DNA of 64,000 nucleotides, taken from NCBI GenBank assembly GCA_026386805.1, contig JAPLMX010000236.1, positions 1 to 64,000 of the forward strand, given 5' to 3'. Both the position numbers and the translations under genes were made by a program. The notes under the pieces are model-generated. The model was not told the origin of the DNA and made no database searches. It saw only the letters and a program-made list of their open reading frames with translations. Below are positions 1-64,000 of the stretch, in pieces (the first letter of the stretch is position 1; every line of letters begins with the position of its first letter). This stretch comes from Phycisphaerae bacterium (GTDB lineage: Bacteria > Planctomycetota > Phycisphaerae > Sedimentisphaerales > Anaerobacaceae).

Positions 1-111
1 ACCTCGGGGAGGTGGGGCAAGCGGTGGAGGATGGCATGGAGCGTGTGCAACAGAACGGACAACTCCTGTTCGGGTTCTTGGAGCACACCGGTCTTTTTTT
101 TGAGTGACTTG

Positions 112-1761
112 TCACTGTATTATGCGAAATTCAGTAATGTCTCTGATAAGAAGCCCTGTTTTCGAAGCCACGTGCCTCATGTCGTGCATGAGAGCTCCCG
201 CCATCTCACCGACAATCGCTGCCGCCTTGAACCTGGACACCGACTCCTGCCGTTCAATGGCATCAAGGACGTGGGCAATCATGGTTGCCAAGAAATCCAC
301 GGTTATTCTCCGCGTTGGGGGGATTCCGTTGTACTCCTGCGCTGCCGCGATAACGACCCCGATGTCTTCAAGCCCAGGACTACGGATTCTTGATGCGTAT
401 ACACTGTCAAAACTGCATGGGTTCTCTGCAGTTAGCGCCACGCTCTGCCTGGACCAGTTGGCTATATAGAGACTTGATTCGCCGAGTTCCCGAAGACGCT
501 GGTAAATCGACGCCACGGGCAAAAGGGATTGGTCTGGCATGTTCACGCGATCATCTGTGCGTGCCCGGTCCGGCTGGGATATGTATATCACGGCCGGCTG
601 GTGAAGAGTCTCGAGCACTCCTTTGGCCAGGTTCAGCATCCGCTGTTGATCTATGTTCTCCCCCGCAAGAGCATGCGTAACCTCCCAGAAGAATCCGGCA
701 AGAGCCTTGTAGCTCGATCGCTGATGTTCTTCCGTCCATACGTTCTCAAGCAGTTGCTCGATAAGGGGCAACACACGTTGGAGCCTCTGACGTTCGCCCT
801 GATCAAAGGACTCCTCGGGTTTGGCCACCATAACCAAGCCTCCGATCGCTTCCACACCTGAATGACGCAAAGGAGCCACTAACACTGAGCCCATTTGGCT
901 TGGGGGCGCCAGCATGACGAAATCTCGTAGAGGGGACTCTGTCTCTGACATGTCCACATCCAGGATGTTCGGCTGTTTCATCTGATCCCATAGATTCACA
1001 GCAGAGCCAAGGTACAACTGCCGTGGGTAGCATTGCCTTAATGTTGGGTCCTTGAACCAGGGGAAGAGAAATGACGCTTGTTCTTCACGACTTCTTAGAA
1101 CCACAGCGCCAGCAAGGAAACACTTGAAATTAGTACCGCACCACTCCACGATTCTACGAGCTTGGTTTCCCAGTTGGTTCGAGAACCATGCGTCATATTG
1201 CCTGGAATGATCGAGACATTCACGGAAGTACTTGATATCCTCCGGCTGCCCTGGGACTATTTCCTCAAAGAATGAAGAGAGACGTTGCCTTAAAGAATCA
1301 TCCAACCTCGGCACCTTAGCCATGAGACTGACAAGGTGTTGTGCATCCTTAGGCGTGAGATTCAACTTCGAGATGAGGTTCTCAAGTTCGGCATCGTCAA
1401 AACAGTCCGTTCGAATCTGTCCGCCAAAGATTACTGCTTCAATCTCGTTGGACTTCTTGAGAGGAAAGCCGAAATCGACGAGATAGCTGTGACAGAGGTA
1501 AAGGCGTGGGCTACCGGTCACCTCGATGATCTCGGCATTGAGGCGATCGCAGGCTACGCACAATGCTAACGCTTTATCTCTTACAAATGCGCAGAAACTG
1601 GTGCACCTTTCGGGAGAAACCTTCAAATCATTCCATTTCCCCTTCTTGACGTCCCATATCGCCGTGGGAAGGCGCGTTGCATCTTGGAATGCTGCTCCGA
1701 CCTTGCTCCAATCACGGTCGGATGAGGAAATGGCCTTGTTGAATAGTTGGTTCAATTTCAT
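112..1761 (-). CDS. PocR-domain sensor protein, probable N-terminal part of a histidine kinase
   Basis: This 549-residue protein starts with a PocR-like ligand-binding domain (about residues 10-170) containing the cysteine-rich segment around residues 54-70 (C-x3-C, then C-x2-CD). A GAF-like region follows (about 230-345), then a second less clear sensory region. The last 35 residues contain EMAGALMHDMRH, which resembles the H-box of histidine kinases, but the frame ends at position 112, before any ATPase domain. Another frame stays open from about position 130 to the left edge and reads as helical protein, so the kinase core may lie outside the window after a frameshift. The ATG at 1761 is the only good upstream start. 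The role is probably sensing a small molecule or redox state. PocR assignment is fairly secure; kinase identity is inferred. Confidence 0.72.
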   Translation of the reverse strand: MKLNQLFNKAISSSDRDWSKVGAAFQDATRLPTAIWDVKKGKWNDLKVSPERCTSFCAFVRDKALALCVACDRLNAEIIEVTGSPRLYLCHSYLVDFGFPLKKSNEIEAVIFGGQIRTDCFDDAELENLISKLNLTPKDAQHLVSLMAKVPRLDDSLRQRLSSFFEEIVPGQPEDIKYFRECLDHSRQYDAWFSNQLGNQARRIVEWCGTNFKCFLAGAVVLRSREEQASFLFPWFKDPTLRQCYPRQLYLGSAVNLWDQMKQPNILDVDMSETESPLRDFVMLAPPSQMGSVLVAPLRHSGVEAIGGLVMVAKPEESFDQGERQRLQRVLPLIEQLLENVWTEEHQRSSYKALAGFFWEVTHALAGENIDQQRMLNLAKGVLETLHQPAVIYISQPDRARTDDRVNMPDQSLLPVASIYQRLRELGESSLYIANWSRQSVALTAENPCSFDSVYASRIRSPGLEDIGVVIAAAQEYNGIPPTRRITVDFLATMIAHVLDAIERQESVSRFKAAAIVGEMAGALMHDMRHVASKTGLLIRDITEFRIIQ

Positions 1762-2765
1762 TCGTCAAACGCCTTCAATTACGCATCCTGCACCGTGAGC
1801 CGGTTACACATACAATAGCTGCCCGCGAAGAAAATTGAGGAGCGGCGCCACAGGAGAAGAATGATGCTGCGAGACACGCGAAGTTGACAGCAGATAGTCT
1901 CCCCGTGTCGCCATACTCATCCCGATCCCGCGAGTGCCTTCTGGCCTGTCCATTCAGCAGCTATCTCCCATAACACACAGCGGCTTTCTGCGTGCATAGC
2001 ATCAAGACACGACCAGCCCGCATACTTCACGTACGCAACATAGTTCTTGTACACCTTCTTGGTCTGCGCGTCCATCAAAAAAAGGCGTATAACCGCTGGC
2101 AAATATCCTGCGTGGGCAGCACAATTCTCTTTCCGAATGCTTTCTCCGCAGTGGCCTCCAAACCTGTTGTCGGACACCTGAACATTATCTGCCAGGATCC
2201 AGAGCCATCTGCCATACATGATGGCAGATTCCGCCTTGGAAGTCAAGAGGGGAAAGCTGGTGTATTTGAGTAATAGTGCATTGGCGTGCAAACAAGGTAC
2301 AAAGCTGCTTCGCATGCTTGCCTCGGATTTGGGCATGGTTCAGGCCGTCGCTGCCCAGGGTAACACTCTCTTGAACCCATCTGGCCCAAAAAGTATCGTA
2401 AGTCGTTTTATTGGCGGCATTTACGAATCAACGCATCCTCCGCGGCTATGTGAAAGTGTTACCCTGTTCTGAACCATGCCCGGATTTGAACCATTGCCAG
2501 TTGACAACACAAGGTAATTGTTGTATTCCTCGTGTATTCCCTCGTGTTGTTGGCATTATTAATGATGAGGAGAAAAGAGTTGTCCAGTAAAAGTAATCAA
2601 TCGCTTCCCACCATAACCGACAGGGTTCCTATACATCGAAAGTCCAGATACAGCCGTGTTCAGTCACCGCGGAGCGCGGCACTGGGGCGATGTGTTTGTT
2701 CTACCGATCGAGAGCACTCATCGGACATGGAACACACACTGGTACGAATTGGAGGGTCCTCTGGG
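1762..2765. other. About 1 kb with no convincing gene
   Basis: This stretch is less GC-rich than its surroundings and holds several short overlapping open frames on both strands. The longest, 1917-2336 on the minus strand (139 codons), has a plausible C-terminal half but no recognisable family and no clear ribosome-binding site. It may be a decayed gene. The remainder probably contains the upstream region of the PfkB-family gene that starts at 2766. Confidence 0.4.
2501..2529 (+). promoter_or_regulatory. Possible sigma-70-type promoter
   Basis: TTGACA at 2501-2506 is followed after 17 bp by TATTCC at 2524-2529. The -35 box is perfect and the -10 box weak. It lies about 240 bp upstream of the PfkB-family start, in an AT-richer stretch, so it is only a candidate. 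Confidence 0.25.
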
Positions 2766-3668
2766 ATGTCTCTCTTGGTCACAGGTTCTATCGGTATTGA
2801 CACGGTAACGACGCCCTGCGAGGTCAGCAAGAACTGCATAGGCGGTTCTTCCGTGTATTTCAGCATGGCCGCCAGCTTCTTTGGCCCTGTGAGGTTTGTG
2901 GGCGTGGTTGGGGCGGATTGCCCCTTTGATTTGGCTCAGGTGTTCAACGGCAGACCAGTAGACCTAGCCGGTTTGGAGGTCCGGCGGCATAGTAAGACCT
3001 TCCGCTGGTGGGCGACCTACAAAGATGACATGGATCACCGCACAGACCGGGTGAAGTTGGGCGTTTTGGCCGAAGCCCCGCCCAAGGTCCCCGAGGCATT
3101 CAAGGATAGCCAGCTCGTGTTCCTGGCTAACAAGACCCCTGCCCTGCAGATGCAGCTACTAGACGAGATCGAGAAGCCATTGTTCGTGGCTGCCGACACC
3201 ATGCCTCGCTGGATTAAGGGCAACCGCAACGAGTTGAGCGAGCTCTTGAAGAGAATTGACTGCCTGATCATCAATGTGGAGGAAGCCAGACTGCTGGTGA
3301 AGCAATCCAACCTCGTGCGGGCCGCCGAGCAAATCCTGGAGTTGGGCCCCTCAATCGTCATCGTAAAAAAGGGGGAGTCAGGCTCGTTGATGTGCCTGAA
3401 AGACGGAAACAAATTCGTCCTGCCCGCGTATATGACAACTGACGTCAAAGACCCAACCGGGGCGGGCGACAGTTTCGCCGGCGGGTTCATGGGCTATCTC
3501 GCTCAAGCCCGCAAGACCGATTTCGACACGCTCAAGACCGCCGTCGCCTACGGCACGGTCGTCGCCTCGTTCACCATCGCGGATTTCTCCCTCAGCGGCC
3601 TGACGAGCGTCACGCGCGGAGATATTGACATCCGATTGGGAATGCTGCGGAAGTTTACACACTTCTGA
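2766..3668 (+). CDS. PfkB/ribokinase-family sugar kinase
   Basis: This 300-residue protein has the ribokinase-type layout: an N-terminal strand MSLLVTGSIGID, a substrate-side GGSS motif near residue 30, and the C-terminal anion-hole/catalytic signature DPTGAGDSFAGGF that carries the catalytic Asp. It should phosphorylate a sugar or nucleoside with ATP in the cytoplasm; the substrate cannot be read from sequence. The ATG at 2766 is chosen because GGAGG lies about 10 bases upstream and the family pattern begins there. An upstream in-frame extension from 2532 looks non-coding. It is followed by thpR (23-bp gap) and recA on the same strand. A second family member lies at 51952-52935. Confidence 0.85.
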   Translation: MSLLVTGSIGIDTVTTPCEVSKNCIGGSSVYFSMAASFFGPVRFVGVVGADCPFDLAQVFNGRPVDLAGLEVRRHSKTFRWWATYKDDMDHRTDRVKLGVLAEAPPKVPEAFKDSQLVFLANKTPALQMQLLDEIEKPLFVAADTMPRWIKGNRNELSELLKRIDCLIINVEEARLLVKQSNLVRAAEQILELGPSIVIVKKGESGSLMCLKDGNKFVLPAYMTTDVKDPTGAGDSFAGGFMGYLAQARKTDFDTLKTAVAYGTVVASFTIADFSLSGLTSVTRGDIDIRLGMLRKFTHF

Positions 3669-3690
3669 CCGAGCTCAAGTGAGATGGATC

Positions 3691-4263
3691 ATGCGCTGTT
3701 TCATCGCGATTGACATACCCGAGGAAATCCGAGCCGAGCTGGCCGACCTGCAGAAGAAGCTGGCGGGGCAGGTGGATATCCGCAAAGGCGACGTCAAGTG
3801 GGTGGAGCCGGAAGGCATGCACCTGACGCTCAAGTTCTTGGGCGAGGTCCCGGACAAGCAGATCGTCGAGGTCTGCAACATCGTCAAGGAGGTCGCGGGC
3901 CGGTACCAGGCGTTCGATTTCGCCGTCCGGGAGGCCGGCTCGTTCGGCGGCCGCAGCGCGCGAGTCCTGTGGATCGGGGCCGGACTGGAATGTCCCGAGC
4001 TGCTCGAATTGCAGCAGGACCTTGAAGCCGAGCTGGCCGACGCGGGTTGGCCCAAGGAAGGCCGGCAGTTCTCAGGCCATCTGACGCTGTGCCGCATCCG
4101 CAACAGCCAAGCCGGTGAGAAGCTGGGGGAGTTGATCGAGCAATACAAAGACTACGATCTGGGCACCGTTCACGCCGCCTCGATCACCGTCTACGAGAGT
4201 CAACTGACTGGGCAAGGACCGATTTATACCCCGTTGGGGAATTTCAAACTGCAACAAGCATAA
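3691..4263 (+). CDS. thpR: RNA 2',3'-cyclic phosphodiesterase (2H family, ThpR/LigT)
   Basis: This 190-residue protein has the two His-x-Thr motifs of the 2H phosphoesterase superfamily: HLTLKFLGE with the first histidine at residue 44, and HLTLCRIRN about 85 residues later. The start MRCFIAIDIP is typical. Such proteins hydrolyse RNA 2',3'-cyclic phosphates and were first described as 2'-5' RNA ligases. The ATG at 3691 is preferred to the in-frame start at 3625, which would overlap the upstream kinase and add residues without family resemblance. It precedes recA by 36 bp; thpR/recA adjacency is seen in many bacteria. Confidence 0.9.
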   Translation: MRCFIAIDIPEEIRAELADLQKKLAGQVDIRKGDVKWVEPEGMHLTLKFLGEVPDKQIVEVCNIVKEVAGRYQAFDFAVREAGSFGGRSARVLWIGAGLECPELLELQQDLEAELADAGWPKEGRQFSGHLTLCRIRNSQAGEKLGELIEQYKDYDLGTVHAASITVYESQLTGQGPIYTPLGNFKLQQA

Positions 4264-4299
4264 TGGCAGGGCGAGATAGAAAGTTGGAGGTGACTTATT

Positions 4300-5370
<1,071 letters not shown>

Positions 5371-5391
5371 TCGGCCGATGTTGGATTGCGG

Positions 5392-5460
5392 ATTGATGAT
5401 TGCGGATTGGAGTTGCGGTGCTAATCCGCAATCCGCAATCCGCAATCTGAAATCCGAAAT
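5392..5460. repeat. Heptad GGATTGC-type palindromic repeat
   Basis: Several 7-bp units (GGATTGC and variants) are followed after a short loop by the inverse units (GCAATCC), so the element can form a hairpin between recA and alaS. Related copies lie at 20509, 34866, 50141, 55376, 56632 and 60428 between genes, and inside genes at 11485, 12524 and 28003. Confidence 0.85.
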
Positions 5461-5479
5461 AGGCAAGGGTGTTTTGAGA

Positions 5480-8248
5480 ATGCTGAGTTCCAAAGAGATT
5501 CGTCGTGGGTTCATCGAGTTCTTCAAGGCCCGAGAGCATGCGTTCGTGCCGAGCTCGCCGGTCGTGCCGCAGGGCGACGAGACGTTGCTGTTCGCCAACG
5601 CCGGCATGAACCAGTTCAAGGACATCTTCCTGGGCCTCAAGGCCGCCGAATGGCGCCGGGCAGTCAACAGCCAGAAGTGCCTCCGCGTCAGCGGCAAGCA
5701 CAACGACCTGGAAGAGGTCGGCCGGGACACGTACCACCACACCTTCTTCGAGATGCTCGGCAACTGGTCGTTCAACGACTACTTCAAGGCCGAGGCGATC
5801 GCGTGGGCGTGGGAGCTGCTGACGAAGGTTTGGGGCATCAACCCCGACCAGTTGTGGGCCTCGGTCTTTGTGGGCGACGAAAAGGACGGCCTGCCCAAGG
5901 ACGTCGAGGCCGCCGATCTCTGGCCGAAGTTAACGTCCATCGCCCCCGAGCGGGTCCTCGCCTTCGGCAAGAAAGAGAACTTCTGGGAAATGGGCGAGAC
6001 CGGCCCTTGCGGCCCGTGCAGCGAGATCCACATCGACCTCGGGCCCGACCGCTGCGACAAAAAAGGCGAGCCGGGGCACAAGTGCCGCGTCAACGGCGAC
6101 TGTGCCCGGTTCATCGAGCTGTGGAACCTCGTTTTCATCCAGTACAACCGCCAGCCTTCGGGCCATCTCGTCCCGCTTTCCGCCCGGTACATCGACACGG
6201 GCGCCGGCTTAGAGCGGGTCGTCTCCGTGCTCCAGAACAAACGGAGCAACTACGATACTGACCTGTTCATGCCGATCATCGAGGCCACGAGCGAGATGTC
6301 GGGCCACAAGTACACTTCCCAGCTCGGCAGTAAGACCGACAATGCGTTCCGCGTGATCGCCGATCACCTCCGTGCCGTCACGTTCGCCGTCACCGACGGT
6401 GCCACCCCGTCCAACGAGGGCCGGGGCTACGTCATCCGCCGAATTCTTCGCCGGGCGTCGCGCTTCGGCCGCGAGCTCGATCTGCACGAGCCCTTCCTCT
6501 ATAAGCTGGTCCCCGTGGTCGTGGACTGCCTCGGCGACGCCTTCCCGGAAATCCGGGAGCGGGCCGACTATGTCGCGACGGTGATCCAATCCGAGGAGGC
6601 CGGCTTCGGCCGGACGCTCGACCGGGGTCTGGAGCTGTTCACCGCCGCGGCCAACCGTGCGGCGAAACCCCCCGCCAAAACGATCAGCGGCGACGACGCC
6701 TTCCAGCTCTACGACACTTTCGGCTTCCCCATCGACCTGACGCAGCTCATGGCCCAGGAAAGAGGACTGCGCGTTGACATCGACCGTTTTCACGAGTTGA
6801 TGAACGAGCAGAAAGAGCGTGCCCGGGCGGCCCAGAAAAGTGATTCGCTCCTGGCGGGCTTGGCCGACAGCGATCTGCCCGCGACGGAAGACCTGCACAA
6901 GTACCGCACGGATCAGTGCGAGGCCACGATTCTCGGCTGGATCGATTCGACCGGTTTTCACAAGCAAGGCCAGGTCCCAACCGGCGCCGAGGTGGGCCTG
7001 GTCCTCGACAAGACCTGTTTCTACGCTGAAGCCGGCGGCCAAGTCGGCGACACGGGCATCATCGTATGGGCAACCCCTCCCCGTGGTTGCCCCCAACCGT
7101 CAGGGCCGGCACAGGGGCCTGACCCTACGGGAGGGTTCGTCGTCGAGGCAACCATGAAAGTGGCCAACACCGTGATTCATCGCGGCAAGCTCGCCCTGGG
7201 CGTGCTCCGCGTCGGCCAGATTGTCGCGGCGGTCGTCAACCCGGACCGCAGTGCCACAAAGAAGAATCACACGGCTACGCATGTGCTCCAATGGGCTCTT
7301 CAGCAGGTGCTCGGCAAGTCGGTCGCCCAGCAGGGCAGCCACGTCGATCCCAATTACCTGCGATTTGACTTCACCTATCCGAAGGCCCCGACCGAAGAAG
7401 AGATCAAAAAGGTCGAGCGATTGGTCCGGGAGAAAATCGCGGCGGATCTGCCCGTCACGTGGATGGTCTTACCCCGGCAGGAAGCGGAGAAGCTCGGCGC
7501 GATGGCCCTGTTCGGCGAGAAGTACGGCAGCGAGGTCCGCGTCGTCTGTCTCGGTGCGGCCGACAAGGACCACATTGACGAGGCGTTCAGCCGGGAGTTC
7601 TGCGGCGGCACGCACGTCGATCGCCTCGGCATCATCGGCGGGCTCAAGATTCTCAAAGAGGAGAGCGTTTCGGCGGGCGTTCGCCGGATCACGGCCCTCA
7701 CCGGCCCAGGTCTGACCGCCTACTTGGAGAAAGGCAGTGACATCGTCGATCAGCTTGCGGCCCTGCTGCAAATCCCCGCCGACAAGCTGGCCGAGCGCGT
7801 CGCGCAGATCGTCGAAGACAACAAGCGCCTCACCAAGCAGCTTAAGAGCGCCTCGAAGGCGGGCGGCCCCGACACGATGGCCGAGGCCCGCCAACTCCTC
7901 GATGCCAGCGAGAAGATCGGCGAAGCGGCGGTCATCGTCGGCCGGCTCTCGACCACCTCGGTCGACCGGGCCCGCGAGGCCATCGACATGCTCAAGAAGA
8001 AGGCCAAGTCCGCCGCGATTGTCCTGGCCTACGAGGAAGAGGGCAGAGTGATGCTCTTAGCCGGCGTGACGGACGACCTGATCAAGAAGCTCAAGGCGGG
8101 CGACATCGTCAAGACCATCGCCCCCATCGTCGATGGCGGCGGCGGCGGCAAGCCCCAGTTGGCCCAAGCCGGCGGCAAGAATCCCGCCAAGATCGACGAG
8201 GCCCTCAGCAAGGCGACTGAGCTCATCAAGACGACACTCGGCGGATGA
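5480..8248 (+). CDS. alaS: Alanine--tRNA ligase
   Basis: This 922-residue enzyme charges tRNA-Ala. The class II catalytic domain starts at SSKEIRRGFIEFF and shows FANAGMNQFKD and the TGAGLERV motif. The editing domain carries the metal-binding HTATH near residue 597 and CGGTH at residue 708. The C-Ala domain ends in the glycine-rich GGGGGKPQLAQAGG motif. The ATG at 5480 gives the usual N-terminus; an in-frame start at 5378 would read through the upstream repeat. The editing half contains about 25 foreign residues (about 530-555) encoded by a palindromic repeat at 7068-7143. The insert keeps the frame and leaves all catalytic motifs intact. Confidence 0.97.
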   Translation: MLSSKEIRRGFIEFFKAREHAFVPSSPVVPQGDETLLFANAGMNQFKDIFLGLKAAEWRRAVNSQKCLRVSGKHNDLEEVGRDTYHHTFFEMLGNWSFNDYFKAEAIAWAWELLTKVWGINPDQLWASVFVGDEKDGLPKDVEAADLWPKLTSIAPERVLAFGKKENFWEMGETGPCGPCSEIHIDLGPDRCDKKGEPGHKCRVNGDCARFIELWNLVFIQYNRQPSGHLVPLSARYIDTGAGLERVVSVLQNKRSNYDTDLFMPIIEATSEMSGHKYTSQLGSKTDNAFRVIADHLRAVTFAVTDGATPSNEGRGYVIRRILRRASRFGRELDLHEPFLYKLVPVVVDCLGDAFPEIRERADYVATVIQSEEAGFGRTLDRGLELFTAAANRAAKPPAKTISGDDAFQLYDTFGFPIDLTQLMAQERGLRVDIDRFHELMNEQKERARAAQKSDSLLAGLADSDLPATEDLHKYRTDQCEATILGWIDSTGFHKQGQVPTGAEVGLVLDKTCFYAEAGGQVGDTGIIVWATPPRGCPQPSGPAQGPDPTGGFVVEATMKVANTVIHRGKLALGVLRVGQIVAAVVNPDRSATKKNHTATHVLQWALQQVLGKSVAQQGSHVDPNYLRFDFTYPKAPTEEEIKKVERLVREKIAADLPVTWMVLPRQEAEKLGAMALFGEKYGSEVRVVCLGAADKDHIDEAFSREFCGGTHVDRLGIIGGLKILKEESVSAGVRRITALTGPGLTAYLEKGSDIVDQLAALLQIPADKLAERVAQIVEDNKRLTKQLKSASKAGGPDTMAEARQLLDASEKIGEAAVIVGRLSTTSVDRAREAIDMLKKKAKSAAIVLAYEEEGRVMLLAGVTDDLIKKLKAGDIVKTIAPIVDGGGGGKPQLAQAGGKNPAKIDEALSKATELIKTTLGG
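7068..7143. repeat. Palindromic element inside alaS
   Basis: The sequence begins AACCCCTCCCCGT and ends with the near-inverse ACGGGAGGGTT. A second inverted pair inside (GTCAGGGCC and GGGCCTGAC) gives a nested hairpin. It is translated in frame as a Pro/Gly-rich insert of the AlaRS editing domain. Similar palindromic elements are otherwise intergenic. Confidence 0.7.
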
Positions 8249-8292
8249 TCCGTTCGTAGTGACGCCGTAAGGCGTTTCGTATGAGTGCGAAG

Positions 8293-8343
8293 TGTGATGG
8301 TTGATTGTTGATCTGCAAATCAAGAATCACAAATCAACAATCT
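8293..8343. repeat. Palindromic TTGATTG-type repeat
   Basis: GTTGATTGTTGAT is mirrored by ATCAACAATC across a short loop. It is a variant of the 7-bp repeat theme and lies between alaS and the next gene, where it could end or stabilise the alaS message. Confidence 0.6.
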
Positions 8344-8385
8344 CGCTTTCCATTCGTCTATTAGGGGCGTTCTCGCAGCGGGTCC

Positions 8386-9426
8386 ATGATCCACTTTCAA
8401 TGTCCACATTGTGCTCAGAAGCTCACGGTGTCTGACGGGCAGGCCGGCAAAGGGGGCCAGTGCCCGCGCTGCAAGGGAAGGATCACCATCCCGCAGATGC
8501 CCGCCTCCCTGCGGGCGGTTATCTCGGAAGAGCTGCTCGCCGCGCCGGCGCCCTTGGCTGACCCCACGCGTGCTCGTGCTTTGCCGACGGGCGAGGGCGA
8601 AAGTGCCACGGTGGCTTCGGAGGCTCTGGATCGGCGGCTCCTTGATGTACCGCCGGCAGGAAGCGGCAGCGCCCCTGCGGCGCGCTTGAGCGACGAAGAG
8701 GTGCTGGCGAAGCTCAAATTCAAGCCCCCCCCGGAGTACACGGGCGTGCGGCAACTGCCCTGGCCCATCGACATCCTGCTATATCCGGCCAACACGCCGG
8801 GTCTGATGAACCTGGCGATCGTCGTCGGCATTCTGCTGCTGCTGACTCTCGTGCCGCGCCTGGTGTTTCTGCCGTTTCTCGGTTTGATGTTCTTCCTGGC
8901 CAAGCTGGCCCTTGCGATCTATGCCGCTTGGTACTGGGCCGAATGCACCTGGGACAGCGCCCAGGGCGGGACCCGGGCGCCGCAGCTCCTTGACTCCGCC
9001 GGCTATGGGGACAAGTGGTCCCGCGTCTCCTACTTGCTGGCCGTGTACGTCATTTTCGTCCTGCCGGCCGTTCTCTATCCCCTGTACATAGGCAGACGGG
9101 ATGCGATTCTCTGGGTCCTGGTCGCTTGGGCCGTCATCTTCTTCCCGATGGGCCTGCTCGCGATGGTCATGCACGATGGGATGTACGTGCTTAGCCCGCT
9201 CTTTCTGCTGGGATCGATTCGCCGCACGCTCGTCCCATACCTTGGCCTGCTGTTGGTCATGGCGGCCCTGGGCGTTCTGCTGCGGCTGGTTCTCGGCCTG
9301 CTGGCGCAATCGACGTGGCTGGCCGGCCCCGTATTGCTGACCAGCGGCTATTTGTCCCTCATCGCCGCCCACCTCCTGGGCCGCTTCTACTGGCGCTACC
9401 ACGAACGGCTCAACTGGAACCTGTGA
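8386..9426 (+). CDS. Zinc-ribbon membrane protein, paralog 1
   Basis: This 346-residue protein starts with a zinc ribbon, CPHC at residues 6-9 and CPRC about 20 residues later. A low-complexity linker (about 40-125) follows, then a C-terminal half with about six hydrophobic segments, so the ribbon is presumably cytoplasmic and tethered to the membrane. No enzyme motif was recognised. The next gene, 9730-10677, is a clear paralog with the same architecture and conserved blocks (LPWPIDILLYPA, VAWAVIFFPMGLLAMV, AHxLGRFYWR). Both share the bases GCGGGTCC immediately before the ATG, which supports the start. Function unknown. Confidence 0.75.
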   Translation: MIHFQCPHCAQKLTVSDGQAGKGGQCPRCKGRITIPQMPASLRAVISEELLAAPAPLADPTRARALPTGEGESATVASEALDRRLLDVPPAGSGSAPAARLSDEEVLAKLKFKPPPEYTGVRQLPWPIDILLYPANTPGLMNLAIVVGILLLLTLVPRLVFLPFLGLMFFLAKLALAIYAAWYWAECTWDSAQGGTRAPQLLDSAGYGDKWSRVSYLLAVYVIFVLPAVLYPLYIGRRDAILWVLVAWAVIFFPMGLLAMVMHDGMYVLSPLFLLGSIRRTLVPYLGLLLVMAALGVLLRLVLGLLAQSTWLAGPVLLTSGYLSLIAAHLLGRFYWRYHERLNWNL

Positions 9427-9465
9427 GCGTTATACGGATTCTGGTTAATTCTTGCGCTCGCGATT

Positions 9466-9565
9466 GTCATCCTGAACGGAGCGTAGCGGAGTGAAGGATC
9501 TGGCCTGAGAACGAGAGAAACCTCCTATTCGGTGGCCAGATCCTTCGGCTTCGCCTCAGGATGAC
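9466..9565. repeat. Long palindromic dispersed repeat (GTCATCCTGA family)
   Basis: The left end GTCATCCTGA is mirrored by TCAGGATGAC at the right end. Inner arms (GGATCTGG and CCAGATCC) are also inverted. Related copies lie at 15599, 20653, 38689 and 48642. It separates the two paralogous membrane protein genes. Confidence 0.85.
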
Positions 9566-9729
9566 AGAGTGCACGCCGCGCACGGATTTTTCCGAATCCG
9601 TATGAGACAAATTCTGAGTCCCAAGCCCAAACGATCAAAAGAGCTTTGGCTGTCAGGCGTCTATTCTCTCAGAGTGTCGAATTCCGGTCGTTGGGATTTG
9701 TCTCGCGTCTGCGTTGTGGCGGCGGGTCC

Positions 9730-10677
9730 ATGGTACGCTTCCAATGCCAGCATTGTGGTGCAAAACTCCAGGTCTCGGAGGCACACGCCGGTAAGAAAGG
9801 CCGATGCCCTCGATGCACGAACGCACTCGCGGTCCCGCCGGTGCCCGAGCCGGAGTTGGAGCTGGTCAAAGAGGACACCAGCGCCGAGGCCCGCACTCCT
9901 TTGGCGGTGCGTCCGCAGCCGCTTCCGCTTGGCCAAGAGGACGACTCGCGAGAGCACCGGCTCGCCTCGCTCAGTCCTAATCCGGCCCCCGAGGACACCG
10001 GGGAGCGTCGATTGCCCTGGCCCATCGACATTCTGCTGTATCCCGCCAGCATGGGCGGACTGACGACCCTGGCGATCATGGTCGGGATTCCGCTTCTGCT
10101 GGAGGTCATTCCATTGCTTTCGATGCTGCTGTGGCCCGTCGGCATTGTGATTAGCCTCTACAGCATCTGGTATCTGGCCGAATGTGTCTGTGACAGCGCC
10201 AAAGGCGGAACTCGTGCGCCGATGGCCCTCGACACAGCCGACCTGGGTGAGATGGGGTCCCGAGTTCTATACCTGGCGGCCGTCTACCTTCTGTTCGTCT
10301 TTCCGGCGTTACTCTACGGGGCATTCGTGAATACGGCGGGTGCGGTCTTCTGGGGGCTCGTCGCCTGGGCGGTGATCTTCTTCCCGATGGGCTTGCTTGC
10401 CATGGTGATCCATGACTCGACGTCCGCGCTCAATCCACTTTTCCTGCTGGGCGCCATCCTTCGAACCTTTGTCCCATACGTCGGCTTGCTGCTTCTGGTC
10501 GGAATGCTCGCGGGTCTGTACTGGCTGATCCCAAGCCTGCGGGAAAGTGAGTCGGTTCTGGGCTGGTTCCTTGATGCCCTGAGGTCGTTCTTGACCGCGT
10601 ATCTGTCTTTCGTCGTGGCCCATGTCCTTGGGCGCTTCTATTGGCGCTGCCGTGAACGCCTCGATTGGGCGATATGA
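9730..10677 (+). CDS. Zinc-ribbon membrane protein, paralog 2
   Basis: This 315-residue protein shares the layout of the preceding gene: zinc ribbon (CQHC at residues 6-9 and CPRC near 27), a short acidic linker, then multiple hydrophobic segments ending in AHVLGRFYWRCRERLDW. The ATG at 9730 aligns with the paralog and has the same upstream bases GCGGGTCC; an in-frame start at 9646 would add unrelated sequence. Tandem duplication is evident. It ends 3 bp before the convergent hisD. Function unknown. Confidence 0.75.
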   Translation: MVRFQCQHCGAKLQVSEAHAGKKGRCPRCTNALAVPPVPEPELELVKEDTSAEARTPLAVRPQPLPLGQEDDSREHRLASLSPNPAPEDTGERRLPWPIDILLYPASMGGLTTLAIMVGIPLLLEVIPLLSMLLWPVGIVISLYSIWYLAECVCDSAKGGTRAPMALDTADLGEMGSRVLYLAAVYLLFVFPALLYGAFVNTAGAVFWGLVAWAVIFFPMGLLAMVIHDSTSALNPLFLLGAILRTFVPYVGLLLLVGMLAGLYWLIPSLRESESVLGWFLDALRSFLTAYLSFVVAHVLGRFYWRCRERLDWAI

Positions 10678-10680
10678 AGG

Positions 10681-12069
10681 TCACTCCCGTCGGCGGACTT
10701 GGACGCTCCTGGCGTGGGCGTCGAGACCTTCGGTTTGGGCCAACCGGATGATGTCATCGGCGGCGGCGGCAAGTTGCTCCGCCGTGTACTCGATCAGGCT
10801 GATGGATTTGACGAAATCGTTGCTGGTCAGGGCGCTGGAGAACCTGGCTCGACTGCCGGTGGGCAGAGTATGACTGGGTCCAGCCCAATAGTCGCCGACG
10901 GCCACCGGCGTATAGGGGCCGATGAAGACCGCCCCGGCGTTGGTGATCTTTTCAGCAATCTGACGGCTTTGATCTCCGCACTGGACTTCGAGATGCTCGG
11001 TGGCGAACTCATTTGCCAGTTGGACCGCGTCGTCCAGCCGGGCGACCACGATGATGCGGCTGAATCGCTTGAGCGACTGGGCCGCATCGGCCGCTCGCGG
11101 GAGCGATTCGAGCTGACGGTTTAGTTGTTCGAGGACGGCTTGGGCCAGTTGCGACGAATCGGTCAGGACGAGGGCGCTGCTGTCGGGTCCGTGCTCGGCC
11201 TGGCTGAGCATGTCGGTGGCCACCCAGGCGGGGTTCGCCTGATCGTTGGCGATGACGAGCACCTCGCTGGGCCCGGCGATCGAGTCGATGCCGACATAGT
11301 CGCCCGCCACGTTCTTCTTCGCCGATTGCACCCACTTATTGCCCGGCCCGACGATCTTGTCCACTTTGGCGATGGTCTGGGTCCCGAAGGCCAGTGCCCC
11401 CACGGCTTGCACGCCGCCGATCCGATAGACCTCGGTGACGCCCAGCTCGTGACAGACCGCGAGAATCACCGGATGAATCGTTCCGATTGCGGGTTGCGGA
11501 TTGCGGATTGCGGATTGAAGATTCGTGCCGGTGTTCTCCGCGCCAGCTCGGTATCTCGGGGGCGAGATGACCGCGATCTCTTTGACTCCTGCCACCTGCG
11601 CTGGGACGACCGTCATGATGACCGTCGAAGGCAGCGGGGCGGCCGCTCCTGGCACACACACGCCGGCCCGCCGAATGGGGACGTACTTAATGCCCGTGCC
11701 CTGTGAGAACTCCGACCGATGCCCGATGAAGATTTTCTCCTGGTAGGCTCTGACGTTGGCAATTGCCGTGCGGAGCGAGGCTAAGAGACTGCGGTCGAGA
11801 GAATCGTGCGCCTGCGACAGCTCGTCGGTCCCAATACGAAACTGCGATGGCTCCAGCTCAACGCCGTCGAATTTCTTCGTGTATTCGGCGACCGCCGGAT
11901 CGCCTCGGTCGGCGACATCGCGCAGGATGCTGACAACGGTGCGGTTCAGCTCGCTGTCAGGCCCGGCCAGCCTCGCCGCTTGGAGCATCTCCAAGCGGAG
12001 CCTCTGGAGCCTGGTCTCGAAGCCCGGTTTGGAGAACGAAAGAACAAGCTCTTGCAGCGACGGATTCAT
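10681..12069 (-). CDS. hisD: Histidinol dehydrogenase
   Basis: This 462-residue enzyme oxidises L-histidinol to L-histidine with two NAD per product, the last step of histidine synthesis. Recognisable segments are RRAGVCVPGAAAPLPSTVIM, VGPGNKWVQSAKK, IAGPSEVLVIA, the zinc-site SQAEHGPDS, the GDYWAGPSHTLPTG block and EGLDAHARS. About 14 residues at 182-195 (LQSAIRNPQPAIG) are encoded by a 7-bp repeat and look like an insertion between the second and third blocks. The protein is somewhat longer than the usual 425-435 residues, which fits an insert. It lies 6 bp after the secreted-protein gene, in an aconitase-led minus-strand set, with no other his gene nearby. Confidence 0.95.
   Translation of the reverse strand: MNPSLQELVLSFSKPGFETRLQRLRLEMLQAARLAGPDSELNRTVVSILRDVADRGDPAVAEYTKKFDGVELEPSQFRIGTDELSQAHDSLDRSLLASLRTAIANVRAYQEKIFIGHRSEFSQGTGIKYVPIRRAGVCVPGAAAPLPSTVIMTVVPAQVAGVKEIAVISPPRYRAGAENTGTNLQSAIRNPQPAIGTIHPVILAVCHELGVTEVYRIGGVQAVGALAFGTQTIAKVDKIVGPGNKWVQSAKKNVAGDYVGIDSIAGPSEVLVIANDQANPAWVATDMLSQAEHGPDSSALVLTDSSQLAQAVLEQLNRQLESLPRAADAAQSLKRFSRIIVVARLDDAVQLANEFATEHLEVQCGDQSRQIAEKITNAGAVFIGPYTPVAVGDYWAGPSHTLPTGSRARFSSALTSNDFVKSISLIEYTAEQLAAAADDIIRLAQTEGLDAHARSVQVRRRE
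11485..11525. repeat. Heptad repeat inside hisD
   Basis: At least four consecutive 7-bp units of the ATTGCGG type occur inside the hisD frame. They are read as LQSAIRNPQPAIG, the peptide expected from the reverse of the repeat. Flanking hisD sequence is intact on both sides. Confidence 0.85.
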
Positions 12070-12075
12070 GGTCTG

Positions 12076-12975
12076 TTATCGCCCGAAATTGCCATAGTTG
12101 TACACGATAATCGCTCGTTGGAGCAGGAGGTATTTCTTGCCCCTAAACTCGGTGACCAGCCCGGCCACGTTGAATCGGATCGGATCGAGGACCTGGGCCT
12201 GCTTCTGCAACGCCTCTTCCAGGGCGGTGCACGGGAGCAGCTCGTACCGGATGTTGTTGAGGTTCCAGCCGAGAGCGTAGGGAAGGAAAACCCAGGAGTT
12301 GGCAGTTGACAGTTGACCGTTGACGGTGGACGACCGAGAGCTGAGAGCTGAGAACTGGGAATTCCCAATCCGTCCGACGCAATTCACCAACACCCGCTCC
12401 AGAGGGACTTGGACCGGCGGCTTCTGGGCCTCCGTGGCTTTTCGCGGCCCGCGTAGCGGACGTTGCTTCTTCAGTTGTTCGAGCACTTCCGGTGGGATGG
12501 CTAGCTCAGGCACAACCGATTGCGGATCAGGGATTGCGGATTTCGGTTTCGGGCCGTTGCCCTCCGTCCTCTGCCCTGCGTCCTCTGGACTCTTGTCGTC
12601 TTTGAATTTGCTCAGCGGCAGGTAGTAGGTCGGATAGAGGTAGTTCTTCTCTTGAAAGCGTGTGACACGGGCGGAAAGCCGGTAGCGCGGGGCGAACCGG
12701 TCGTTCACGTCGGCGACCAACCGGCCGAGGGTGGCCGAGGGCAACAGCACAAAGCGCGTCCCGACCGGCAGCCGGTAGTCCGGCGTCTTCACGTCCATCG
12801 TCAGCTCGAACAGCCAAGTGTCGTTCGCGTCCACGTGCAGGAGTCTGCCGTCGACGCGATCGAGGACCGCCGTCCCGGGCAGGGGCTGTCTCGCGGTGGG
12901 CTGGGCGCCGAGGCCTGGGCCGGCGGTGAGCAGCAGCACGAAGAGAAAAGAACAGGTCCTATGATTGCACGGCAT
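12076..12975 (-). CDS. Secreted protein of unknown function with repeat-derived segments
   Basis: This 299-residue protein has an N-terminal signal peptide (hydrophobic SFLFVLLLTAGPGLGA). Its mature part has two conserved-looking regions (about 25-125 and 228-299) and a middle in which two stretches come from dispersed repeats: about residues 126-151 and 205-227 (with QFSALSSRSSTVNGQLS). The ATG at 12975 follows an AGAGG ribosome-binding site; an in-frame ATG at 12996 would overlap the upstream gene. It sits 6 bp before hisD and 10 bp after the LOG-like gene. No family was recognised. Confidence 0.6.
   Translation of the reverse strand: MPCNHRTCSFLFVLLLTAGPGLGAQPTARQPLPGTAVLDRVDGRLLHVDANDTWLFELTMDVKTPDYRLPVGTRFVLLPSATLGRLVADVNDRFAPRYRLSARVTRFQEKNYLYPTYYLPLSKFKDDKSPEDAGQRTEGNGPKPKSAIPDPQSVVPELAIPPEVLEQLKKQRPLRGPRKATEAQKPPVQVPLERVLVNCVGRIGNSQFSALSSRSSTVNGQLSTANSWVFLPYALGWNLNNIRYELLPCTALEEALQKQAQVLDPIRFNVAGLVTEFRGKKYLLLQRAIIVYNYGNFGR
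12296..12362. repeat. Two adjoining heptad repeats (TTGACAG and GAGAGCT types) inside a gene
   Basis: Units TTGGCAG, TTGACAG, TTGACCG, TTGACGG run with 7-bp period. They are followed by GAGAGCT, GAGAGCT, GAGAACT, also 7-bp. Both are oriented so that the minus-strand gene reads the stop-free strand; the other strand would give TGA. Confidence 0.8.
12524..12600. repeat. Compound heptad repeat inside a gene
   Basis: GGATTGC-type units (about 12524-12547) are followed by CCTCTG/CGTCCTC-type units (about 12563-12596), each with a 7- or 14-bp period. They are translated in the secreted protein as a Gln/Arg/Thr/Glu segment and a Ser-Ala-Ile-Pro segment. Confidence 0.7.
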
Positions 12976-12985
12976 GACAATCCTC

Positions 12986-13522
12986 TTAGCTCTCATGGTG
13001 CAACGCCTTTCTCAGCAAGTCAGCCACCTGTTCCGGACTCTCGGCAAAGGCCACCTGCTTCGGACACGCTGGATCGTCATTGGCCATCAGATCGACCAGC
13101 GGCCGCCAGAATCCGCCCGCCAGGACAATCGGTTTGGCCCCGTCGAGAAAGCCCTTGTTCTTCAGCTCCCAGACCGTTGCCAACTCCAGCAACGTCCCGG
13201 TGCCGCCCGGCAGCACAACATAGCCTCGGCCGAGCTCCACGAGCGTCCTAAGCCGCTCTTCGAGCGAGGCGGTCACGATCTCGCGTGTGACGTACTCGTT
13301 CGCCACGCTGTTTTTGAACGCCGAGCACGTCACGCCGATCACCGTGCTGCCGATTCCCGCGGCACCTTGGGCCGCCGCGAGCATCGTGCCGCGATAACCG
13401 CCGTTGGCGATGGCGAAACCCGCCTGCGCGAGCGCCCGGCCCACCTGCTCGGCAAGGACATAAGCCGGCTCGCCCTGCTTGGCCCGCCCCGTCCCGAACA
13501 CACTGACGACAATCTCATCCAT
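12986..13522 (-). CDS. LOG/DprA-like Rossmann protein (TIGR00725-like)
   Basis: This 178-residue protein matches the single-domain LOG-like (SLOG) fold: VSVFGTGRA at the N-terminus, ANGGYRGTMLAAAQGA near residues 40-55, and the diagnostic PGGTGTLLELATVWEL at about 105-120. Relatives bind nucleotide-like ligands; some LOG proteins cleave cytokinin nucleotides, but this branch is uncharacterised. Its ATG overlaps the last 8 bases of the aconitase gene, so the two are probably translationally coupled. The secreted-protein gene follows. Cytoplasmic location expected. Confidence 0.8.
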   Translation of the reverse strand: MDEIVVSVFGTGRAKQGEPAYVLAEQVGRALAQAGFAIANGGYRGTMLAAAQGAAGIGSTVIGVTCSAFKNSVANEYVTREIVTASLEERLRTLVELGRGYVVLPGGTGTLLELATVWELKNKGFLDGAKPIVLAGGFWRPLVDLMANDDPACPKQVAFAESPEQVADLLRKALHHES

Positions 13523-15488
13523 GGGCTTTGCTGCGCGTGTAGTTCAGCAGTCCCGCCGACAGGAGGATGTCCCGGTCTCGGCCCGACAGCTCCAGCTTGC
13601 CCATGAAGGCGAAGGAGCCGTCGCGCTTGGCGATCCGGACCTCGCCGCGGCTGCGGATCGCCCCGAGGAGGTCCTCGATAACCAACTCATCGCCGGCCTG
13701 GAGCTTGTCATAGTCGGAGGGGTCCGCGAACCGGATCGGCACGATGCAGAAGTTGATCAGGTTCGCCCGGTGGATGCGCTCGATGCTCCGCGCGATCACG
13801 GCCCGCACGCCGAGGTACATCGGGCACAGGGCCGCGTGCTCCCGCGAGGAGCCCTGGCCGTAGCTCTCGCCCGCCACGATCACGCCGGCGACGCCCTGGC
13901 TCTTGAGCTTCAGCGCCCGCTCGGCGAACGTGGGCTTACCCGGCTCGTTGAAGCAGTTGAACACCACTTTCGCGTATTTCGGGACGTTCGAACGGAGTTT
14001 CAAAAACGTCCCGGCGGGCATGATGTGGTCGGTCGTGATCTTGTCGCCGCACTTGAGCAGGACCTGTCCGACGAGCTTGCCCGGCAGGCTTGCCGGCGCC
14101 TCGGGCACCACGATCGTGCTACCCCGCAGGACCTGGGCCGCCTTCGCCTGGTCCTCCGACAAAGGCGGCTGAATCATGCTGTCGTCGATCTGGAACTCGC
14201 GCGGCATCTTGATCTTGGGATACTCGATTCCCATCTTCTGCGACAGATCGCGCGGGTCGGTGACCACGCCCGTCAGCACGGAGGCGACCGCCGTCTCGGG
14301 GCTGACCAGATAGACTTGGTCGCCCTTGGTGCCGGTCCGGCCGGCGAAGTTGCGGTTGAACGTTCGCAGGCTCACGGTGCCGTCGGCCGGCGAGAAACCC
14401 TGCCCGATGCACGGTCCGCAGGCGGATTCCAGGATGCGCGCCCCGGCCGCGATCAGGTCCGCCAAGGCCCCGTTGGCGGCCAGCATGTTCAGCACTTCCC
14501 GGCTGCCCGGCGCGACGGCGAATTCCACCAGCGGGTCGATCCGCCGGCCCTTGAGCACCCGCGCCGTCATCATCAGGTCGGCGAAGCTCGAATTCGTGCA
14601 ACTGCCGACCGCGATCTGCCCGACCTTCTTGCCCGCGATCTCGCGAATCGGCCTGATATTGTCCGGCGAGGACGGGCAAGCCGCCATTGGCTCCAGGGTC
14701 GATAGATCGATTTCGATCACGCGGTCGTACACGGCATCCTTGTCCGCCGCGAGCGGCCGGTAGTCCTGCTCGCGTTTTTGGGCCGCGAGGAATCTCTTTG
14801 TCTGCTCGTCGCTGGCGAAGATGCTTGCGGTGACGCCCAGCTCGGCGCCCATGTTCGTGATGGTCGCCCGCTGCGGCACCGTCAGGTTCTTCGCACCCGC
14901 CCCGAAGTACTCGACCGCCCAGCCGACGTTGCCTTTCGTCGTCAACTCGCCGAGTAGTCCCAGAATGATGTCCTTGGCGGCCACCCAGTCGCCGAGCCTG
15001 CCGGTCAGCCTCACGCCCAGCACCTTGGGGCACTGGAGATAGAACGGCCCGCCTCCCATCGCGACGGCCACGTCGAGTCCGCCGGCCCCGATGGCGAGCA
15101 TGCCGATCCCGCCCCCGGTGGGCGTGTGCGAATCGCTGCCCAGTAGGGTCGCCCCCGGCTTGCCGAACCGTTCGAGGTGGACTTGGTGGCAGATGCCGTT
15201 GCCCGGCCGGGAATGGTAGACACCGCTCTTGGCGGCCACCGTCTGAAGGTACAGGTGGTCGTTGTGGTTCTCCGGCCCGAAGCCGGCCATGTTGTGATCG
15301 ACGTAGCTGACGGACAGATCCGTCTTGACCCGCCCGACGCCCATCGACTCGAACAGCAGAAAGGCCGTCGTGCCGGTCGCGTCCTGGGTCAGAGTCTGGT
15401 CGATCCGAATCCCGATCTCCTCGCCCGCCGTCAGTTGGCCTTCGACCAAGTGCTCTTGCAGTATTTTGGAAACCAGCGTATTGCCCAA
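13515..15488 (-). CDS. Aconitate hydratase
   Basis: This enzyme of about 657 residues isomerises citrate and isocitrate through a [4Fe-4S] cluster. Visible features are LLGSDSHTPTGGGIGM, the cluster cysteine in VGSCTNSSFAD, the CGPCIGQG pair, NRNFAGRTG, and the swivel-domain GESYGQGSSREHAAL. Length and order fit the short single-chain aconitases found in some anaerobes rather than the 890-residue AcnA. The start is taken at TTG 15488, with AGGAG seven bases upstream; the frame is open to 15575 but that extension lacks family resemblance. It heads the minus-strand set that continues with the LOG-like gene, a secreted protein and hisD. Confidence 0.92.
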   Translation of the reverse strand: MGNTLVSKILQEHLVEGQLTAGEEIGIRIDQTLTQDATGTTAFLLFESMGVGRVKTDLSVSYVDHNMAGFGPENHNDHLYLQTVAAKSGVYHSRPGNGICHQVHLERFGKPGATLLGSDSHTPTGGGIGMLAIGAGGLDVAVAMGGGPFYLQCPKVLGVRLTGRLGDWVAAKDIILGLLGELTTKGNVGWAVEYFGAGAKNLTVPQRATITNMGAELGVTASIFASDEQTKRFLAAQKREQDYRPLAADKDAVYDRVIEIDLSTLEPMAACPSSPDNIRPIREIAGKKVGQIAVGSCTNSSFADLMMTARVLKGRRIDPLVEFAVAPGSREVLNMLAANGALADLIAAGARILESACGPCIGQGFSPADGTVSLRTFNRNFAGRTGTKGDQVYLVSPETAVASVLTGVVTDPRDLSQKMGIEYPKIKMPREFQIDDSMIQPPLSEDQAKAAQVLRGSTIVVPEAPASLPGKLVGQVLLKCGDKITTDHIMPAGTFLKLRSNVPKYAKVVFNCFNEPGKPTFAERALKLKSQGVAGVIVAGESYGQGSSREHAALCPMYLGVRAVIARSIERIHRANLINFCIVPIRFADPSDYDKLQAGDELVIEDLLGAIRSRGEVRIAKRDGSFAFMGKLELSGRDRDILLSAGLLNYTRSKAHG

Positions 15489-15598
15489 ATCAGTCACTCC
15501 TAAAGACTCCGAAGCCGCCAATCTACCAGAAATCGGGCCAAAACACAAACATCGGATTCCACGCTCGGGACGCACGACCGGATTGTGCCACCCATCTT

Positions 15599-15706
15599 GT
15601 CATCCTGAGCGCAGCGAAGCATCTGGCCATAGCGAGAGAAGTTCCGTTCGCATACGTCCGGGGTCCATCATTCCCGGGCGAGATGCTTCACTTCGTCCAG
15701 CATGAC
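15599..15706. repeat. Long palindromic dispersed repeat (GTCATCCTGA family)
   Basis: It begins GTCATCCTGAGC and ends with a variant of the inverse (CCAGCATGAC), with inner arms around GCATCTGG and GAGATGC. It lies in the divergent region between aconitase and the alpha-toroid protein gene. Confidence 0.75.
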
Positions 15707-15748
15707 AAGGGGGGAATCTGGTACAATGGTGTACTGGAAGGTTCTGAA

Positions 15749-16654
15749 ATGGCACTGACGGACACAAATGAGAAGTCGCAACTTGGCCTCCTCGAAGAGC
15801 GATTTGTCGAGGGGGTAGGTTTCCCGAATCGGCCGGGCGGTGGATTTCGGCCGGATGCGACCTCCTGGGCCATCCTGGCACTGGAGGCGGCGGGCAGCGC
15901 AAGCGGCGTCGCTGGAAAAGCCCGGCGACTGCTCGCCAACGCCCAGAGTGAGGACGGGCGGGTGTGTGTCTCGCCGCAGCACCCGGATGCCTGCTGGCCC
16001 ACGCCGCTGGCGGCCCTCGCGTGGCATGGGGCGCCGGAGTTTGACCAGCCTCGCGACAAGGCCATTCGCTTCCTGCTCGAATTCGACCAGCTTGGGGTCC
16101 TGGACGGCCCGCAGACGGGCGAAAGCCATGACGTGACGATCCGGGGCTGGCCCTGGATCGCCAAAACACACCCGTGGGTGGAGCCGACGGCGTATGTCCT
16201 TCTGGCCCTGCGGGTCTGCGGCCGCGGGTCGCACAGTCGGACGCAGGACGCCGTGCGCCTTCTGATGGACCGCCAACTGGCCAACGGGGGTTGGAACGTC
16301 GGCACCACCGTCACCTTCGGCAAGCAGATGTGGCCAACGCCGGAGGCGAGCGGACTGGGTCTGCAAGCCCTGGCGGGTCTCGTGCCCAAGCCGGCCGTCC
16401 AGAGGAGCATTGAGTACCTGCGGTCGCAACTGCCGACCCTGAACGCGCCGATGTCCCTTGCGTGGGCGATTCTGGGGCTGCACGCGTGGCAAGAGACGCT
16501 CGACCAGCCGCACGAGCGAATCCTTCAGGTCCTGGCCAGCCAGGAGCAACTCGGTCCGTATGACACGTTCTCCCTGGGCCTGCTCCTGCTGGCCTGGCAC
16601 TGCGACACAGGTTTGGTTCGCCATCTGGAGGACAAAAGACAGGCAGCAAAGTAG
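15749..16654 (+). CDS. Alpha-toroid protein (prenyltransferase/squalene-cyclase-like repeats)
   Basis: This 301-residue protein shows repeated helical-barrel motifs of the terpenoid cyclase/protein prenyltransferase fold, such as PDATSWAILALEAAG, VEPTAYVLLALRVCG, QLANGGWNVG and MSLAWAILGLHAW. The catalytic DxDD of squalene-hopene cyclases is not evident, so enzymatic activity is doubtful. The ATG at 15749 follows GGAAGG; upstream in-frame residues come from a repeat element. No signal peptide is visible. The stop codon TAG belongs to a palindromic repeat. The DUF362 gene follows after 255 bp and may be functionally linked. Confidence 0.7.
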   Translation: MALTDTNEKSQLGLLEERFVEGVGFPNRPGGGFRPDATSWAILALEAAGSASGVAGKARRLLANAQSEDGRVCVSPQHPDACWPTPLAALAWHGAPEFDQPRDKAIRFLLEFDQLGVLDGPQTGESHDVTIRGWPWIAKTHPWVEPTAYVLLALRVCGRGSHSRTQDAVRLLMDRQLANGGWNVGTTVTFGKQMWPTPEASGLGLQALAGLVPKPAVQRSIEYLRSQLPTLNAPMSLAWAILGLHAWQETLDQPHERILQVLASQEQLGPYDTFSLGLLLLAWHCDTGLVRHLEDKRQAAK

Positions 16655-16710
16655 GGCGAGCGTCCCCGCTCGCCAAGTATTCTTATGCGGGGAGCCTGCC
16701 CCCGCGAAGT
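16651..16710. repeat. Palindromic GTAGGG repeat overlapping a stop codon
   Basis: GTAGGGCGAGCG and CGCTCGCC form one hairpin, and GCGGGGAGCCTGCCCCCGC a second. The TAG in the leading GTAGGG is the stop codon of the upstream gene. The same arrangement recurs at 30659, 40284 and 42225. Confidence 0.75.
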
Positions 16711-16909
16711 ACATGTTTGGCTTGACGAGTGATGCTTTGGGTGGCACGGCCAAACTCGTTTGACCGTGCTCCCTGTGATGCGTCTCTGGTGTAGGAAGAC
16801 ACGCTCAAGCTTCGCGGCTCAAGAGAGCTGCTTCGCTTGGGCGTGCCACCCAGACGAAGATTGTCGTGCGGGGACGCACGACCTACAGAACTGATTCGCG
16901 AAGTGAACA

Positions 16910-17947
16910 ATGATCCGTTCGCGTCTAAAAAAACAACCATCGGGCAAGATCTCGCGGCGTGAGCTGCTGGTGGATGGACTGGCCGCCGTGGGTATCGGCA
17001 CGACGGGGGCGCTCCTGCGCAACTACCTCCACGAGCGATCACGCAAGGCCCGGGTCTTCATCGCCAAGGCCGGTTCCTACGAGGCGGATTTGATCTCGCC
17101 CATCGCGGACGGGCTTCGCAGTCTCGGTATCGGCCCGGCCCAGGTCCGGGGCAAGCGCATCCTGCTCAAGCCGAACTTCGTCGAGACCCAGCGCGGCACG
17201 ATCCACATCTGCACCCGGCCGGAGGTGGTCTTCGCAGCGGTCGAGGTCTTTCGCAGGCTTGGGGCAGCGACCGTCCTGATTGGCGAAGGCCCCGGGCACT
17301 GCCGGGACACCGACCGGGTCCTCGACGAGGCCCAGATGGCCGAGGCCCTCGTCGAGAACAAGACACCTTTCGTCGATCTCAACAACGACGACCTGGTCGT
17401 CCGGCCGAACGCCGGCGGTAGGAGCGGCTTGGCGACACTGACTTTGCCCGCGACGGCGGCCCAGGCCGATTGGATCGTCTCCATGCCCAAGATGAAAACG
17501 CACCACTGGGTCGGCGTCACCCTCTCGATGAAGAACCTCTTCGGCCTGATGCCCGGCATCGTTTACGGCTGGCCCAAGAACGTCTTCCACTGGGCCGGGA
17601 TCGAGCAGGCGATCCTGGACATCCACGCGACGGTCAAGCCGCAGCTCGCAATCATCGACGGCATCGTGGGCATGGAAGGCGACGGCCCGATCGTGGGTAC
17701 GCCCAAACATGCCGGCGTGCTCGTGATGGGCCAGGACCTGGCCGCCGCCGATGCGACCGCCGCCCGGATCATGGGCATCGACCCGCTGAAGGTGACGTAC
17801 CTGAGATCCGCCCCCGGTGGGCCGGGCGCCATCGCGGCCCAAAACATCCTCCAACGCGGCGAGACCATCGCGGCCGTGCGAACCGATTTCCAGCTCCTCG
17901 ATGCCATCCCCGCCCACCTGGGCCTCCGCCTGGCGCAGTCGCTTTGA
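16910..17947 (+). CDS. DUF362 domain protein with twin-arginine-like leader
   Basis: This 345-residue protein belongs to the DUF362 family: KRILLKPNFVE near residues 82-92, IGEGPGH, PKMKTHHWVGVTLSMKNLFG and a GIVGMEGDGPIVG block. The N-terminus has SRREL followed by a hydrophobic stretch (LLVDGLAAVGIGTTGALL), consistent with Tat export or a membrane anchor. The family is poorly characterised and often linked to Fe-S or metal-containing proteins, although no ferredoxin domain is present here. It follows the alpha-toroid gene on the same strand and precedes a DUF503 gene by 59 bp. Confidence 0.8.
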   Translation: MIRSRLKKQPSGKISRRELLVDGLAAVGIGTTGALLRNYLHERSRKARVFIAKAGSYEADLISPIADGLRSLGIGPAQVRGKRILLKPNFVETQRGTIHICTRPEVVFAAVEVFRRLGAATVLIGEGPGHCRDTDRVLDEAQMAEALVENKTPFVDLNNDDLVVRPNAGGRSGLATLTLPATAAQADWIVSMPKMKTHHWVGVTLSMKNLFGLMPGIVYGWPKNVFHWAGIEQAILDIHATVKPQLAIIDGIVGMEGDGPIVGTPKHAGVLVMGQDLAAADATAARIMGIDPLKVTYLRSAPGGPGAIAAQNILQRGETIAAVRTDFQLLDAIPAHLGLRLAQSL

Positions 17948-18006
17948 CGATTCCTCTTGCATGCTCCGCGTCCTGTGCGGTTCAATGTCAGTTGAGGAGG
18001 ATACGA

Positions 18007-18291
18007 ATGCTGGTCGGTGTTATGACGGCTCAGTTGCACTTGCCGGGCGTGGGTTCGCTCAAGGACAAGCGCCATATCGTCAAGAGCGTGATCGGACGGC
18101 TCCAGAGCCGGTTCAACGTCTCGGTCTCCGAGGTCGAGCACCAGGACAGCCACACCAGTGCGGTCCTGGGCCTCGCCGTGGTCTCCAACGAGCGGGCCTT
18201 CATCGACCAGCAGCTCGACGCCATCCTGACCTTCATGCGAAACGACGGCCGCTTCTACTTGGGCCAGGTCGAACGCGAGATCTTCTCGTAA
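18007..18291 (+). CDS. DUF503 family protein (YlxP-like)
   Basis: This 94-residue protein has the family pattern MxVGxxxxxLxLPxxxSLKDKRxIVKS, seen here as GVMTAQLHLPGVGSLKDKRH, and a C-terminal strand-helix region. In other bacteria the gene (ylxP) lies in the nusA-infB-rbfA neighbourhood; here it does not. The exact function is unknown. The ATG at 18007 follows a strong GAGGAGG ribosome-binding site. Confidence 0.85.
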   Translation: MLVGVMTAQLHLPGVGSLKDKRHIVKSVIGRLQSRFNVSVSEVEHQDSHTSAVLGLAVVSNERAFIDQQLDAILTFMRNDGRFYLGQVEREIFS

Positions 18292-18424
18292 ACCCTCCTG
18301 CCAAAATGGCACGGCAAATGTGGCAAATCCGCTCGGCTTGCCGGGGCTGAACCTCCGGCCTGGGGTTTTCGTAATTGGCTTAGCGAGAACGAGTTACGTC
18401 GCTGGGGTGGTTGCCGTGGATCGT

Positions 18425-18440
18425 TGGCACAGGTTTTGCA
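18425..18440 (+). promoter_or_regulatory. Sigma-54 (-24/-12) type promoter
   Basis: TGGCAC at 18425-18430, five bases, then TTGCA at 18436-18440 matches the -24/-12 consensus with the correct 12-bp spacing between the GG and GC pairs. Transcription would begin near 18451 and give a leader of about 100 bases before dnaK. Confidence 0.6.
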
Positions 18441-18554
18441 CTGTGCACGGATTAGTATGTTCCTGTGCGCGATGAGCGCCAGCGGGTTCCCAAACGCGAC
18501 GTATCTCGTTTGGTAATCCGTTGCCAACGGCAGAGCAAGGAAAGGACGGTAGTC

Positions 18555-20498
<1,944 letters not shown>

Positions 20499-20508
20499 GT
20501 GACATCAC

Positions 20509-20571
20509 ATTGCGGATTGCGGATTCGGGATTGCGGATTTGCGCCGCGGCCCAAGTCCGCGATCCGCGACT
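20509..20571. repeat. Heptad GGATTGC-type palindromic repeat
   Basis: ATTGCGG units lead into the inverse CCGCGATCCGCGA segment. The element lies directly after dnaK and before its terminator hairpin. Confidence 0.8.
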
Positions 20572-20578
20572 GTTTGCA

Positions 20579-20612
20579 GGGTGTGCCTTTGCATGGCACA
20601 CCCTTTCTCTTT
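20579..20612 (+). terminator. Intrinsic terminator after dnaK
   Basis: GGGTGTGCC (20579-20587) and GGCACACCC (20595-20603) form a perfect 9-bp stem with a 7-base loop, followed by the T-rich TTTCTCTTT. It lies about 80 bp beyond the dnaK stop. Confidence 0.75.
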
Positions 20613-20652
20613 GGAGTCTTCAGTCTCCCCAGCGGTGGACTGATCCCCATCT

Positions 20653-20746
20653 GTCATGCTGAGCGAAGCGAAACATCTGGCCGACGAATGGAACCTATGC
20701 TTGGTATCGTGCTCGGCCCAGATCCTTCGCTGACGCTCAGGATGAT
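20653..20746. repeat. Long palindromic dispersed repeat (GTCATCCTGA family)
   Basis: It begins GTCATGCTGAGC and ends with GCTCAGGATGAT; the inner arms are ACATCTGG and CCAGATCC. It fills much of the 444-bp gap between dnaK and the glycosidase gene. Confidence 0.75.
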
Positions 20747-20942
20747 GGAGGGATCGCACAAGCCCCCCCATAGCTCCGTCGCACACAACTGGCGTCTTCC
20801 TGTTGTTCTCGCCCTCCATCTCCGGACTCTTTCGTCCTCCCGTCCGGCTTGACACGCCGGGGACGGGCCGTTACCTTCACGCTGACTGCACATCGTTTGA
20901 AGATGAGTCCGCACGCGCGTCCGTTGTTTGGAGGCAAGAGAA

Positions 20943-22022
20943 ATGAAAGCAGCCGTCCGACTCCTGACCATCGTTTGCATCGCGTCGTTCTGGGTCCAGA
21001 ATGCCGGTGCTCAACAAGCCGCACCGACGACCAGCTACCATCAATGGTGGCGGGATCGGCCGTTCGGCCGGGCCTTCCGCGATCCGGCGGCCAAGAAGCT
21101 TCCTCTCCTATCCGTGAAGGGCAACAAGTTCGTCGATCCCAACGGCAAGACGATCCTCTTTCGTGGGTTGTCGATTTCCGACCCCGACAAGATCGAGCAC
21201 CAGGGGCACTGGAACAAGCAGCACTTCGAGAAGGTCAGGGAGATGGGCACGATGCTCGTCCGCATCCCGGTCCACCCGGTGGCCTGGCGCGAGCGGACGC
21301 CCGCGGAATACCTCAAGCTGCTGGACCAGGCGGTGCAATGGTGTACCGAGCTGAACATGTACATCATCATCGACTGGCACACCATCGGCAATCTCAAGAT
21401 GGAGCTGTTCCAGGACCCCATGTACAACACCACGCAGAAGGAGACCTTCGAATTCTGGCGGACGATTGCCCAGCATTTCAGCGGCCACAACACCATCGCA
21501 TTCTACGAGCTGTTCAACGAGCCGACGATCTACCGGGGCCAGCTTGGCCGAATGTCCTGGAGCGAGTGGAAGAAGCTCAATGAGGACATGATCGATCTGA
21601 TTCGAGCGTTTGACAAAGAGACGATCCCGCTGGTGGCCGGCCTCGATTGGGCGTACGATCTGACGCTGCTGCTGATCGAGCCCATCGAGGCGGAGGGGAT
21701 TGGGTACGTGACCCATCCCTATGCGAACAAGCGGCCGAAGCCCTGGGAGCCGAAGTGGGAGGAGAATTTCGGATTCGCCGCGGGTCGCTACCCGATCCTG
21801 GCGACCGAGTTCGGCCTTTCCATGCCCAAAGGAGCGACGGTGAAGGAGGGTGACTACGGCAAAGCGATCATCACGTACCTGGAAAGCAAAGGGATCGGCT
21901 GGCTCGGCTGGGTCTTCGACCCGGAGTGGGGCCCGAACCTGCTGCAATCCTGGGACACCTACGAGCTGACCGGCGGCGGCGAGTTCTTCAAACAGGCCCT
22001 GCACGGCAAGCTCGGGGGCTGA
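20943..22022 (+). CDS. Secreted glycoside hydrolase, GH5-like cellulase fold
   Basis: This 359-residue protein has a signal peptide (LLTIVCIASFWVQNAGA) and a (beta/alpha)8 glycosidase domain. Clan GH-A signatures are FRGLSISDPD, MLVRIPVHP, the acid/base glutamate in LFNEPT (E193), and a nucleophile candidate in LATEFGLS (E289). It probably hydrolyses a beta-linked glucan or mannan outside the cytoplasm; the substrate cannot be read from sequence. GGAGG eight bases upstream supports the ATG at 20943. It is convergent with the kinase/secreted protein gene, which ends with a LamG domain. Confidence 0.85.
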   Translation: MKAAVRLLTIVCIASFWVQNAGAQQAAPTTSYHQWWRDRPFGRAFRDPAAKKLPLLSVKGNKFVDPNGKTILFRGLSISDPDKIEHQGHWNKQHFEKVREMGTMLVRIPVHPVAWRERTPAEYLKLLDQAVQWCTELNMYIIIDWHTIGNLKMELFQDPMYNTTQKETFEFWRTIAQHFSGHNTIAFYELFNEPTIYRGQLGRMSWSEWKKLNEDMIDLIRAFDKETIPLVAGLDWAYDLTLLLIEPIEAEGIGYVTHPYANKRPKPWEPKWEENFGFAAGRYPILATEFGLSMPKGATVKEGDYGKAIITYLESKGIGWLGWVFDPEWGPNLLQSWDTYELTGGGEFFKQALHGKLGG

Positions 22023-22156
22023 CTGGGCTCGGCGCGGCCTCGGCTCGACTGAGCTCGCCGAAGTCCGGCCGCAACCAACCCCACGGCAGCCGAAAGAAAC
22101 GAAAAATGCGAAAAAAGGGAGGGAGTAGAACTGGCTCGCCTTCTTGCGTCTTCTTT

Positions 22157-22180
22157 ACATGGGCAAGATGCCCATGCTAC
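22157..22180. repeat. Short palindromic repeat (CATGGGC type)
   Basis: CATGGGCAAGATGCCCATG forms a 7-8 bp hairpin. A similar element occurs at 58610-58630 among the phage tail genes. Confidence 0.55.
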
Positions 22181-22217
22181 GACAAACCGACTTCTCAAAC
22201 ACCTGCTGAGATTGGAA

Positions 22218-22254
22218 ACAAGGGCCGGGGGCTCTGTTTCCCGCCGGCCCTTGT
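22218..22254. terminator. Strong hairpin between convergent genes
   Basis: ACAAGGGCCGG (22218-22228) is exactly inverse to CCGGCCCTTGT (22244-22254) with a 15-base loop. It lies between the convergent glycosidase and kinase/secreted-protein genes and could stop transcription from both sides, although only short T runs follow. Confidence 0.55.
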
Positions 22255-22279
22255 CGTTCTGCCAAGTGGGTATCACATA

Positions 22280-23950
22280 CTACGGTTGCACGACGCGGCT
22301 GTAGACGCGGACGTCGTCGATCAGGCCGGTCCAGAAGGTCGTTGGTGCCACGCTCTTGCCGCAGCCGATCTGTAGGTTGCCGCTCGACGCCGCCAGGTTG
22401 GACTGCGTATCCTTGGCAACCTCGACCCCATCCGCGTACAAAGACCGGTTCGTGCCGTCCCAGGTCAAGGCCACCCGGTGCCACTGGTCGTCGAGGAGGT
22501 AGGCGTTGGAAGTCAGAGATTTTCCGCTCGTGCCGGATGACTTCAGGTCCGTGGTCAACATGCCGAACTGGTTCAAGTAGAGCCAATCCGCTCCCCCGAT
22601 CTGCGACACGATCACCCGGTTGGTCGCGCCGCCCTTGACCCAGGCGATGATGCTGAACGGCCCTGTGGCCGGATCGAGGACAGGCGAGAGCGTCCGCACA
22701 AAGTTCTCCTTCCCGTCGAACGCGAGCGCGCCGCCCACCTTGCCGGCGGGTTGCCAGACTACCTTTCCCACAATCATCGCATCATGCCCGCCGACACTAT
22801 CCCGAGCCACGCTCCCCGCGCTCTCGTCCATGGCCCAGTGAGCCCGCAACGTCGGATCGACCCATTCGTTCCCGATATAGTCCGCAAGCACGATCAAGTC
22901 GTTGAGATCGACGACGCCGTCGCCCATTGGTGAGGAGCCGATATCGTACAACGACTTATTCTGGCCCCAATGCTCCGCCATCGCCAAGACTTCCTTCCCA
23001 TCGACCTTGCCGTCGCCGTTGAAGTCCACGATGGGGATGACCGGCGCCTGGTAGTTCTCGAAACTGCCACCGCGGTTGGACCAAAAATAGAGCATGCTGC
23101 CGTCGGGTGAGATGCGCGGATTAGTATCGACTGTGGGCCCGTTCACCAGCGGGCCAAGATTCACGGGTGCTTGCCACGGATCAGAAAGGCTCACTCGCCT
23201 TGACATCCAAATATCGTTGAGGCCGTACCCACCTGGCCGCCAGGAATTGTCGCGGTCGTTGAAGAAAAGCAGCCGCCCATCTGGTGAAAGGCACGGATAG
23301 TTCTCACCGTACGCGCTGTTCACGACAGGGCCAAGATTCACCACCTGGCCCCAGGGGTCGTTCGTTGTCGCACGCCTCGACACATAGATATCGTGATAAC
23401 CATACCCGCCAGGGCGATATGACGTGATGTAAAGCTCCAGGGCGTCCGGCGAAATGCAGGGGGACCGGTCGTCACCCGAGCTATTGATACTTGGCCCCAG
23501 ATTCACAGCTTGGCCCCAGGGGCTACTCTTGGTCGCGCGCGTGGACATGTAGATATCCAAACCCCCATACCCACCGTTCCGGTCCGAACTGAAATAGAAC
23601 GTCCGCCCGTCCGGCGAAATGGATCCCAGGCAGTCATCCTTTGAACTATTGACAGCGGGCCCAAGATTAACCGGGGCACCCCAATCATCCTCTTTCGACG
23701 GTCGACTAAGGACCCAGTAGTCCCACCCGCCGTATCCCCCGGCGCGCTGCGAGGCGATGTACATCTCCAGCCCGTCAGAGGAGAAGCAGTCGATCAACTC
23801 AGTCGTACCGTCGATGGCGGGGACGATGGACTTTAGGCTCACCGGCGTGCCGAACGTGAAATCTGCAAAAACTACTGGCGCGTCAAAGCCTGAAAAGAAG
23901 CAGGCCGCAAACACTGACACTAAGAACATAGGAATCTCAAACGGTTTCAT
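22280..23950 (-). CDS. Secreted TolB-like/dockerin-like/LamG protein (probable independent start inside the kinase frame)
   Basis: An ATG at 23950 is preceded by GGGGAGG six bases upstream and opens a 556-residue protein with a signal peptide (IPMFLVSVFAACFFSG). The mature part has about five TolB/PD40-like repeats (pattern SPDGRxxYFxSxRxGGYGxxDIYxSxR). Next come two EF-hand/dockerin-like segments (DFNGDGKVDGKEV and GDGVVDLNDLIVLADY), then a C-terminal LamG/concanavalin-like domain ending near DDVRVYSR. It probably sits at or outside the cell surface and may bind carbohydrate. It shares its frame with the upstream kinase. Confidence 0.7.
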   Translation of the reverse strand: MKPFEIPMFLVSVFAACFFSGFDAPVVFADFTFGTPVSLKSIVPAIDGTTELIDCFSSDGLEMYIASQRAGGYGGWDYWVLSRPSKEDDWGAPVNLGPAVNSSKDDCLGSISPDGRTFYFSSDRNGGYGGLDIYMSTRATKSSPWGQAVNLGPSINSSGDDRSPCISPDALELYITSYRPGGYGYHDIYVSRRATTNDPWGQVVNLGPVVNSAYGENYPCLSPDGRLLFFNDRDNSWRPGGYGLNDIWMSRRVSLSDPWQAPVNLGPLVNGPTVDTNPRISPDGSMLYFWSNRGGSFENYQAPVIPIVDFNGDGKVDGKEVLAMAEHWGQNKSLYDIGSSPMGDGVVDLNDLIVLADYIGNEWVDPTLRAHWAMDESAGSVARDSVGGHDAMIVGKVVWQPAGKVGGALAFDGKENFVRTLSPVLDPATGPFSIIAWVKGGATNRVIVSQIGGADWLYLNQFGMLTTDLKSSGTSGKSLTSNAYLLDDQWHRVALTWDGTNRSLYADGVEVAKDTQSNLAASSGNLQIGCGKSVAPTTFWTGLIDDVRVYSRVVQP

Positions 23951-25768
23951 GTTGGACCTCCCCTTCTGCCCGAAGGCAATGGACATTACGACAATCCCAT
24001 TTTCACGTCTTCCAACAGAGAAGACGAACTGACAGCGAGATGGCTCAGTGATAACAGGCATGAATCTCTTGGCGGCACCAAACAGAAGCAAGGGAAACTG
24101 CCCTTGCCCAAGGACGGTTGCGTACCGGCTCATGTCGGCATGGACATCCCGCTCCTGACGCAGGTAGTGGTACTGCTGTGCCCGGCGGAGATAGTTGTTT
24201 GGTTCCTTCGGATTGGCTGCGATCTCTTCGGTATAGTACTGCACCCGCTCCCGATAGTGCCTCTCCATGATGGCCTCGGTCCCTTTCACAGTCTCGTCAG
24301 GCTCCTGGCCGGCAACGAGAGTGTCGGCAAAGAGGGTCCTGGCCTCCAGCCCCACGTGCTCACTCTCCAGGATCGGCCTAAGGGTCTTGCGGGCGGCCGT
24401 GAGGTCCCCCTTCGCGACGAGCTTGCGAGCTTCGGCTAAGAGGTTCACTTGCCGGATGCCCTCAGCCTCGGCGAGTCGAACCTGATGCCGATTTCGGACG
24501 GAAAGGGTGACGACCATACCGACCACGAGCACCGCCGCCAGAGCGGCAATGGCCTGTGATCTGTTTCTACGGAGAAACTTGTGCAGGCGATATCCCGTGC
24601 TGGGTGCGCGCGCCAGAACCGGCCTGTGTTCCAGGTGTCGCTGAATGTCTACCGCGAGATCATCTGCCGCCTCATACCGCCGGAAGCGGTCCTTTTCCAA
24701 CGACTTCATGACAATCCAGTCCAAGTCGCCCCGAACAGCCTTCGTCAACAGGTCGGGAGTCGAATTGCGATGCTTCGCTACATCGGCCAAGGTCTCGCCG
24801 AGGGTGCTGAGTTTCGTGGACGGCTTGGCGGGCTCCTGTTCCCGGATGACCCGCTGCATCTCGATGTAACCGGCCTTGCGCAGCTCCTCTTCACTGAATG
24901 GTGTGGTCCCGGTGAGCAGTTCATAGAGCAACACGCCGAGGGAGTAGATGTCGGTTCGGGTGTCAATATCCAGATCGCTCAATTCGGCCTGCTCCGGACT
25001 CATGTAGGCGGGGGTGCCGATGATGTGGGCGTAACGGGTAAAGAGCGTCTTTTCGGTCAGACGCTGGTTCGTGGCCTTGGCAATCCCAAAGTCGATGACC
25101 TTGGGGACCGGTTTGCTGTCATGGTGCGTGACCATGACGTTGGAGGGTTTCAAATCACGATGGATAATGCCCTTCTGGTGGGCGTGCTGTACGGCATTGC
25201 AGACCTGGAGGAACAACGCCAGCCGGTCCTTCGTGCTCAGGTTGTTCTTGTCGCAGTATTCGGTGATGGAGACGCCCTGGACCAGCTCCATGACGAAGTA
25301 AGGCCGTCCGGTCTCCGTAGATCCCGCATCCAGGACCTTAGCGATGCTGGGATGGTCCATCATCGCCAGGGCTTGGCGTTCCGCCTCGAAACGGGCGATC
25401 ACCTGGCGGGTATCCATTCCCAGCTTGATGATCTTGAGGGCCACCTTGCGGCGGATCGGCTCGGTCTGCTCGGCCATATAGACCACGGCCATGCCGCCTT
25501 CGCCGATCTTCTCCAGGAGCTTGTACCGGCCGATGATCGTGCCCGGCCCCTCTGTGAGAGGACCTCCTCCAACAGCGTCCTGACCTTCCAGGAGAACTCG
25601 CAGAAAGGGCCCGGCCTCGCAATGGGCCGAAACCAGCGATTCAATTTCCGCCCGCAACTGACGGTCAGAACCACACACAGCGTCCAGATAGGCCGCCCGC
25701 TCCTGCGGGGTCTTCTTCCCGATCACTTCGGCAAAGACTGCCTTAACATCTTGTGATGTGCCGGCCAT
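22280..25768 (-). CDS. Ser/Thr protein kinase fused in frame to a secreted TolB-like/dockerin/LamG protein
   Basis: The frame is 1162 codons. Residues about 82-365 form a complete Hanks-type kinase: GEGGMAVVY loop, VALKII lysine, HRDLKPSN catalytic loop, DFGIAK and the SPEQ segment. A transmembrane helix (about 415-433) and a short TPR-like region follow. From residue 607 a different protein begins, with its own ribosome-binding site and signal peptide (described separately). The junction (about 555-606) resembles translated intergenic DNA, so the kinase may have lost its stop codon. The kinase N-terminus (KKTPQERAAYLDAVCG) is typical of planctomycete kinases paired with an ECF sigma factor, encoded just upstream. 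Confidence 0.8.
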   Translation of the reverse strand: MAGTSQDVKAVFAEVIGKKTPQERAAYLDAVCGSDRQLRAEIESLVSAHCEAGPFLRVLLEGQDAVGGGPLTEGPGTIIGRYKLLEKIGEGGMAVVYMAEQTEPIRRKVALKIIKLGMDTRQVIARFEAERQALAMMDHPSIAKVLDAGSTETGRPYFVMELVQGVSITEYCDKNNLSTKDRLALFLQVCNAVQHAHQKGIIHRDLKPSNVMVTHHDSKPVPKVIDFGIAKATNQRLTEKTLFTRYAHIIGTPAYMSPEQAELSDLDIDTRTDIYSLGVLLYELLTGTTPFSEEELRKAGYIEMQRVIREQEPAKPSTKLSTLGETLADVAKHRNSTPDLLTKAVRGDLDWIVMKSLEKDRFRRYEAADDLAVDIQRHLEHRPVLARAPSTGYRLHKFLRRNRSQAIAALAAVLVVGMVVTLSVRNRHQVRLAEAEGIRQVNLLAEARKLVAKGDLTAARKTLRPILESEHVGLEARTLFADTLVAGQEPDETVKGTEAIMERHYRERVQYYTEEIAANPKEPNNYLRRAQQYHYLRQERDVHADMSRYATVLGQGQFPLLLFGAAKRFMPVITEPSRCQFVFSVGRRENGIVVMSIAFGQKGRSNMKPFEIPMFLVSVFAACFFSGFDAPVVFADFTFGTPVSLKSIVPAIDGTTELIDCFSSDGLEMYIASQRAGGYGGWDYWVLSRPSKEDDWGAPVNLGPAVNSSKDDCLGSISPDGRTFYFSSDRNGGYGGLDIYMSTRATKSSPWGQAVNLGPSINSSGDDRSPCISPDALELYITSYRPGGYGYHDIYVSRRATTNDPWGQVVNLGPVVNSAYGENYPCLSPDGRLLFFNDRDNSWRPGGYGLNDIWMSRRVSLSDPWQAPVNLGPLVNGPTVDTNPRISPDGSMLYFWSNRGGSFENYQAPVIPIVDFNGDGKVDGKEVLAMAEHWGQNKSLYDIGSSPMGDGVVDLNDLIVLADYIGNEWVDPTLRAHWAMDESAGSVARDSVGGHDAMIVGKVVWQPAGKVGGALAFDGKENFVRTLSPVLDPATGPFSIIAWVKGGATNRVIVSQIGGADWLYLNQFGMLTTDLKSSGTSGKSLTSNAYLLDDQWHRVALTWDGTNRSLYADGVEVAKDTQSNLAASSGNLQIGCGKSVAPTTFWTGLIDDVRVYSRVVQP

Positions 25769-25947
25769 GATTACCTCTCGATAAGGTCTCCGATGTACAA
25801 TGCGAAATTCGTGGGACGAACCTGAAAGGAAAAAACGATAGATTCCGCATTTTTCAGACGATTGACGACACCGCTACGACCAGAGGCGGCTGGATACGTC
25901 CGTGGAACTGCTCCGACCCGAGCCGATGCGGAAGAACGCTCCGGCAC

Positions 25948-26514
25948 CTATTCTGAGCCGCTGTCCTTTGGAATAGCGCGACGCAACCAGGCACGGGCAT
26001 AAGCGAGGTGATTGAATACCGTACGGTCGGAAACACCCCGCATCTGAGCGATCTGCTCTACGGTCATGCCGCCAAAGTAGCGTAGCTTCACGAGATCAGC
26101 CACCTCCGGCTCTGATACGGCCAGTTTTGCCAGGGCCTCGTCCAAAGCAAGGAGGTCATCCGGGCAGGTTTCAAACGGGGTCTCCAGCCCAGTAAGGATG
26201 GCCGCCGGTCTATCACCCCCATGTTTTAGACTCTTCTTCCGTCGCGCGTTGTCCACGAGAATCCTGCGCATGGCCTCCGCCGCGGCGGCAAAGAAATGGC
26301 CCCGGTTATCCCAGCTTTGGGGTTCATCGCCAACCAGCCGGAGATAGGCTTCATGAACCAGTGCGGTCGCTTGGAGCGTCTGGCCGGGTGGCTCATGGGA
26401 GAGCTTCTGAGCCGCAAGAAGGCGGAGTTCTTCATAGACCAGCGGCAAGAGTTCGTTTGTAGCCTTCGCGTCCCCCCGTTCCATCGCGTTCAAGATGCGT
26501 GTGACGTCACTCAT
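25948..26514 (-). CDS. ECF sigma factor, planctomycete Sigma70_ECF type
   Basis: This 188-residue protein shows sigma region 2 (NELLPLVYEELRLLAAQKL, ALVHEAYLRLVG, RRILVDNARRKKS) and region 4 (LVKLRYFGGMTVEQIAQMRGVSDRTVFNHLAYARAWL). The sequence style matches the Sigma70_ECF family abundant in Planctomycetota and commonly encoded beside Ser/Thr kinases, as here (179 bp upstream of the kinase). It would direct RNA polymerase to a dedicated promoter set, possibly under kinase control. The start at 26514 follows GGGAG; the in-frame ATG at 26559 lacks one. Confidence 0.9.
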   Translation of the reverse strand: MSDVTRILNAMERGDAKATNELLPLVYEELRLLAAQKLSHEPPGQTLQATALVHEAYLRLVGDEPQSWDNRGHFFAAAAEAMRRILVDNARRKKSLKHGGDRPAAILTGLETPFETCPDDLLALDEALAKLAVSEPEVADLVKLRYFGGMTVEQIAQMRGVSDRTVFNHLAYARAWLRRAIPKDSGSE

Positions 26515-26650
26515 GCCGACTCCCACCAGTCTGGGCCTTCGATAGGCATATTCTCTCAAGAAGGTGGGGAGATTTCAAGTGGCCGGGGACCTGATGATCT
26601 TCGCACGGCAAAGGCGCAACACCGCGTTTCTTGGTACGCATCGTGAGCCG

Positions 26651-28165
26651 TTACTTGCCGAGGCAGAATCGGCTGAAGATCCGGTCGAGCACCTGCTCGT
26701 CGATGGGCGGCTGCTCGATTTGCGAGATCAACTGGCAGGCGGCGCGGATCATCAGCACGGCCACTTCCTCGTTGCCGCGATTCACTTCCGTAATCGCTTG
26801 AGCGATCTGCTCGATTGCCTCCGTGACGGCCTGTCTATGTCGGGCGGTCAGCGCCAGCGTGCTGATTTCGGCTGCCAACGGCGGTCGGGCGGCAGCCTCA
26901 AGTGAAGTCTGGGGATGGCCCTTGTCAGGCGTAGTCGTAGGGTGGGCTGAGCCCACCGATTGCCCCGAAGGCGCGTGACGGCTGGTGGGCACAGCCCCCC
27001 CTACGATGGACCTCTCGATGGCACGAAGCAGATCTACAAGGCCCTGTCCTGTCTTCGAGGACACAGGCAGGAACTCCGCATGGAAGAGCCCCGTCAGCTC
27101 CCGAGTTCTTCCTGATCGTTCCTCCCCGGACAGCAGGTCGGACTTGGTGGCGAGATAGAGTATGCTCTGGGGCTGAATGAGCGAGTGAACGGCGATATCG
27201 TCGCTGGGACTCGGCTTCGTCGCATCGACGCAGAAGAGGACCGTCGAGCAACGTTGAAGGGCTGCGACGGCCGCCCGCTGCGACAGTTCGTCGAGCGTGT
27301 TGTCGGGCTTGAGAACCAGGCCGGCGCAATCGAACAGCACGCACTGGAACCGGTCCGTGGTTAGCACGCCGCTTAGGACGTCTCTCGTGGTCTTGGCCTG
27401 CGGCGAGACGAGGCTCCGTTCCCAGCCGAGCAGGGCGTTGAGCAGGCTGCTCTTGCCCGCGTTCGGGGCGCCGGCGATCCCGACCGCCGGCAGGTCGATC
27501 AGGGTCTCGTACCGGATACTGCCGGCCAGCAGTTCTTCGAGGCTCCTCTGTATCTGCGTCAGCCGCTCCGCCGCCTCCTGTGTACTGATGAATTCGATGT
27601 CTTCACCACTGAAGTCGAGACCCGCTTCGATCAGGCTCAAGATATCCAGCAGGGCCGAATGGATCTCGTCGGCGGATTTCGTCAGTCGGCCGCCCAGCAG
27701 CTTTTCCGCCGCCTCCAACTGGAGCCGGTTCGAGCTGCTGATGACCTCGTTGACCGCCTCCGCCTGGGCGAGATCGAGCTTGCCGTTGAGGTAGGCGCGG
27801 GCCGTGAACTCGCCCGCTCCGGCGGGCCGCAGCCCCCGCGCCAACAGATTCTGCACCAGAGCCTCAACGATCACCGGGCTGGCATGGACATGAATCTCGG
27901 CCAAGTCCTCGCCCGTGTACGAATGCGGGGCGAAGAACAGATAGAGATAGGCGTCGACGGCCAACATGTCGTTGATGCGCAGTTGGCCGGGGACAACCAC
28001 AGAATTGCGAAGTGTGGATTGCGGACTGCGGATTGAGAATTCGGAACCGAACTCGAAAACTTGTTCGCAGATGGCCAGGGTCTGCGGGCCGGTGATCCGG
28101 ACAATGGACCGAACACCCCCGCTTGGCGAGCTGACCGCGACAACGGTATCGGCAACGTCGTACAT
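26651..28165 (-). CDS. mnmE: tRNA modification GTPase MnmE
   Basis: This 504-residue protein has the MnmE order: an N-terminal folate-binding domain (DTVVAVSSPSGGVRSIVRITG), a helical domain, a G domain (GAPNAGKSS, TTRD, DCAGL, TKSD) and the C-terminal RFCLGK with the invariant cysteine. With MnmG it modifies U34 of tRNAs. Two repeat elements lie in the frame: residues about 41-54 come from a 7-bp repeat (28003-28045), and about 388-410 (GAVPTSRHAPSG and following) from a palindromic GTAGGG element (26936-27005) inserted near the end of the G domain. The ATG at 28165 begins the family pattern; upstream frame is repeat-rich. It follows yidC, a common arrangement. Confidence 0.95.
   Translation of the reverse strand: MYDVADTVVAVSSPSGGVRSIVRITGPQTLAICEQVFEFGSEFSIRSPQSTLRNSVVVPGQLRINDMLAVDAYLYLFFAPHSYTGEDLAEIHVHASPVIVEALVQNLLARGLRPAGAGEFTARAYLNGKLDLAQAEAVNEVISSSNRLQLEAAEKLLGGRLTKSADEIHSALLDILSLIEAGLDFSGEDIEFISTQEAAERLTQIQRSLEELLAGSIRYETLIDLPAVGIAGAPNAGKSSLLNALLGWERSLVSPQAKTTRDVLSGVLTTDRFQCVLFDCAGLVLKPDNTLDELSQRAAVAALQRCSTVLFCVDATKPSPSDDIAVHSLIQPQSILYLATKSDLLSGEERSGRTRELTGLFHAEFLPVSSKTGQGLVDLLRAIERSIVGGAVPTSRHAPSGQSVGSAHPTTTPDKGHPQTSLEAAARPPLAAEISTLALTARHRQAVTEAIEQIAQAITEVNRGNEEVAVLMIRAACQLISQIEQPPIDEQVLDRIFSRFCLGK
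26936..27005. repeat. Palindromic GTAGGG element inside mnmE
   Basis: CGTAGGGTGGGCT at the left and GCCCCCCCTACG at the right are near-inverse, and GAGCCCACCGAT mirrors the GCTGGTGGGC segment. It is translated in frame within mnmE, unlike the other copies, which lie between genes. Confidence 0.75.
28003..28045. repeat. Heptad repeat inside mnmE
   Basis: Degenerate 7-bp units (ATTGCGA, ATTGCGG, ACTGCGG, ATTGAGA) occur in the mnmE frame and encode EFSIRSPQSTLRNS, the reverse-strand peptide of this repeat family. Confidence 0.75.
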
Positions 28166-28472
28166 GAAATCGCCAGCCCTTGGGTCCGTGAGGTCCCTTC
28201 GGTCCTTTGCATCCCCAAAGACCTGAGGGCCCCCTAATAGAATGAACGCCCGGCCCCCTCTGTCACCCCTGTGCCGAGCCTGCTCCCGACCAGACCGTGG
28301 CGGGGGTCCGGGGGAACCGCGGTGCAACTGGATTCCCGCCTGCGTGGGAATGACGAGAGACAGTTTCTTGATCGCGCCTTTGACACGTGGGTGGAGAGTC
28401 CAACCTGCGAACGGACATTGACAGAAAGCAGGAACACCGGCCTCGGTGGGACATCGGCCCAGACCGTCCATC
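28166..28472. other. Gap between yidC and mnmE with a palindromic repeat
   Basis: No gene is seen. Around 28318-28358 lies GGATTCCCGCCTGCG followed by TGGGAATGAC, a hairpin repeat of a kind common in environmental bacteria. Open frames running into the gap from mnmE are not protein-like. Confidence 0.5.
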
Positions 28473-30584
28473 CTATTTGGATTGCTTCAAACGCTCCAAC
28501 CATCGGGTCCATTTGGTTTCAAGGTCGTGGAGCCATTGGAACCGCTTGGCTTCCGCCTTGCGATCGGTCTTGCTCTTGGCCCCTTTCTTCTCGAGCTTCT
28601 TGGTGACCGAGACCAGGCCCTGGGCCTCCTGCTCTTCTTTTTCCTGGATGTGCTTCTTGATGACGTACTGCTCGAAGACGCCGCCGAAGGTGCTGGCCAT
28701 GATGTAGAGGTTCACGCCGGACGGCCCGTTGTACAGCATCAGCGGGAACATCAGCGGCATCATGATCGTCATGATCTTCTGCTGCTGGGCCATCTGCGGG
28801 TTGCTCGCCGCCGACGGCTGCTGCATCGGCATGATCTTCTGTTGCAGGTAGAACGCCACGCCCATCAGGATCGGGAGCAGGTTGAGCGAATGGACCTGCC
28901 AGCCGACAAGCGGGATCGTGATCGGCGGCCAGCTCACCAGGGCGTCCGGGGCCGACAGGTCGGTGATCCAGAACGGCAGGAACGCCGCCCCGCGCAGGTC
29001 GATGCTCATGTAGATCGCGCTCCACAGGGCAATCCAAATGGGCATTTGCAGAAACATGGGCAAGAAGCCCATGATCGGCGAGGCTCCTTGCTCGCGGTAC
29101 AGCTCCATGAGCTTCTTGTTGAGCTCGGCCTTGTTGTTGCCGTACTTCTTCTTGATCTCCTCGGCTCGGGGCGCCAGCTTGCTCATCTTGCTCATGGCGA
29201 CCTGACTGTGCCGCGTGACTGGGTGCAAGACCAGCCGCATCAGAAGGACGAGAATGATGATGACGACGCCGTAGTTCGGGAGGATGAAGTACATCCACTT
29301 CATGATCGCCAGAATACCGAAGGCCAGGGGACTAATGATGCTGGCCGGGCAGCAACAGGCCATGAAGTCGATCGTCTGAACGAACCCGAGCCGGCGATAG
29401 AGCGTGTTCTTATCGTAAAGGCTTTTGTCTTTCGGTCCGAGGTAAAGGTCGGACGGAAAACTCTTGGAGCTGTCGGGCTGGCCCGCAGGACTGAGCGTGA
29501 CCACCGTGCTCGACAGTTGCAGCCCGATCGTGTTGGAACTGGGGTTCCTGTTGTCTCCGTTCGCGCTGCAGTACGTGCCCCACTTGCCGGCGATCCAATC
29601 GACATGTCCGTTCGGGTCGGCCGGGACCGGGACCACGATAGCCGCAAAGTACCGGTCGACCGCGGCGGCCCAGAGGAAGGCCGAATCCGCGCTGCGAGGG
29701 TTCAGGCTGCGTTTCTCCGGTGTGGCAGCTCTCGACAGGGCCTTAACGTCCAACCGGACGCTGGTGACCTGGCCCTGCGGGGTCCGGAAGCCCGCTACGA
29801 CCTTGCGCATGTCGGTGCGGAGACCCTCACTCTCCAGCCCGACGGGGCCGGTCAGATCGAATTGCACCTTCTGCTTCTCGTTCGTCTGGTTGTCGATATT
29901 GAAGGTGCAGTCGAGCAGGTACGTGTCCGGATGGATGCGATAGGTCCTGGTCAGTTTCAGCACGGGCTTGTCGCCGGCATCCACGATCATCGCCTCGAAT
30001 GAGGTCGCCTCGCCGCCGTCCGTCAGTTTCTCCACACCCAGCGACCGCCAGCTAAATTGGTCCAGATGGAGCCTTTGCCGCTGGTCCAGCAGAGTCAGGG
30101 CGCCGTTGGACATGGACAGGATCGTGCGCCCGTCAACCTGGACGGGGGACAAGAAGACCAGCGGCTCATGAGTCCCGCCCTCGCGATCGTATTCACTGAA
30201 CGTCGCGGTCCGGATGCCGGCGCCCAGGGAGTCCAGCACAAGCTGGTATTTGAAGCCGGTGGCTTTGTCCGTGGAGCCGATGGTGATCTCTTGCCGGGGA
30301 CCCCCTTCGGCACTGAGACCGCCCAGGGCGGGCGCCTGAAGCTGCGGGACCGGCGGTTGGGGCCGATTCGGCTCAGCGAGAGGGGTTGTGCCGGCCGGAG
30401 GCGGAACATCGGTCGTCTGCTGCAATAGGATCGCGCCCCGGCCGGGGGCCTGCGAATCCACGAGGGTCGAGTTCGAGCCGACGGAGGAATGTGTCGTCCG
30501 AAGGAATCCCGAATCCACGATCAGCCCGGCGCACAGCAACACAAACCCGGTCAAGATCAGGATGAAGACTGTTCTAAAGCTCAT
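28473..30584 (-). CDS. yidC: Membrane protein insertase YidC
   Basis: This 703-residue protein has an N-terminal membrane anchor (FRTVFILILTGFVLLCAGLI), a large periplasmic domain (about 110-440) typical of Gram-negative YidC, and the conserved five-helix insertase core. The core includes the membrane-adjacent coiled-coil (MSKMSKLAPRAEEIKKKYG), MPIWIALWSAIY and FGGVFEQYVIKK. It inserts proteins into the inner membrane alone or with SecYEG. The start at 30584 follows AAAGGGAAT; the upstream in-frame start at 30635 would read through a repeat. mnmE follows in the same direction. Confidence 0.95.
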   Translation of the reverse strand: MSFRTVFILILTGFVLLCAGLIVDSGFLRTTHSSVGSNSTLVDSQAPGRGAILLQQTTDVPPPAGTTPLAEPNRPQPPVPQLQAPALGGLSAEGGPRQEITIGSTDKATGFKYQLVLDSLGAGIRTATFSEYDREGGTHEPLVFLSPVQVDGRTILSMSNGALTLLDQRQRLHLDQFSWRSLGVEKLTDGGEATSFEAMIVDAGDKPVLKLTRTYRIHPDTYLLDCTFNIDNQTNEKQKVQFDLTGPVGLESEGLRTDMRKVVAGFRTPQGQVTSVRLDVKALSRAATPEKRSLNPRSADSAFLWAAAVDRYFAAIVVPVPADPNGHVDWIAGKWGTYCSANGDNRNPSSNTIGLQLSSTVVTLSPAGQPDSSKSFPSDLYLGPKDKSLYDKNTLYRRLGFVQTIDFMACCCPASIISPLAFGILAIMKWMYFILPNYGVVIIILVLLMRLVLHPVTRHSQVAMSKMSKLAPRAEEIKKKYGNNKAELNKKLMELYREQGASPIMGFLPMFLQMPIWIALWSAIYMSIDLRGAAFLPFWITDLSAPDALVSWPPITIPLVGWQVHSLNLLPILMGVAFYLQQKIMPMQQPSAASNPQMAQQQKIMTIMMPLMFPLMLYNGPSGVNLYIMASTFGGVFEQYVIKKHIQEKEEQEAQGLVSVTKKLEKKGAKSKTDRKAEAKRFQWLHDLETKWTRWLERLKQSK

Positions 30585-30596
30585 ATTCCCTTTCGC

Positions 30597-30663
30597 GTAG
30601 GAGGGGCTCTGCCCACCATTCTCTCGTATCGGCACAACAATTGGTGGGCACGGCCCACCTACC
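30597..30663. repeat. Palindromic GTAGG element between phosphoesterase and yidC
   Basis: CGTAGGAGGGGCTCTGCCCACC and its partial inverse GGTGGGCACGGCCCACCTACCG flank a short loop. The right end supplies the TAG stop codon of the phosphoesterase (30659-30661), and the left end lies 13 bp from the yidC start. Confidence 0.75.
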
Positions 30664-31435
30664 GCCCGTCGCGCAGCCGCTCCGCATGGAAGCTGTCCAA
30701 ACGGTCGATGGCGAGGATCTTCTTCATCGTCGTCTCGAAGTCGTATTCGAGCCGGACGAAGTGCACCTTGTCTTCCTCGACGTAGACGTAGCTGGCCCGG
30801 TTGTCCTTATCTCGGGGCTGGCCGACCGACCCGATATTGATGATCGCCTTCTCGTCCTCGAGCACGGGGTAGACGCCGCCGAGCTCGTCCGGCAGGTAGA
30901 AATCCGGCTCATCGAGGAAGACGCCCGGCATGTGCGTATGGCCGATGAAGCAAAGGTGCTCGATCTTCTCGAAGAGCGTGCGAACCTTGGCCGGATTCGT
31001 GTACACGTCGTCCGGGAAGATGTACTCGTTGATCGGCCGGCGGGGCGAGGCGTGGACGAAATCCATCGTGGCCTTCGTCGGCCCCAACTGGACCTTCATG
31101 GAGTGCCGCATGGGCAATTCGCCCAGAAACCGCCAGCGCCGATCGCTTTGCGGCCCCGGGCCGTCCATCTCCAGCACCTCGCGGGTCCAGAAGCTGGCCT
31201 GCTCCGCGCCGTAGTTGAAGTTCGTCGGCTCGTAGAACACGGCGTAATCGTGGTTGCCCAGAACGCACCATTCCGCCTTCTCGATGATCAAATCGAGGCA
31301 TTCCCGGGGGTTCGGCCCGTAGCCGATCACGTCGCCGAGGCAGTAAATCGTCTTGATGCCCCGCTTCTCGATATCCGCCAGCACGGTTGTCAGGGCTTCA
31401 TAGTTCGAATGTATATCGCTCAGAATGGCAAACAT
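30659..31435 (-). CDS. Calcineurin-like metallophosphoesterase
   Basis: This 258-residue protein has the full metal-binding set: DIH (LSDIHSN near residue 7), GDVIGYGPNP, GNHD, and the C-terminal GHTHMP. It resembles YfcE/YmdB-type single-domain phosphoesterases, which hydrolyse phosphodiesters such as cyclic nucleotides or act on other phosphate esters. The substrate is not clear. The ATG at 31435 is the natural start MFAILSDIHSN; an earlier in-frame codon at 31459 adds hydrophobic residues with no family match. It lies upstream of yidC on the same strand. Confidence 0.88.
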   Translation of the reverse strand: MFAILSDIHSNYEALTTVLADIEKRGIKTIYCLGDVIGYGPNPRECLDLIIEKAEWCVLGNHDYAVFYEPTNFNYGAEQASFWTREVLEMDGPGPQSDRRWRFLGELPMRHSMKVQLGPTKATMDFVHASPRRPINEYIFPDDVYTNPAKVRTLFEKIEHLCFIGHTHMPGVFLDEPDFYLPDELGGVYPVLEDEKAIINIGSVGQPRDKDNRASYVYVEEDKVHFVRLEYDFETTMKKILAIDRLDSFHAERLRDGR

Positions 31436-31731
31436 AGACTCAACACACAATAGCAACAAATCCGCAAACGCGCGATAAAACGCTACTAAATAGCATAGAA
31501 ACCGCTGACTTACCAGAGGATTTCTTCGCGTTCCGCTTGGCCACCGAACGATTCCCGGTGATATTGGCTGGCAGGCTCAAGCGGAGCGGCCCTCCTGAGC
31601 CTGCCAAAGGATTGTGGATGGCCCATGCTGGGAGTTGGACCATCCCCAAGGCCTGCGGCCTTGAGACTGCCGCCCGGACGGTACGTTCAGGTTCACGGCC
31701 CGCCGCCCGCCGGATCGCGTGTAAATGCCGG
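31436..31731. other. Intergenic region with a palindrome
   Basis: No gene is seen in this divergent region. TGGCAGGCTCA (31569-31579) is exactly inverse to TGAGCCTGCCA (31596-31606), giving an 11-bp hairpin that could serve as a terminator or protein-binding site. Confidence 0.5.
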
Positions 31732-31759
31732 TTGCCTCGCGACTTGACGCTGTTATAAT
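31732..31759 (+). promoter_or_regulatory. Sigma-70-type promoter for lptB
   Basis: TTGCCT at 31732-31737 and a perfect TATAAT at 31754-31759 are 16 bp apart. The predicted start lies about 25 bp upstream of the lptB start codon. Confidence 0.55.
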
Positions 31760-31791
31760 GCGGATATTGACAAGCAACGAAATCGAGGTGC

Positions 31792-32544
31792 GTGTTGGCA
31801 GGTATAACTCTTCTCGAAACACACGATCTGGTGAAGCGCTACTCGGGCCGGGCCGTGGTCAACGAGGTCTGCGTCACGATTGAGCAGCGCAGTATCGTCG
31901 GTCTGCTTGGCCGCAACGGGGCCGGCAAGACGACCACCTTCCGGATGATCATGGGGATGATCACGCCGGATAAGGGCAGCGTGGTCTTTGAGGAGCGTGA
32001 GATCACGAAGCTGCCCATGTACAAGCGGGCCAGGCTGGGCATCGGCTACCTGTCCCAGGAGCCGAGCATCTTCCAGCGGCTCAGCGTCCGCGACAACCTG
32101 CTGGCGATCCTCGAAATGATGTCGCTGACCCGCAAGGAGCGTAAGCGCAAGGCCGCGATGCTGATCGAGCAGTTCGGCCTGACGGAAGTGGCGAAGAGCC
32201 AGGGCCGGTTCCTCTCCGGCGGCGAGCGGCGCAAGCTCGAAATCGCCCGCGCGATGGTGACGGATCCCTCGCTGATCCTGCTCGACGAGCCGTTCAGCGG
32301 CGTGGACCCGATCGCCGTCGAGGACCTGCAGCGCGAGGTCCGGCGGCTGGTCGCCTCCGGCGTCAGTATCTTGATTACGGACCACAACGTCGAGCGGACC
32401 CTGGAGGTCGCGGACAAGGCGTACATCATCGACCACGGCAAGGTGATTGCCGCCGGCCCCCCGGCCGAGATCGTCCGCAACGAGCTCGTCCGCAAGAGCT
32501 ACCTCGGCAACACCTTCGCCGGCGACGAATTCGACGAGCAGTGA
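31792..32544 (+). CDS. lptB: LPS export ABC transporter ATPase LptB
   Basis: This 250-residue ABC ATPase has Walker A GRNGAGKTT near residue 40, the Q-loop QEPSIF, the signature FLSGGERRKLEIARA, Walker B LILLDEPFSGVDPIA and the switch histidine in ITDHNVE. The block IGYLSQEPSIFQRLSVRDNL is diagnostic for LptB, which powers LPS transport with LptFG/LptC. The annotated start is GTG 31792. TTG 31795 has better spacing from the GAGG site and may be used instead. lptA and lptC are not seen nearby. An unrelated-looking ATPase gene begins 7 bp downstream. Confidence 0.9.
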   Translation: MLAGITLLETHDLVKRYSGRAVVNEVCVTIEQRSIVGLLGRNGAGKTTTFRMIMGMITPDKGSVVFEEREITKLPMYKRARLGIGYLSQEPSIFQRLSVRDNLLAILEMMSLTRKERKRKAAMLIEQFGLTEVAKSQGRFLSGGERRKLEIARAMVTDPSLILLDEPFSGVDPIAVEDLQREVRRLVASGVSILITDHNVERTLEVADKAYIIDHGKVIAAGPPAEIVRNELVRKSYLGNTFAGDEFDEQ

Positions 32545-32551
32545 GACCCCT

Positions 32552-33784
32552 ATGGCGATCACGAACATCAAAGTCTCGAATTTCAAGAGCTTCAAGGACC
32601 TCGACCTGAACCTGGGCCGGTTCAACGTTTTGGTGGGTGCGAATGCATCTGGCAAATCGAACTTCACCCAGATCTTCAAGTTCGTGCGCGATATAGGGAT
32701 TGAAGGACTGGATTACGCCGTATCGATGCAGGGATTGGAATACCTCGCGAACGTGGCTGCCCCCAGGCCGAAAGTTGTCTCTGTTGAGGTGACATCTGAT
32801 TACACGGGCGGAGGCCTTCTTGTGGCAAAGTCGGTCTGGGCGAAAACAACGGAACTGACTTCCCACTTTGAGTTGTCCTTAGACGGGAATGGCGCTGGAT
32901 ACAAGGTGACAGAGGACAGGATAACCGTCGCATTTGACGTGGTAGAGGGGCCCGGCGGGAAAACACGCACTCGGAAGAAGGCGGGAAAACCTGACAGAGG
33001 CACTATTGAGGTCAGCAAGCACGGTCAGAGAATGAAACAGCGTGTATGTATAGGCCGGCGGGAATTGCCTGACAGGAATGTCAATCCGTATCTCTTCCTT
33101 GCCCCCGGGAAGCATCTTACGAAGGCGATGCTCACGGAGGGACCATATCCGCAGGCTCTAATGCGGACCGCGTGGGGCATATATGACTTCGACCCAAAGC
33201 TGGCCAAGAAGTCGGATGTCATGATGGGAAAACTCGAACTGAAAGAGAACGCAGGGAACCTGCCCCTCGTGCTCAAGAGTATTCTTGGGGACCCTGAAAA
33301 GAAGCGGAAGTTCTCGAATTTGATCAGAGATCTGTTGCCGTTTGTGGAGGATCTGAAAACGGATAGGCTTGCCGATGGGGCTCTCATGTTCAAGTTGAGC
33401 GAAAGCTATCAGGAGGATGAGTACTTCCCGGCTTCTTTGATCTCTGATGGAACTGTAAACGCCATCGCATCCGTGATCGCATTGTACTTTGAAAACAAGG
33501 ACCTGGTCATCCTTGAAGAACCGGAGCGGAACATCCACCCCCATCTGATTTCCGGGCTGGTGGAAATGATGAAGGACGCGGCCAGGAACAAGCAGATTAT
33601 CGTCACGACACATAGCCCGGAAATCGTGAGACACGCCGGCGTAGAGAACCTGTTACTCATATCAAGGGACAAAGAAGGCTTCTCTACGGTATCCAGACCC
33701 GCCGAGAAAAGGGACGTGCAGATCTTTCTTGAGAATGATTTGGGGCTTGATGAAGTCTTTATCCAGGAGCTTTGGGGGATGTGA
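32552..33784 (+). CDS. AAA/ABC-type ATPase (OLD-like, AAA_21), candidate defence ATPase
   Basis: This 410-residue protein has an N-terminal SMC-like start (ITNIKVSNFKSF), Walker A GANASGKS at residues 29-36, a long divergent middle with several Lys/Arg-rich stretches, and a C-terminal half with LISDGTVNAIA, Walker B DLVILEEPERNIHP and the THSPEIVRHA switch motif. No TOPRIM nuclease domain is attached. The next gene, 6 bp downstream, encodes a small TOPRIM-like protein, so the two probably form one system. Codon use is less GC-biased than in lptB and def, which suggests recent acquisition. Defence against phage is inferred from this architecture. Confidence 0.75.
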   Translation: MAITNIKVSNFKSFKDLDLNLGRFNVLVGANASGKSNFTQIFKFVRDIGIEGLDYAVSMQGLEYLANVAAPRPKVVSVEVTSDYTGGGLLVAKSVWAKTTELTSHFELSLDGNGAGYKVTEDRITVAFDVVEGPGGKTRTRKKAGKPDRGTIEVSKHGQRMKQRVCIGRRELPDRNVNPYLFLAPGKHLTKAMLTEGPYPQALMRTAWGIYDFDPKLAKKSDVMMGKLELKENAGNLPLVLKSILGDPEKKRKFSNLIRDLLPFVEDLKTDRLADGALMFKLSESYQEDEYFPASLISDGTVNAIASVIALYFENKDLVILEEPERNIHPHLISGLVEMMKDAARNKQIIVTTHSPEIVRHAGVENLLLISRDKEGFSTVSRPAEKRDVQIFLENDLGLDEVFIQELWGM

Positions 33785-33790
33785 TCGCCC

Positions 33791-34333
33791 ATGTATAGGC
33801 GCGTGGACGTACTGCTGGAAGGCCGCGACGACAAACGATTCTTCGATGCCGTGATACGGCCGATCCTCCAAAAGCGGTATGATGACGTGCGGACATGGGA
33901 GTACGCAGGGGCATCGATCGAAAGAAGGATCAACTATCTCCGTTCCATTCAGGCAATGGGCAACGCTGACTACCTGTTTTTGAGCGATCTTGATACATCT
34001 CCTTGCATCACGGAGCGAAAGGGCCATCTGGTCAACAGCCATAAGGGGATAATTGAGGCCAGTCGTACGATTGTTGTCATGAGGGAGATCGAAAGCTGGT
34101 ACTTGGCCGGTATGGACGATAGGGTCTGCCGGAGACTTGGTGTTCGGGTTCCTCGGCGTACGGATAAAGTAACGAAAGAGCAATTCGCGGGCTTAATGCC
34201 TCGGCGATTCAACTCGGCTGTCGAGTTCATGACCGAGATACTGAGGTGTTTTCGTATAGAGACAGCGAAGGGCAGGAATCGGTCGTTTTGTTATCTGATG
34301 GACAAGTTGGAGGCGAGGTCAAAGAAGGTTTGA
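33791..34333 (+). CDS. TOPRIM-like nuclease partner (DUF4276/RloB-like)
   Basis: This 180-residue protein opens with VDVLLEGRDDKRFF, with a conserved glutamate at residue 10, followed by FLSDLDTS with the D66-x-D68 pair. That is the glutamate-strand and DxD arrangement of TOPRIM folds. The segment VVMREIESWYLAGM resembles the EIE-W-LA motif of DUF4276/RloB-like proteins. It follows the AAA ATPase by 6 bp and ends 4 bp before def, so it may be co-translated. It would be expected to cut or bind nucleic acid when the ATPase is triggered; this is inferred. Confidence 0.65.
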   Translation: MYRRVDVLLEGRDDKRFFDAVIRPILQKRYDDVRTWEYAGASIERRINYLRSIQAMGNADYLFLSDLDTSPCITERKGHLVNSHKGIIEASRTIVVMREIESWYLAGMDDRVCRRLGVRVPRRTDKVTKEQFAGLMPRRFNSAVEFMTEILRCFRIETAKGRNRSFCYLMDKLEARSKKV

Positions 34334-34337
34334 TGCG

Positions 34338-34862
34338 ATGAGCCAGATTGATGTGGACAAGTGCAAGATCACGTATTATCCCGCGGGGGTGTTGCGGCGC
34401 CGGGCGGCGCCGGTGGAGAAGATCGACGAGAACCTCCAGCGGCTGGTGGAGAAGATGGCGGAGATCATGATCGCGAAGAAGGGAATTGGGCTGGCGGGGC
34501 CGCAGGCGGGGGTGCCGCTGCGACTGTTCATCATCTCGCTGACCGGCACGCGCGAGAACGTCCGGGCCTATATCAACCCGACGGTGACACCGCACGGCGA
34601 CCTTGATGAGGTGGAGGAAGGCTGCCTGTCCGTGCCCGGCGTGTGGGCAAGGATTCGCCGGTACAAGAAGGCTACCGTCACCGCCACCGACCTGGCGGGC
34701 AACCAGTTCACGGAGGAGGCGGAGGGTCTTTACGCCCGCTGCCTCCAGCACGAATACGACCATATCGAGGGCACGGTGATCGTCAATCGAATGGGCGAGG
34801 CCGCCAGGATCGCCCACCGGCGACAGCTTAAGAAGCTGGCGGAAGAACAGGAAGGCAAGTAG
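34338..34862 (+). CDS. def: Peptide deformylase
   Basis: This 174-residue enzyme removes the formyl group from new proteins. All three motifs are present: GIGLAGPQ near residue 50, EGCLSVPG near 95, and the metal-binding QHEYDHIEG near 137. The ATG at 34338 is 4 bp after the TOPRIM-like gene. It is followed by fmt and rsmB, a classical def-fmt-rsmB set; the two-gene insertion upstream separates it from lptB. Confidence 0.96.
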   Translation: MSQIDVDKCKITYYPAGVLRRRAAPVEKIDENLQRLVEKMAEIMIAKKGIGLAGPQAGVPLRLFIISLTGTRENVRAYINPTVTPHGDLDEVEEGCLSVPGVWARIRRYKKATVTATDLAGNQFTEEAEGLYARCLQHEYDHIEGTVIVNRMGEAARIAHRRQLKKLAEEQEGK

Positions 34863-34865
34863 GAG

Positions 34866-34970
34866 AATTGCGGATTGCGGCCCCGGATCGAAGTCCGGGG
34901 TGACAATACTGTGGATTGTGGATTTGAATCTTGTGCCAATCCGCAATCATCAATCCGAAATCCGAAATCA
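34866..34970. repeat. Compound repeat between def and fmt
   Basis: GGATTGC-type heptads flank an inner palindromic module (CCCGGATCGAAGTCCGGGG at 34881-34899, then TGACAATACTG). The inner module recurs in reverse orientation at 56692-56722, so the two parts seem to travel together. Confidence 0.75.
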
Positions 34971-34973
34971 CTC

Positions 34974-35966
34974 ATGAACCTCGTTTACCTCGGCAGCGGT
35001 GAGTTCGGTGTTCCTTGTCTCGACGCCCTGAAGGCGTCCGGGCACGATCTCTGTCTTGTCGCGACGCAGCCCGCCAACCCGGCCGGTCGCGGCCGCCAGC
35101 CGCACCCGACGGCGGTGGCCCAGTGGGCCGATGCACACGGCGTGGCCTTCGTCGAGACCGAGAACGTCAATTCGCCGCAAGTGGCTCAGAAGATAGTTGC
35201 GTGCCGGCCGGAGGTGATCGTCGTGATTGCGTTCGGCCAAAAGGTCGGCAAGGAGCTGGTCGCCCTGCCTCCGAAGGGGGCTATCAACGTCCACGCCTCG
35301 CTGCTGCCGAAGTATCGCGGGGCCGCTCCGATCAATTGGGCGATCCTCCGGCGCGAGACCCATACGGGCATCAGCATCATCACGCTGGCGGACAAGATCG
35401 ACGCCGGCGACATCCTGGCCCAATCGCAGACCACCATCGGGCCGCAAGAGACGGCGGGCGAATTGCACGACCGACTCGCGCAGTCGGTTGCCCCGCTCTT
35501 GCTGCTGGAGGTTCTTGCCTCGCTCGAAGCCGGCGCCGCGACGTACACGAAGCAGAACGACGCTGAGGCAACGTTCGCCCCGAAGCTGCGAAAACCCGAT
35601 GGCTTTCTGGACTTCAACGAGCCGGCCCAAGTTCTGGCCCGCAAGATCCGGGGCTTCTGGCCTTGGCCCGGGGCGACTGCATCCTATACATCGGAGCAGA
35701 CGCAGAAATCGACCCGCGTGGTCCTTGCCTTGGCGGAGGCTGTGCCCAGTTCGGGCGCGGCACCGTTGCCGGTGGGCACGTTCGACCGCGAGCGGACCGT
35801 CGTCTGCGGCGAGGGCCGGCTGACCATTCAGAAGATCAAACCCGCCGGTTCCGGACTGATGAGCTTGCATGCCTTCATCAACGGCTGGCACCTCCAGCCG
35901 GGCGACCGGCTGACAAAGATAGAAGAAGAGACCTCGATGGGCCCCGGCCCCACCACGAGGGGATAA
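34974..35966 (+). CDS. fmt: Methionyl-tRNA formyltransferase
   Basis: This 330-residue enzyme formylates Met-tRNA(fMet). It shows YLGSGEFGVPCLDAL at the start, VIVVIAFGQ, the core SLLPKYRGAAPINWAI and the conserved DAGDIL segment, then a C-terminal OB-like domain. The start at 34974 gives the family N-terminus MNLVYLGSGEFG; an in-frame start at 34875 would read through the repeat. It follows def. Confidence 0.96.
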   Translation: MNLVYLGSGEFGVPCLDALKASGHDLCLVATQPANPAGRGRQPHPTAVAQWADAHGVAFVETENVNSPQVAQKIVACRPEVIVVIAFGQKVGKELVALPPKGAINVHASLLPKYRGAAPINWAILRRETHTGISIITLADKIDAGDILAQSQTTIGPQETAGELHDRLAQSVAPLLLLEVLASLEAGAATYTKQNDAEATFAPKLRKPDGFLDFNEPAQVLARKIRGFWPWPGATASYTSEQTQKSTRVVLALAEAVPSSGAAPLPVGTFDRERTVVCGEGRLTIQKIKPAGSGLMSLHAFINGWHLQPGDRLTKIEEETSMGPGPTTRG

Positions 35967-35975
35967 AATGACCGA

Positions 35976-36059
35976 GTGGCGTCGTCAAGGCCGGAGGCTT
36001 TGGCGATGGTTGTCCCCTCGATAGATAACCTGTCGCCAAGCAGTTCTTGACGATGCCAC
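35976..36059. repeat. Foldback element between fmt and rsmB
   Basis: GTGGCGTCGTCAAG (35976-35989) pairs with CTTGACGATGCCAC (36046-36059) with one mismatch. Inner TTGGCGA and TCGCCAA, and GGTT and AACC, continue the pairing, so most of the 84 bp folds as one stem. It may be a small palindromic mobile element. Confidence 0.55.
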
Positions 36060-36083
36060 CCACCACATTCTCAAAGGAATAGC

Positions 36084-37478
36084 GTGTCCGCTCAAGAACT
36101 CAGATCGGCAAGAGCAATTGCAGCCCAGGTCCTCCGCGAATTCGATCCCAGCGGTGACTACGCCGGGGTGGTCCTCGACCGCCTGTTGGGCCAGACGGAA
36201 GAAAGGCAGCGAGCAACCGACCTCGTTTACGGCACGCTTCGGAACCTCAGCGTCCTCGACGCGGCAATCGCCCGATTCTCCGGCCGGCCGACGGCGCACG
36301 TCGCACCGGCACTGCTGAGCATCATTCGAATCGGGGTCTATGAGTTGGCGTGCAGTCCTGCCACGCCGGTCTACTCCATCGTCAATGAAGCGGTGAGGAA
36401 CGTCGAAACCGCCGGCGGCAAAAAGCAGACGGGCTTCGTCAACGCGGTCCTGCGCCAGATCGCGCGACACATCGCAGACCGCCAGATCGATCCCGCCCAG
36501 GCGAACCCCAGGCGAACGCTGATCCAATCGCCACAGTTCGGCTGCCAATTCGACACGGATTTCCTGCCCGACCCGGCGACCTCGTTGCCCGACTACTTGG
36601 GCACATGCTTTTCACTGCCCCTGTGGCTCGTGGGCGAATGGCTGGAGCGGCTCGGACCGCAGCAGACCCGAGCGATCTGCCTCGCCTGCAACCGAAGGCC
36701 GAGTCTCTACGTCCGCGTCAATGCGCTGCGGACCACGGTGCCAGACCTACTGGACCGATTCGAACAAGCCGGCATCCATGCGGAGCCTGTCCCCACCGAT
36801 GTGCTCGGCTCCACTGCCGTGCACGATATGATCAGAATCGCCGGACCCCACGCGGTGACGCAGCTTCCCGGCTTTGCCGAGGGCCTGTTCACCGTCCAGG
36901 ACCTGTCGGCCTCCCAAGCAGTGCGAATGCTGGATCCGCAGCCGGGCTGGTCCATCCTTGACCTGTGCTCGGCCCCGGGCACCAAGACAACCCAGCTCGC
37001 CGAGGCCACGCGTAACTTGGCGAGCATCATCGCTACGGACATCAATCCCGAGCGATTGGATCGAGTGCAGGAGAACGTTGCTCGACTCGGACTGGCGAGT
37101 GTAACAATCGTCCCCTACGCGCAACTGGAACAGGGCCAGGCAAGATCTTTCGACGCGATCCTGCTCGATGCCCCATGCTCGAACACGGGCGTGCTGGCCC
37201 GGCGGGTCGAGGCGCGATTCCGAATCCGGCGCAAGGCCGTGCGGGAGATCGCCGCGACGCAGAAGGCCCTGCTGGCGAAAGCCGCCGGCCTGGTAAAACC
37301 CGGCGGCCGAATCTGCTATAGCACGTGCAGCATCCAGCGCCAGGAGAACGAGGACCTCAGAGAGTTTCTGACGGAAAACAGCCGGTTTGAGTTGGTGCGC
37401 GAGGAGCTCCTATTGCCCTCGGCCGAATCGTTCGATCACGATGGCGCCTACGTCGCCCTCCTGACGCGTAAGCCCTAA
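36084..37478 (+). CDS. rsmB: 16S rRNA (cytosine-967-C5)-methyltransferase
   Basis: This 464-residue protein has an N-terminal NusB-like helical domain (about 1-150) and a C-terminal SAM methyltransferase domain. Motifs are LDLCSAPGTKTTQLAE (SAM loop), DAPCSNTG (releasing cysteine) and YSTCSIQRQENE (catalytic cysteine). The GTG at 36084 follows AAAGGAAT. It completes the def-fmt-rsmB set; a palindromic element separates it from fmt. Confidence 0.94.
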   Translation: MSAQELRSARAIAAQVLREFDPSGDYAGVVLDRLLGQTEERQRATDLVYGTLRNLSVLDAAIARFSGRPTAHVAPALLSIIRIGVYELACSPATPVYSIVNEAVRNVETAGGKKQTGFVNAVLRQIARHIADRQIDPAQANPRRTLIQSPQFGCQFDTDFLPDPATSLPDYLGTCFSLPLWLVGEWLERLGPQQTRAICLACNRRPSLYVRVNALRTTVPDLLDRFEQAGIHAEPVPTDVLGSTAVHDMIRIAGPHAVTQLPGFAEGLFTVQDLSASQAVRMLDPQPGWSILDLCSAPGTKTTQLAEATRNLASIIATDINPERLDRVQENVARLGLASVTIVPYAQLEQGQARSFDAILLDAPCSNTGVLARRVEARFRIRRKAVREIAATQKALLAKAAGLVKPGGRICYSTCSIQRQENEDLREFLTENSRFELVREELLLPSAESFDHDGAYVALLTRKP

Positions 37479-37523
37479 CGACACAGAGCATGGTTTCGCG
37501 CGGAGAAAGGAGGTGAGAAGACC

Positions 37524-38111
37524 ATGCCGATCACCTTCGCATTCAGTTGCTTTGCCCTCTTCGGACTACTTTTGCTGGTGCCGGCCGTGCCCGTCTGCGT
37601 GGCCCTGCTGTTGGGCAAAAGGAAGCGGCCCGCTCTGGCGGTCGTGTGCGTTCCTGCCGGCATGATCGTCATGTCGATTCTCCTGACGCTGTTGGTCTTC
37701 GCTGGCGCGGAGCTGCACAGTCGGATCATGTCGGCACGTCCGGCCCATCTCTTCCAAGTGACATTTGGCTTCCAGCCGCCTTCTGACACCTGCGTGCTGG
37801 AGGCGTACCATGAGTCGATCATGGACTACGCCACGACCCTGATGAAGTTCCGCACGAGCCAGGATGTCATGGACCGGATCGCGTCCCGCAACTTCACTCG
37901 CACAGATAAGGCGACCTTCGTGCAGGAATGCGGAGGCGACGAGCACAATCTGCCGGCTCGCGTTTGGTCATGGTTTCTCCCGGCGGCGGAAGAGACCGAC
38001 CGGTTCTATGTCGCCGAACCATTTGACGAATCCTTTGCGCGCACCAAGGCAGTCCTGTCCTACAATGAGAAGACTCAGGTCGCGTATTTCCATTGGGCGG
38101 GCGTAGACTGA
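37524..38111 (+). CDS. Membrane protein of unknown function
   Basis: This 195-residue protein has two N-terminal hydrophobic helices (about 5-28 and 38-62) separated by GKRKRP, then a soluble C-terminal domain of about 130 residues, probably extracytoplasmic. A strong ribosome-binding site AGGAGGTGA precedes the ATG. It lies 45 bp after rsmB on the same strand. No family was recognised. Confidence 0.65.
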   Translation: MPITFAFSCFALFGLLLLVPAVPVCVALLLGKRKRPALAVVCVPAGMIVMSILLTLLVFAGAELHSRIMSARPAHLFQVTFGFQPPSDTCVLEAYHESIMDYATTLMKFRTSQDVMDRIASRNFTRTDKATFVQECGGDEHNLPARVWSWFLPAAEETDRFYVAEPFDESFARTKAVLSYNEKTQVAYFHWAGVD

Positions 38112-38168
38112 GTCGCGCCGCGGCCGCACGTTTCGTGCTTTGCCGCGCGCTGCCGACACGAAGCGTTC

Positions 38169-38621
38169 TTATACTCGATCGCTACCAGCTTGCGGCCCCC
38201 CCCCACATGCCAAAGCGGCCAACAGCCGGCTGGCGGTTTCGGTGGATAGGGTATGGGCCGGGGGCGATCCCGCCGGGTCCGAGGCGGTGTCGGGCGATTC
38301 CTGTCGGGCGACGCGGGCTTCCAGCGAGATGATGTCGAGGCAGGCTTTGCGGGCGGTTTCCTGGTTCTGCGAGTCCATCAAGCCCGCCAGCTTGGTGGCG
38401 GCCTCAGGGACGCAGTGCGCCAGAATCATGCGGCTCTGGCGGTGGGCGTGGGCGATCCGGCGCTCCAACTGCTCCGCAAACCGCTTGTCGGCGAGCCACT
38501 GCTCGAACAGGCGCGGGCTTACGTGATGCTTTTCGAGCACCTTCTGCTCGTCCAGCTTGCTGGTGAACAGGTCCTCGATTACGGCTGCTTGTCGGCGGGT
38601 CAATTTGGTCGATTCTGTCAT
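38169..38621 (-). CDS. Small-terminase-like helix-turn-helix protein
   Basis: This 150-residue protein has an N-terminal helix-turn-helix pattern (LTRRQAAVIEDLF, KVLEKHHVSPRLFEQWLADKRF) and a helical region like those in phage small terminase subunits and phBC6A51-type proteins. The C-terminal third is low-complexity, and a run of nine G (on the coding strand) near the end makes a frame error possible. It would recognise phage DNA for packaging with the large subunit, encoded at 42839-44347 on the same strand but about 4 kb away. Assignment by pattern only. Confidence 0.5.
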   Translation of the reverse strand: MTESTKLTRRQAAVIEDLFTSKLDEQKVLEKHHVSPRLFEQWLADKRFAEQLERRIAHAHRQSRMILAHCVPEAATKLAGLMDSQNQETARKACLDIISLEARVARQESPDTASDPAGSPPAHTLSTETASRLLAALACGGGPQAGSDRV

Positions 38622-38688
38622 AGTCCTACCTCCAATTCAAAGGGGTTGGGTGATAGATCAAATCTCGTGGCATCCGTGGGCTCATTCC

Positions 38689-38820
38689 GTCATCCTGAGT
38701 GTCAGCGAAGGATCTGGGCCGAGCACGGGAACGGGCGTTCGTCTCAGTCGTTGGCCAGATGCTTGGGTTCCCAAACGCGAGAGAGCGCATTTGGAGGCCC
38801 TTCACTTTGTTCAGCGTGAC
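38689..38820. repeat. Long palindromic dispersed repeat (GTCATCCTGA family)
   Basis: It begins GTCATCCTGAGT and ends GTTCAGCGTGAC, with inner GGATCTGG and CCAGATGC. At about 130 bp it is the longest copy in the window. It lies in the 349-bp gap upstream of the beta-barrel lipoprotein gene. Confidence 0.75.
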
Positions 38821-38970
38821 AAATGCGGATACGCCCATTCCAGAAGCAGTGGCCCCCATGCTGAACGGAACGCGATTTTCCCATTGCAGGGGGCTTGCCT
38901 CCAGTATAGCCTATCGGCAGGTCGTTTATCCCGGCCGGATTGGCGTGCTCTTGGATGAAAGGAATCGCAA

Positions 38971-39507
38971 ATGATGGGGCGAAGATTCATTGGCCTGGTG
39001 TTGCTGGCCGCGGTGTGCACCGTGCTGGGCGGCTGTAGCCATGGCACGGGGATCGAGCTTGGTGCCTTTGGGTCTTCCTTGAAGTCCAACGACTTGGGCC
39101 AGGGCTACGGCGGCGGCGCGAAACTGGAGCTCAACCCGATCGATTGGTGCAGCGTTGATGGGCGGGCCAGCTACCTCCGGTTCGCCGACACCCAGGTCAA
39201 TATGGTTCCGCTAGAAGCGGCGGGGTTGTTGAACTTCCCCATGGCCGGGGAGCGTATTGTTCCCTACGTCGGCGCGGGCGCGGGATACTATCTGTTCGAC
39301 GCGGACGACGCCGATCTTCAAAACAAGGTGGGGTTCTTCCCCCTGGCGGGTCTGGAGATCAGGCTGTGGCGGGTCTCACTCTTGGCGGAGGCTCGCTGGC
39401 TGTTTTTGCAGACCGACGTCGAGAGCGCCAAGGGCGAGTTGAAGAACCTCCGCGAGGCCGACGTCGACGGCCTGGGGATCAACGTGGGCGTGCTGTTTCG
39501 ATTCTGA
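38971..39507 (+). CDS. Outer-membrane beta-barrel lipoprotein, putative
   Basis: This 178-residue protein has a lipoprotein signal (GLVLLAAVCTVLGGC, lipobox cysteine at residue 22). The mature part has alternating strands rich in Gly and aromatic residues and ends in VGVLFRF, a typical terminal strand of outer-membrane barrels. Fold resembles small OmpA/OmpW-like barrels. The start has AAAGGAATC upstream. A complex inverted-repeat element lies just after the stop. A similar barrel protein is encoded at 44624-45292. Confidence 0.6.
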   Translation: MMGRRFIGLVLLAAVCTVLGGCSHGTGIELGAFGSSLKSNDLGQGYGGGAKLELNPIDWCSVDGRASYLRFADTQVNMVPLEAAGLLNFPMAGERIVPYVGAGAGYYLFDADDADLQNKVGFFPLAGLEIRLWRVSLLAEARWLFLQTDVESAKGELKNLREADVDGLGINVGVLFRF

Positions 39508-39515
39508 TGACAACT

Positions 39516-39690
39516 GGAGTTCGGCACAATGGACATTGGGCCTACTTTGGGAAAGAAGAATCTGCTTCACGATTTTTCTTTCCCAAACAGTGTCCCATCG
39601 ACCGACCGTAACCTAAGACAATTCTTCAAGGAAATCGTGAAACAGATTTCCTTGAAGAATATAGGCCCAATGTCCATTTTGCCAAACTCC
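39516..39690. repeat. 175-bp cloverleaf-like inverted repeat element
   Basis: Outer arms 39516-39544 and 39662-39690 are inverse over 29 positions with 2 mismatches (both contain TGGACATTGGGCCTA or its inverse). Inside are two hairpins. Hairpin 1 pairs 39546-39557 with 39576-39587 (12 bp, extendable). Hairpin 2 pairs 39621-39636 with 39645-39660 (16 bp, perfect). The loops TGCTTCAC and GTGAAACA are complementary at 7 of 8 positions. The two halves look like inverted copies of one unit whose stems differ yet remain paired. Confidence 0.85.
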
Positions 39691-39709
39691 ACATGATAAC
39701 CAGGACCCT

Positions 39710-40024
39710 ATGAATCCAAAGGCGGCCGAGGCATGGAATTTCGCACTGGCGAAGATGGAGTCTGCCCGGCAGTACATCGAGCAGAACCAGGACGAGCTGG
39801 CCAAGACGGAGATCGCCAAGGCGGTCTACGTTGGGGCCGGGGCCCTGTACTACCTGCTCGGCCAAGGCCCGGAGGAGCAAACCGCCCACCAGGCGGCCCA
39901 GAGCTTCATCACGGAGATGACGGCGATGGACGGCTCCGCCGCGGAAGCCTGCCTGGCCGCCCGCAAAATCCTGGCCTATATCGCCGATGCCTCACCGGCC
40001 GAAGACAAGCTCCCCCCTCCGTAA
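39710..40024 (+). CDS. Small helical protein of unknown function
   Basis: This 104-residue protein is mostly helical (EAWNFALAKMESARQYIEQNQDELAKTEI and QTAHQAAQSFITEMT) and ends in a proline run. No motif was recognised. It starts 19 bp after the inverted-repeat element, with only a weak ribosome-binding site. Coding bias supports a real gene, but moderately. Confidence 0.5.
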   Translation: MNPKAAEAWNFALAKMESARQYIEQNQDELAKTEIAKAVYVGAGALYYLLGQGPEEQTAHQAAQSFITEMTAMDGSAAEACLAARKILAYIADASPAEDKLPPP

Positions 40025-40183
40025 CTCCACCCGATGGGTCAACATGCTCAGGGCATTCGCCAGACGGCCGTTTTCGAGAGCTTGTTTGAAATCGGCGTCG
40101 GGCGCCTCGGTGGCCCAACCGACCCCGCCAGCGAGAAGGACCAGAGCAAGCACAGGTCGCCGTATCGTCACTGGCGAGATCAT
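39992..40183 (-). CDS. Possible short secreted peptide
   Basis: A 63-codon frame starts with a signal-peptide-like segment (RRPVLALVLLAGGVGWATE) and continues with a short helical tail. No good ribosome-binding site is seen, and the 3' end overlaps the convergent gene at 39710-40024 by 33 bp. It may be real or chance. Confidence 0.25.
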   Translation of the reverse strand: MISPVTIRRPVLALVLLAGGVGWATEAPDADFKQALENGRLANALSMLTHRVELRRGELVFGR

Positions 40184-40215
40184 CGCTGCTTGTCGCACGA
40201 CCGTTCTCCATTTTT

Positions 40216-40287
40216 GTAGGGTGCATACCACGCACCATCTTCCTTGGCCGCATACAACGATCAAACGGTGCGTGGTACGTACCCTAC
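40216..40287. repeat. Palindromic GTAGGG element overlapping a stop codon
   Basis: GTAGGGTGCATACCACGCACC on the left is mirrored by GGTGCGTGGTACGTACCCTAC on the right, nearly perfect over about 21 bp. The right end supplies the TAG stop of the minus-strand FAD oxidoreductase. Confidence 0.8.
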
Positions 40288-42164
40288 TTGCCGACGCCGC
40301 GCGTGGCGAGTTCCTTGAGTTCGGGCAGGTGCTCGACGAAGACGCCGCGCGGGGTTGTGCTGCGGCTCTTGCAGATCGAGGCGGCCATGCCGACGACCTC
40401 GCCCATCATGCCGCAGGTCCGCATCACGCGGACGGTGCCCAGGGCGACGTGCGTCACGCTGACGTCCCGGCCCGCCATGAACAGGTTCTCCACGTTCCGC
40501 GAGTAGAAGCACCGGTACGGAATCGCGTACGGCTTGATCGCGGGGGTCTTGCAGATCGTCTTGAATTCCTCGCCGGGAAAGTATTTCGAATTGGCCGGGT
40601 CGGGGTAGTGCAGGTCGAGCGACCACGTGGTCGTGACGAAGGCATCGGGGTATTCACGCTGCTGCTGGACGTCCTGCTGCGACAGAATGACGTCGCCCAC
40701 CAGCCGCCGCGACTCGCGCTTGCCGGCGACGTAGGCGACCCACGAGAGCGCGCGATTGGCGTACTTGGTCTTGTCCTTGCCGTGGTTCTTCAGGAAGGCC
40801 CAGTTGCCGTAGACAGCCCGCAGGCCGTGGTCGCGGATCGACTCGAAATCGGCGATCTGGTCCTTGTTCAGCCCGGTCTCCCAGTTCCAGTCGCCGCGCG
40901 TCGTACGCTCGCAGCTTTGCTCGGTGAACTCCAGCGCCCAGGGACACTCGGGGAACGAGCTCGGTTCCGGCGTCTCGATGGAGTACCACTGCACCGAGGC
41001 CCCCATCGTCATCTTGTCCGGCTCCTTCGGGGCCAGGGTCTCGCCCGTCTCGGACCAGCTTTCCCGGCCCATCCGGTAGTCGGCGCCCGCAAGGAAACCG
41101 ATCGTGCCGTCGCCCGTGCAGTCGGCGAACAGCGGGGCGGCGAAGCGGAGATCTTTCGAAGTCCTGATGTCCCTCCCAATCACGGCGACGATCCGGCTGC
41201 CTTCCTTTTCGACCTTATAAGCGTGGATGTTGAGGAACAGGTGGATGTTCGACTCGGCCCTCACGAGCTCCAGCTTCTTGTCGTCGTTATAGAACGCTGC
41301 CGGCTGGGCGTTGCCGCGATTGTCGGGGTCCAGTTCTCGGACGACATCGCCAAGCCGCGGGTACGGGGGCAGGTTGATCTGGCCGTTGAGGTGGACGCGG
41401 ACCTCGGAGCTATTGTTGCCCCCGAGGACGGGCCGGTCCTGGACCAGTGCGACCTGTAGGCCCAGCCGAGCGGCGGAAATGGCCGTGCAGGTCCCTGCCA
41501 TGCCGCCGCCGACAACGACGAGATCGAAGCGCCCGGCCTCCTGCGGTGCCTGGGGCAGGCCCGACACCTCGCGTCGCCATTTCGCCAGTGTCTCGCCCCG
41601 GTCCGGAGGAATGAAGTCCGGGTTGCGCGCAAACAGGATCGCGTCGCAGCGGCCCTCGAAGCCCGTCGGGTCATGCAGGGCAAGTTTGCACGTGCGGTTT
41701 TTGACCTCGATAATGCCGCCGCTCTGCCAGTGCCAGGCGGCGTCTTCCGTGCCCAGGTTGGGCGTGATGGGCACGTCATCAAGGACCAACTGGAACTTGC
41801 CCGGGGCCTGGCCGGCAGAGGACGGCAGGTGAAGGACCGCCGATGGCATTCTGTCCTCTATTCTTTGTCCTCCGGTCTCCGGCTTTGCGGCCCAGTCCCG
41901 CGTGCGGACCCAGACGTGGTACAAGCCCGGCCTCGGCAGCGTCACGGTCGTGACGGCGTCCCGGACCGGCACGCCCAGCCCATGCGCCAGCAGAAAGGGC
42001 GAGCCCATCTGGTCCATGAACTGCGGATCGACCGCCCAGCCGCCCAGATCGTCGAAGCTCTCGGCCTCGACCAGGACGAGCTCATTCATGGTGGATGCGG
42101 CATGGCACGCGAACACGGAGGTGCACGCCACTATCAGGATGCACAGGGGTCGATAGGACTTCAT
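40284..42164 (-). CDS. Secreted FAD-dependent oxidoreductase (FAD_oxidored family)
   Basis: This 626-residue protein has a signal peptide (LCILIVACTSVFACHAA), an N-terminal beta-sandwich-like region (about 25-205) and an FAD domain with DLVVVGGGMAGTCTAISAARLG, FADCTGDGTIGFLAGADYRMG and a C-terminal MAGRDVSVTHVALGTVRVM. Proteins of this kind are frequent in Planctomycetota and linked to polysaccharide or glycoside oxidation; the substrate is unknown. The start at 42164 follows GGGGAGG. A short 7-bp repeat tract is translated near residues 94-107. The stop codon belongs to a palindromic repeat. Confidence 0.85.
   Translation of the reverse strand: MKSYRPLCILIVACTSVFACHAASTMNELVLVEAESFDDLGGWAVDPQFMDQMGSPFLLAHGLGVPVRDAVTTVTLPRPGLYHVWVRTRDWAAKPETGGQRIEDRMPSAVLHLPSSAGQAPGKFQLVLDDVPITPNLGTEDAAWHWQSGGIIEVKNRTCKLALHDPTGFEGRCDAILFARNPDFIPPDRGETLAKWRREVSGLPQAPQEAGRFDLVVVGGGMAGTCTAISAARLGLQVALVQDRPVLGGNNSSEVRVHLNGQINLPPYPRLGDVVRELDPDNRGNAQPAAFYNDDKKLELVRAESNIHLFLNIHAYKVEKEGSRIVAVIGRDIRTSKDLRFAAPLFADCTGDGTIGFLAGADYRMGRESWSETGETLAPKEPDKMTMGASVQWYSIETPEPSSFPECPWALEFTEQSCERTTRGDWNWETGLNKDQIADFESIRDHGLRAVYGNWAFLKNHGKDKTKYANRALSWVAYVAGKRESRRLVGDVILSQQDVQQQREYPDAFVTTTWSLDLHYPDPANSKYFPGEEFKTICKTPAIKPYAIPYRCFYSRNVENLFMAGRDVSVTHVALGTVRVMRTCGMMGEVVGMAASICKSRSTTPRGVFVEHLPELKELATRGVGK
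41845..41885. repeat. Heptad repeat inside the FAD oxidoreductase gene
   Basis: ATTCTGT, CCTCTAT, TCTTTGT, CCTCCGG, TCTCCGG run with a 7-bp period in the gene frame and encode the Gly-Gly-Gln-Arg-Ile-Glu-Asp-Arg segment. It is a member of the family seen at 12563-12596. Confidence 0.55.
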
Positions 42165-42204
42165 CGTCGCCTCCCCGATCATAAAGGCATTCTGTTCACC
42201 GGGA

Positions 42205-42228
42205 GAAGGTGGGCACGGCACACCCTAC
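42205..42228. repeat. Partial palindromic GTAGGG element at the rpiB stop codon
   Basis: The sequence GGTGGGCACGGCACACCCTAC is one half of the GTAGGG element. On the minus strand the rpiB gene ends at the TAG of GTAGGGT. Confidence 0.6.
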
Positions 42229-42695
42229 GCTCTTCTGGCCGGCAGAGGTTCCAGGGAGCACTTGTCAAGTGCCTTGATCTTCTGGACCCGGCGGGCGTGC
42301 CGGCCCCCGTCGAAGGGCGTGGTCAGCCAGACATCGATCATCTTCAGGGCCAGCTCGACAGGCACCGTCCAGGCACCGATGGAGATGGCATTGGCATCGT
42401 TATGGGCCCGGCTGAGCCTGGCGCCTTCCTCGCTCCAGCAGATGGCGCAGCGGATGCCGCGAACCTTGTTGGCGACGATGGTCTCGCCGTTGCCGCTGCC
42501 GCCCATCACGATGGCCCGGTCGCACTCACCCTTGGCGACGGCCAGGGCCGCCGGATAGATGAAATCCGGGTAGTCGCACGATTCGGCCGAATAGGTCCCG
42601 AAGTCCTTGACCTCGTGCTCTTTCTCGATCAGGTGCTGCTTAATGCGTTCTTTAAGCTCGTAACCTGCGTGATCCGTGCCCAATGCAATCTTCAT
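42225..42695 (-). CDS. rpiB: Ribose-5-phosphate isomerase B
   Basis: This 156-residue enzyme interconverts ribose 5-phosphate and ribulose 5-phosphate (or a related aldose phosphate). It shows ALGTDHAGYELK at the start, GGSGNGETIVANKV in place of the Cys-type motif, and ARLSRAHNDANAISIGAW. The GGSGNGE pattern is that of actinobacterial-type RpiB, where a glutamate takes over the role of the cysteine base. The second of two adjacent ATGs (42695) has the better spacing from GGAG. It lies between the oxidoreductase and terminase genes on the same strand, a host gene inside the phage-like zone. Confidence 0.9.
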   Translation of the reverse strand: MKIALGTDHAGYELKERIKQHLIEKEHEVKDFGTYSAESCDYPDFIYPAALAVAKGECDRAIVMGGSGNGETIVANKVRGIRCAICWSEEGARLSRAHNDANAISIGAWTVPVELALKMIDVWLTTPFDGGRHARRVQKIKALDKCSLEPLPARRA

Positions 42696-42838
42696 CATGA
42701 CTCCTTCGAACCCAGTTGCTCACGCAAATCCCCAGTGTACCCGCCCCCGGCCCGGATTTCAATTCGAAATACTCCGCTCCCGCGGAGTCGGTGCGCGACG
42801 GGGAAGTGGCGGAGGCGGGTTTTCAGCGGCAGTACATA

Positions 42839-44347
42839 TCAGTATCGCCGGGTGGTGGTTGGGGTGCCGTGCTGGTGGTTGATGAAGAAGTAGCGCAGGG
42901 CATCGATGGGGTGGTCGTAGACGCCGTCTTTGAGGGGTAGCTCGCCGACCGCCGTCCGGCCTGCATCGGGGTAGTGGTAACACTGCAACGCCTCAATCAG
43001 GCGCGGGCAGTTCGGCGCGATGACCAGCGAGCTTTTGCCGTCGCCGGAGCGGATGGCCCGGCGGACCAGCTCGATGCCTTCGAGAACCGCGCTGCGGCGG
43101 TATTTCACGGCGATGCCGAGGCTACGCAGCTCCCGCACGGTGCTGGTGCCGGTGACGTCGTTATGGCCGGCGCCGGCCGGGTCGCAGAACGTGGCGGTGA
43201 CCTGCTCCTCGCGACAAGGCGTGCGGGCCTTGATCTCGCCCGCGTGGACGTCGATCGTCGAGCGGCTGCGGAGGTACTCGTCGATCACCCGCACCGTGCC
43301 CTCCCGATCCACCTGAATCCACAGGCACACGAACGGGTTGACGAAGCCGAAGTCGAGCGTGCGGTACAGGGGAAGGTTCGGGTCATGGTCCATCGGCCGG
43401 ACGTGGAGCGCCGGATCGAACTCGCCGAAGACAACGTTGTCCCGCGACGGCCGGATGCAGAGCATCTCGGACTCCCAGCCCGGCCGGCTGCTGCGACGCA
43501 TCTGCGTGATGCAGTCGTCGATTTTCAAATAGCCGGCGGCGGCCTTCGCCCGGCCCTGGCAGTCGCCCCACAAGGGGCATTGCGAGCAGTTACGGCCGGT
43601 GCATTTCTCGATGGTTTCCCAGATGCACCACTTAAAGACCGGCACGCCCGCGCTGGTCGCCGCCGCAACTTCCTTTTGCATGAGGCCGTAGGGCCGGTGC
43701 ATCGTGCTGATCAGCTCCATCGCCGCGACGATCTTGTCCGTGCTCTGCGTCGTGAACTTGGCCGCCGCGAAGACCTCCTCGCGAAACAGCTCGACCTCGT
43801 CGCAGCGCAGCTTCTGCACGTGCGTGCCGCGAACACTGGTTGCCGACTGCTTGAGGATTTCCACGGTCGAGCCGTTGGTGAATCGGCACTTGCCTTTGCG
43901 GAGTTGCTCGGCCAGGGACTCCTGGTACCCCTGTTGCGTGAAGGCGACCAGGTACTGGTACATGCGCAGGGACTGTTCACCCGAGCCGCCCAGGATGCGG
44001 ACTTGACAGTTAGGCTTGAAGAAGGCATCGAGCAACGTCGCGACCGCCGCCGTCTGGGTCTTGCCACCGCCGCGATTGGCCCAGACGACCGCATCGGCGG
44101 TCGTGACTTGCCCTGCGGACTGAGGCGAATCACCGGAGAAGCTGTGCCACAGGTAGTCCATGGGGCTGCTGTGCTCGGGGCAAACCCGTTTGTCCGGCAC
44201 CTTGAGGCCGAGGCAGATCTTGATGTAGTTGTGCAAATCTTCTCTCGTCGTGGGCCGCGTCTCCCGACGGGCCTCCGGCAACGGGCCCGCCTCCGTGACA
44301 TCGAGGTTGGTGGCGGCATCCCTGCATGAAACGATCGTTCTTGTCAT
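42839..44347 (-). CDS. Phage terminase large subunit with a cysteine cluster
   Basis: This 502-residue protein has the packaging ATPase Walker A-like WANRGGGKTQ near residue 90, Walker B LRCDEVELF, and an RNase H-like nuclease domain with LDFGFVNPFV, FCDPAGA and DHPIDALRYF. Between the domains is a four-cysteine cluster C249-x4-C254-x2-C257-x5-C263. The start at 44347 follows GGAG; the frame is open upstream to 45499 but that part is antisense to two lipoprotein/barrel genes and is not protein-like. It would cut and pump DNA into a procapsid. The portal and capsid genes are about 9 kb away on the other strand. Confidence 0.85.
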   Translation of the reverse strand: MTRTIVSCRDAATNLDVTEAGPLPEARRETRPTTREDLHNYIKICLGLKVPDKRVCPEHSSPMDYLWHSFSGDSPQSAGQVTTADAVVWANRGGGKTQTAAVATLLDAFFKPNCQVRILGGSGEQSLRMYQYLVAFTQQGYQESLAEQLRKGKCRFTNGSTVEILKQSATSVRGTHVQKLRCDEVELFREEVFAAAKFTTQSTDKIVAAMELISTMHRPYGLMQKEVAAATSAGVPVFKWCIWETIEKCTGRNCSQCPLWGDCQGRAKAAAGYLKIDDCITQMRRSSRPGWESEMLCIRPSRDNVVFGEFDPALHVRPMDHDPNLPLYRTLDFGFVNPFVCLWIQVDREGTVRVIDEYLRSRSTIDVHAGEIKARTPCREEQVTATFCDPAGAGHNDVTGTSTVRELRSLGIAVKYRRSAVLEGIELVRRAIRSGDGKSSLVIAPNCPRLIEALQCYHYPDAGRTAVGELPLKDGVYDHPIDALRYFFINHQHGTPTTTRRY

Positions 44348-44623
44348 GGAAAGCTCCTTTGTGTGTTTGGTACCGACGTGTGCATCAAAAAAAAATAAAA
44401 AATACCTACTTATCGCAATTGACAACTGCCCAAAGAGCCCGTAACTTGCCATTGGCTTGACGGAAGGTGGCTGGTTTGGCTCTGTGACCTCGCCGGTGCG
44501 GGCGGCCTGTGAAACACCGGAACATTGGGATCGAGTAGAGGACCACCTCAGGCTGTTACATACCGTGCGCGGCCGCAGAAGCAATGTCCTGTCGGTTCGT
44601 TTATTTGGTAAAGGAGGCAAAGT
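44348..44623. other. Divergent intergenic region
   Basis: An A-rich tract around 44388-44403 lies just upstream of the terminase gene, and an AAAGGAGG ribosome-binding site belongs to the gene at 44624. No gene or strong palindrome was recognised. Confidence 0.4.
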
Positions 44624-45292
44624 ATGAAGCGTAGGGCGAGCGTCTTTGGGCTCATCATGGTGACCATTCTGTGGGCGGCCGTTCCAGCCGGGGCGACATT
44701 CAGTGAATTCGCGATCGGGGCCAAAGTCGGCACGCTGGGTCTGGGAGGCGAGGTGACCACCGATCTTGTCCCTCGTGTGAACCTGCGCGGCAGCCTGCAA
44801 TGGCTGGACTTCAACTACGAGACGGAAATCGAGGGCGTCAATTACAACCTGGATCTGAGCTTCTTGCATCCCCTGGTGATGGCCGACTGGTACGTGTTTG
44901 GAGGCTCCTTCCGGCTCAGTGGAGGAGTCCTGTTCGACGGAACCCACATCTGTCTGGATGCAACCTCCACGGAACCTGTAGAAATCGGAGGCCACGAGTA
45001 TCAGCCGAATGAGCTGGGCCGATTGCGGGGAGAGGCGGAGTTCAACCCCATCGCACCCTACATCGGTGTTGGTTTCGGCAACGCGTTGTCGCGAAAGCAC
45101 CGGTGGGGATTCACCATGGACCTGGGCGTCGCCTTCATCGGGTCTCCGGATGTGACATTGTCCGCCATAGGTGCGCCGCTGACGGCGCAATTGCAGGCGG
45201 ACCTCGCCCAGGAAGAGCGGGACCTCGAGGATGACCTGCACAAGTTCCAGTTCTATCCTGTCTTGGCCCTGACGCTTTTCTTTCGCTTTTGA
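44624..45292 (+). CDS. Outer-membrane beta-barrel protein, putative
   Basis: This 222-residue protein has a signal peptide (FGLIMVTILWAAVPAGA) and a mature part of alternating strands ending in YPVLALTLFFRF, a terminal strand with the C-terminal Phe expected for outer-membrane barrels. A charged helical insert (QADLAQEERDLEDDLHKF) precedes the last strand. AAAGGAGG seven bases upstream supports the ATG. It is followed by a small lipoprotein and an Hcp-like protein on the same strand. Confidence 0.65.
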   Translation: MKRRASVFGLIMVTILWAAVPAGATFSEFAIGAKVGTLGLGGEVTTDLVPRVNLRGSLQWLDFNYETEIEGVNYNLDLSFLHPLVMADWYVFGGSFRLSGGVLFDGTHICLDATSTEPVEIGGHEYQPNELGRLRGEAEFNPIAPYIGVGFGNALSRKHRWGFTMDLGVAFIGSPDVTLSAIGAPLTAQLQADLAQEERDLEDDLHKFQFYPVLALTLFFRF

Positions 45293-45356
45293 TCGCTCGC
45301 GGAGGCGCGGGCGGCCGCAGTGTTTATGGATCCAAGAGATGAGCATGGAGGACCCT

Positions 45357-45722
45357 ATGGCAAAGATGGCAATTCTCGTCGTTTCCCTGGCGGCAATGGC
45401 AATCCTGACGGGCTGTTCCGGGCCGCAAGCCTCGGACACTCCGGTGTCCAACGCCGCCCAACCCCCTATCCCCAAGAGCTTTTTCGATCGGGCGATCATC
45501 TACATGGTCGACCCGGACGCCACAGCACACATGTCCAAGGCGGAAGACTTGGTCGCGCGTGCCGAGAAACTGAAACCGCCTCTGCCTGACGATGTGCTGG
45601 CGGCCCTGTATCGAGATGCCGACCTGGACCGGAACCACCACATCACCGGGGTGGAGGCCAAGACGTTCTATGAGAGCTACATCCTGCGTTTTGAGGATGC
45701 CCTTGGCCGCAGTCGATACTGA
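45357..45722 (+). CDS. Small lipoprotein with an EF-hand-like segment
   Basis: This 121-residue protein has a lipoprotein signal (MAILVVSLAAMAILTGC). Near the C-terminus, DADLDRNHHITGVEAKTFYE resembles an EF-hand loop (D-x-D-x-N-x-x-I-x-x-x-E), so it may bind calcium. The ATG at 45357 has GGAGG five bases upstream; two earlier in-frame ATGs lack one. Between the barrel gene and the Hcp-like gene, possibly one unit. Confidence 0.6.
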   Translation: MAKMAILVVSLAAMAILTGCSGPQASDTPVSNAAQPPIPKSFFDRAIIYMVDPDATAHMSKAEDLVARAEKLKPPLPDDVLAALYRDADLDRNHHITGVEAKTFYESYILRFEDALGRSRY

Positions 45723-45761
45723 TAGACAATAGGATCGTGCCACAAGTTCAGGGAGCGGAAC

Positions 45762-46430
45762 ATGGACAGAATCGGTAGAGTGAGTGTTCTGTGGTTATGC
45801 GTTACGACCGTGACGGTGGCCATTGGATTGTGCCTGCCCATTGGCCAAAAGGCCTTTTCACAGTCGGATTCGGCGGACCCCGATCTTCTACGCGCCGAGA
45901 GATACAAGAGGATCAATCAGGTCCTGCCGGAACTGCTGGGCAAACTCGGTCCCGCACAAGAGCGGGATACGGCGTATGTGAAGATCGGCGATATCAAAGG
46001 CGGGTCGCTCGATACGACTCATTACGAGTGGATCGAGGCTCTGTACATCGGCTACGCCATCAGCCAGAACACCATCAGCAAGGCCGGTCGCCTCTCCAGC
46101 AAACCGGATTTCTCAGAGCTGACAATCATCAAGGACGTGGACCCGGCAACTCCGTATTTGGCGGCTGCGTGCGCGGAGGGCAAGAAAATCGGCCAAGTGG
46201 AGATTCATTTCACGCAGGCGCTTCCCGATCGCCGCGCCACGTACATGCGAATGGTGCTCAAGGACGTCATCGTCGCGGGGGTAACACCCATGTCGATCCA
46301 TGGTGACGGTCGATCCATCCACGTCGAGGAAGTCTCGCTCGGTTATGACCGGGTCGAGTGGGAGTACACCACGTTCGACGAGCGAGGTCGGCCGCGCGCT
46401 CCTCTTTCAGCCACGGCTGACGTGAAGTAG
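45762..46430 (+). CDS. Exported Hcp-like protein (T6SS tube family)
   Basis: This 222-residue protein has an N-terminal hydrophobic signal (about residues 8-30, ending near KAFSQ). The mature part matches the Hcp family pattern: IKGGSLDTTHYEWIEALYI, SKPDFSELTIIKDVDPATPYLAAAC, IGQVEIHF, and the C-terminal EVSLGYDRVEWEYT. Classical Hcp proteins form the cytoplasmic tube of type VI secretion and lack a signal peptide; here no other T6SS gene is in the window. Exported Hcp-like proteins may have a distinct, unknown role. It is linked to a barrel protein and a lipoprotein upstream. Confidence 0.78.
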   Translation: MDRIGRVSVLWLCVTTVTVAIGLCLPIGQKAFSQSDSADPDLLRAERYKRINQVLPELLGKLGPAQERDTAYVKIGDIKGGSLDTTHYEWIEALYIGYAISQNTISKAGRLSSKPDFSELTIIKDVDPATPYLAAACAEGKKIGQVEIHFTQALPDRRATYMRMVLKDVIVAGVTPMSIHGDGRSIHVEEVSLGYDRVEWEYTTFDERGRPRAPLSATADVK

Positions 46431-46621
46431 TCGGGAGCCTTTTTCTGGTGAGCAAAGTCACCGCAATGGGCGGTGCCGTCATTGCACGCCGGGAAAGACC
46501 TCATGTCGTTCGCCAACCCTCTCGTCGGCCGTGTCCGCCGGAGGGCCTCGTACAACTGGGCCGCCTTGGCGGCATCCAGGCTTGTCACCGTCTCTGCACT
46601 TGGGGAAATTAGGTCGGTCAT
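46343..46621 (-). CDS. Possible small protein, partly antisense to the Hcp-like gene
   Basis: A 92-codon frame starts MTDLISPSAETVTSL with a strong GGAGG ribosome-binding site eight bases upstream. The first 60 residues are plausible; the last 30 overlap the Hcp-like gene on the opposite strand and may be chance. No family was recognised. Confidence 0.3.
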   Translation of the reverse strand: MTDLISPSAETVTSLDAAKAAQLYEALRRTRPTRGLANDMRSFPACNDGTAHCGDFAHQKKAPDYFTSAVAERGARGRPRSSNVVYSHSTRS

Positions 46622-47142
46622 AGAGACTTCCTCCACTTCCTGATGAAATCATTCCGAGAACCGAAAAACAAAAAATCACGGATAAGTGCCACGTGTGGGG
46701 GCTCAAGATTCCGGCAGTATCCCTATTTCCCCTGGTCGCCCCAATTTACTCTTCTGAGGTGCGAAGAAGGGTGAAGAAAAGCTCGTTCGGGATGCAAAAA
46801 TACGTACTTGTACGGATAGAAAAGTCCCACAATCGCTGTATCATTGGGACGAGAAGCCGTCGAGTGAACGATCAGACTGTGTTGGAGGCTGCTCGGCAGG
46901 GAGTCAATACGAGGAATATTTTCATTTTTCCATCAACATTTGGCGGCCGCCAATCGCCATCATAAAGGCGCGTGTTTTCTCAAATGGACCCGAGTCCCGC
47001 TCACGAAGGCATCCGTGCCGCGGTGTGGCTAAGATCTGCGCACGGGAAGTACCGGCGGAAGACACCGTGGACGCGGACGGGCCACCGAGCGGCAATCGGA
47101 TCATGGCAAGATCGGACCATCGTGGCACGGGTGGCGAAAACA
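46622..47142. other. Intergenic region with a perfect palindrome
   Basis: No convincing gene is seen. TTGGCGGCCGCCAA at 46940-46953 is a perfect 14-bp palindrome, about 190 bp before the response regulator start, and could be a binding site. Sequence from 46670 to 46930 is AT-richer than the surroundings. Confidence 0.4.
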
Positions 47143-47865
47143 ATGACAATTCGATCGCGCAAACGCATCTACGTTTATGAGAGCGGACCCGAGTTTCGGG
47201 TCATGCTGGAGACCTTGTTGACGGCGGACGAGGTATCGGTGAGCGGGTTCTCCGGGCACGAGGATTGTCTCGAAAAGCTCGCTATAAGGCCCTGCGATTT
47301 GCTGATCGTTGACTTGGATGGCTGTGAGCCGGAGGGACTCGATCTGCTCGAACAAGCCAAGCGGATGGCTCCTTGGGTACTGAGCTTGGCCCTTGTTGAG
47401 CACGGGGCGATTCCCTGCGCCATCAAGGCCATCAAGGCGGGAGCCAGCGATTGTCTGGACAAGCCGGTGCAGCCAGACCGGCTGCTGGCGGCCGTGGGGA
47501 CGCAACTGGCACGGGTCGATGTATCGACGCACCGCCGTCCCAGGGCCCTGACCCAGATGGAAGTCCAGATCCTGCAACTGATTCTGGCCGGCAGGACGAG
47601 TCACGACATGGCGGCCGAGCTCCACCGCTCGAAGCGAACCATCGATGTCCATCGCAAGAACATCATGCACAAGCTCCAGGCCACCGGCCTGGTGGACTTC
47701 ATCAAGCGGGCCCTCGGCATGGGTTTCGCCGATCATCCGGTGCAGACAACACCTCCGCAGAAGCGGCCGGAAGAAGAGCGCGGGTACGCCGCCGAACAGC
47801 CTGCGGAAAGGCAAGTGACGTTCCCGTACCCCACGCCGCAAAGAGAAATACAAAAGACTCTGTGA
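47143..47865 (+). CDS. FixJ/NarL-type response regulator
   Basis: This 240-residue protein has a receiver-like domain (about 8-125) with the probable phosphoacceptor D57 in LLIVDLDG and the lysine in CLDKPV, and a LuxR-type helix-turn-helix (LTQMEVQILQLILAGRTSHDMAAELHRSKRTIDVHRKNIMHKL). The usual N-terminal acidic pair is reduced to one glutamate (YVYESG), so phosphorylation may be weak or absent. No histidine kinase is adjacent. The ATG at 47143 is preferred; the frame is open to 46972 without family match. Target genes unknown; it lies amid phage-like genes. Confidence 0.8.
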   Translation: MTIRSRKRIYVYESGPEFRVMLETLLTADEVSVSGFSGHEDCLEKLAIRPCDLLIVDLDGCEPEGLDLLEQAKRMAPWVLSLALVEHGAIPCAIKAIKAGASDCLDKPVQPDRLLAAVGTQLARVDVSTHRRPRALTQMEVQILQLILAGRTSHDMAAELHRSKRTIDVHRKNIMHKLQATGLVDFIKRALGMGFADHPVQTTPPQKRPEEERGYAAEQPAERQVTFPYPTPQREIQKTL

Positions 47866-47941
47866 ACTTTTCAAAGAGCACGCGGTCACGCTTGGACCGA
47901 AGTAAGCATTTCTGCACGAGCGTGGCCATGGCGCTTGCGCG

Positions 47942-48622
47942 CTAGGCGGTCATTGTGCGTGCCGATTCCGTTGCGGCGTCCTCCACGGCTGCCACCGGCT
48001 CGCTCTGATCCAGGAAACACCGGGCGACGCACGTCAGCGCCGCCGCCCTGCCCAGCGCGCGGGTCTGTCCGTCCGGCAGACCGGTTGCCGTCTGCGAGAT
48101 CGCCTCCTCGATCGCGTGTTCTTGCGTCGCGTCCACGAAAAAGACCATCGGTTTGACAAAGGTGCCGGGCTTTCCGGAGGGGCCTCGGGCGAGGGGTTTG
48201 GCATTCACGAGCCGGTCAAGCTGCCCGCGGGTCTGGGGCAGCAGTCTGGCGAGCTGGCGGATCTCCAGGGTAACGCTCAGCCGCCGCAACAGGGCCAGTT
48301 TCTTGTCCAACGTGTCCCGTCCCTGGAGGCGGTTGAGCGTGGCCAGCAGGATGTCCGTCTGTTCGTCATCGATGTCCCAGACCACCGCCTCGGCGGTCTC
48401 GTGACCGAGCTGGCGGAGTGCCTCGCAGCGGTGGCGGCCGTGGATGATCTGGAAGTAGCCGCATTGCCCGGGACACGGGCGGACGACGAGCGGCTCGTAC
48501 CGGCCGGTCCGCTCGATGTTCCGGACCAGCTTCTGGAAGTTCCCCCGGCTCATCTGGTTCGGGTTGCCCGGGTGCGGCACGAGCTTGTCCAACGGGATAT
48601 GCCGGATCTTCGTAATCATCAT
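47942..48622 (-). CDS. ParB-like nuclease-fold protein
   Basis: This 226-residue protein starts with a ParB/Srx-like domain (IPLDKLVPHPGNPNQMS, YEPLVVRP, FQIIHGRHRCEALRQLGHETAEAVVW), which includes the GxxR box seen in CTPases of the ParB family. The C-terminal part is helical with no clear DNA-binding domain. Phage and plasmid ParB-like proteins act as DNA binders or nucleases. AGGAGG lies upstream of two adjacent ATGs (48622 and 48619). It is last in a minus-strand set with the GNAT, ABC ATPase and regulator genes; a repeat element separates it from the GNAT gene. Confidence 0.75.
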   Translation of the reverse strand: MMITKIRHIPLDKLVPHPGNPNQMSRGNFQKLVRNIERTGRYEPLVVRPCPGQCGYFQIIHGRHRCEALRQLGHETAEAVVWDIDDEQTDILLATLNRLQGRDTLDKKLALLRRLSVTLEIRQLARLLPQTRGQLDRLVNAKPLARGPSGKPGTFVKPMVFFVDATQEHAIEEAISQTATGLPDGQTRALGRAAALTCVARCFLDQSEPVAAVEDAATESARTMTA

Positions 48623-48641
48623 CCTCTGACCTCCTATTTGT

Positions 48642-48731
48642 GTCATCCTGAGCGAAGCGAAGGATCTGGGCTTCGCACGGAAGAACCCTCTCCTTCGGAG
48701 GCCAGATCCTTCGCCTTCGGCTCAGGATGAC
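48642..48731. repeat. Long palindromic dispersed repeat (GTCATCCTGA family)
   Basis: GTCATCCTGAGCGAAGCG on the left mirrors the TTCGGCTCAGGATGAC right end; GGATCTGG and CCAGATCC are inner arms. It overlaps the 3' end of the GNAT gene and supplies its last 29 codons and stop. Confidence 0.9.
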
Positions 48732-49470
48732 ATGATAGAGTCATTTCCTTGTCGGGGTTGAACCAGATGTAATAGGCGGGGCGGTGCGTCAGCTTGCCCA
48801 GGATGTACCGCGTTCGTTCGATTCCACCGGGCATGGTTCTGCGGCTCCCGTGGCTCTTGAGGAACTGCTGCATTCGAGCCTCAATGAAGTCGCCGGCGGG
48901 CCGTGCCAATCGGTTGAGCCTCTGTTGCACGGTCTGGGGATCGATCAAGTCACCTTCTTCAATCCCCACGGCACTGAGCGCTTCCAGCAGCTCGACGTGC
49001 TCCACGGGGACCCGCGGCTCAAAAGACCTCATGCCCGCGCGTTCCAGAAAAGGGTTCACCCGCGGCATGACGCCGAGCGCCTCAATGATCGGGACGTCCA
49101 GCAGGGGCATGGTCTCGCGGACGAGCCGGACCGCCAGGCCGATGCCTCGAAACCGCGGCTCGACGATCACCCGTGCGATGCAGCGGACGTAGCGATTGAG
49201 CAGCTCCAGCTCGGTCTGCCGGTCCAGCCCGCTGAACGCGCCGCCCGTTGCGATGGTCCGAAGCTCGATTCGAGGGTTCGGCATCGTGTACACGATGACC
49301 CCCGCCAGCCTGCGCCCGTACGATGCCAGGGGACGCTTGGGCCTGATCGCATAGACCACCTTGACGGCCGCCGGTCGGCTGTCGCGGTAGTGGTACGCGG
49401 CCAGCAGCCGATAGTCGCTCATGTCACTGGTCACGATCTCAAGCTCTTTGTGGATGGAACAGGTGTCCAT
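48643..49470 (-). CDS. GNAT-like acetyltransferase, partner of the ABC ATPase (COG2401-like)
   Basis: This 275-residue protein has a GNAT acetyl-CoA site RVIVEPRFRGIGLAVRLV (about 100-117) and neighbouring strands (LAGVIVYTMPNP, IEALGVMPRVNPFLERAGM). In COG2401 an ABC-type ATPase is fused to a predicted acetyltransferase; here the two are adjacent separate genes overlapping around 49470-49476, so they probably act together. The last 29 residues (from SCHPEPKAK) are encoded by a dispersed repeat and replace the original C-terminus. The ATG at 49470 follows GGGAGG. Target of acetylation unknown. Confidence 0.7.
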   Translation of the reverse strand: MDTCSIHKELEIVTSDMSDYRLLAAYHYRDSRPAAVKVVYAIRPKRPLASYGRRLAGVIVYTMPNPRIELRTIATGGAFSGLDRQTELELLNRYVRCIARVIVEPRFRGIGLAVRLVRETMPLLDVPIIEALGVMPRVNPFLERAGMRSFEPRVPVEHVELLEALSAVGIEEGDLIDPQTVQQRLNRLARPAGDFIEARMQQFLKSHGSRRTMPGGIERTRYILGKLTHRPAYYIWFNPDKEMTLSCHPEPKAKDLASEGEGSSVRSPDPSLRSG

Positions 49471-49472
49471 GC

Positions 49473-50117
49473 TCACCTCCCGGTCCTGTAAATGACTTCT
49501 GCGGGACCTGTGAAATCCTTGACGACGAGCACGTCCGGGGCGAGGTCCATGAGGATGTCGTCGCGGCAGGACGCCAGAACGAGCGTCGTCCGCGCGCGCT
49601 TGGCCAGCCGGTGGACATTGAACGCCACGGTCGCCGCCGTGATCCGGTCCAGCTCGCTGCAGAACTCATCGGCAAAGACAAACGGCTTGCCGGCCGCCAG
49701 CGCCCGGGCGAGGCGAAAGCGATACTTCTGCCCGTCGCTGAGCCAGCAAGGCCGATTCAGAATAGAGAAGACGTCGCTCAACCCAACGGTGCTGAGCGCC
49801 CGCAGGCTTGTGACCACATCGCTGTCGAAGCAGTCCACAACGGTCCTGTCCTGAGGCAGGTCAATGCCGGTCAGGTTGACGGCGTCCGAAGCGGGCACAC
49901 ACCGCTCGAGTTCCCGCAATAGCACGCTCTTGCCCGCGCCGGAAGGGCCTGTGAGGTACACGATGTCTCCAGGCCGGATCTCGACGCAACACTTGTGCAT
50001 TGGCGCCTTGTCCGTGAGTCTGTCGATCGTCAGGCCGAACATCCGGCAGACACGGATGGCTTGATCGCTGAGAGGACCCTGCCAGGGGAACTGCGTTTCT
50101 ACCTTGTATATCGCCAT
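49473..50117 (-). CDS. ABC-type ATPase (COG2401-like, no membrane domain)
   Basis: This 214-residue protein has Walker A GPSGAGKS at residues 57-64, an ABC signature-like LSDGQKYRFRLARAL, and Walker B VFADEFCSELDR. No transmembrane partner is encoded nearby, so transport is unlikely. The start MAIYKVETQFPW at 50117 follows GGGAG; the frame upstream to 50414 is antisense to the regulator and not protein-like. It is followed directly by the GNAT gene. By COG2401 analogy it may be a mechanochemical or regulatory ATPase; the function is not established. Confidence 0.75.
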   Translation of the reverse strand: MAIYKVETQFPWQGPLSDQAIRVCRMFGLTIDRLTDKAPMHKCCVEIRPGDIVYLTGPSGAGKSVLLRELERCVPASDAVNLTGIDLPQDRTVVDCFDSDVVTSLRALSTVGLSDVFSILNRPCWLSDGQKYRFRLARALAAGKPFVFADEFCSELDRITAATVAFNVHRLAKRARTTLVLASCRDDILMDLAPDVLVVKDFTGPAEVIYRTGR

Positions 50118-50140
50118 TTCAAGACTCCCATCCATTTCGG

Positions 50141-50207
50141 ATGTCGGATTGTGGATTGAAGAAAACGGGCGGTGCTGATCCGCAACCATCAATTCGCAAT
50201 CCGACAT
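50141..50207. repeat. Heptad-type palindromic repeat between regulator and ABC ATPase
   Basis: ATGTCGGATTG at 50141-50151 is exactly inverse to CAATCCGACAT at 50197-50207, with heptad-like GGATTG units inside. The element sits between two genes of the same apparent transcription unit. Confidence 0.8.
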
Positions 50208-50208
50208 C

Positions 50209-50652
50209 TCATAGGGCCTCCATCCCGCGTGCGAACCGGCGGGCTTTCTGGACAATCGTGCGGGCCCGGTAGTAACCGAGGTTGTGGTCCCGGCAGATCC
50301 GCTTGAGGGACAGACCCCGAACGAAGTGATCCCGGATGACCGCCAGTTCCGGCTCGCCGAACAGCTCGCGGTCGGCCTCGCACCGGACGTAAGTCTCATC
50401 GTAGAGCCGGTCAATCATCCGGTGAATCCGGCGGCACACGCTCGATCGGTTCCTGCCCGCCAGCTTGGCGATCTCATCAAAGCTGCTGCCCGCGTCCAAG
50501 TACATTTTCAGCAAGACCCTGTCCCCGCTGCCGAGCAGGTCCAGTCTCGCGCGCAACACCTCCACGATATTTCGCCTGGCCGGGATTCGATCGACATCCA
50601 ACTCCACCGGCTCAAGGCCCTCCAGAACCTCAAGACTTCCCCATCGTCCCAT
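50209..50652 (-). CDS. Sigma-factor-like/helix-turn-helix regulator
   Basis: This 147-residue protein has a first helix-turn-helix (LKMYLDAGSSFDEIAKLAGRNRSSVCRRIHRMID), resembling sigma region 4, and a second one near the C-terminus (SLKRICRDHNLGYYRARTIVQKARR). It lacks sigma region 2, so it is more likely a transcriptional regulator or late activator than a complete sigma factor. TAGGAG lies eight bases upstream of the ATG. It heads the set with the ABC ATPase, GNAT and ParB-like genes; a promoter with an embedded palindrome lies upstream. Confidence 0.65.
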   Translation of the reverse strand: MGRWGSLEVLEGLEPVELDVDRIPARRNIVEVLRARLDLLGSGDRVLLKMYLDAGSSFDEIAKLAGRNRSSVCRRIHRMIDRLYDETYVRCEADRELFGEPELAVIRDHFVRGLSLKRICRDHNLGYYRARTIVQKARRFARGMEAL

Positions 50653-50747
50653 TCTCCCAACTCCTAAAACTGAGCCGCTCTGCGCTTGACGATTCGAACT
50701 CTTCTACATCGCGTGTGTGTGTTGATTAGACAAGCAACTATGCTACG

Positions 50748-50775
50748 ATTTTACTCGCAGGCGAGATTCAGTCAA
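50748..50775 (-). promoter_or_regulatory. Sigma-70-type promoter with embedded palindrome
   Basis: On the minus strand, TTGACT (50775-50770), 16 bp, then TAAAAT (50753-50748) match the consensus well. The spacer contains CTCGC-CT-GCGAG (50754-50765), a perfect palindrome placed exactly where a repressor would block polymerase. Transcription would start about 90 bp before the regulator gene. Confidence 0.5.
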
Positions 50776-50870
50776 GAACTTTTGTTCAGTTTGCATCGAA
50801 AATGTTATGATGTAATGTGTAAACCACGTCCCACAAAGAGCTTGCGAGCACAGGAACTTCCTGAAAGAAT

Positions 50871-51359
50871 GTGAGAATCTTGATTTGGCCGTGGGCCGTG
50901 GCTATGATTTGGGCGGTTATGCGGAACTATGCGATGGATGCGAAATGGGATTGGCGACTCGGTGCAATCTTGACCGTCTATCTTGCCGTAGCGGGCTGTC
51001 GGGGACCATCGACCGAGCCTGCGGAGCTGGGCGGGCAGATGCAGCGGGAAATGAGGCTGGCCACACCGACGGTCGGCGGTCCGAGCGAGGAGTTCTCCGT
51101 CGAAAAGAAGCCTGCCGACGTCGCGACGGCGGTCGAAACCGCAATGAAGGATTCGGGCGTGCGTCTCGTCCAGACGGGCAGCACCGCGCAGGGCCAGTGG
51201 CTGCTGGGCAAGTCACTGGCCGACCGGAACGTGCTGGTGCAGATCCTACCCATCTATCCGGGACGCTCCACGGCCAAGATCACCGTTGAGGGAGCCGACG
51301 CCCTGGCCCGCGAGTTGCTGAGCCATCTGTCGGCAGACATCGGCAAAAGAGTACGTTAA
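50871..51359 (+). CDS. Small lipoprotein, DUF3568-like
   Basis: This protein has a lipoprotein signal ending in YLAVAGC, then a mature domain of about 115 residues with alternating strands and helices (DVATAVETAMKDSGVRLVQTGSTAQGQWLLGKSLADRNVLVQILP). The layout resembles small periplasmic DUF3568-type proteins. The start is uncertain: GTG at 50871 opens the frame, while ATG at 50919 or 50934 would give a more usual lipoprotein leader. None has a strong ribosome-binding site. Confidence 0.5.
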   Translation: MRILIWPWAVAMIWAVMRNYAMDAKWDWRLGAILTVYLAVAGCRGPSTEPAELGGQMQREMRLATPTVGGPSEEFSVEKKPADVATAVETAMKDSGVRLVQTGSTAQGQWLLGKSLADRNVLVQILPIYPGRSTAKITVEGADALARELLSHLSADIGKRVR

Positions 51360-51490
51360 GAATGCGACGATGGGGAATGCAGTAAGTCACGGTGCGGGCT
51401 GGGATTGGCGCGTTCTTCCACAAGCGCCTGCGGAAGCGAGTACCGGCCTCCTAGGACCGATAGGACCTATGCCCATGGGGCTTGAGGCTC

Positions 51491-51847
51491 ATGCGCGACT
51501 TGGATGACCTGTTCGAAGCATTGGGGCGGTCGGAGTTTCGCCGCCGGTTTCGGCTTCGGGACAAGGAGGCTGCGTACCTCCGTGATAAGGGGTTGGACAC
51601 CGTCCTCGCCCACGCTCGCGACTTCGTCGACAAGCGGTTGGCCCCGGCTGAGCCTGCCAACGACGGCCGGCAGACGCCCATGAGGAATCACCCCGTCTTC
51701 ATCGCCCAGCACGCGACGGCGACTTGCTGTCGCGGCTGCCTCGAGAAATGGGATAACATCCCTAAAGGCCGGGCCTTATCTGACCGAGAAGTGCAATACA
51801 TCGTGGCTGTCATCAGACACTGGCTGATGTGGCAGCGGGTGGAATGA
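51491..51847 (+). CDS. DUF4186 family protein
   Basis: This 118-residue protein matches the DUF4186 pattern closely, with RRRFRLRDKEAAYLRDKG, APAEPANDGRQTPMRNHPVF, IAQHATATCCRGCLEKW and IPKGRALSDREVQYIVAVI. The conserved His and Cys residues (QHATATCCRGCLEKWD) suggest metal binding. The function is unknown. It starts at ATG 51491, or possibly at TTG 51482. Upstream gene is a lipoprotein; downstream is a PfkB kinase with its own promoter. Confidence 0.85.
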   Translation: MRDLDDLFEALGRSEFRRRFRLRDKEAAYLRDKGLDTVLAHARDFVDKRLAPAEPANDGRQTPMRNHPVFIAQHATATCCRGCLEKWDNIPKGRALSDREVQYIVAVIRHWLMWQRVE

Positions 51848-51889
51848 CCATCGCCGCACGGGCAAGATGACGGTTTCGTCCGAAAAAAG

Positions 51890-51918
51890 TTGTGCTCGCA
51901 CCATTGCGATACTATACT
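51890..51918 (+). promoter_or_regulatory. Sigma-70-type promoter for the PfkB-family gene
   Basis: TTGTGC at 51890-51895 and TATACT at 51913-51918 are 17 bp apart. The predicted start is about 25 bp before the PfkB ATG at 51952. Confidence 0.5.
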
Positions 51919-51951
51919 GCCTGTCTGGAGAAAGAATTGTCGAGGATGGAA

Positions 51952-52935
51952 ATGCCGGAACGGAATCCAAAAGTAGTTGTCGTCGGCGGCGTCTATATCG
52001 ATTTAGCCGTCCGGTGTTCTAGCATCCCCGCCCCGGGCCAGCGGCTCAGCGGCTCGTCGCTGTCCTGCACCGTGGCCGGTCCGGGTCCGATCCAGGCCGT
52101 GCAAGCGGCATTGTGTCATTGTGATGTGTCCCTGGTTAGCAAGGTCGGCGGCGATGCCTTCGCCCAGATGGCCCTTAAGAGCCTCCGCGAGTACAAGGTG
52201 GACACCGAGTACGTATTCTTCGCCGAGGCGAAGAATACCGGCGTCATCGTGACCCTGGTCAACGCCGAAGGCGAGAACGCCGTCTGTCACTACACGGGGG
52301 CCAACAGCGCCTTGCAGCCGGCGGACATCCAAGTGGCCGAGGAACGAATCGCTCAGGCGAAGGTCTGCCTGATCCACGGCTGTCTGCCCCAAGAAGCGAT
52401 CGTGGCGGCGATTCACTGCGCGAATCTGCACCGGACGCCGGTGATTCTGAATCCTGCCCGGCCGATCGAGCAGACCAACCAGCCGGGCGCCGACCTGCCG
52501 TCCGAGTACTTCTCCGCCGATGTCTTGGTCTGCAACCTGACGAGTGCGGCCCAAATCACCGACCAATCCGGCGCCGACATCCGCACGGCCAAGATGATCG
52601 GCTCCGACCTGGTCGCCCGCGGCACGCATTGTGCGATCCTCACGATGGGCCCGCGCGGCTGCGTGGTCGTGGATCGTAGCGGGGCCGACCATATCCCGGC
52701 CTTCAATGTGGACGTCGTGGACCGCACGGGCAGCGGCGAGGCTTTCGCCGGCGCCTTAGCGGCCTACTGTGCCGTCAAGTACGATTTGCGCGAGGCCGTC
52801 AAATTCGCCTCGGCCGCCGGGGCTCTGGTTTGCACCAAGTTCGGCGTGATTGAAGCCCTGCCCACCGAGGCGGAGATCATCCAGCTCCTCCAGCGAGACG
52901 ACATCGAGCAGCTCGAATCCCCAAGTTCCCAATAG
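51952..52935 (+). CDS. PfkB/ribokinase-family kinase
   Basis: This 327-residue protein has VVVVGGVYIDLAVRCSSIPAPGQ at the N-terminus, and the C-terminal motif VVDRTGSGEAFAGALAAY. The usual DTxGAGD reads DRTGSGE: the catalytic Asp is replaced by Glu, so activity is uncertain. The N-terminal glycine-rich GGN-type motif is also altered (AGPGPIQAVQAA). The start at 51952 follows GAGG at proper spacing; the frame is open upstream to 51892. It lies just upstream of the virion gene cluster and has its own promoter. Substrate unknown. Confidence 0.8.
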   Translation: MPERNPKVVVVGGVYIDLAVRCSSIPAPGQRLSGSSLSCTVAGPGPIQAVQAALCHCDVSLVSKVGGDAFAQMALKSLREYKVDTEYVFFAEAKNTGVIVTLVNAEGENAVCHYTGANSALQPADIQVAEERIAQAKVCLIHGCLPQEAIVAAIHCANLHRTPVILNPARPIEQTNQPGADLPSEYFSADVLVCNLTSAAQITDQSGADIRTAKMIGSDLVARGTHCAILTMGPRGCVVVDRSGADHIPAFNVDVVDRTGSGEAFAGALAAYCAVKYDLREAVKFASAAGALVCTKFGVIEALPTEAEIIQLLQRDDIEQLESPSSQ

Positions 52936-53298
52936 CACGCGGCTCCTTCTTCCCGCATGGCCATGACGTAGCCTGTCATCGCAGGTTCGTGCGAGCGAAC
53001 CGAAGCATTCTCCCCCCATCGGAATTCTCTGCCGGCCGACTGGCACAGAGACTCCCACGTGTATGCGGTCAGACCGCACGTTTGGGCTGAAGTCATACCC
53101 TGCCCCGGGATATGAATAGCGAAATTCGTGCAACACCTGAAAAGGTAAAACGCCCCTGCCGCGACATTTTCTTTATTCCTTATTGTCGAGCGACTTACGC
53201 GAATTGCGGGCCGCGCGTTTACGCAGAATTTTCGCAACATTCGTGCAACATTGCCCAAGGGTAGAGGGACGCATGAGCATGAGCGTCCTGAAGATGAC
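52936..53298. other. Region upstream of the virion genes, with direct repeats
   Basis: No gene is seen. TTCGTGCAACA occurs at 53125-53135 and again at 53240-53250, the second copy within TTCGCAACATTCGTGCAACA. The region between is AT-richer. These could be regulator-binding sites for the virion genes or remnants of an attachment site; neither is established. Confidence 0.4.
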
Positions 53299-54915
53299 AT
53301 GACGAAAGTGACGCGAAGTCACGAGCTGAAAGGGCAATGGGACATGGGATTCGAGCTTGAAGTTTTCGATGGGCACAGCGGGGACCCCGAAGGCTGCTCG
53401 CGTTCGGGAAGCCTCGATGCGAGCTTTCTCGAGTGGCTCGTGGACGTGCACGCCGCGATGATCCAGGACCACTTCTCGCGGCTGTGGGACTACTACGCCA
53501 ACCCGATGGTCCCGCTCGCGGGCGGTGGTGCGGCCGAGCGCAAGGCTGGCGAGTCCGGCCGGTGTTACATCCAGGCCCAGGAGGTTGGCCTGCCCGCGCG
53601 GATCACCGGCCTGACCCGCGGCGCAGCGGCCGGCGTCTTCGGCTCCCGTGTCCTCAAGGATATCCAGAGAAAAGAAGTCGTCATCGAGAACGATATCGCC
53701 TGGCGCGTCAACGCGGCGGCGGATTTCCTGTTCGGCAAACCGATCAGCCTCCTCTCCCGGGCCGCCGACGGCCGGAAGCGCGAAGACATTGAAGCGATTC
53801 TAAAGGCGCTGTTCGCGGCCAACGGCGGTCCGGCTTTCTTCCAGGATATGGCGGTGCTCGCCAGCGTTTACGGGTTCGTCGATTGTCTCCTTCGACCCGG
53901 TGATCCCCTCACCTCGCGGTCGCCTTCCTCCGACCCCTCGCCACTTCCCCTTTCCTCCGTGCTGCAACTGGCACAAGCAATCGATCTCGAACTGATCGAG
54001 GCGCCAAGAGCACTGCCGGTCCTGGATGAGGATGACTACCGGGTCATCCGGTACTACGTGCAGCATTTCCACCAGCGGAAGAACGCGGTCGGCGACCGGG
54101 GTTCGTTTCTCTCCCGCCTGCTCGGCGGGACGGGCTATCGGGCCGACAGCCGCCAAGTCGTCGCTGTGACGGAGATCACGTCGCCCGAGCACTGGCAGCG
54201 GTACGAGGACAAGGAGCTGGTGGCCGAGGGCGACCTGCCGTGGGGGTTCCTGCCGGTGGTGCACATCCAGAACGTCGCCCAGCCGTACTACTACGAGGGC
54301 GTCAGCGACGTCGAGCCGTTGATCCCGTTGCAGGACGAGCTGAACACCCGGCTCAGCGACCGGGCCAGCCGGATCACGTTCCAGTCGTTCAAGATGTACC
54401 TCGGCAAGGGGATCGAGGGCTTCGAGGACAAGCCCGTCTCGCCCGGGCGGATGTGGCACACGGACAATCCGGAGGCTTCCATTCAAGAATTCGGCGGCGA
54501 TGCAGCGGCTCCCAGCGAGGATCTCCATATCGCCGAGATTCGCGAGGCGATGGACAAGGCCAGCAGCGTGACCCCGGTCATGGCGGGCATTCTCAAGGAC
54601 CGGCTCGGCAATCTGACGAGCGCCGTGGCCCTACGCCTGACCTTCATGGGCATGCTCAGTAAGAACGAGCGCAAGCGCCACACCTACGGCGAGGGCCTCA
54701 AGCGAATCTGCCGGATGGCCCTGAGCATGCTCGACACCGCCGGCGTCTACCAGACCAGCGACCAGGAGCGGGACGTGGAGGTCGTTTTTGCCAGCCCGAT
54801 GCCCGAGGACACGATGGCCAAGCTCCAGGAGGCGCAGATCAAACGGGAGCTGGGCGTTCCCGCCGAGCAGGTGCTCAAAGAGCTGGGCTATCAGGCCGTA
54901 TCACGCGACGCATAG
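53299..54915 (+). CDS. Phage portal protein
   Basis: This protein of about 538 residues matches portal proteins of the SPP1 Gp6-like type: AAADFLFGKPISLLSRAADG, PWGFLPVVHIQN, YYYEGVSDVEPLIPLQDELNTRLSDRASRITFQSF and a C-terminal LGVPAEQVLKELGY. The portal forms the vertex ring through which DNA enters the capsid. The start is uncertain: ATG 53299 is taken; ATG 53344 is possible, and the frame is open to 53251. A Ser/Pro-rich stretch around 53910-53960 looks inserted. It is the first gene of the plus-strand virion cluster, followed by a scaffold-like gene. Confidence 0.85.
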   Translation: MTKVTRSHELKGQWDMGFELEVFDGHSGDPEGCSRSGSLDASFLEWLVDVHAAMIQDHFSRLWDYYANPMVPLAGGGAAERKAGESGRCYIQAQEVGLPARITGLTRGAAAGVFGSRVLKDIQRKEVVIENDIAWRVNAAADFLFGKPISLLSRAADGRKREDIEAILKALFAANGGPAFFQDMAVLASVYGFVDCLLRPGDPLTSRSPSSDPSPLPLSSVLQLAQAIDLELIEAPRALPVLDEDDYRVIRYYVQHFHQRKNAVGDRGSFLSRLLGGTGYRADSRQVVAVTEITSPEHWQRYEDKELVAEGDLPWGFLPVVHIQNVAQPYYYEGVSDVEPLIPLQDELNTRLSDRASRITFQSFKMYLGKGIEGFEDKPVSPGRMWHTDNPEASIQEFGGDAAAPSEDLHIAEIREAMDKASSVTPVMAGILKDRLGNLTSAVALRLTFMGMLSKNERKRHTYGEGLKRICRMALSMLDTAGVYQTSDQERDVEVVFASPMPEDTMAKLQEAQIKRELGVPAEQVLKELGYQAVSRDA

Positions 54916-54945
54916 GGTTCACCATAGCAAGGAAAGGAACACATC

Positions 54946-55377
54946 ATGAACGCAGATTCAGCACAGCAAAGCGACGAGAAGAATGCCGACGATCCGGCAG
55001 GACAACTGGCCCGGGCCAACCAGCAGATTGCCCAGATGTCCCGAGACTTGGAGGACTTGCACATCGAGCAGAAGCTCACCCACAAGCTGGCGGCCGCGGG
55101 CGCCATCGATCTGGAGGCGGCCGTCCTGGTGGCGAAAGCCAGGATGAATGGCGGGCCCCAGGCAGATATCGACGCGTGTGTCGCACAACTGAGAAAGGAC
55201 AAGGCGTATTTGTTCGGCGGATCGACAGAGACAACCGCCTCACGAAGAACCGCCAGCGTGAAAGACCGGGCGATGACCAGTCAGACGGCGCTGGAGCAGG
55301 CGGCTCAGAAAGCGGGAAAGACGGGAAGCCGCGCGGACCTGCATCACTACCTGAAGCTGCGCAGAAACCTCTTGTAA
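54946..55377 (+). CDS. Scaffold-like coiled-coil protein
   Basis: This 143-residue protein has an acidic, Gln-rich N-terminal coiled coil (QLARANQQIAQMSRDLEDLHIEQKLTHKL), then a basic helical C-terminus ending in HHYLKLRRNLL. Position between portal and capsid, size and composition fit a capsid scaffolding protein. The match is by context and composition only. The TAA stop merges into a heptad repeat. Confidence 0.6.
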   Translation: MNADSAQQSDEKNADDPAGQLARANQQIAQMSRDLEDLHIEQKLTHKLAAAGAIDLEAAVLVAKARMNGGPQADIDACVAQLRKDKAYLFGGSTETTASRRTASVKDRAMTSQTALEQAAQKAGKTGSRADLHHYLKLRRNLL

Positions 55378-55436
55378 TTGCGGATTGCGGATTGAAGAGG
55401 GCACGCGCTGCGAATCCGCAATCCGAAATCCGCAAT
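55376..55436. repeat. Heptad GGATTGC-type palindromic repeat among virion genes
   Basis: AATTGCGGATTGCGGATTGA and its inverse (AATCCGCAATCC) flank a short loop between the scaffold-like and capsid genes. The same repeat is found at host loci, so the phage-like cluster shares the host's repeat load. Confidence 0.85.
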
Positions 55437-55474
55437 GTCAACGAACAACAAGATCACTTTGAAGGAGAAGAAAC

Positions 55475-56629
55475 ATGGCTTTCACCGGAAAAGCAACGTA
55501 CTCAGCGGGAACGGCCCTGCCGGAACTGGCGGAAGATGTGTCGGATCTGGTCCACGTCATCTCGCCGCACGATACGCCTTTGCTGGAGATGCTCGGCGAT
55601 CCGCTGCACGAGGCGACCAGCCCGCGCCACGAGTGGCTCGAGGATGAACTGCTGCCCAACAAGGATGTGATCGACGACGCCACCTGGGTGGACCTGGACG
55701 CCGATACGACGTTCAACGTGGACCATGGCAGCCGGTTCCGCGTCGGCGACCAGATTCAGGTCCAGGGCAGCGAGGAGCTGATGCTCGTGACGGCCGTCAA
55801 CACGAACACGCTCACGGTCGTGCGCGGCTATGCCGGCACAACCCCGGAGGACTTGGCGGACAACCAAATCCTCAACATCCTGGGCAATGCGGCCCTGGAG
55901 GGCGCCGACAAGCCGAGCGCGCGCTTCACGAATCGCCTCCGGTGCGCCAACTACACGCAAATCTTCACGGCGGCCGTCGAGGTCAGCGGCAGCGACCTGG
56001 TCGCCCGCCAGCTCGGTCTGACCGACGAGATGGAGCACCAGAAGCTGGCCCGCCTGCGCGAGCTGATGCGGGACCTGGAGAGTACCGTCCTCAACGGCGG
56101 CTGGCCCGCCAGCGACCCGCAAGGGAGCGACACGGCCCGCCGGACCATGAAGGGCATCATTCAGCATCTTTCGACCAACATCTTCCGCACGGGTGACAGC
56201 GGCTTCCCGACGGGCAGCGACCTCGACGAAGCGAAAATCAACTACGCCCTGCGGAAGATCTGGGAGAACAGCAGCGCCCATATCGACCTGATCGTCGTTG
56301 GCGGCTTCCAGAAGCGTAAGATCAACGCCTTCTGCTCCGACAGCCGCCGCTACGCGCCGACGGACACCACGTTCCGCGACCGCATCAGCGAGTATGAGAG
56401 CGACTTCGGGGCCTGCCAGATCGTGACGACGCGCTGGCTGCCGCAGGACGCCGTGCTGCTCTTGGATTCCTCCAGGATCAGCGTGCTGCCGCTGACCGGC
56501 CGCAGCTTCCATTTCAAGCCGCTGGCCAGCGCCGGCGACTACGAGTGTGGTGAGCTGATCGGCGAGTACACACTCGAGCTGAAGAACGAAGCGGCCCACG
56601 GGCTGATTCGGAATCTGACTACCAGCTAA
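55475..56629 (+). CDS. Major capsid protein (DUF5309/SU10-like)
   Basis: This 384-residue protein has the pattern of DUF5309/SU10-like capsid proteins: VSDLVHVISPHDTPLLEMLGD, HEWLEDELLPN, an Ig-like or insertion-like segment FRVGDQIQVQGSEELMLVTAV, DEMEHQKLARLRELMRDLE, TMKGIIQHL, DLIVVGGFQKRKINAF and VVTTRW-like TTRWLPQDAVLLLD. It forms the HK97-fold capsid shell. GGAG nine bases upstream supports the ATG. It is flanked by heptad repeats on both sides. Confidence 0.85.
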   Translation: MAFTGKATYSAGTALPELAEDVSDLVHVISPHDTPLLEMLGDPLHEATSPRHEWLEDELLPNKDVIDDATWVDLDADTTFNVDHGSRFRVGDQIQVQGSEELMLVTAVNTNTLTVVRGYAGTTPEDLADNQILNILGNAALEGADKPSARFTNRLRCANYTQIFTAAVEVSGSDLVARQLGLTDEMEHQKLARLRELMRDLESTVLNGGWPASDPQGSDTARRTMKGIIQHLSTNIFRTGDSGFPTGSDLDEAKINYALRKIWENSSAHIDLIVVGGFQKRKINAFCSDSRRYAPTDTTFRDRISEYESDFGACQIVTTRWLPQDAVLLLDSSRISVLPLTGRSFHFKPLASAGDYECGELIGEYTLELKNEAAHGLIRNLTTS

Positions 56630-56631
56630 AG

Positions 56632-56745
56632 CAATTGCGGATTGACGATTGCGGATTGCGGATTCGTGTCGTGTCTGAAATCCGCAATCCGCCGTATTGT
56701 CACCTCGGACTTCGATCCGGGACCCAAGTCTGCAATCGGGAGATC
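56632..56745. repeat. Compound repeat after the capsid gene
   Basis: GGATTGC-type units and their inverse (56632-56691) are followed by GTATTGTCACCTCGGACTTC and neighbours (56692-56722), the inverse of the module at 34881-34911 between def and fmt. A short ribosome-binding site for the next gene is at the end. Confidence 0.8.
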
Positions 56746-56752
56746 GACTGAC

Positions 56753-57409
56753 ATGATTACGTTCTCGAATGATGTTGATATTCTCAAGTGCGAGCCGGTG
56801 CTGTTCGGAGAGTTGCACATGGCCTCACAAGTGCGGGCGAGCGGGACCGGAGCCACGCTTGGCGGCACGACGCTAACCGCCGGCGGAGCAGACTTCATCG
56901 CGGCGGGGGTCGAGGCGGGCGGCGTCATCTACCTGAGGTCCGCCGGTGGGTCCCTGGATGGGGCCTATGAGATTGTGTCCGTCGATTCGGCCACCGAGCT
57001 GACGATCTCGGTCGTCCGGGCGGAGGTGGCCGATCCCGTCATCGCCCCGCCGACGGCCGATGACATCTCATACCGCCTGAGCACCTTCGGGCCTCAAGCC
57101 GTTGATGTGGCGTTCCAACTGACCGGGTACTTCGGCATTCGGCCGGGCAATGCGACAAGTGAGATCGGCGTCGAGGATCTTCTGGACACGGAGGAGCTTC
57201 GCAGGGTCTCCGTCCTTGCGGTTATTTCCGGAGTCTATAGAAATTGGTCCACCCAGACGGACGGCGAGTCCTTCTGGCGCAAGAGTCTGCTTTACCAGCA
57301 GCTTTTCGAGAAGGCCAGGCAGCGGTGTCACTTGACGGTCGATCTGGGCGCCGACGGTGTGGCCAACGTCACCCGCGTGGGTGACGCGATCCGGTTGATT
57401 CGCGATTGA
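56753..57409 (+). CDS. Phage head-tail connector-like protein
   Basis: This 218-residue protein lies directly after the capsid gene. Its N-terminal half has beta-rich segments (GTGATLGGTTLTAGGADFIAAGVEAGGVIYL) and its C-terminal half has helices (SFWRKSLLYQQLFEKARQRC). Position and size suggest a head completion or adaptor protein. No specific family was recognised. Confidence 0.6.
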   Translation: MITFSNDVDILKCEPVLFGELHMASQVRASGTGATLGGTTLTAGGADFIAAGVEAGGVIYLRSAGGSLDGAYEIVSVDSATELTISVVRAEVADPVIAPPTADDISYRLSTFGPQAVDVAFQLTGYFGIRPGNATSEIGVEDLLDTEELRRVSVLAVISGVYRNWSTQTDGESFWRKSLLYQQLFEKARQRCHLTVDLGADGVANVTRVGDAIRLIRD

Positions 57410-57429
57410 CCGATGAAAGGACCTTCCCC

Positions 57430-57801
57430 ATGCACGTGACGTTGGATGGACAGGCGGTATTCGACGAGCAGGAGCTGACGATCATGATCGGCAGCCCCGG
57501 CCGGGCGTCACTCGAACGAAGCATCGCCGGGCTGGATGGGGTGCTGAGTATCGACCTGGGGGCGCGATCGCGCCGGATTCGGCAAACCGGTGTGCTTCGC
57601 GCGGCCGGCCGGGCGGCTATGGACGCTCGAATCGACGCCATCGCCGCTTTTCTGGACGGCCAGACACACACGCTCGCGACGGCCGACGGACGAGTGTACG
57701 ACAACCTCCGGGTAGACAGCTTCCAGCCGCTGCGTGAACGCGCGGCCGGACCGGGGATCGTGGTCGAGTACGAGATCGCGTACACGCAATTGGGAGAATG
57801 A
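57430..57801 (+). CDS. Phage tail-associated protein
   Basis: This 123-residue protein has mixed alpha/beta character (SIAGLDGVLSIDLGARSRRIRQ, MDARIDAIAAFLDG, IVVEYEIAYTQLGE). Its place between connector-like and adhesion-like genes suggests a tail or baseplate component. The ATG at 57430 follows AAAGGA. Its stop overlaps the next start by 4 bases (ATGA), implying coupling. Confidence 0.6.
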   Translation: MHVTLDGQAVFDEQELTIMIGSPGRASLERSIAGLDGVLSIDLGARSRRIRQTGVLRAAGRAAMDARIDAIAAFLDGQTHTLATADGRVYDNLRVDSFQPLRERAAGPGIVVEYEIAYTQLGE

Positions 57802-58586
57802 GCACCATGGCGTTTGCTCGCGAGGGGATTGAGAACGTTCGCGTGTTGGCCCTGCCCGATGGGGTCGCTGCCGAGGGGCGATGCGCCGCCGTCTCTGGCA
57901 CGGCGTTGGTGACCTGGCATTCGTCTCGCGAGACAATGTACCATCAGGTCTATCTGAATGGCCGCTTTGCCGGCTCGACGCTCGATGCTGGGCAGAGGCG
58001 GTTGGTGGTTCATGCGCCGAGCTCGTTTCAATCGGCGGTCCACGTCGAGGTCATTGCGGTCGAGCCCAAGGAGGCCCACATCGATTTCTCGTGCGAGTTG
58101 GATCGACCGGCGACCGGCAGCGGACGCGTCCGACTGACCATCCTGCGAAGCCAAACGCTGCCGATCGAGGCGACCGCCAACGTCTATTTCGACAACGGCA
58201 CGGGGCAGATCGACTACACCGAGCCTTTGAACCCCGTGCCGATCCCGATCTGGCCGTGCCGGCAGAACAAGGCGGGCTTCGGAATGGCGCAGTTCGGCGC
58301 CGGCGACTTCGGCTACGATTCGGCGGCGGTGGTCGGCTTCGGCAAGGGCAGCTTCGGTGACGGCCAATTCGGCCTCGACGCCGATGCCATCGAATGGATG
58401 AGTTCGCCGCTGCCTCTCGGCCGGTACCGGTTTGGGATCCGAATTGCCGATGCGAGAGGCAATGAAAGCCCGGCGAGTGAAACGGAGGCAATCACCGTCG
58501 TGCCGGCAGCCAAGCCCGCTGCCGGTCTTGAGATCGTGACATTCAACGAACAGGCCAACCAGCTCACGCTGAGAATACTGGAGTAA
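57798..58586 (+). CDS. Phage virion protein with Gly-Phe repeats
   Basis: This 262-residue protein has a beta-rich N-terminal half and a central Gly/Phe-rich stretch with two related units (GFGMAQFGAGDFGYD and GFGKGSFGDGQFGLD), then a fibronectin-like C-terminal part (GRYRFGIRIADARGNESPAS). It may be a surface or adhesion protein of the tail. It overlaps the upstream gene by 4 bases. Confidence 0.6.
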   Translation: MSTMAFAREGIENVRVLALPDGVAAEGRCAAVSGTALVTWHSSRETMYHQVYLNGRFAGSTLDAGQRRLVVHAPSSFQSAVHVEVIAVEPKEAHIDFSCELDRPATGSGRVRLTILRSQTLPIEATANVYFDNGTGQIDYTEPLNPVPIPIWPCRQNKAGFGMAQFGAGDFGYDSAAVVGFGKGSFGDGQFGLDADAIEWMSSPLPLGRYRFGIRIADARGNESPASETEAITVVPAAKPAAGLEIVTFNEQANQLTLRILE

Positions 58587-58633
58587 CACGGCCATCTTGG
58601 CCGTGTCTTCATGGGCGGGACGCCCATGCTACT
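58586..58633. repeat. Tandem short hairpins between tail genes
   Basis: ACGGCCATCTTGGCCGT and CATGGGCGGGACGCCCATG are adjacent short hairpins, the second matching the element at 22157. They separate two virion genes and could be a weak terminator or processing site. Confidence 0.6.
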
Positions 58634-58648
58634 ATGAGGAGAATGACA

Positions 58649-59437
58649 ATGGCTGAGGTTTATCCTTCCGATAGCGAACTGCTGAATTTGCAGTCGGACG
58701 GCGAGACGGGCGTCGAGTACATCCCGACGGGCACGGCGCCCTACTACCTGCACTTTCGAAAACTGCTGCATCGTCTGCTGCTGGCCACGCGCCGGGGCAA
58801 CGACCTGCGCGTCTACGACGAGGGCGGGCTGGACATCGGCGTCAAGGCCGGCAAGTTCTGGCTGGGCGCCGAGCTGGTCAGTTACGGCGGCTCCACCGGC
58901 AACACGCTGGCCGACAGCAAGGCCAGCATCTATGTGTACCTCGACGCCCAAGGGACACTCATCACCGACGAGTATGCGAGTTTCCCCAGCATGGCGACGG
59001 CGCCTCACGTTCGCTTGGCCATCGTGAGTACCTCCGGCGACGACATCGCGTCGATTGTGGACTGCCGAATGGGCCATAACGTTGTCGTCCCCTACGCGGC
59101 GGGCGGGATCCGCAAATCCATCGAAGCCCACACGGCGAATGACGTACTCGCCCCGGCCGAGTCGGGCAGCGTGCATACGAATCTGGAGGCTGCCACGGTT
59201 GTGACGCTGACGCTTCCATCTGCGGCCGCGCAGGGCACGGTCTTCACATTCGCCGTGCAGTCGGTCCACGAGCTTCGCGTCGCACCCGGTGCGGCGGCCA
59301 TCCGCGACGACGGCGGCCAGACCGCGGGCAAGTACAAATCGGCCGCTGGCATCGGCGCCAGCCTCACCCTCGCGGCCGATGCCAACGGCGATTGGGCAGC
59401 CATCGCGAAAAACGGAACGTGGACGCAAGAAACGTAG
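58649..59437 (+). CDS. Phage tail/fibre-like protein
   Basis: This 262-residue protein is beta-rich (LHFRKLLHRLLLATRRGNDLRVY, VSYGGSTGNTLADSKASIYVYLDAQGT) with a C-terminal repeat-like region (SAAAQGTVFTFAVQSVHELRVAPGAAAI). It resembles tail fibre or capsid decoration proteins by composition. The ATG at 58649 follows AGGAG. Confidence 0.55.
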   Translation: MAEVYPSDSELLNLQSDGETGVEYIPTGTAPYYLHFRKLLHRLLLATRRGNDLRVYDEGGLDIGVKAGKFWLGAELVSYGGSTGNTLADSKASIYVYLDAQGTLITDEYASFPSMATAPHVRLAIVSTSGDDIASIVDCRMGHNVVVPYAAGGIRKSIEAHTANDVLAPAESGSVHTNLEAATVVTLTLPSAAAQGTVFTFAVQSVHELRVAPGAAAIRDDGGQTAGKYKSAAGIGASLTLAADANGDWAAIAKNGTWTQET

Positions 59438-59530
59438 CACGGGCATCCCTTCGACTTCTCTCAGGGCAGGCTCTGCCCGTGATCTTGATTACAGGGGCGC
59501 TCGTGCTCATGCGACTGAAGGGTAACGATC
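59438..59530. repeat. Short inverted repeat between virion genes
   Basis: CACGGGCA near 59438 and TGCCCGTG near 59474 are inverse, with a second short pair inside (GGGCAGGCTCTGCCC). No gene is seen in this gap. Confidence 0.5.
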
Positions 59531-59986
59531 ATGGCAAACGAGATCCAGGCGGATTACGCTTCGGGCAACACACTGTACGCCGTCATCCGCAACCGTAGCG
59601 GGCAGGTCTGGCTCCCCGCCCAGCAGACCTTCGAGAATTGGGGCCTCGGCGGCCACACGGCGGACGATTACGACCTCGCGCTGACGGACAGGACCGGCAG
59701 CCGGTACATCGGTGATTTCGACCCCGGCCTCCCATCCGGGGACTACTGCGTCCAGATCTTCCGACAGGCCGGCGCGACTCCGGCTGATGGGGATATGCTC
59801 GTGAGTAGCCGGGAGATCCTCTGGACGGGCACCGGCGAATTGACGGCCGCCAAGCTCCTCGCGAACCGGGCCATCGAGGACAGGTTGACCGAGACCATCG
59901 ACTACTACGATGACGATGGCCAGACCCTCCTGTTCAGCCAGACGCTGCACGAGGGAGTATCCGTTTTCACAAGAACACCCCAATAG
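59531..59986 (+). CDS. Phage virion protein of unknown function
   Basis: This 151-residue protein starts MANEIQADYASGNTLYAVIRN and is beta-rich to about residue 105 (VWLPAQQTFENWGLGGHT, GDFDPGLPSGDYCVQIFRQ), then helical (TAAKLLANRAIEDRLTETIDYYD). It resembles small accessory proteins adjacent to tail fibre genes. No family was recognised. Its ribosome-binding site is AAGGG. Confidence 0.6.
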   Translation: MANEIQADYASGNTLYAVIRNRSGQVWLPAQQTFENWGLGGHTADDYDLALTDRTGSRYIGDFDPGLPSGDYCVQIFRQAGATPADGDMLVSSREILWTGTGELTAAKLLANRAIEDRLTETIDYYDDDGQTLLFSQTLHEGVSVFTRTPQ

Positions 59987-60019
59987 TCTCAGATATTCTG
60001 CGAGACAAGGAGCACAGGT

Positions 60020-60415
60020 ATGGGCAGTTTTTCCGATTATTGCGAAAACAAGATTCTGGATCACCTGTTCGGCAAAGGCGACTACGTGCTGCCGACGATC
60101 TATGTGGGTCTGTCCGTGTCGGACCCGACCGACAGCGGCGCGGGGCTGAGCGAGCCGAATGGCAATGGATACGCCCGCGCTGAGACGACGGAGGCCGACT
60201 GGAACGTCGCGGCCGACGGCCTGCTGGACAACGCCAACACGATCACGCTTGGCCCCGCCACCGCGGACTGGGGCGTCCTGACGCACTTCGCCCTCTTCGA
60301 TGCGGCGTCAGGCGGCCACATGCTCGTTCACGGGGCCCTGACGCACCCCAAGACCGTTGAGAGCGGGGACATGGCCCGCTTCGCAGGCGGCGAGCTCGAC
60401 GTGACATTGGATTGA
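60020..60415 (+). CDS. Phage tail fibre-like protein
   Basis: This 131-residue protein has the typical small tail-fibre pattern: FSDYCENKILDHLFG, LPTIYVGLSVSDPTDSG, GYARAETTEADWNVA, WGVLTHFALFDAASGGHML. Such proteins occur in many tailed phages near the tail tip. AAGGAG eight bases upstream supports the ATG. Confidence 0.75.
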   Translation: MGSFSDYCENKILDHLFGKGDYVLPTIYVGLSVSDPTDSGAGLSEPNGNGYARAETTEADWNVAADGLLDNANTITLGPATADWGVLTHFALFDAASGGHMLVHGALTHPKTVESGDMARFAGGELDVTLD

Positions 60416-60427
60416 AGATGGAAGTGT

Positions 60428-60489
60428 GATTGCGGATTGAAGAAGACCCGTGATGCGAATCTCAAATCCGCAATCCGAAATCCGCAATG
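60428..60489. repeat. Heptad GGATTGC-type palindromic repeat among tail genes
   Basis: GATTGCGGATTGA and the inverse AATCCGCAATCCGAAATCCG flank a loop. It is the third copy of this family inside the virion gene cluster. Confidence 0.8.
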
Positions 60490-60508
60490 TATCAGACGGA
60501 GATCAAGC

Positions 60509-60994
60509 ATGGCTGAGACCAAAGCCAAATACGGCAGCAACAACCAGGCGATCACGATCGCGATCAACGGCCTGGCGAACGATGCGAAGCGGGAATCGAC
60601 GGCCGTCGACAATTCCGCGAGCTGTTTCTTCGACGCACTGGTCCAAGTGAAGATCGCCACCAATACGGCGGCGGATTCCGCCGGGGACAAATGCGTGTAC
60701 GTCTACGCCTACGGCACGAGCGACGGCGGCACCGCGTACTCCGCCAACGCCTCCGGCAGCGACGCCGCCTTCGGGACCGACCCGCAGCAGCTTACCAACT
60801 GCCGGATGATCGGCGTCATCTACGCCCCGACGCAGAACAAGATCTACAGGTCCGATCTGATGAGCGTCGCCGGCGCCTTCGGCGGGTTCCTGCCGCAGCG
60901 CTGGGGCATCATCGTTCACAATCGGACCGGGCAGACGCTCAAGAGCAGCGACTGCTCCGCTTGCTATCAGGGCCTCTCTACCCAGTCGAGCTAA
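60509..60994 (+). CDS. Phage virion protein of unknown function
   Basis: This 161-residue protein is rich in Ala, Ser and Asn with beta-strand character (ITIAINGLANDAKR, FFDALVQVKIATN, CVYVYAYGTSDGG, WGIIVHNRTGQTL). Position suggests a tail or surface component. Ribosome-binding site CGGAG. Confidence 0.6.
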   Translation: MAETKAKYGSNNQAITIAINGLANDAKRESTAVDNSASCFFDALVQVKIATNTAADSAGDKCVYVYAYGTSDGGTAYSANASGSDAAFGTDPQQLTNCRMIGVIYAPTQNKIYRSDLMSVAGAFGGFLPQRWGIIVHNRTGQTLKSSDCSACYQGLSTQSS

Positions 60995-60997
60995 CCT

Positions 60998-62626
60998 ATG
61001 ATGACCGCAATATCCTCCCGGATCAAACCGCCGGTCGCCGCCCGACCCAGCCCGGCTCCCCCGCTCGCCGATCATCTGGCGGGCTGTTGGCTGCTGAACG
61101 AAGGAGCGGGCCAGGTGGTGCGCGACATTAGCGGGCAGCGCCACGACGGCAGCTTCTCCGGCCATCCCGCCTGGACGCCCGGTGCGTTCGGTCCCGCTGT
61201 CGAGTTCGACGGCAACGACGACTGGATCGGCATGGGCAACTGCCTCAACCTGGGCACGGATGACGTGACGTTGCTCGCCCTCGTTCAGTACGGCCCCGCG
61301 GATCAACCGGAGCAGTGGCAGGGCGATCACATTGCCGCCATCGCGGGTAAGGGCTATCTCACCCCCAGCGGCGGCTACGGACTATCCATTGGCGCCGGCA
61401 ACAAGATCTGCTGGCAGGTTCGCAACCAGAGCACCGTCTTCAACGTCGCGTCGGACAGCACGCTGAATGACGGCCTGTGGCACGTGGCGGTAGCCGTGTG
61501 CGACCGCGACAGCGCCACGGGCATGAGGCTCTACATCGATGGCGTGCGCCAAAGCGCCACCGCCGATCCGACCAGTGTCGCCGGAATCGACGTCACCGAC
61601 CCGGCGGCCTTTGCCATCGGGTCGCGCCAGGACACCAGCATGGTGTGGGCGTGGGATTTCCTGGGCCGGGTGGCTGCCGTCTGCGTGTGGAAATGCGTTC
61701 TGACGGAGGCCCAGATCGGCCAGTTGCAGCGCGAGCCGTTCGCGTTATTCGCCCGGCGGCGAGCCCTGGCTTGTTTCACCTTCCCGGCCGGCACCATCGT
61801 TGATCTGGCCAGCTCCGCCCACGGAGTCTCATCCGCGTCGGCGACGCTCCAGATCATTCGGGGCCTTTCGGGTGTCAGTGCGGCTCATGCCACCGCGACG
61901 GCGGTGCTCCGGAAAGCAGGCTCTGTGACGTTGCCCGGCGCCAGACCCCGGCTCAGAGACGCCCTCTTCAACGGGATGACATCCACCGCCTTCAAGCTGG
62001 GGACCATCCTCACGCAAGGCTGGTTCTGGGCGTGTCGCCGCGGAGGCACGGCCATCTATCGCGGCCCGAGCATCACGCAGGTGGACTTCAACCACATTCT
62101 CCAAGTGGCCGACCCGCAGTCAAAAGAAATCGTTCTGCCGGTGCACCTGTCGCACCCGCCGGGCTCGACGCACTGCTACCTTGTCCAACGGTTCAATGGT
62201 TGCGGCGATCAGGAGAGAACGACGGCCGCAGCCGTTATGGTTCGCATCGGACCCGATGGGCAGTTGGCCCGGCCCGCGCCGAATGCCGTCCTGGTCCTCC
62301 AGGGCCAGCGGACCGGCGGCCGCCGGCTCCGGCTCACCTGGTTCTACCCTCCTTTGGATCAGGAGGTCGCACCGCAGGAGTTTCATGTCTACTGGGACAG
62401 CGGCGCCGGTCCGCTGGACCTGGAGCACCGCCGCGCGACGGTCCCCTACGAAGGATGCAGGTTCTACCAGTGGGAGACAGAACCTCTCGGCGACAGTCCG
62501 TACACGTTTGCCGTGTGTTCGTGTGGCGTCAACCACGTTGAGAGCATGTCACTCGTAAGCGTTGTGTGCCCGAGGACCGATCTCGCGCCCGAAGCACCGA
62601 CGATTCTCGGAGCGGGGGCAGTCTGA
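60998..62626 (+). CDS. Virion protein with LamG-like and fibronectin-like domains
   Basis: This 542-residue protein has a LamG/concanavalin-like domain at about residues 25-245 (GCWLLNEGAGQVVRDISGQRHDG, VEFDGNDDWIGMG, WHVAVAVCDRDS, MRLYIDGVRQSA). A low-complexity middle and a C-terminal fibronectin-like region (RRLRLTWFYPPLDQEVAPQEFHVYWDSG) follow. Such domains on phages mediate carbohydrate binding. It starts 3 bp after the preceding stop. The host-encoded secreted protein at 22280-23950 has a similar LamG domain. Confidence 0.75.
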   Translation: MMTAISSRIKPPVAARPSPAPPLADHLAGCWLLNEGAGQVVRDISGQRHDGSFSGHPAWTPGAFGPAVEFDGNDDWIGMGNCLNLGTDDVTLLALVQYGPADQPEQWQGDHIAAIAGKGYLTPSGGYGLSIGAGNKICWQVRNQSTVFNVASDSTLNDGLWHVAVAVCDRDSATGMRLYIDGVRQSATADPTSVAGIDVTDPAAFAIGSRQDTSMVWAWDFLGRVAAVCVWKCVLTEAQIGQLQREPFALFARRRALACFTFPAGTIVDLASSAHGVSSASATLQIIRGLSGVSAAHATATAVLRKAGSVTLPGARPRLRDALFNGMTSTAFKLGTILTQGWFWACRRGGTAIYRGPSITQVDFNHILQVADPQSKEIVLPVHLSHPPGSTHCYLVQRFNGCGDQERTTAAAVMVRIGPDGQLARPAPNAVLVLQGQRTGGRRLRLTWFYPPLDQEVAPQEFHVYWDSGAGPLDLEHRRATVPYEGCRFYQWETEPLGDSPYTFAVCSCGVNHVESMSLVSVVCPRTDLAPEAPTILGAGAV

Positions 62627-62645
62627 TGAATCGATAGGGAATCCC

Positions 62646-64000
62646 ATGGCCAATACAATCGACTTGTTTCAACCTGATTTTCAGCCGCTGGCCTTTGCGG
62701 CGGCCGCGACCGCTGTGTTCGTCGATGGCGCTCTGTGCGAGGATCTGGAACCGGTGGAGATCGTCCGCCGCAGTTGGCCCGAGTTTGGTTGGGCCCGTCT
62801 CGAGGCCGGCGCGATCGCGCCGGAGCAGATCGAGGACCGGTTCGCGATGGGCAAGACGATTCGGGTCTGTCAGCTCTACAACGGCGCGCCGCCGGACGTG
62901 GCTGTCACCAGTCTGCCGCTGTTCGTCGGGCAAATCGAGGCGGTCAAGACGAGAATCAGCGGCGCCGGCGAGAGGATCGAGATCGTGGCGAAGGACCTGA
63001 GTGCCGCCCTGCAACGGATCACCGTCTATGGGCAGCGGGTCTTGCGGTGCGATGGTTCCACCTCGCTGCTACCTGCTCTGGAGACCGTCTTGAATCCACT
63101 CGCAGCACCCAACGCCTCGTCCGAACCGATCACGCTCGACGGCCAGAGCCGCACGGTCTTCTCGACGGGTGCAAACAAGGCGAGAGCGTGGACCTGTGCG
63201 GAGGCGATCCGGTACCTCCTGTGTGAATACGCTCCGGCCGACGCGCTGCACTGGCCTGACATCAAGTCGCTGCTCGCTCTCACCGAGGGAAGACCCCTCC
63301 GCGATCTCGATCTGACGGGTCTGGACCTGCTGGAGGCCCTGCACCGGTGCAGTGAGGCGGCGGGCGTTCCGTTCCAGTTCGTGCCGCGCTTGGCCGAGAC
63401 GGGACCGGGCCAGGCGATTGTGTTCTATCGGCGCGGCGGCGGGCGCGAGGTCGAGCTGAACTGCCAGCCGTCGGGTGAATCGCTGAGCCTTTCCCGGACG
63501 AGTATCGGCACGCTGCACAGCGAGCGGAGGTACTCTCCCGTCACGCACCGCTACCTCGGCCAGGGCGACTTCAAGGTGTACGAGGCGACGTTCGAGCTGG
63601 TCCCGGCGTGGGACTCGGCCCTGGAGGACATCGACTACGGCAAGTTCTCCGCCTCGACGAATCCCGAGTTCTACAAGGTCAAGAACGTCTACCGCAAATG
63701 GTGCCTGAACGAAGCGGGCGACTACACGGGCGCGCCGTACCATCAAGGCCCGCCGTATGACCTCTCGCGCATCTTCGAGCACGCCGATTACGTCCCGCGC
63801 CGGCGGCGTTTCTGGCCGGCCCTGAGCACCAACGCCCAAGGCGAGCCGCTGGGCTATCTCCTCCACGCCTCCTTCGACTACGGCCTGCACTGGTGGGAGT
63901 ACCGTTATGCCTTCAACAATCTGCTCGACGAGTGCGGCATCTGGCTCAGCAGCGACCAGCTCGACGTGGATACGTGGGTCGCGGTCGTCAAGGGCCTCCT
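62646..64000 (+). CDS. Phage tail hub/GpD-like protein, cut by the right edge
   Basis: The frame opens at ATG 62646 (MANTIDLFQPDFQPLAF) and stays open for 451 codons to the end of the window. The N-terminal part has the beta-barrel-like pattern LFVGQIEAVKTRISGAGERIEIVAKDLSAALQR seen in phage tail hub proteins. Later segments (DLTGLDLLEALHRCSEAAGVPFQFVP) fit the same type. The stop lies outside the window, so length is unknown. Confidence 0.65.
   Translation, partial: MANTIDLFQPDFQPLAFAAAATAVFVDGALCEDLEPVEIVRRSWPEFGWARLEAGAIAPEQIEDRFAMGKTIRVCQLYNGAPPDVAVTSLPLFVGQIEAVKTRISGAGERIEIVAKDLSAALQRITVYGQRVLRCDGSTSLLPALETVLNPLAAPNASSEPITLDGQSRTVFSTGANKARAWTCAEAIRYLLCEYAPADALHWPDIKSLLALTEGRPLRDLDLTGLDLLEALHRCSEAAGVPFQFVPRLAETGPGQAIVFYRRGGGREVELNCQPSGESLSLSRTSIGTLHSERRYSPVTHRYLGQGDFKVYEATFELVPAWDSALEDIDYGKFSASTNPEFYKVKNVYRKWCLNEAGDYTGAPYHQGPPYDLSRIFEHADYVPRRRRFWPALSTNAQGEPLGYLLHASFDYGLHWWEYRYAFNNLLDECGIWLSSDQLDVDTWVAVVKGL

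Follow-up and report, generated by a model that had tools for sequence, protein, structure and literature searches.

The 179-bp segment at positions 39514 to 39692 of the window, i.e. of the 64,000-nucleotide stretch of Phycisphaerae DNA analysed here, is a complete copy of what is most probably (with a probability of roughly 0.86) a non-coding MITE that is transposed by a putative transposase supplied in trans. Four features by which such elements are recognised are present: the element is short (below about 600 bp) and lacks a transposase gene, it is bounded by terminal inverted repeats and by target-site duplications, and it occurs in many dispersed copies. Since multiple copies, exact ends, target duplications and deletion derivatives together mark a transposed element, the small transposable element named among the options of the original prediction is the one that we adopt. 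The family is apparently undescribed in the open-access literature. Elements of this kind are already known (cf. ERIC, Correia, and RUP); what is unusual is the conservation of the fold across genera, a covariation of the DNA type, and a missing partner. Its members occur in several genera of uncultured planctomycetes that are Phycisphaerales-like, and their alignment offers dozens of natural variants of a single cloverleaf.

Architecture and setting of the window copy

The ends of the element (CTGGAG...CTCCAC) were fixed by the alignment of its copies; no strand is assigned to it, and plus orientation in the alignment is the one with the purine-rich hairpin first. The cloverleaf-like inverted repeat that had been predicted is borne out by the window copy. 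A left terminal inverted repeat of 31 nt (39514-39544, plus strand), with the family core GGASTTYTGCAAAATNGA...AGGCCTA, and a right one of 31 nt (39662-39692, minus strand) form the outer arms, which pair at 28 of 30 positions (39515-39544 with 39662-39691). They enclose hairpin 1 (39546-39587, plus strand), composed of a 17-bp stem with one mismatch (39546-39562 and 39571-39587) and the loop TGCTTCAC (39563-39570), and hairpin 2 (39621-39660, plus strand), composed of a completely paired 16-bp stem (39621-39636 and 39645-39660) and the loop GTGAAACA (39637-39644). The spacer between the hairpins (39588-39620, plus strand) is poorly conserved and varies in length in other genera. Folded as single-stranded DNA, the element reaches −57.6 kcal/mol (z = −13); 200 dinucleotide shuffles are at −18.0 ± 3.0 kcal/mol, and not one of them folds equally well. 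No open reading frame of at least 60 amino acids lies wholly within the element, and the forms known range from 56 to 275 bp.

The two loops of the window copy are complementary at seven of eight positions, just as predicted. Within the genome of the window, loop-loop complementarity amounts to 5-8 matched positions, in G061/G062 to 4 of 7-8, and in G026 (genus g19) to 3-5 of 10-12; outside G026 it lies above the letter-shuffled expectation (mean 5.69 vs. 4.52). The inner parts of both hairpins carry the motif AGGAAA(AA)TC-loop-GATTT(TT)CCT in inverted orientation, the innermost part of hairpin 1 being AATC-loop-GATT in most genera and AATT...AATT in G026. Related elements of 107 bp in G003 carry a single AGGAAA-TC-loop-GATTT-CCT unit, and in relatives of 246-275 bp from the same genome, copies of this unit are split and inverted. 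It is thus plausible, as proposed, that one unit gave rise to both halves in inverted orientation: the interior would consist of two hairpins resembling inverted copies of one subterminal module, and the complementarity of the loops is most readily seen as a vestige of this inverted duplication, not as a contact maintained across the family. The interiors of the 246-275-bp relatives (L062-L080) are mosaics whose middle contains a segment that could pair to its left or to its right, so that one hairpin would preclude the other; they look like the product of template-switch remodelling.

The window copy is located in a 202-bp gap between two genes on the same strand. The upstream gene (38971-39507, plus strand) codes for an outer-membrane beta-barrel protein (PF13505) and its stop codon lies 6 bp before the element; the downstream open reading frame of 104 amino acids (39710-40024, plus strand), for which no Pfam match was obtained, starts 17 bp after it. 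Both are mentioned as context only. The element is flanked by the direct repeats ATGACAA (39507-39513, plus strand), which overlaps the final base of the upstream stop codon, and ATGATAA (39693-39699, plus strand), identical at six of seven positions. Two other repeats were observed nearby. The region 38690-38850 belongs to a different high-copy repeat, for which 165 first-look candidates and 40 scored matches were obtained in the same genome; most of the matches cover the first 81 bases, with 75-87% identity. The region reads through an open reading frame with the motif VTLNKVKGL. Between two genes at 40216-40287 there is an inverted repeat, GTAGGGTGCATACCACGCACC and GGTGCGTGGTACGTACCCTAC, with 21-nt arms 30 nt apart.

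Copies, target-site duplications and distribution

A BLAST search against the 5.55-Mb draft genome (279 contigs) from which the window derives yielded about 23 full-length copies (the identical place plus about 22 further ones) and about 15 partial ones. The full-length copies are mostly 77-90% identical over their whole length, with one outlier at about 71%. Aligned together with their flanks, the copies show sharp, common ends (CTGG...CCAG, with single-base variants). The arms define two subfamilies, one with GACATTGGG and one with GAGATTAGG; in each, the opposite arm is altered to match. Internal-deletion derivatives of 76 bp (L034, L035), 56-58 bp (G005), and about 38 bp (G004) retain both ends. 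Retroposition with one-sided truncation was rejected because left ends and right ends are each found alone. L020 and L041 contain an identical nested hairpin of the form GGGCCCCCAAACGCGATCCTATCGCGTTTGGGAACCC at the same place (within 3000-3217 and just before 3001, respectively), so that this composite was probably multiplied or else inherited from a common parent. A hairpin similar to it lies in L085 downstream of the left end at 1581; the nested hairpin probably represents a separate REP-like family.

Target-site duplications were assessed by comparing the 5′ and 3′ flanks of 101 candidate copies, with re-paired flanks as control. Matching exceeds the control at lengths of 6 bp (z = 10.9) and of 7 bp (z = 7.6), not at all at 3-5 bp, and more weakly at 8-11 bp, where the excess is attributed mainly to G026. 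Perfect duplications were found seven times at 6 bp and ten times at 7 bp, 0.2 being expected by re-pairing in each case. The direct repeats thus measure 6-7 bp in most genera and about 10-13 bp in G026, where exact runs of at least 9 bp (e.g., TTGATATTTTTGA and TTATTTTCTGTAA) flank 11 of 19 copies, with 0.7 expected by re-pairing. Outside G026, duplications are often imperfect, with best exact runs of mostly 3-8 bp, which we ascribe to age. The difference in length among genera counts against the MITE reading, as a single transposase would not normally produce it. The G026 copies (L242-L260) are about 201 bp long, and their 4.5-Mb genome contains about 100 core ends.

When a member of the second subfamily served as query, 17 of the 61 genomes searched gave matches, including each of the nine of the genus (that of the window and eight more); the 24 from other families of the order gave none. 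The terminal-repeat pattern occurs in 19 of 89 genomes of the family, a reversed control pattern being almost without matches, and a shorter core occurs about 100 times in G026. The ends of the family read CTGGASTTYTGCAAAATGGA or, for the g19 type, RGATTCTGCAAAATTGAAG. The two-hairpin architecture is present in seven genera (the window's own, G015, G017, G021, G026, G035/G087, and G061/G062), and the GTDB-named records with the element are MAGs of uncultured Phycisphaerales or Planctomycetota. The plasmid and phage collections searched gave no match, and a search of IMG/VR with the terminal-repeat pattern returned two lone ends only, which are uninformative.

Basis of the conserved pairing

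Covariation was analysed in an alignment of 64 two-hairpin copies from the seven genera. A single copy, absence of covariation among relatives, or loss of pairing in other copies had been named as observations that would speak against a selected structure; what was found besides the numerous copies is that 92.3% of the cells pair (about 94% in the terminal arms) and that 39 of the 62 pairs of the arms and both stems have changed on both sides. The covariation score is 0.281 and exceeds that of every control, compared with 0.134 for shuffles, which leave the relatedness among copies in place, and with at most 0.116 for slid controls, a lead that is in part built in because the structure was derived from one of the aligned sequences. 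Some unpaired cells of helix 3 reflect a one-column misalignment of G026.

Selection on a transcribed strand favors G-U pairs, whereas pairing at the DNA level does not. The departures from pairing in the stems comprise 140 G-U and 141 A-C cells, and the changes inferred by parsimony comprise 54 to G-U, 47 to A-C, and 100 double changes. As G-U and A-C departures are equally frequent, the pairing is maintained either in the DNA itself or through template switching. The idea of a structure under selection is supported to the extent that seven genera have retained the cloverleaf, with changes that are compensated, but an overall excess of G-U over A-C is lacking. According to the MITE reading, pairing and arm identity would be carried along by amplification through a few competent master copies, and imperfect palindromes may also be homogenised by template switching during replication. 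A copy located between co-directional genes, like that of the window, may on this reading be transcribed as an mRNA hairpin.

Whether mutation by itself accounts for the arm identity and the compensated changes, through quasipalindrome correction and template switching and with no selection on the structure, is a question compatible with the MITE reading, and we regard a positive answer as possible, though not as the favored one. Template switching between the arms of a palindrome leads to simultaneous changes and has been proposed as a mechanism for hairpins in general (PMC8794818). The excess of double over one-sided changes fits this process, and we infer that it acted on these palindromes. 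The stems, on the other hand, are far more conserved across genera than the spacer, and they retain both their length and their position, so that some constraint exists. One source of constraint would be transposition itself, if it required the folded cloverleaf: the putative transposase would recognise hairpins extruded from single strands or from supercoiled DNA, structure-keeping changes would be selected through mobility across genera, and the width of the target cut would have changed between genera. We consider this extension of the MITE reading doubtful.

Slightly less probable still, and in our view unlikely, is a conserved structured RNA (an mRNA hairpin, an RNase III site, or a small RNA) that was multiplied and in which selection acts on the folded transcript. 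Such an RNA would agree with the strong fold, with covariation over seven genera, and with the location of the copies, 13 of the 25 that were scored being placed cleanly between genes of the same direction, frequently 2-20 bp from a gene end. Hairpin 1 by itself also leans towards G-U (23 vs. 11 A-C), but this lean is not significant and is absent from the other two helices. For the structure as a whole, G-U is not tolerated above A-C; this comparison gives no overall sign of selection for an mRNA hairpin, and the structured RNA included in the original prediction is therefore not supported. Moreover, no family was matched at gathering score in Rfam scans, a clean position between two divergent genes was scored for six of the 25 copies, and exact ends with target duplications are marks of DNA insertion. 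Mobile DNA can thus show covariation of textbook appearance while nothing points to a functional RNA, a trap for RNA-discovery pipelines; for the homogenisation of palindromes by template switching, the family represents a test set.

Mobilisation and relation to known elements

In the proposed mechanism of MITE transposition, a transposase acting in trans would recognise the terminal inverted repeats of about 31 bp and insert the element into AT-rich, mostly intergenic sites. The target would be duplicated over 6-7 bp or, in genus g19, over about 10-13 bp. The missing transposase is a target for further search. Target duplications measure 10-13 bp in IS231/IS4, 5-6 bp in IS1634, and 6-7 bp in ISDol1. 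The element resembles IS4-superfamily insertion sequences and ISDol1 in this length class and, in its own genus, in the terminal C, but the loci of IS1634 (NF033559), ISNCY (NF033593), and DDE_Tnp_1 (PF01609) inspected in these genomes have other terminal repeats. MITEs typically, though not by strict definition, share their ends with an autonomous element able to mobilise them. No autonomous element with the ends of the family was seen at the sampled loci of four transposase models or at solo ends in these incomplete draft genomes, a provisional absence that counts against the MITE reading. Two candidates were set aside: an insertion sequence of G017 (L268) with a partly similar end, CTCGACTTTTGCCATTTGGA, whose similarity (four mismatches in 18) was judged coincidental, and a 2.1-kb pair of ends on contig 141 of G026, which encloses only ordinary genes (by reading, accA-like and ferritin-like) and no transposase.

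The fourth model, Y1_Tnp (PF01797), bears on the idea of a REPIN-like repeat whose single-stranded hairpins would be acted on by a Y1 (HUH) transposase, either a RAYT or one of the IS200/IS605 type. The element shares with REPINs an inverted pair of hairpins, which are conserved here, and many extragenic copies, and each of the ten genomes tested has Y1 transposases. Y1 transposition, however, is not known to make target duplications, which are clear in this family, and none of 30 Y1 loci inspected in the ten genomes has element ends nearby, so that we regard such a mode of transfer as very improbable. A site-specific recombination site (cassette or attC-like), likewise part of the original prediction, is not needed to explain the observations and has almost nothing to recommend it: folded single-strand recombination sites do resemble imperfect palindromes with unpaired loops, but the copies are single and dispersed with target duplications, not in cassette arrays, and no recombinase was seen beside them in an unsystematic look.

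The closest parallels are found among bacterial MITEs. In ERIC, Correia, and RUP elements, the duplicated target is TA, whereas the duplications observed here comprise 6-7 or about 10-13 bp, and the sequences also differ. Bacterial MITEs with internal secondary structure have been reviewed (PMC2229807); ERIC/IRU, Correia/NEMIS, YPAL, and RUP are, like the present family, short, non-coding and non-autonomous repeats that are scattered between genes, are bounded by terminal inverted repeats, and have an interior that can fold. The family differs from all of these in having two hairpins of one module in opposite orientation, in being kept across several genera, and in having no known partner insertion sequence.

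The solo ends in G000, G003, G004, and G026 represent truncations, deletion forms, or contig edges. Two truncated copies in G026 (L301 and L319) continue straight into genes; their purine-rich arm (AAGAAAGGGAG and AAGAAAGGAG) lies just upstream of the likely start codon and has apparently been recruited as a ribosome-binding site.
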